Source: Betaproteobacteria bacterium RBG_16_58_11
GTDB lineage: Bacteria > Pseudomonadota > Gammaproteobacteria > Burkholderiales > Thiobacteraceae
Assembly (NCBI GenBank): GCA_001770235.1
Contig: MEQN01000147.1
Coordinates: 14,667 to 26,568 of the forward strand
Length of the DNA: 11,902 nucleotides
Direction: 5' to 3'
Shown here: piece after piece, positions 1 through 11,902 of the stretch
How the letters are laid out: the number at the start of each line of letters is the position of its first letter
Numbering within the stretch: position 1 is the stretch's first letter
The notes under the pieces: generated by a model
What the model was told of the DNA's origin: nothing
Databases searched by the model: none
What the model saw: the letters and a program-made list of their open reading frames with translations, nothing else
Translations under genes and position numbers: made by a program

Positions 1-276
1 TATTTGCAGCGCTTGCTTGAGCTGCCCCCGCCGCGTTACCTGCACCTGCCGGTGGCGGTCAACGCGCTGGGGGAAAAGCTCTCCAAACAAACCCTGGCGC
101 CGCCGCTCGATATCGCGCACCCGCAGCCGGCCTTGGTTCAGGCGCTGGGCTTCCTCAATCACCCGCCGCCTGAAGCCTTAAAAGGCGCTAAAACCCAGGA
201 AATCCTGGCTTGGGCGGTGCAAAACTGGTCGATCGATCGAATTCCCACTGTCCGTAGCATAGAACCGCAAATTTAG
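1..276 (+). CDS. gluQ: Glutamyl-Q tRNA(Asp) synthetase, C-terminal part (5' end outside window)
   Basis: This is the 3' end of a gene, 91 sense codons ending in TAG at 274-276. The translated tail contains YLHLPVAVNALGEKLSKQTL, where KLSKQ (nt 76-90) is the KMSKS-like ATP-binding loop of class I aminoacyl-tRNA synthetases. The wording around it is close to the E. coli YadB/GluQ sequence as I remember it. GluQ is a truncated GluRS paralogue without an anticodon-binding domain. It charges glutamate onto the queuosine base of tRNA(Asp), giving glutamyl-queuosine in the cytoplasm. The short distance from KLSKQ to the stop (about 60 residues) suits GluQ and is far too short for full-length GluRS. 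In enterobacteria gluQ lies just upstream of pcnB-folK-pan; here hslO, a PilZ gene and two further genes intervene. Confidence 0.88.
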   Translation, partial: YLQRLLELPPPRYLHLPVAVNALGEKLSKQTLAPPLDIAHPQPALVQALGFLNHPPPEALKGAKTQEILAWAVQNWSIDRIPTVRSIEPQI

Positions 277-288
277 ACAAACTTCATG

Positions 289-347
289 AACCAACCGTAA
301 CTGGTTATATGCCCGGGAAAGCCTATGCTGACATCGTAAACCAACCG
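289..347 (+). repeat. Short direct repeat AACCAACCG ahead of the small ORF
   Basis: The 9-mer AACCAACCG occurs at 289-297 and again at 339-347, 50 bases apart. The first copy also starts a small dyad: AACCA (289-293) pairs with TGGTT (302-306) across an 8-base loop. The second copy runs straight into the GGGAG ribosome-binding site of the 20-codon ORF. This could be a regulator binding pair or a 5'-UTR structure. No family is recognised and the repeat is short enough to be chance. Confidence 0.3.
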
Positions 348-358
348 GGAGTAGCATC

Positions 359-421
359 ATGATTAACGCTTTCAACTTCTTGCTTATTTCGATCGTTCTG
401 TTTTCGCTGGCTTTGGCGTAA
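359..421 (+). CDS. Possible 20-residue hydrophobic small protein
   Basis: An ATG at 359 opens 20 codons ending in TAA at 419-421. The peptide starts MINAFNF and continues as an almost unbroken run of Leu, Ile, Val, Phe and Ala with two Ser, so it would be a single short membrane-spanning helix with no charged residue. A good Shine-Dalgarno, GGGAG (347-351), lies 7 bases before the ATG. That is better than the site of the following gene hslO. It sits alone in the 205-base spacer between gluQ and hslO. I do not recognise the family; it does not match KdpF or CydX as I know them. It could be a small membrane protein, or a leader peptide acting on hslO translation. The case rests on the RBS and composition only, so chance remains possible. 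Confidence 0.45.
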   Translation: MINAFNFLLISIVLFSLALA

Positions 422-481
422 ACGGACTAATCATCTGGCACGGGTGTCGCGTCGCGCGTATCCCGTGCTACATTTCAGCCT

Positions 482-1378
482 ATGGATTCACATAGGCCAA
501 CCCCTCCGGACGGCGACACCCTTACCCGTTTTATGTTCGAACACGCTGAAGTGCGCGGCGAGTCGGTGCGGCTCGACGCCACCTGGCGTGCGGTGCTGGC
601 GCGCCACCACTATCCCGAGCCGGTACGCAATCTGCTCGGCGAGATGATGGCCGCTTGCGCGCTGCTCGCCGCCACGCTCAAATTCGAAGGTGCGCTCATT
701 ATGCAAATGCAAGGCAGCGGACCGGTCACGCTGCTGGTGGTGGAATGCGATAGCGAATTTCACCTGCGCGCCACCGCCAAATGGCGCGACGATCTGGCGG
801 ACGAGGATGTGCGCGCATTGCTCGGAGACGGCAAATTCGTTATCACCATCGACCCTAAAACCGGCGGCCAAGCCTATCAAAGTATCGTGGCCTTGGAAGG
901 CGCAACCGTCTCCGAAGTGCTGGGACACTACATGCTGCGTTCGGAACAATTGGAAACCCGCCTCTGGCTCGCGGCAGATGAGCATCAAGCCTGCGGCCTG
1001 CTGTTGCAGCGCTTGCCGGAAAAAACCAGTGACGACGAAGATGCCTGGAACCGTGCCCTTAACCTCGCGGGCACGTTGACCCCCGACGAATTATTGAGCC
1101 TGCCGGCGCGCGAAGTACTACATCGCTTGTTTCATGAAGAAGATTTGCGCCTGTTTGATCCGCAACCCGTTTCCTTTCGCTGCACCTGTTCGCGCGATCG
1201 CGTGACGGCGATGCTGCGCATGCTTGGTCTAGACGAAGTGCGCTCGATTTTGAGTGAGCAAGGTCGAATCGATGTCGATTGCGAATTTTGCAACCAACAC
1301 TACAGCTTCGATCCGGTGGATGCAGAGCAGATCTTCGCGGCTGAAGTGCTGACGCAGGCCGGCACTACTCGGCATTAG
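482..1378 (+). CDS. hslO: Hsp33 redox-regulated holdase chaperone
   Basis: This 298-residue protein matches the Hsp33 family along its length. Landmarks are an N-terminal LTRFMFEHAEVRG, a central TLKFEGALIMQMQGSGP and MLRSEQLETRLWLA, and the C-terminal redox switch with the zinc-binding cysteines C234 and C236 (CTC) and C267 and C270 (CEFC), the expected CxC and CxxC. In the reduced state these bind zinc. Oxidation releases it, unfolds the linker and switches on ATP-independent holdase activity in the cytoplasm against oxidative unfolding. Length is normal (E. coli about 290). The ATG at 482 is the only reasonable start in frame, but no clear Shine-Dalgarno precedes it, which may tie its translation to something upstream. 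The stop lies 2 bases from the end of the convergent PilZ gene, with no room for a terminator between them. Confidence 0.96.
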   Translation: MDSHRPTPPDGDTLTRFMFEHAEVRGESVRLDATWRAVLARHHYPEPVRNLLGEMMAACALLAATLKFEGALIMQMQGSGPVTLLVVECDSEFHLRATAKWRDDLADEDVRALLGDGKFVITIDPKTGGQAYQSIVALEGATVSEVLGHYMLRSEQLETRLWLAADEHQACGLLLQRLPEKTSDDEDAWNRALNLAGTLTPDELLSLPAREVLHRLFHEEDLRLFDPQPVSFRCTCSRDRVTAMLRMLGLDEVRSILSEQGRIDVDCEFCNQHYSFDPVDAEQIFAAEVLTQAGTTRH

Positions 1379-1380
1379 AT

Positions 1381-1677
1381 TTACTTCACCGCGCGCAGCG
1401 CGGCGGCGATCATGAAGCGGTGCGGTGAGTCGGTGGGGTCGCAGCGGATGACTTGAATCGCGGCCTTGAGCGGCGCGATGAACGAGCCTTCGGGCGGCAG
1501 CAGCTTGATCTCGGCTTCTTCCGCCGCCGCCAGTGGCACCGGGCAGTCGAATAAGATGCCATCCACGCTCAAATCGTGCGCCAAGCCAAGAAACTCGCGA
1601 TCATCTTTCAGCATGATTTGCACCGGACAATTCACCGGAATTCTGCGTCCCGAACGTTTTTCCCAGCCTAGCGTCAT
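1381..1677 (-). CDS. Single-domain PilZ protein (cyclic-di-GMP receptor)
   Basis: The product is 98 residues, the usual size of a stand-alone PilZ domain. Both ligand motifs are present: R8-S-G-R-R12 fits RxxxR, and D35-L-S37-V-D-G40 fits (D/N)xSxxG. Together these normally bind a cyclic-di-GMP dimer and transmit the signal by changing partner contacts. No other domain, signal peptide or membrane segment is present, so it should act as a cytosolic adaptor; the target cannot be told from sequence. The ATG at 1677 follows a GGTGAC-ATGAG stretch that can serve as RBS. The gene is convergent with hslO and divergent from the HAD phosphatase gene. A large GGDEF-EAL protein, a potential maker or breaker of the ligand, is encoded about 0.9 kb away. 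No typical PilZ type IV pilus features stand out. Confidence 0.88.
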   Translation of the reverse strand: MTLGWEKRSGRRIPVNCPVQIMLKDDREFLGLAHDLSVDGILFDCPVPLAAAEEAEIKLLPPEGSFIAPLKAAIQVIRCDPTDSPHRFMIAAALRAVK

Positions 1678-1757
1678 CTCATGTCACCGTTAAAATAATC
1701 AAGCGTATCGGTATGCGGCTGCGTTGCGGCGCAGAAATTCACGTTTTCATTGTAAGC

Positions 1758-1781
1758 TATACTTTTCGATTTTTTAGGAAG
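1758..1781 (+). promoter_or_regulatory. Probable -10 box and RBS of the HAD phosphatase gene
   Basis: TATACT (1758-1763) is a good sigma-70 -10 hexamer, placing transcription start near 1770. I see no matching -35 at normal spacing. AGGAAG (1776-1781) then lies 5 bases before TTG at 1787 and decides that start. The divergent spacer 1678-1786 must also hold the PilZ gene's promoter, but I cannot place it. Confidence 0.45.
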
Positions 1782-1786
1782 TCATT

Positions 1787-2449
1787 TTGAAACTCGCTTT
1801 ATTTGATCTGGATAATACCCTGCTCGCCGGTGACAGCGATTTTGAGTGGGCGCAATTTTTAATCGCTCAGGGTGTGCTCGACCGCGAGGCCTATGAGGCG
1901 CGCAATTTGGAATTCTACGAGCAGTACAAGGCGGGCACGCTGGATATTCACGTATTTCTCGATTTTCAACTGAAGCCTTTGTCGCGCCATCCGCGCAGCC
2001 AGCTTGATGCTTGGCATGCGCTGTTCATGCAAACGCGCATTCTGCCCATGATCGGGCGACAGGCGCGCGACTTGGTGAACCAGCACCGCGCGGAGGGCCA
2101 TGTCTTGGCTATCATCACGGCCACCAACAGTTTCGTTACCGCGCCCATCGCGCGTGAATTCGGCGTGCCGGTGCTGATTGCCACCGAGCCTGAGCAGCGC
2201 GCGGGCGAATTCACCGGCCTTGCGGCGGGCATTCCCTGCTTTCGCGAGGGCAAGGTCAAGCGCTTGGAAGCCTGGCTCGCAGGGCAGGGGGCGGATTGGC
2301 CGGCCGTCGAGCGTAGCTGGTTTTACAGCGATAGCCATAATGACCTGTTTTTGATGGAGCGCGTCACCGACCCCATCGCGGTGGATCCTGATCCGCAACT
2401 AACCGAGGCGGCGCGCGTGCGCGGGTGGCCGGTGATTAGTCTGCGCTGA
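1787..2449 (+). CDS. HAD superfamily subfamily IB phosphatase (SerB-like)
   Basis: The 220-residue product has the full HAD catalytic set. Motif I is D7-L-D9-N-T11 with nucleophile D7 and acid/base D9. Motif II is the Thr in IITATN (around 111-113). The motif III Lys is K156 or K158, and motif IV is D182 with D186 in SDSHND. The helical cap between motifs I and II (about residues 15-95) marks subfamily IB, like phosphoserine phosphatase. In Betaproteobacteria such genes next to pcnB are often labelled HAD-IB hydrolase or histidinol-phosphatase; the substrate cannot be assigned from sequence. The start is TTG, chosen because it gives the exact N-terminus needed (MKLALFDLDNT) and has AGGAAG 5 bases upstream; a later start would destroy motif I. 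It lies upstream of and co-oriented with the GGDEF-EAL gene. Confidence 0.9.
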   Translation: MKLALFDLDNTLLAGDSDFEWAQFLIAQGVLDREAYEARNLEFYEQYKAGTLDIHVFLDFQLKPLSRHPRSQLDAWHALFMQTRILPMIGRQARDLVNQHRAEGHVLAIITATNSFVTAPIAREFGVPVLIATEPEQRAGEFTGLAAGIPCFREGKVKRLEAWLAGQGADWPAVERSWFYSDSHNDLFLMERVTDPIAVDPDPQLTEAARVRGWPVISLR

Positions 2450-2477
2450 TTCGAAAGCCGGACAAAAAAAATGCAGA

Positions 2478-2498
2478 GGCAGGTAAGTTTTGCCTGCC
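2478..2498 (+). terminator. Small hairpin after the HAD gene (weak terminator candidate)
   Basis: GGCAGG (2478-2483) pairs with CCTGCC (2493-2498) across a 9-base loop, TAAGTTTTG. No T-run follows on the plus strand, so it would be a weak or Rho-assisted terminator, or part of the control region of the next gene. On the minus strand no gene needs it. Confidence 0.3.
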
Positions 2499-2520
2499 AT
2501 GTGCCGATGATGGCTATACT
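2490..2520 (+). promoter_or_regulatory. Possible promoter of the GGDEF-EAL gene
   Basis: TATACT (2515-2520) is a good -10 hexamer. TTGCCT (2490-2495) could be its -35, but the 19-base spacer is long. The start point would be near 2527, only about 45 bases before the gene's ATG. The -35 overlaps the right half of the 2478-2498 hairpin. An ATG at 2528 on the predicted start point opens a 15-codon ORF whose TGA overlaps the gene's own ATG (ATGA at 2572-2575). Confidence 0.35.
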
Positions 2521-2571
2521 GGCATATATGCATAAAACAACCCCAAAATTCGATCGCGCGCGAGTGGACGC

Positions 2572-4947
2572 ATGAAGCTCAAGCTGCCGCGCACCATGCA
2601 AATGCGCATCATGCTGGCCATCGCCGTGCTGCAGATGATGGTGGTGGGCCTTTTTTCCATTTACTGGATCGTGCAGCAGGTAGGCGAGGAGTTGACCGGC
2701 CGCCAGGCGATCGCGCATAAGATTTTGTCGCTGACCGTACCCTCGGTCGAGCGCGCGCTCTTCCAGCAAACCCCGGAAGAATTGGCGCGTTATCTGCGCC
2801 GGGTGGTGTCTGACCCGCTGATCGGCGGTATCGTCATCAAGGATGCCACCGGCAAGACAGTATTCAATCAAGTCAAGCCGTTTGAGCCGGTGCATCCGGT
2901 GGCGAGCTGGTTCAAACTCTCGGCGCTGAAACAAGGGATGTCCACACAGCTCTGGCGCGATGGCGTGCCGCTGGGGGTGATGACGGTTCACCTGTCGAAC
3001 GGCCCGATCAACCAAGATATCAGCACGCTGTTGGAAAATGTAACCTACTTGTTGATGATCTTGCTTGTCTTCGACTTGATTGCGATCCAACTGTTGATTC
3101 GCTTCTTTGTCGCGCCATTGGGGCCGTTGACCGTGATGGCGCGGGAATTCACCCAAGGCAATCTCGATACCACCATCGCGCCGGCGGAAGGCGCCAGCGA
3201 GGAAGTGCGTCATCTCACCACGGCCTTTGTCGAATCGGCCAAAGTGATGCGGCAACAGATCGGGGATTTGGAAGTGACGCGCGGCCAACTGGCGAGCAAC
3301 GAATTGCGGCTGCGCAATTTGGTGAACAATATGCGCGAAGTACTGGTCGAGCTGGATCGCGCCGGCCAAATTTTGTTCATCAATCCGTCGTGGGAGAAGC
3401 TCACCGGCTATGCCATCGCCCATTGCCTGAACAAGCCATTTTCGCAATTCCTGGTGCAGCCACAACATCAGGCGAATTTCGTGTTCGGCCGGCTGGAGCA
3501 GTTGCACACCTACGACATGCAGATCGAAGTGCGCGCGCAGGACGGCCGCTCGGTATGGTTGCGCATGAGCGCCACCCGGCAATATGACGACAAGGGCGAA
3601 TTCACCGGCATTGTCAGCACGCTGGAAGATATCAGCGAAAATCTCAAGCTGCAGGAATCGCAGCGCGAACATGAGCAATCCTTGTATCGGCTGACCATCA
3701 CCGACCCGCTGACCGGTGTATACAACCGGCGTCATTTCGACGAAATGCTCGCCAATATGATGGCAATGACTTTGTCTAAAAGTCGTCAACTGGCGTTGCT
3801 GATCATTGATATCGACGGGTTCAAATTCATCAACGACACGTATGGCCACCCGGTGGGGGACGAGGTGTTGCGCACGGTGGCGGATCGGCTGACCACGGGT
3901 GCGCAAGGCGGAACGGTGGCGCGATTGGCGGGCGACGAGTTCGCGGTGGTGCTGCAAAACGTCAGGGAAGAGGAGGCGCAAGCAGCGGCGCGGCGCATCC
4001 ATCAGGAGTTGTCGGCCGTGGTGATTCATCTCGCGGTGGGCGAATTGCGGATCCAGACCTCGATCGGCGTGGCGCTGGCGCCGGCCTTCGGCAAGACCCC
4101 GCAGGATTTGGTGCGCGCCGCCGACGTGGCGCTGTATCACGCCAAAAAAAGCGGACGCAACCGGGTCGATACCTTGTCCAAGGATATGGGCGAGGCGATC
4201 ATGGATATCTTTTCCCAAGGCTTCGAGCTGCGCAACGCGCTCAACAACGGCATGATCGCCCCCTTTCTGCAGCCGATTTTCGATCTGCGAAAAAACGAGC
4301 TCATGGCCTACGAGGTGCTCACGCGCCTGAAGCGCGGCAAGGAATACGTGCCGGCCGACGAATTTGTGCTGATCGCCGAAGACTTGGGGCTGATCCGCGA
4401 AATGGACCTGTTCATTATCAACAAGGCCTTGAGTTCGGTGCCCAAAGGCGTGCACTTGTTCGTCAATATCAGCATGAATTCGCTCCTCGCGCCGGAGTTT
4501 CGCGAGGAATTCCTCAAGCTGCTGAAATCGCCGCTGGCGCAAGGCCGCCAGATCACCATCGAATTTACGGAGCGCCAGACCACCGACATGAGCGCCGATT
4601 TTTTCAAATTGCTGGAAGAAATACGCGCCGGCGGCTGCAAGATCGCCTTGGACGATTTCGGCGCCGGCTATTCCACCTACAGTTATTTGCGCCAGCTCAA
4701 GCCTGATTTCGTCAAGATCGACGGCAGCTTCGTGCAGCAAATACTCAATAATCCCCAGGACAATAAGATCGTCGAGCACATCCGCGAGCTGTCATCCGTG
4801 TTTGGCGCCCAATCCATCGCCGAGCATGTGGAAGACGCCAAGACCGTGGCGGCGCTGACCCGCATGGGCGTCGATTTCGCGCAAGGGTATTACTATGGCA
4901 AGCCCAAGCTGATCGAGGATTATGTGCGGATGGGAGCGACGATCTAG
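2572..4947 (+). CDS. Membrane-bound HAMP-PAS-GGDEF-EAL cyclic-di-GMP turnover protein
   Basis: The product has 791 residues. Domains in order are TM1 (about 12-34), a periplasmic sensor segment (35-155), TM2 (157-179), HAMP-like linker (180-235), PAS (about 243-355), GGDEF (about 373-535) and EAL (about 550-790). The GGDEF active loop is A453-G-D-E-F457; D413 and N421 with D430 are in place, so cyclase activity is plausible. The RxxD inhibitory site expected just before the loop is absent. In the EAL domain the signature reads EVL (E581), with N632, E664, D694-D695, K715, E751 and Q771 all present, so phosphodiesterase activity is likely. The protein probably senses a periplasmic or PAS-bound cue at the inner membrane and adjusts cyclic-di-GMP. 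The RBS (GAGTGGA) is weak. Which activity dominates cannot be read from sequence. Confidence 0.93.
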   Translation: MKLKLPRTMQMRIMLAIAVLQMMVVGLFSIYWIVQQVGEELTGRQAIAHKILSLTVPSVERALFQQTPEELARYLRRVVSDPLIGGIVIKDATGKTVFNQVKPFEPVHPVASWFKLSALKQGMSTQLWRDGVPLGVMTVHLSNGPINQDISTLLENVTYLLMILLVFDLIAIQLLIRFFVAPLGPLTVMAREFTQGNLDTTIAPAEGASEEVRHLTTAFVESAKVMRQQIGDLEVTRGQLASNELRLRNLVNNMREVLVELDRAGQILFINPSWEKLTGYAIAHCLNKPFSQFLVQPQHQANFVFGRLEQLHTYDMQIEVRAQDGRSVWLRMSATRQYDDKGEFTGIVSTLEDISENLKLQESQREHEQSLYRLTITDPLTGVYNRRHFDEMLANMMAMTLSKSRQLALLIIDIDGFKFINDTYGHPVGDEVLRTVADRLTTGAQGGTVARLAGDEFAVVLQNVREEEAQAAARRIHQELSAVVIHLAVGELRIQTSIGVALAPAFGKTPQDLVRAADVALYHAKKSGRNRVDTLSKDMGEAIMDIFSQGFELRNALNNGMIAPFLQPIFDLRKNELMAYEVLTRLKRGKEYVPADEFVLIAEDLGLIREMDLFIINKALSSVPKGVHLFVNISMNSLLAPEFREEFLKLLKSPLAQGRQITIEFTERQTTDMSADFFKLLEEIRAGGCKIALDDFGAGYSTYSYLRQLKPDFVKIDGSFVQQILNNPQDNKIVEHIRELSSVFGAQSIAEHVEDAKTVAALTRMGVDFAQGYYYGKPKLIEDYVRMGATI

Positions 4948-4956
4948 GCGAGAGGG

Positions 4957-5020
4957 GTCGGGCGTCAGGCGTCAGAAAACCCCGCGCGCCCCCGATTTTC
5001 ACTGACGCCTGACGCCCGAC
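4957..5020. repeat. Perfect 19-bp inverted repeat between the GGDEF-EAL gene and pcnB
   Basis: GTCGGGCGTCAGGCGTCAG (4957-4975) is the exact reverse complement of 5002-5020, separated by a 26-base loop in which AAAA and TTTT extend the stem. Outer GGGG (4953-4956) and CCCC (5027-5030) could pair after a bulge. The arms are built from repeated GGCGTCA units. It begins 10 bases after the upstream stop codon and looks like a REP-type intergenic palindrome that may also act as a transcript 3' end. No T-run follows. Confidence 0.8.
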
Positions 5021-5062
5021 GCCTGACCCCTGCCCTGCCCCCCGATGTAGTAAACTTCGCGC

Positions 5063-6427
5063 ATGATTCAAAAGATAATTCGCCGTTTCTTCAAGAAAAA
5101 TAGTTCGGCCGGTCACGACCCCGTCATTCTTCCGCTGCGTAAACACGGCATTAGCCGCGAGCACATCAGCCCGTGCGCGCTTAAGGTGTGCGACGAATTG
5201 CGCGCGCAAGGTTTTGCCGCCTTCGTGGTGGGCGGCGCGGTACGCGACCTGCTGTTGGGTATGGAACCCAAAGATTACGATGTCGCCACCGATGCGACAC
5301 CAGAGCAGGTGCGCGATGTATTTCGCCGCTCGCGCATCATCGGCCGCCGCTTCCGCATCGTGCATGTGATGTGCGGGCGCGAGACCATCGAAGTCACGAC
5401 CTTTCGCGGCCCGGCCGCGCCCCCGACCGGTGAAGAGGAAGAAGGCGACGACGATAATCATCGCCAAAGCGACAGCGGCCGCCTGCTGCGCGACAACGTA
5501 TTCGGTAGCCAATACGAGGACGCCGTGCGCCGCGATTTCACCGTCAACGCGCTGTACTACGACCCGGCCAAGCAAGAGGTGTGGGATTACTTGCATGGTG
5601 TTGCGGACGCGAAACACAGCGTGCTGCGCATTATCGGCGATGCCGAAACGCGCTTCCGCGAAGACCCGGTGCGCATGCTGCGCGCGGTGCGCTTGGCGGC
5701 CAAGCTTGAATTTAAAATCGACGCCGCGACCAAGAAGCCGATCAAGGCACTCGCAGATTTGCTGCAAGAGGTGCCGAAGTCGCGTTTGTTCGACGAGATG
5801 CTGAAAATGTTCCATTCCGGCCATGCCCTGGCCAGCGCGCATCGCTTGCGCGAGGAGGGCTTACATCATGGCCTGCTGCCGTTGTTGGATGCGATACTGG
5901 AGCAGCCCATGGGCGAGCGCTTTATCACGCTTGCACTCAAAAGTACGGATGAGCGCGTGCGCGAGGACAAGCCCGTTTCCCCGGCTTTTTTATTTGCCAG
6001 TCTGCTGTGGCATGAAGTCCTAACGCGCTGGGAGCAATATCAGCAACAAGACATGCGTCCGCTACCCGCGCTGAATGAGGCCATGGACGATGTGATCCAA
6101 ACCCAGGTCGAGAACCTGGCCATCCCACGCCGTTACACGGCGACTATGCGCGAGATTTGGAGCATGCAGCCGCGCTTTTTGCAGCGCGCCGGACAGCGGC
6201 CATTCCGATTGGTTGAGAACCCAAAATTCCGCGCCGGTTTTGATTTTCTGCTGCTACGTTGCGGCAGCGGTGAGGTAGATGCCAAAGTCGGGCAATGGTG
6301 GGAAACCTTCCAGCACGCAAGCGACGCCGAGCGCGAACGCATGCTGATCAAAGATGAAGCGCCTCCCCGCAAACGTCGCCGTCGTGGCAAAAAGCCGGAG
6401 AGCGCCACGCTGCCGGCGGAAGACTGA
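5063..6427 (+). CDS. pcnB: Poly(A) polymerase I
   Basis: The product has 454 residues, the usual length for PcnB. The nucleotidyltransferase core shows FVVGGAVRDLLLG (54-66; G57-G58) followed by the metal-binding D71 and D73 in KDYDVATD. Next come the RRDFTVNALYYD (156-167) and RFREDPVRMLRAVR (197-210) signatures of class II poly(A) polymerases / CCA enzymes. The acidic loop EEEEGDDD near 124-131 and the very basic tail (RKRRRRGKK) are typical of PcnB rather than Cca. It adds 3' poly(A) tails that mark RNA for degradosome decay. The ATG at 5063 is the only usable start, since an in-frame TAA lies at 5051-5053. No Shine-Dalgarno is evident; weak initiation is also known for E. coli pcnB (non-AUG start). 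A large inverted repeat separates it from folK. Confidence 0.96.
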   Translation: MIQKIIRRFFKKNSSAGHDPVILPLRKHGISREHISPCALKVCDELRAQGFAAFVVGGAVRDLLLGMEPKDYDVATDATPEQVRDVFRRSRIIGRRFRIVHVMCGRETIEVTTFRGPAAPPTGEEEEGDDDNHRQSDSGRLLRDNVFGSQYEDAVRRDFTVNALYYDPAKQEVWDYLHGVADAKHSVLRIIGDAETRFREDPVRMLRAVRLAAKLEFKIDAATKKPIKALADLLQEVPKSRLFDEMLKMFHSGHALASAHRLREEGLHHGLLPLLDAILEQPMGERFITLALKSTDERVREDKPVSPAFLFASLLWHEVLTRWEQYQQQDMRPLPALNEAMDDVIQTQVENLAIPRRYTATMREIWSMQPRFLQRAGQRPFRLVENPKFRAGFDFLLLRCGSGEVDAKVGQWWETFQHASDAERERMLIKDEAPPRKRRRRGKKPESATLPAED

Positions 6428-6442
6428 AGCGCTAAATTTTTA

Positions 6443-6544
6443 GCCGCGAATTAACGCGAATGAACGCGAATTAAAACCCATTAGGCATTTTCCTACTTAA
6501 AAATAAGTCTGAACAATTAGCGTAAATTCGCGTTAATTCGCGGC
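6443..6544. repeat. Large imperfect inverted repeat of 10-nt CGCGAATTAA units
   Basis: The left arm 6443-6472 and right arm 6515-6544 are reverse complements over 30 positions with 3 mismatches, enclosing a 42-base AT-rich centre. Each arm is itself a three-fold tandem of a 10-nt unit: CGCGAATTAA (6445-6454), CGCGAATGAA (6455-6464) and CGCGAATTAA (6465-6474). The right arm is the complement with more decay in its innermost unit. Spacing equals about one helical turn. It fills almost the whole 133-base pcnB-folK spacer and ends 16 bases before folK. It resembles widespread GCGAATNAAC-type intergenic repeats that I recall from other genomes; no ORF lies in it. Confidence 0.85.
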
Positions 6545-6560
6545 AAAGCAAGAAATTTCT

Positions 6561-7055
6561 ATGACTGACACCCCCGTGCATCGCGCCTACATCGCGCTCG
6601 GCAGCAATCTCGCCCAGCCGGAAGCGCAAGTGAATCAGGCCTTCGATGCCTTGGCGCGGCTGCCCGATTCAAATCTCGCCGCGCGTTCCTCGCTCTATCG
6701 CAGCGCACCGGTGGACTATGCCGATCAGCCCGATTTCATCAACGCCGTGGCCCGGATCGAGACGCGGCTTTCGCCGCATGATTTGCTACAATCCTTGCTT
6801 GGCATTGAGCTTGAATTCGGGCGCGTGCGCGAATTCCGCAACGCGCCGCGCACCCTGGACCTCGACTTGCTGCTCTACGATGATATCCACTTTCATGAAC
6901 CCGGCCTGACGCTGCCGCATCCGAGAATGCACGAGCGTGCTTTTGTCCTGCTGCCCCTGGTCGAGATCGATCCGAGCTGCGTGATCCCCGGTCGTGGGCC
7001 GGCGAGCGATTGGCTCGCGCGGTGCGATGATCAATCCATCATCCGTGTGGCATGA
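6561..7055 (+). CDS. folK: 2-amino-4-hydroxy-6-hydroxymethyldihydropteridine pyrophosphokinase
   Basis: The product has 164 residues, normal for HPPK. It transfers pyrophosphate from ATP to 6-hydroxymethyl-7,8-dihydropterin, the step before dihydropteroate synthase in folate synthesis. Signature stretches are YIALGSNL (10-17), YRSAPVDYADQPDFINAV (46-63) and FGRVR...APRTLDLDLLLYD (86-107). R88 and R97 correspond to E. coli R82 and R92, and D100 and D102 to the two Mg-binding aspartates. LPHPRMHERAFVLLPL (118-133) closes the active site. The ATG at 6561 has only a poor RBS (AAGAAAT). The TGA stop overlaps the next gene's ATG in ATGA (7052-7055), implying translational coupling. Its product feeds the folate pool that PanB, two genes on, uses as one-carbon donor. 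Confidence 0.96.
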   Translation: MTDTPVHRAYIALGSNLAQPEAQVNQAFDALARLPDSNLAARSSLYRSAPVDYADQPDFINAVARIETRLSPHDLLQSLLGIELEFGRVREFRNAPRTLDLDLLLYDDIHFHEPGLTLPHPRMHERAFVLLPLVEIDPSCVIPGRGPASDWLARCDDQSIIRVA

Positions 7056-7693
7056 TGCAGCAGCGTTTTCGTTATATTGTGGTGGAAGGCCCGATCGGCG
7101 TCGGCAAGACCAGCTTGACGAAAAAGCTCGCCGATTTTTGGCAGGCCGACACGCTGCTGGAGGGGGCGGAGAACAATCCATTCCTGCCCAAGTTCTACCA
7201 GGACATGGAGCGTTTTGCCCTCGCCACGCAATTATTTTTCTTATTCCAGCGCGTGGAGCAGGTGCGGGGGTTGAAACAAGCCGACTTGTTCGGTCGGCCG
7301 ACGGTGGCGGATTTTATTCTGGATAAAGACCCCTTATTTGCGCGGCTCACGCTGTCTGACCAGGAGTTTCGCTTGTACCAGCAAATCTACGCGCACTTGC
7401 AGCCGCAAACCGCAGCGCCCGATCTGGTAATCTATCTCCAGGCGCCGGTCGAGGTACTGCATGAACGGGTGCGGCGGCGCGGGGTGAGTTATGAGCGGCC
7501 GATCAGCGAGGAGTACCTAGAGAAATTGGCGGAGAGCTACAGCCGTTATTTCTATCAATACGAGGCCTCGCCCTTACTGATCGTGAACAGCGAGAACTTG
7601 AATTTCGTGGACGATCCAAAAGATTTCGAGTTATTGATTTCCCGCATCGATAAAATGCGCGGCGGGCGCGAGTTCTTCAACCGGGGCGAGTGA
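7052..7693 (+). CDS. Deoxynucleoside kinase (deoxyadenosine/deoxyguanosine kinase family)
   Basis: The product has 213 residues. The P-loop is GPIGVGKTS (13-21). The substrate-site stretch [12 protein letters not shown] (40-51) and the [11 protein letters not shown] segment (91-101) are characteristic of the dNK/dGK family. An arginine-rich lid, [12 protein letters not shown] (139-150), closes over ATP. The enzyme phosphorylates deoxynucleosides for dNTP salvage in the cytoplasm; which base it prefers cannot be settled here. Translation is coupled on both sides: its ATG overlaps folK's stop (ATGA), and its TGA shares a base with panB's ATG (TGATG). A second ATG at 7055 is a possible alternative start. 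A dNK gene between folK and panB is absent from the E. coli cluster and, as I recall, common in Betaproteobacteria. Confidence 0.93.
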
Positions 7694-8484
7694 TGCGAAG
7701 CACGCTGACAACACTACAGAAAATGGCGCAGGCAGGCGAGAAAATCGCCGCGCTGACCTGTTACGACGCCAGCTTTGCCAAGCTGCTGGAAGCGGCCGGC
7801 GTGGATATCTTGCTCGTCGGTGATTCGCTCGGCATGGTGCTGCAAGGGCGCGAATCCACGCTACCAGTCACGCTCGCCGACATGATCTATCACACCGAAT
7901 GCGTGGCGCGCGGCTCCAGCCAAGCCTTTATCGTGGCCGACATGCCCTTCGGCAGCTACCAAAACAATCCGCAAGACGCCTTCCGCCATGCCAGCCAATT
8001 GATGCGCGCCGGTGCGCACATGGTCAAGCTGGAAGGTGGCCGCGCCATGGCGGAAACCGTGCGGTTTTTGGTCGAGCGTGGGGTGCCTGTCTTTGGCCAC
8101 TTAGGGCTGACGCCGCAATCCGTGCATCAATTGGGCGGCTATCGCGTGCAAGGCAAAACTGAGCAGGGTGCTGCGCAACTGAAAGCCGATGCCGCCGCCC
8201 TGGTGGAAGCCGGAATCAGCATGCTGCTGCTCGAATGCATTCCCGCTGAATTAGCGCGTGAAGTCACCGCCGCCATAGCCATTCCCACCATCGGCATCGG
8301 CGCCGGTGTCGATTGCTCCGGCCAAGTGCTGGTGCTGCACGACATGCTCGGCATCTACGGCAAGCCACCCAAATTCGCCAAGAATTTCATGGACGGTGCA
8401 GCGAGCATTCAACAAGCCGTGGAGCGCTATGCCGCCGAAGTGAAGGCCAAGCAGTTTCCCGCACCCGAACATTGTTTTAGCTAA
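7693..8484 (+). CDS. panB: 3-methyl-2-oxobutanoate hydroxymethyltransferase
   Basis: The product has 263 residues, normal for PanB. It adds a hydroxymethyl group from 5,10-methylene-tetrahydrofolate to alpha-ketoisovalerate to give ketopantoate, the first committed step of pantothenate synthesis. Seen in the sequence are [14 protein letters not shown] (20-33), [13 protein letters not shown] (40-52) with metal ligand D44, [10 protein letters not shown] (81-90) with D83, VKLEGG (111-116) with K112 and E114, [20 protein letters not shown] (135-154), and E181 (the likely base) before GIGAG (201-205). The ATG at 7693 is preferred, with GGGGCGAG just upstream as RBS. A GTG one codon earlier is the only alternative. 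The start shares one base with the dNK stop and the stop shares one base with panC's start. Confidence 0.97.
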
Positions 8485-9326
8485 TGGATGTGATTCATAC
8501 CATCGAGGCGCTGCAAGCGCGCCTTCGCACAGCCGGCCCGGTGGCTTTCGTGCCCACCATGGGCAATCTGCACGCGGGCCATTTGGCCTTAGTACGCAGC
8601 GCGCACGAACACGGCGATTGCGTGGTGGCGAGTATTTTCGTCAATCCCCTGCAATTCGGCCCGACGGAAGATTTTCAAACCTATCCGCGCACCCTGGATG
8701 CGGATTGCGCGCAGTTGAATGAAGCGGGTGCGGATGTGGTGTTCGCACCCAGCGTGGCGGAGATGTATCCCACTCCGCAGCAAGTCGAGATTGTTCCGCC
8801 GCCGATCGCCAGCGAACTTTGCGGCGCGTTCCGTCCGGGGCATTTTCAAGGCGTGACGACGGTGGTGGCGAAGCTGTTCAACATCGTGCAGCCGGCGGTG
8901 GCGGTGTTCGGCAAGAAAGATTTCCAGCAATTGTTCGTGATCCGCGCCATGGTGCGCGAACTGAATTTCCCGGTGCGTGTTATAGGCGCGGAAACCTTAC
9001 GCGCCGAGGATGGCTTGGCGCTCTCTTCGCGTAACGGATATTTATCTGCGCAGGATCGCCAGGAAGCGCCGCGCTTGTATCGCGCCTTGTGCAACATCGC
9101 CGACCAACTGAAGGCAGGGGCACGCGATTTTGCCGCACTGGAGGGAACCGCGCGCCAGGCGCTCGAATCCAATGGTTGGCGCGTGGATTATGTTTCGGTG
9201 CGTGATGCGAGCACCTTGCTGCCCCCAGTGGGCGAGTTAAATCAGTGCGTGATCCTCGGCGCAGCCTGGCTCGGCACGACGCGACTGATTGATAATATTG
9301 AAGTTTCCATAGCAGCGTTAATATGA
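8484..9326 (+). CDS. panC: Pantothenate synthetase (pantoate--beta-alanine ligase)
   Basis: The product has 280 residues, standard for PanC. It activates pantoate with ATP to pantoyl-adenylate and joins it to beta-alanine, which panD supplies. The family's nucleotidyl-transferase signatures are clear: FVPTMGNLHAGH (22-33) holds the HxGH motif (H30, H33), IFVNPLQFGPTEDFQTYPRT (51-70) contributes to the pantoate site, VFGKKDFQQ (141-149) follows, and LALSSRN (178-184) is the KMSKS-like loop. The ATG is in TAATG overlap with panB, so ribosomes probably re-initiate; no separate Shine-Dalgarno is evident. It is the last gene of the overlapping folK-dNK-panB-panC run. Repeats and a new promoter follow before panD. 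Confidence 0.97.
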   Translation: MDVIHTIEALQARLRTAGPVAFVPTMGNLHAGHLALVRSAHEHGDCVVASIFVNPLQFGPTEDFQTYPRTLDADCAQLNEAGADVVFAPSVAEMYPTPQQVEIVPPPIASELCGAFRPGHFQGVTTVVAKLFNIVQPAVAVFGKKDFQQLFVIRAMVRELNFPVRVIGAETLRAEDGLALSSRNGYLSAQDRQEAPRLYRALCNIADQLKAGARDFAALEGTARQALESNGWRVDYVSVRDASTLLPPVGELNQCVILGAAWLGTTRLIDNIEVSIAALI

Positions 9327-9347
9327 AACTCGCGCAGCGAGCCTGCG

Positions 9348-9388
9348 TCCCTCTCTCCCGCTTGCGGGAGAGAGCTAGGAGAGAGGGA
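9348..9388. repeat. CTCTCCC/GGGAGAG palindromic repeat after panC
   Basis: CTCTCTCCCGC (9351-9361) pairs perfectly with GCGGGAGAGAG (9364-9374). Alternatively TCCCTCTCTCC (9348-9358) pairs with GGAGAGAGGGA (9378-9388), so one left arm has two possible right arms. A small CTCGC-GCA-GCGAG hairpin (9329-9341) sits just before it. It begins about 20 bases after the panC stop and may serve as the operon's transcript end. It resembles a CCCTCTCCC...GGGAGAGGG intergenic repeat that I recall as common in proteobacteria. Confidence 0.8.
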
Positions 9389-9442
9389 AACGGTCATGGC
9401 GAATATCGTTTTTCGATGCAGCCAGCCTTTGCCATGACCGTT
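9389..9442. repeat. 12-bp inverted repeat overlapping the panD promoter
   Basis: AACGGTCATGGC (9389-9400) and GCCATGACCGTT (9431-9442) are perfect reverse complements 42 bases apart, start to start, close to four helical turns. The right arm covers the end of the panD -35 box and part of the spacer. It could be a cruciform/REP-like remnant or a pair of operator sites. The arms are not internally palindromic, so each would bind one protomer. Confidence 0.6.
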
Positions 9443-9456
9443 GGGGCCGGTATAAT
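9429..9456 (+). promoter_or_regulatory. Strong sigma-70 promoter of panD
   Basis: TTGCCA (9429-9434) matches the -35 consensus at 5 of 6 positions. TATAAT (9451-9456) is a perfect -10. The spacer is 16 bases, and transcription should start near 9463, about 24 bases before the panD ATG. panD therefore has its own promoter despite following panC. Confidence 0.75.
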
Positions 9457-9486
9457 GAGCGCCTTTTTCGCACGAGGATAAAACTC

Positions 9487-9867
9487 ATGCAAAGAACCAT
9501 GCTCAAATCCAAGTTGCACCGGGTGCATGTCACGCACTCGGAGTTGCACTATGAGGGTTCTTGCGCCATCGATGAGACCCTGCTGGACGCCGCCGACATC
9601 CGCGAGTACCAGCAAATCGAAATTTACAACGTCACCAACGGCGAGCGTTTCACGACCTATGCGATTCGTGCCGAGCGCGATTCGGGCATCATCTCGGTCA
9701 ATGGCGCCGCCGCGCATAAAGCCAATCCGGGCGATATCGTGATCATCGCCACCTATGCGGTGTACAACGAGATCGAGCTGCAAAAATATGCGCCGGTGCT
9801 GGTTTATGTGGACGAGGCGAATCGGATTATTGGCCAGCGCGACAAGATTCCGGTGCAGATGGCATAA
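9487..9867 (+). CDS. panD: Aspartate 1-decarboxylase proenzyme
   Basis: The product has 126 residues, the length of the E. coli enzyme. It decarboxylates aspartate to beta-alanine, the second substrate of PanC. The self-cleavage site G24-S25 in YEGSCAID is intact. Cleavage there turns S25 into the catalytic pyruvoyl group. Other family stretches are [17 protein letters not shown] (9-25), [14 protein letters not shown] (47-60, with the substrate-binding region around R54-Y58), [12 protein letters not shown] (69-80) and [11 protein letters not shown] (81-91). A clear Shine-Dalgarno, GAGGA (9474-9478), lies 8 bases before the ATG. The gene is separated from panC by 160 bases with repeats and its own promoter, and is followed by a strong terminator, so it is probably a single-gene transcript. 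Confidence 0.97.
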
Positions 9868-9887
9868 GTAAGAAAAGGTGGATATCC

Positions 9888-9920
9888 AACAAAGCCCCGG
9901 CATGCCGGGGCTTTGTTTTT
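9888..9920 (+). terminator. Rho-independent terminator of panD
   Basis: AACAAAGCCCCGGCA (9888-9902) pairs perfectly with 9903-9917, and TTTTT (9916-9920) follows. The GC-rich core GCCCCGGC with flanking A and T tracts is a textbook intrinsic terminator. It lies 20 bases after the panD stop. The mirrored AACAAA side gives a weaker U-tract for the convergent hsdR transcript, so it may act in both directions. Confidence 0.93.
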
Positions 9921-9974
9921 GGGGATGCCGGCAGCCAGGTCTTGGAAATGCAGCACGACCTTGGCCGCATGCGC

Positions 9975-11902
9975 TCAAGCCGTCGCCTGATATAAGTACT
10001 TCTGGAAGCCGGAAAATACCCTGCCAATCTCCTCCGGCTTGCCAAGATCGGCCACCGCATCGGCGATGGAATCGTGATACTTCAAGCGCAGCAGCGGCGT
10101 CAGCTTTGCCTGGTCGAGTTCTTCCACGCCAACGCTGACGTAGTGCGACAACACGAAATCAAGAAAGGTCTGTTGCTTGCTGTTGAAATGGGTATTGATG
10201 CGTGTCATTGCTTGGGTAGCGCGCGCTTCGCGCGTGAGCGGGGCCAGGGCATAAGCCACATTGGCCAGCACGTCGAACAGGTCGCTTTTCTCCGCGTCGA
10301 TGATCTTCTGCATTTCATGAAGTTGATCCTTGCCGAAGCCTTTTTCAGCGAGTCCATCCAATAGCTTCCTGCGCGTATCCGGCGCGCTCCACAAGGCGCG
10401 TAGCTCTTCCTCATCCTGGAAGAATTCTGGCAGTTTGCCGAACAGCGCTTCCATGAACTGCTGCGCCGACATGGGCGTGCCGTCCGGGTGCCAGAAGCTG
10501 GTCACCATCATGTGCTGAATGGTGCGCGCCTTGCCGTCGGCGAGTTTGACTTTGATTTTCTGCCGCTTTTGATATTCCGCCGTGGGTTCTTGTACCTCGG
10601 CGGGCGCACGTGGATCGGGAGTTGGCCAAGTTTCCTTTGGCTCCGGCTCCATCGGCTCGCCATCCCACTCCGGGTCGCTGAAATGATGGTGCGCCTTCAC
10701 GAAATCGTAAATCGTGAAGTAATCCTTGCCATCATAGAGCCGCGTGCCACGTCCGATGATCTGCTTGAACTCGATCATCGAATTGATCGGCCGCAGCAAA
10801 ACGATGTTGCGCACGTTGCGGGCATCCACGCCGGTCGAGAGTTTCTGCGAGGTGGTCAGGATGGTCGGGATGGACTTCTCGTTGTCCTGAAAATCGCGCA
10901 GGTATTGCTCGCCCAAAGCGCCATCATCGGCGGTGACCCGCTGGCAGTAATTAGGATCGGTGCTGCTCTTCATCTGGTTGATCAGATCGCGGATCACCAG
11001 CGCGTGCGCTTGGTTCGCACAGAACACCAGCGTCTTCTCTCGTTGGTCGATCTGCGACATTAAAATTTCGCCCCGTTTCTTCTCGCGCGCCTTGATCTCG
11101 ATGATCCTGTTGAAGTCAGCTTCTTCGTAGCGCTTGCCCGCCTCGATCTCGCCCTCGACCAGCGTGTCGTCGGGCGTATAGACATACTCGTCCAGCGTCG
11201 TGGCAATCTGCTTCACCCGGAACGGCGTCAGGAAGCCATCGTTGATGCCATCCTTGAGCGAATAGATAAACACCGGCTCGCCGAAATAAGCGTAGGTATC
11301 CACGTTGTCGCGGCGCTTGGGCGTAGCGGTCAGGCCAAGCTGCACGGCGGGGGCAAAGTAATCGAGAATGTCGCGCCAGTTGCTCTCGTCGTTGGCGCCG
11401 CCGCGATGGCACTCGTCGATAACGATGAAGTCGAAGAAGTCCGGTGGATACTCGCCGAAATACCCTTCGACAGGCTCAGGGGCCGATGTGCTTTTGGACA
11501 ATGACCTAAGCAAATCAGTATTGCCGGTAATCAATGCAACTTTCTTTGCTCTGCTCCATCCCTGAATCTGTTTTTCTCTCGCAAAAGCAACATCTATCCG
11601 ATCATGCGATTCGCAATAAACCAGCTTTACTGGCGCATGAATTTTCGTGTGCTTTGCACCTTCCCCATTTCGATGTTGGTCAAGACGCAGTTTTAGATCA
11701 ACTGTGCTTCCAGTATAAAAGCTGCCATCTGCACATTCCAAAATATACGTGTAGGCATGGCCATCCTTTATCTCACCGATCTCTTTAAGGCTGGTCTTGA
11801 TCGAATTATCTGCATCGGTGGCTGAGCCTGCCGAAGCATCGGTGGCTGAGCCTGCCGAAGCATCGGTGGCTGAGCCTGCCGAAGCATCGGTGGCTGAGCC
11901 TG
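9975..11902 (-). CDS. hsdR: Type I restriction subunit R (EcoEI type) with in-frame GIY-YIG insertion; 5' end outside window
   Basis: An open frame runs 641 codons from the window edge to TGA at 9975-9977. Residues here count from the edge. Residues 1-46 are 8-residue repeats and linker, 49-136 a GIY-YIG nuclease domain, 137-146 a linker ending APEPVEG, and 147-641 an HsdR helicase and C-terminal region. The HsdR part starts YFGEYPPDFFDF and carries Walker B D162-E-C-H165, T191-A-T (motif III), TLVFC (290-294), STGVDA (355-360) and QIIGRGTRL (380-388), then an EcoEI_R_C-like tail. HsdR is the ATP-driven translocase and nuclease of type I restriction complexes. The N-terminal nuclease and Walker A must lie beyond the window. 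Related HsdR proteins, as I recall them, run directly into PYFGEYPPDFFDF with no GIY-YIG domain. Whether the composite works is unknown; no stop or frameshift is seen. Confidence 0.9.
   Translation of the reverse strand, partial: GSATDASAGSATDASAGSATDASAGSATDADNSIKTSLKEIGEIKDGHAYTYILECADGSFYTGSTVDLKLRLDQHRNGEGAKHTKIHAPVKLVYCESHDRIDVAFAREKQIQGWSRAKKVALITGNTDLLRSLSKSTSAPEPVEGYFGEYPPDFFDFIVIDECHRGGANDESNWRDILDYFAPAVQLGLTATPKRRDNVDTYAYFGEPVFIYSLKDGINDGFLTPFRVKQIATTLDEYVYTPDDTLVEGEIEAGKRYEEADFNRIIEIKAREKKRGEILMSQIDQREKTLVFCANQAHALVIRDLINQMKSSTDPNYCQRVTADDGALGEQYLRDFQDNEKSIPTILTTSQKLSTGVDARNVRNIVLLRPINSMIEFKQIIGRGTRLYDGKDYFTIYDFVKAHHHFSDPEWDGEPMEPEPKETWPTPDPRAPAEVQEPTAEYQKRQKIKVKLADGKARTIQHMMVTSFWHPDGTPMSAQQFMEALFGKLPEFFQDEEELRALWSAPDTRRKLLDGLAEKGFGKDQLHEMQKIIDAEKSDLFDVLANVAYALAPLTREARATQAMTRINTHFNSKQQTFLDFVLSHYVSVGVEELDQAKLTPLLRLKYHDSIADAVADLGKPEEIGRVFSGFQKYLYQATA
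11465..11479 (+). repeat. CTTCGACAGGCTCAG element at the HsdR-side boundary
   Basis: CTTCGACAGGCTCAG, set in a CCCTTCGACAGGCTCAGGGG context, lies exactly between the GIY-YIG domain and the first HsdR residues, and encodes the PEPVEG end of the linker on the minus strand. I recognise it as a very common short proteobacterial repeat. It matches 14 of 15 positions of the inverted copies at 11822-11836, 11846-11860 and 11870-11884. Confidence 0.8.
11812..11902. repeat. 24-nt identical tandem array encoding an 8-residue repeat (runs off the window)
   Basis: Three identical 24-nt units (11812-11835, 11836-11859, 11860-11883) and 19 bases of a fourth (11884-11902) are present with no mismatch. Each contains CTGAGCCTGCCGAAG. 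On the minus strand the array reads GSATDASA per unit, in frame with the nuclease and HsdR, so copy-number change leaves the frame intact. Perfect identity suggests recent or ongoing expansion. The window ends inside the array. Confidence 0.95.

Follow-up and report, generated by a model that had tools for sequence, protein, structure and literature searches.

A hairpin-bracketed GIY-YIG reading frame in one loop of EcoEI-type HsdR is a candidate mobile element

How does a nuclease domain come to lie, in frame, between the Walker motifs of a type I restriction subunit, and does it move from there? The question was raised by an 11,902-nucleotide stretch of Betaproteobacteria bacterium RBG_16_58_11 (contig MEQN01000147.1), which as a whole is called the window here.

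Architecture of the insert and its host gene

The open reading frames of the window included a minus-strand frame that is continuous from 11900 to 9975, without a stop. The C-half of HsdR (9975..11462, minus strand) carries YFGEYPPDFFDF, DECH (Walker B), helicase motifs, the EcoEI_R_C domain and the stop codon, and it is preceded by the window part of the in-frame insert (11463..11902, minus strand), which runs on past 11902 into an assembly gap of 18 Ns. Within the insert, 24-bp repeats encoding (ASAGSATD)n are followed by a GIY-YIG domain and the TGAGCCTGTCGAA hairpin, and then by YFGEYPPDFFDF of EcoEI-type HsdR. A Pfam scan of the window frame located the GIY-YIG nuclease domain (PF01541, residues 49-120, E 8e-16) at 11541..11756 (minus strand), with ResIII, Helicase_C and EcoEI_R_C after it and no NUMOD. 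Upstream of the window, in the same frame, lies the HsdR N-half with GTGKT (Walker A), Pfam matches to ResIII and DEAD, and a PD-ExK-like stretch that we take to be such from the invariant D52, E66 and K68. In the extended contig the 18 Ns (L002 4570-4587; window position equals L002 coordinate + 7333) stand directly between '...GSIFFT' of the N-half and the repeats, so at this edge the frame presumably continues across the gap, and the repeats counted are those of the assembled part. All features of an EcoEI-type HsdR (PD-ExK-like stretch, Walker A, DECH, helicase C and EcoEI_R_C in one frame) were found, in this assembly across the 18-N gap. The preliminary description had joined repeats, GIY-YIG and HsdR in one frame; this holds from the repeats to the stop, with neither stop nor assembly join at the gap-free junction between GIY-YIG and the C-half, while the full HsdR frame is interrupted by the gap at the left edge. 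The relatives G005 and G001, with 96% and 94% identity across the 173-aa query, confirm the architecture, since both read 'FFTIFQTFM-ASAGSATD/E...' without a gap. An assembly artefact or chimeric contig might be suspected from the 18 Ns directly left of the repeats and from Ns that also interrupt the tandem array in G487, but G005, G001 and G740 and many further database records have occupied alleles without a gap, which makes the chance of this negligible.

The empty homologue G002 reads FQTFM-SGPPIDGKPSP-YFGEYP at this place, which fixes the HsdR junction at 11462/11463 and bears out the expectation that a short loop is usual at this point of EcoEI-type HsdR. The insert is placed after residue ~270 of HsdR, in the variable loop that separates Walker A from Walker B. 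As the preliminary description had it, the insert is low in GC (44.5% for 11464-11811 vs 56.9% for the C-half and 60.3% for the N-half) and lacks a usable start: the earliest ATG, GTG or TTG in frame is a TTG at 11741, within the GIY-YIG domain, so that no start codon belonging to the insert precedes the domain. Among 85 full-length fused proteins, GTGKT was present in 84, DECH in 84, TATP in 85, GRGTR in 85 and the PD-ExK-like pattern in 70; HsdR may remain active with the insert. The hsdM and hsdS genes lie close to hsdR both in the occupied G005 and in the empty G002, and were not seen on the contig of the window, whose end is ~2.3 kb beyond the hsdR start.

The GIY-YIG domain scores above the PF01541 cut-off and has Tyr, Tyr, Arg and Glu at catalytic-type positions, where they presumably play the catalytic roles. 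Its nearest solved relatives are the UPF0213 proteins BH0048 (1zg2, E 1e-17) and EF2693 (1ywl, E 1e-13), which share a related domain but are short chains (107 and 96 residues) without an HsdR part; judged by them, the domain appears to be Slx1-like rather than of the UvrC or homing endonuclease lineage. A nuclease inserted in frame in a conserved ATPase, at the same site in many hosts, recalls an intein or mini-intein with a GIY-YIG homing domain. The residue following an intein is Cys, Ser or Thr, whereas a Tyr follows this insert, and Pfam scans found no Hint or other splicing domain at E 0.001; on the latter ground the intein reading was rejected as hardly credible.

Hairpin repeats at the insert ends

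The left tandem array (11812..11902, minus strand) consists of 3.8 copies of the 24-bp unit with 100% match, and contains the hairpin core TTCGGCAGGCTCAG at 11822-11835, 11846-11859 and 11870-11883 (minus strand). At the right end, the hairpin repeat CCCCTGAGCCTGTCGAAGGG (11463..11482, minus strand; core 11466-11479) is translated PEPVEG, and its synonymous sites are conserved in relatives. Four matches to the core were present in the window, compared to a shuffled mean of 0.17. What reads as 8-residue repeats in the protein is a translated REP-like hairpin, copies of which lie on either side of the GIY frame; its core is written TTCGACARGCTCA / TGAGCYTGTCGAA and its stems covary. The hairpin is also denoted TTCGACAGGCTCA. 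Neither the hairpin nature of the repeats on both sides nor the insertion point shared by at least 117 proteins had been noticed in the preliminary description.

At the insert ends, particular codons were retained (TCG 27/27, ACA 20/21, TCA 27/27, GAG 22/22, GTC 17/17 and GAA 21/22), while the same residues elsewhere in these ORFs use those codons in 16-64% of cases. Conservation at the ends is that of a DNA hairpin, not of a protein sequence. Stem positions 1-3 were paired in 96, 93 and 91% of 134 class A hairpins, against shuffled maxima of 71, 51 and 53%, with positions 4-5 pairing only slightly above shuffles and positions 6-8 not clearly above them. We call these hairpins REP-like for their short length, covarying stem, dispersed copies and inverted pairs. 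In the accessible text of PMC3733652, the stems of CGTC REPs start with AT and their tails fit CCA, the other superfamily being GTAG-tagged; the core does not fit these descriptions and the named families were rejected.

Recurrence at one HsdR loop and probable movement between alleles

GIY-YIG and HsdR domains were found together in 120/120 database matches listed (the best 120 of 286 found). A landmark script placed 117 of them (P0081, P0097 and P0116 were missed), and hairpin-type peptides flanked the GIY on both sides, in the same loop, in 117/117 fused proteins with both landmarks located, where the chance of such a peptide per 40-aa window is 2.6% (left) and 3.8% (right). At the DNA level, the core was present within 2 mismatches on both sides in 22/23 fused loci (~0.5% per side in shuffled sequence). 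The insert recurs across several bacterial phyla; among close HsdRs its occurrence is sporadic, 4 of the 120 nearest listed carrying it. In 369 class genomes the sole full-query match was G000, the remaining HsdR-type matches aligning to the HsdR part only, and among plasmids and phages no record matched at least 80% of the 173-aa GIY-HsdR query. The HsdR-lodged GIYs form one clade (support 95, 68 rows) in a tree of the window, a random 45 of the 120 proteins, 80 loci and the pattern-extractable ones of 29 class loci; many independent captures by HsdR were rejected for this reason. Trees were built with FastTree, many deep branches being weak, and the GIY tree was midpoint-rooted, so the direction from standalone genes to HsdR is conditional: standalone GIYs may have been the source of the cassette.

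Other palindromic inserts, without GIY, occupy the same loop. The loop-content survey (103 + 118 rows of at least 300 aa, P0131 being lost; a separate placement of fused proteins took in 110/120) revealed GIY-less hairpin doublets in other frames or orientation, from peptides only, in P0144, P0145, P0165, P0175, P0180, P0208, P0220 and P0232. In G676 a doublet has decayed (DNA), Nitrotoga proteins have doublets too, and those of G422 and G414 (DNA) and of P0160 (peptide) are dRS3/CGTC-like. As the loop accepts the GIY cassette, TTCGAC-type doublets and CGTC-like doublets, it is a natural insertion-tolerant site in HsdR. These GIY-less inserts would suit a passive passenger, in which the loop tolerates palindromic repeats, the GIY hitchhikes and restriction loci spread it by ordinary homologous recombination, with no role for the nuclease; so would the repeat-rich genomes that, among the loci examined, have no repeat-flanked GIY. 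Such a passenger is spoken against by catalytic-type GIY-YIG residues kept in 116-117 of 117 HsdR-lodged relatives, by purifying selection on the insert (dN/dS 0.14-0.27) and by the clustering of hairpins around GIY genes, which the Y1-transposase loci examined do not show, and we consider it unlikely, if still a serious contender.

Occupied and empty alleles were found at the same HsdR site, a pattern expected of homing endonucleases. Five occupied/empty sister pairs (window/P0121, P0042/P0200, P0011/P0223, P0219/P0210 and P0001/P0127) had supports of 97-99 and path lengths of 0.015-0.092 in an HsdR tree that mixes rows chosen by GIY similarity and by HsdR similarity, so that proportions in it are not frequencies. 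Across 88 fused of 200 rows, those long enough, GIY identity correlated with HsdR identity at 0.32 (C part) and 0.19 (N part), vs 0.70 between the HsdR halves; weak as it is, the GIY-HsdR correlation was above all 999 permutations, and part of the spread is therefore joint. A vertically inherited domain is contradicted by the sister pairs and the weak correlation. The insert is younger than its surroundings: P0002 is 96.5% identical to the protein of the window in the GIY and 81-83% in HsdR, and occupied pairs had dS values of 0.11-0.19 in the insert vs 0.22-2.8 in the flanks (2-14 times lower in the comparisons involving the window). Based on four genomes, with 8-13 synonymous changes in the insert, the hsdR of the window is a mosaic with a break at the insert, its right flank resembling the empty G002 and the first 100 bp to the left resembling the occupied G005 (96 vs 78%). 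Farther leftward it is only slightly nearer G005 than G002, the left flank of the occupied G001 is only 74% like it beside the insert, and no gradient approaching the insert was clear from protein-level windows in the sister pairs. Such mosaics could also come from ordinary homologous recombination between hsdR alleles. Empty sister alleles, mosaic breakpoint and younger insert support the earlier proposal of a mobile, nuclease-bearing element carried in a permissive loop as an extra domain, without splicing.

That proposal had been coupled to domestication, the GIY-YIG serving an HsdR subfamily as a second nuclease, for example by cutting structures made by the translocating motor. A single clade in several phyla under purifying selection, devoid of its own start codon and lodged among intact HsdR motifs, would agree with this; the same insert is nevertheless missing from most of the nearest HsdRs listed and from sister proteins a few percent apart, its ends are kept as DNA rather than protein and its genealogy is largely decoupled from that of HsdR, which makes domestication improbable and displaces it as the leading reading. 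We think it probable instead that a GIY-YIG/hairpin cassette was captured once by hsdR and spreads between alleles in a homing-like manner, without splicing. The cassette would be an Slx1-like GIY-YIG reading frame bracketed by REP-like hairpins, taken up by a single in-frame capture in the variable Walker A-Walker B loop, translated as part of HsdR and spread across phyla by transfer from occupied to empty alleles. Homing-like gene conversion would be the simplest route, the nuclease cutting the empty allele or a hairpin structure before copying from the occupied allele. The GIY-YIG enzyme itself may cut hairpins or the empty loop and drive the spread, and the cassette may be actively homing. 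If true, a selfish nuclease can persist in a defence enzyme merely by being tolerated as an extra domain.

Known systems and hairpins elsewhere

Homing endonucleases of the GIY-YIG class are free-standing or reside in introns or inteins. Like homing endonucleases as the accessible part of PMC1564403 presents them, the insert is a nuclease gene at a conserved site, sporadic and younger than its host sequence; unlike them, it has no intein domain, appears Slx1-like and has no NUMOD in the Pfam scan, and we infer its homing. The preliminary description knew of no described case, but the same part of PMC1564403 holds one, reported in 2006: MCA0838, an HsdR from Methylococcus capsulatus that carries a GIY-YIG at position ~800 and has an empty homologue in Deinococcus geothermalis, for which the authors suggest recent insertion. 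Compared by description, both are Slx1-like GIY-YIGs lodged in a type I HsdR of which a close homologue is empty; MCA0838 differs in position (~800 vs after residue ~270) and in being termed a unique insertion, and its description, in that part of the paper, mentions neither hairpin ends nor recurrence nor any movement between alleles. Rickettsia palindromic elements and intragenic REPs are likewise in-frame palindromes, often dimers and often in DNA-processing genes, but the accessible text of PMC10969869 and PMC3733652 describes no nuclease between them, while our cassette has a GIY-YIG frame between its hairpins. The REPIN-RAYT system, in the accessible text of PMC3116915 and PMC2817692, shares dispersed short hairpins, some close inverted pairs and copies flanking an enzyme gene; ours has a GIY-YIG instead of a Y1 transposase and a conserved core without GTAG. 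Among the literature matches listed, none links GIY-YIG to REP-type repeats in its accessible text.

Hairpins were located within 600 bp of 33/57 standalone GIYs, 24/57 having neither hairpin class in that range, and hairpin density near standalone GIYs was ~10-fold (class A) and ~20-fold (class B) that of the rest of the same loci. In a hand-picked panel of 30 genomes (15 for hairpin content, 15 others), hairpins lay within 1.5 kb at 5/30 GIY loci, the window among them, vs 0/30 Y1-transposase loci, the latter being 30 of a larger number of Y1 matches; a RAYT-driven REP was rejected on this result. Among the 369 class genomes, 11 hold 20-96 hairpin copies, several as inverted pairs ~20-40 bp apart, and 238 hold none; the genome of the window has only two copies and only one other perfect core. 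With one or two GIY loci examined per hairpin-rich genome, out of more GIY matches, hairpins were seen at these loci in only 3 of the 11 (G137, G047 and G121), and G116, with 92 copies, has no A1-like GIY. Some REP families lack a known mobilising enzyme, as the accessible text of PMC3733652 states for CGTC REPs, and a nuclease travelling with a hairpin family would be a concrete candidate for a non-RAYT mobiliser. Tentatively, and with somewhat less than even confidence, the GIY-YIGs could be the dedicated enzymes of an undescribed hairpin-repeat superfamily (cores TTCGACARGCTCA and TTCGRCYNCGCTCA), in the role that RAYTs have for GTAG REPs, one lineage having turned into a homing element that is translated without splicing and is fixed on one HsdR loop in several phyla, with an intein-like lifestyle but no intein. 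The hairpin-flanked nuclease cassette may well represent a type of mobile element that has been overlooked.

Related GIY frames run on into the first part of other genes, namely those for CbiG, GHMP kinase, adenosine deaminase and TsaE. The hairpin-peptide pattern, run on 33 of 110 read-through proteins, matched six and not the rest, GHMP kinase rows included; some of these proteins are joined via hairpin-type linkers, the pattern being present in P0262, P0293, P0290, P0300, P0336 and P0268.

GIY-YIG cassette lodged in HsdR

In the window, a 24-bp tandem array, a GIY-YIG domain (11541-11756, minus strand) and the C-terminal half of an EcoEI-type HsdR share a single reading frame on the minus strand (11900-9975), in which the insert meets HsdR at 11462/11463. 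As the preliminary description had claimed, the insert is low in GC (44.5% versus 57-60% in hsdR) and lacks its own start: no in-frame ATG, GTG or TTG precedes the domain, the earliest being a TTG within the domain, at 11741. The window occupies positions 14667-26568 of contig C147 in genome G000, and the contig extends ~3.2 kb past it. The HsdR N-terminal half was present upstream in the same frame, with GTGKT and a PD-ExK-like stretch, but an 18-N gap lies exactly between the N-terminal half and the repeats. Because gap-free alleles carrying the cassette (occupied alleles) exist in two congeners, G005 and G001, the architecture is settled; in G005, hsdM and hsdS lie near hsdR. Further upstream, the contig encodes proteins of the Bro-N and DUF4411/PIN types and an IrrE-like peptidase. 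The PIN-type DUF4411 gene and that of the IrrE-like peptidase adjoin each other at 6573-7722 of contig stretch L002 (minus strand), resembling a toxin-antitoxin or defence pair. Directly past the hsdR stop and convergent with it, the genes at window 7690-9867, which we take from their translations to be panB, panC and panD-like, look ordinary.

A protein search using residues 40-150 of the 641-residue frame, with targets of 0.55-1.75 times the frame length, returned 286 matches, and the 120 listed all carried PF01541 and HsdR domains. Sources among the matches listed included Hydrogenophilales, Gallionella, Desulfuromonadales, Verrucomicrobia, Latescibacterota, Anaerolineae and Aequorivita. 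Both landmarks were located by pattern in 117 of these 120 proteins, and all 117 carry the fusion at the same point. They share the order left hairpin-type peptide, GIY-YIG domain, right peptide and FGxY, the loose peptide patterns having chance rates of 2.6% and 3.8% per 40-residue window. Left peptides were ASAGSATG, SGGSTSSPTA, STGSATG, SGPSTGSGT and variants, right peptides PEPVEG, AEPVEA and variants, and FFTxFQ or LFTxFQ was visible upstream of the insert in 112 proteins. The catalytic-type positions Tyr3, Tyr13, Arg23 and Glu60 (alignment numbering) were retained in 116-117 of the 117 lodged domains. Among 85 full-length fused proteins, 84-85 likewise kept the HsdR motifs, and 70 showed a PD-ExK-like pattern by our own regular expression. 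An earlier study reported one GIY-YIG domain in HsdR at ~800, termed it a unique insertion, and raised the question whether further GIY-YIG members might be molecular parasites (PMC1564403).

Hairpin ends and the HsdR loop

At both ends the insert has a DNA hairpin: the left and right peptides result from translating TTCGACARGCTCA and its reverse complement in frame. A scan of genome contigs with 16 GIY-YIG domains gave 565 loci, of which the best 80 were retained; a script classified 22 as HsdR-fused and, with the addition of L030 (which ends before DECH), we treated 23 loci as fused and 57 as standalone. The TTCGACARGCTCA core occurred on both sides, with at most two mismatches, in 22 of the 23 fused loci. 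Synonymous-site codons of the hairpin peptides were near-invariant (TCG 27/27 and TCA 27/27, among others), although in the remainder of these ORFs each of the two codons encodes only 16% of the occurrences of that residue. In class A hairpins, with the TTCGACARGCTCA core (134 unique hairpins, 47 loci), stem positions 1-3 covaried with all four Watson-Crick types and paired in 96/93/91% versus shuffled maxima of 71/51/53%, while positions 4-5 were slightly above the shuffles and 6-8 not clearly above. Class B, with the TTCGRCYNCGCTCA core (84 hairpins, 23 loci), paired at positions 1-4 in 98/92/96/85% versus shuffled maxima of 85/62/67/64%. Amplification of the right hairpin repeat inside HsdR was seen in L253 (G487:C1), where a tandem array (VPEPVA)n interrupted midway by an N gap has at least 14 copies.

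HsdRs without the cassette mostly have a loop of at most 11 residues here (SGPPIDGKPSP in G002), and by alignment the loop is also short in the closest solved HsdR, 3h1t. An order-level sample (399 genomes, 54 with matches, 30 loci fetched, 27 run) yielded 24 readable loops, 25 with the window. Among these, 17 were empty, 5 held GIY-YIG (the window genome G000, G001, G005, G487 and G740), one a decayed hairpin doublet without GIY-YIG (G676) and two dRS3/CGTC-like doublets (G422, G414). Database HsdRs, at the peptide level only, showed loop doublets in other frames or orientation, and also Nitrotoga doublets reading 'ASAGSATGPAAVPEPVEG'. Several palindromic inserts are therefore tolerated by the loop. 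In loci L254 (G422) and L255 (G414), and in protein P0160, the dRS3/CGTC-like palindrome doublets are in frame and take the place of the cassette, suggesting that this loop serves palindromic repeats in general as a landing site.

Around the 57 standalone GIY-YIG genes, class A numbered 41 in 80 kb near versus 21 in 404 kb far, and class B 72 versus 18 in the same spans, being ~20-fold denser near these genes than in the rest of the loci (21 of 57 loci, L029-L108). Either class lay within 600 bp in 33 of the 57, and reversed patterns gave no matches. In a hand-chosen panel of 30 genomes, 15 of them picked for hairpin content, hairpins lay within 1.5 kb of 5/30 GIY loci, window included, and of 0/30 Y1-transposase loci. 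The link is good but not complete, because 238 of 369 class genomes had no exact core and only 3 of the 11 with at least 20 copies had hairpins at GIY loci (one or two loci read per genome). G116, with 92 hairpin copies, had no match to GIY query A1. Genomes G116, G258, G286 and G341 carry 42-96 hairpin cores each, with no repeat-flanked GIY among the loci read. Among the papers listed by literature searches of a library with few subscription journals and preprints, several of the searches having matched many more papers than they listed, we saw none tying GIY-YIG genes to hairpin repeats.

Origin and movement of the cassette

Of the 144 rows in a GIY tree, 68 are lodged in HsdR; these formed one clade (support 95), and one change separates them from the 76 standalone rows. 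Within this sample of rows, the cassette was therefore captured by HsdR a single time. The root being a midpoint, the direction from standalone to HsdR is an inference. In related proteins (P0262, P0285, P0293, P0286, P0304, P0300, P0303), the frame of an N-terminal GIY-YIG domain continues into the beginning of a CbiG, GHMP kinase, adenosine deaminase or TsaE-like protein, hairpin-type linker peptides being recognised in P0262, P0293 and P0300 only. Such fusions are consistent with a cassette frequently missing its stop codon.

The cassette appears to have moved among hsdR genes. Of the 120 nearest HsdRs listed (8000 candidates scored, the maximum), only 4 carried it, and an HsdR tree with 222 rows, GIY being present in 107, required at least 8 state changes, five GIY rows having a GIY-less sister (support 97-99, path lengths 0.015-0.092). 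Across 88 fused proteins of sufficient length, GIY identity correlated at 0.32 with the HsdR C-part, a value reached by 0/999 permutations, and at 0.19 with the N-part, the correlation between the HsdR halves being 0.70. Protein-level windows in sister pairs gave no clear gradient.

At the nucleotide level, the first 600 bp right of the window insert were 94-98% identical to empty G002 and 76-91% to occupied G005, and the nearest 100 bp on the left 96% to G005 and 78% to G002. Farther left there was little difference (G005/G002: 88/85, 94/91, 89/89 and 89/84%). The window and G005 alleles thus share a short tract left of the insert, with a break at its right edge. Occupied G001 was 74% (left) and 85% (right) identical to the window hsdR adjoining the insert, and 94% within it. 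Insert dS was 0.109 (window-G005), 0.139 (window-G001) and 0.187 (G005-G001), below flank dS of 0.22 (nearest left 60 codons), 0.44, 0.72 and 0.80, of 0.66-1.98 and of 0.80-2.76, respectively; the insert is therefore younger than the hsdR backbones in these alleles. We favour copying by nuclease cutting and repair, in which the GIY nuclease, made as part of the HsdR translation product, would cut either empty hsdR DNA or a hairpin/cruciform; in repairing that cut, the cell would copy the cassette. The sequences show the position, ends, selection and movement of the cassette, while the cutting and its causal role are inferred. The main rival is that plain recombination spreads the cassette, with cutting playing no causal part. 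In-frame Rickettsia elements are summarised in PMC10969869. The insert itself is under selection, with dN/dS of 0.14-0.27.
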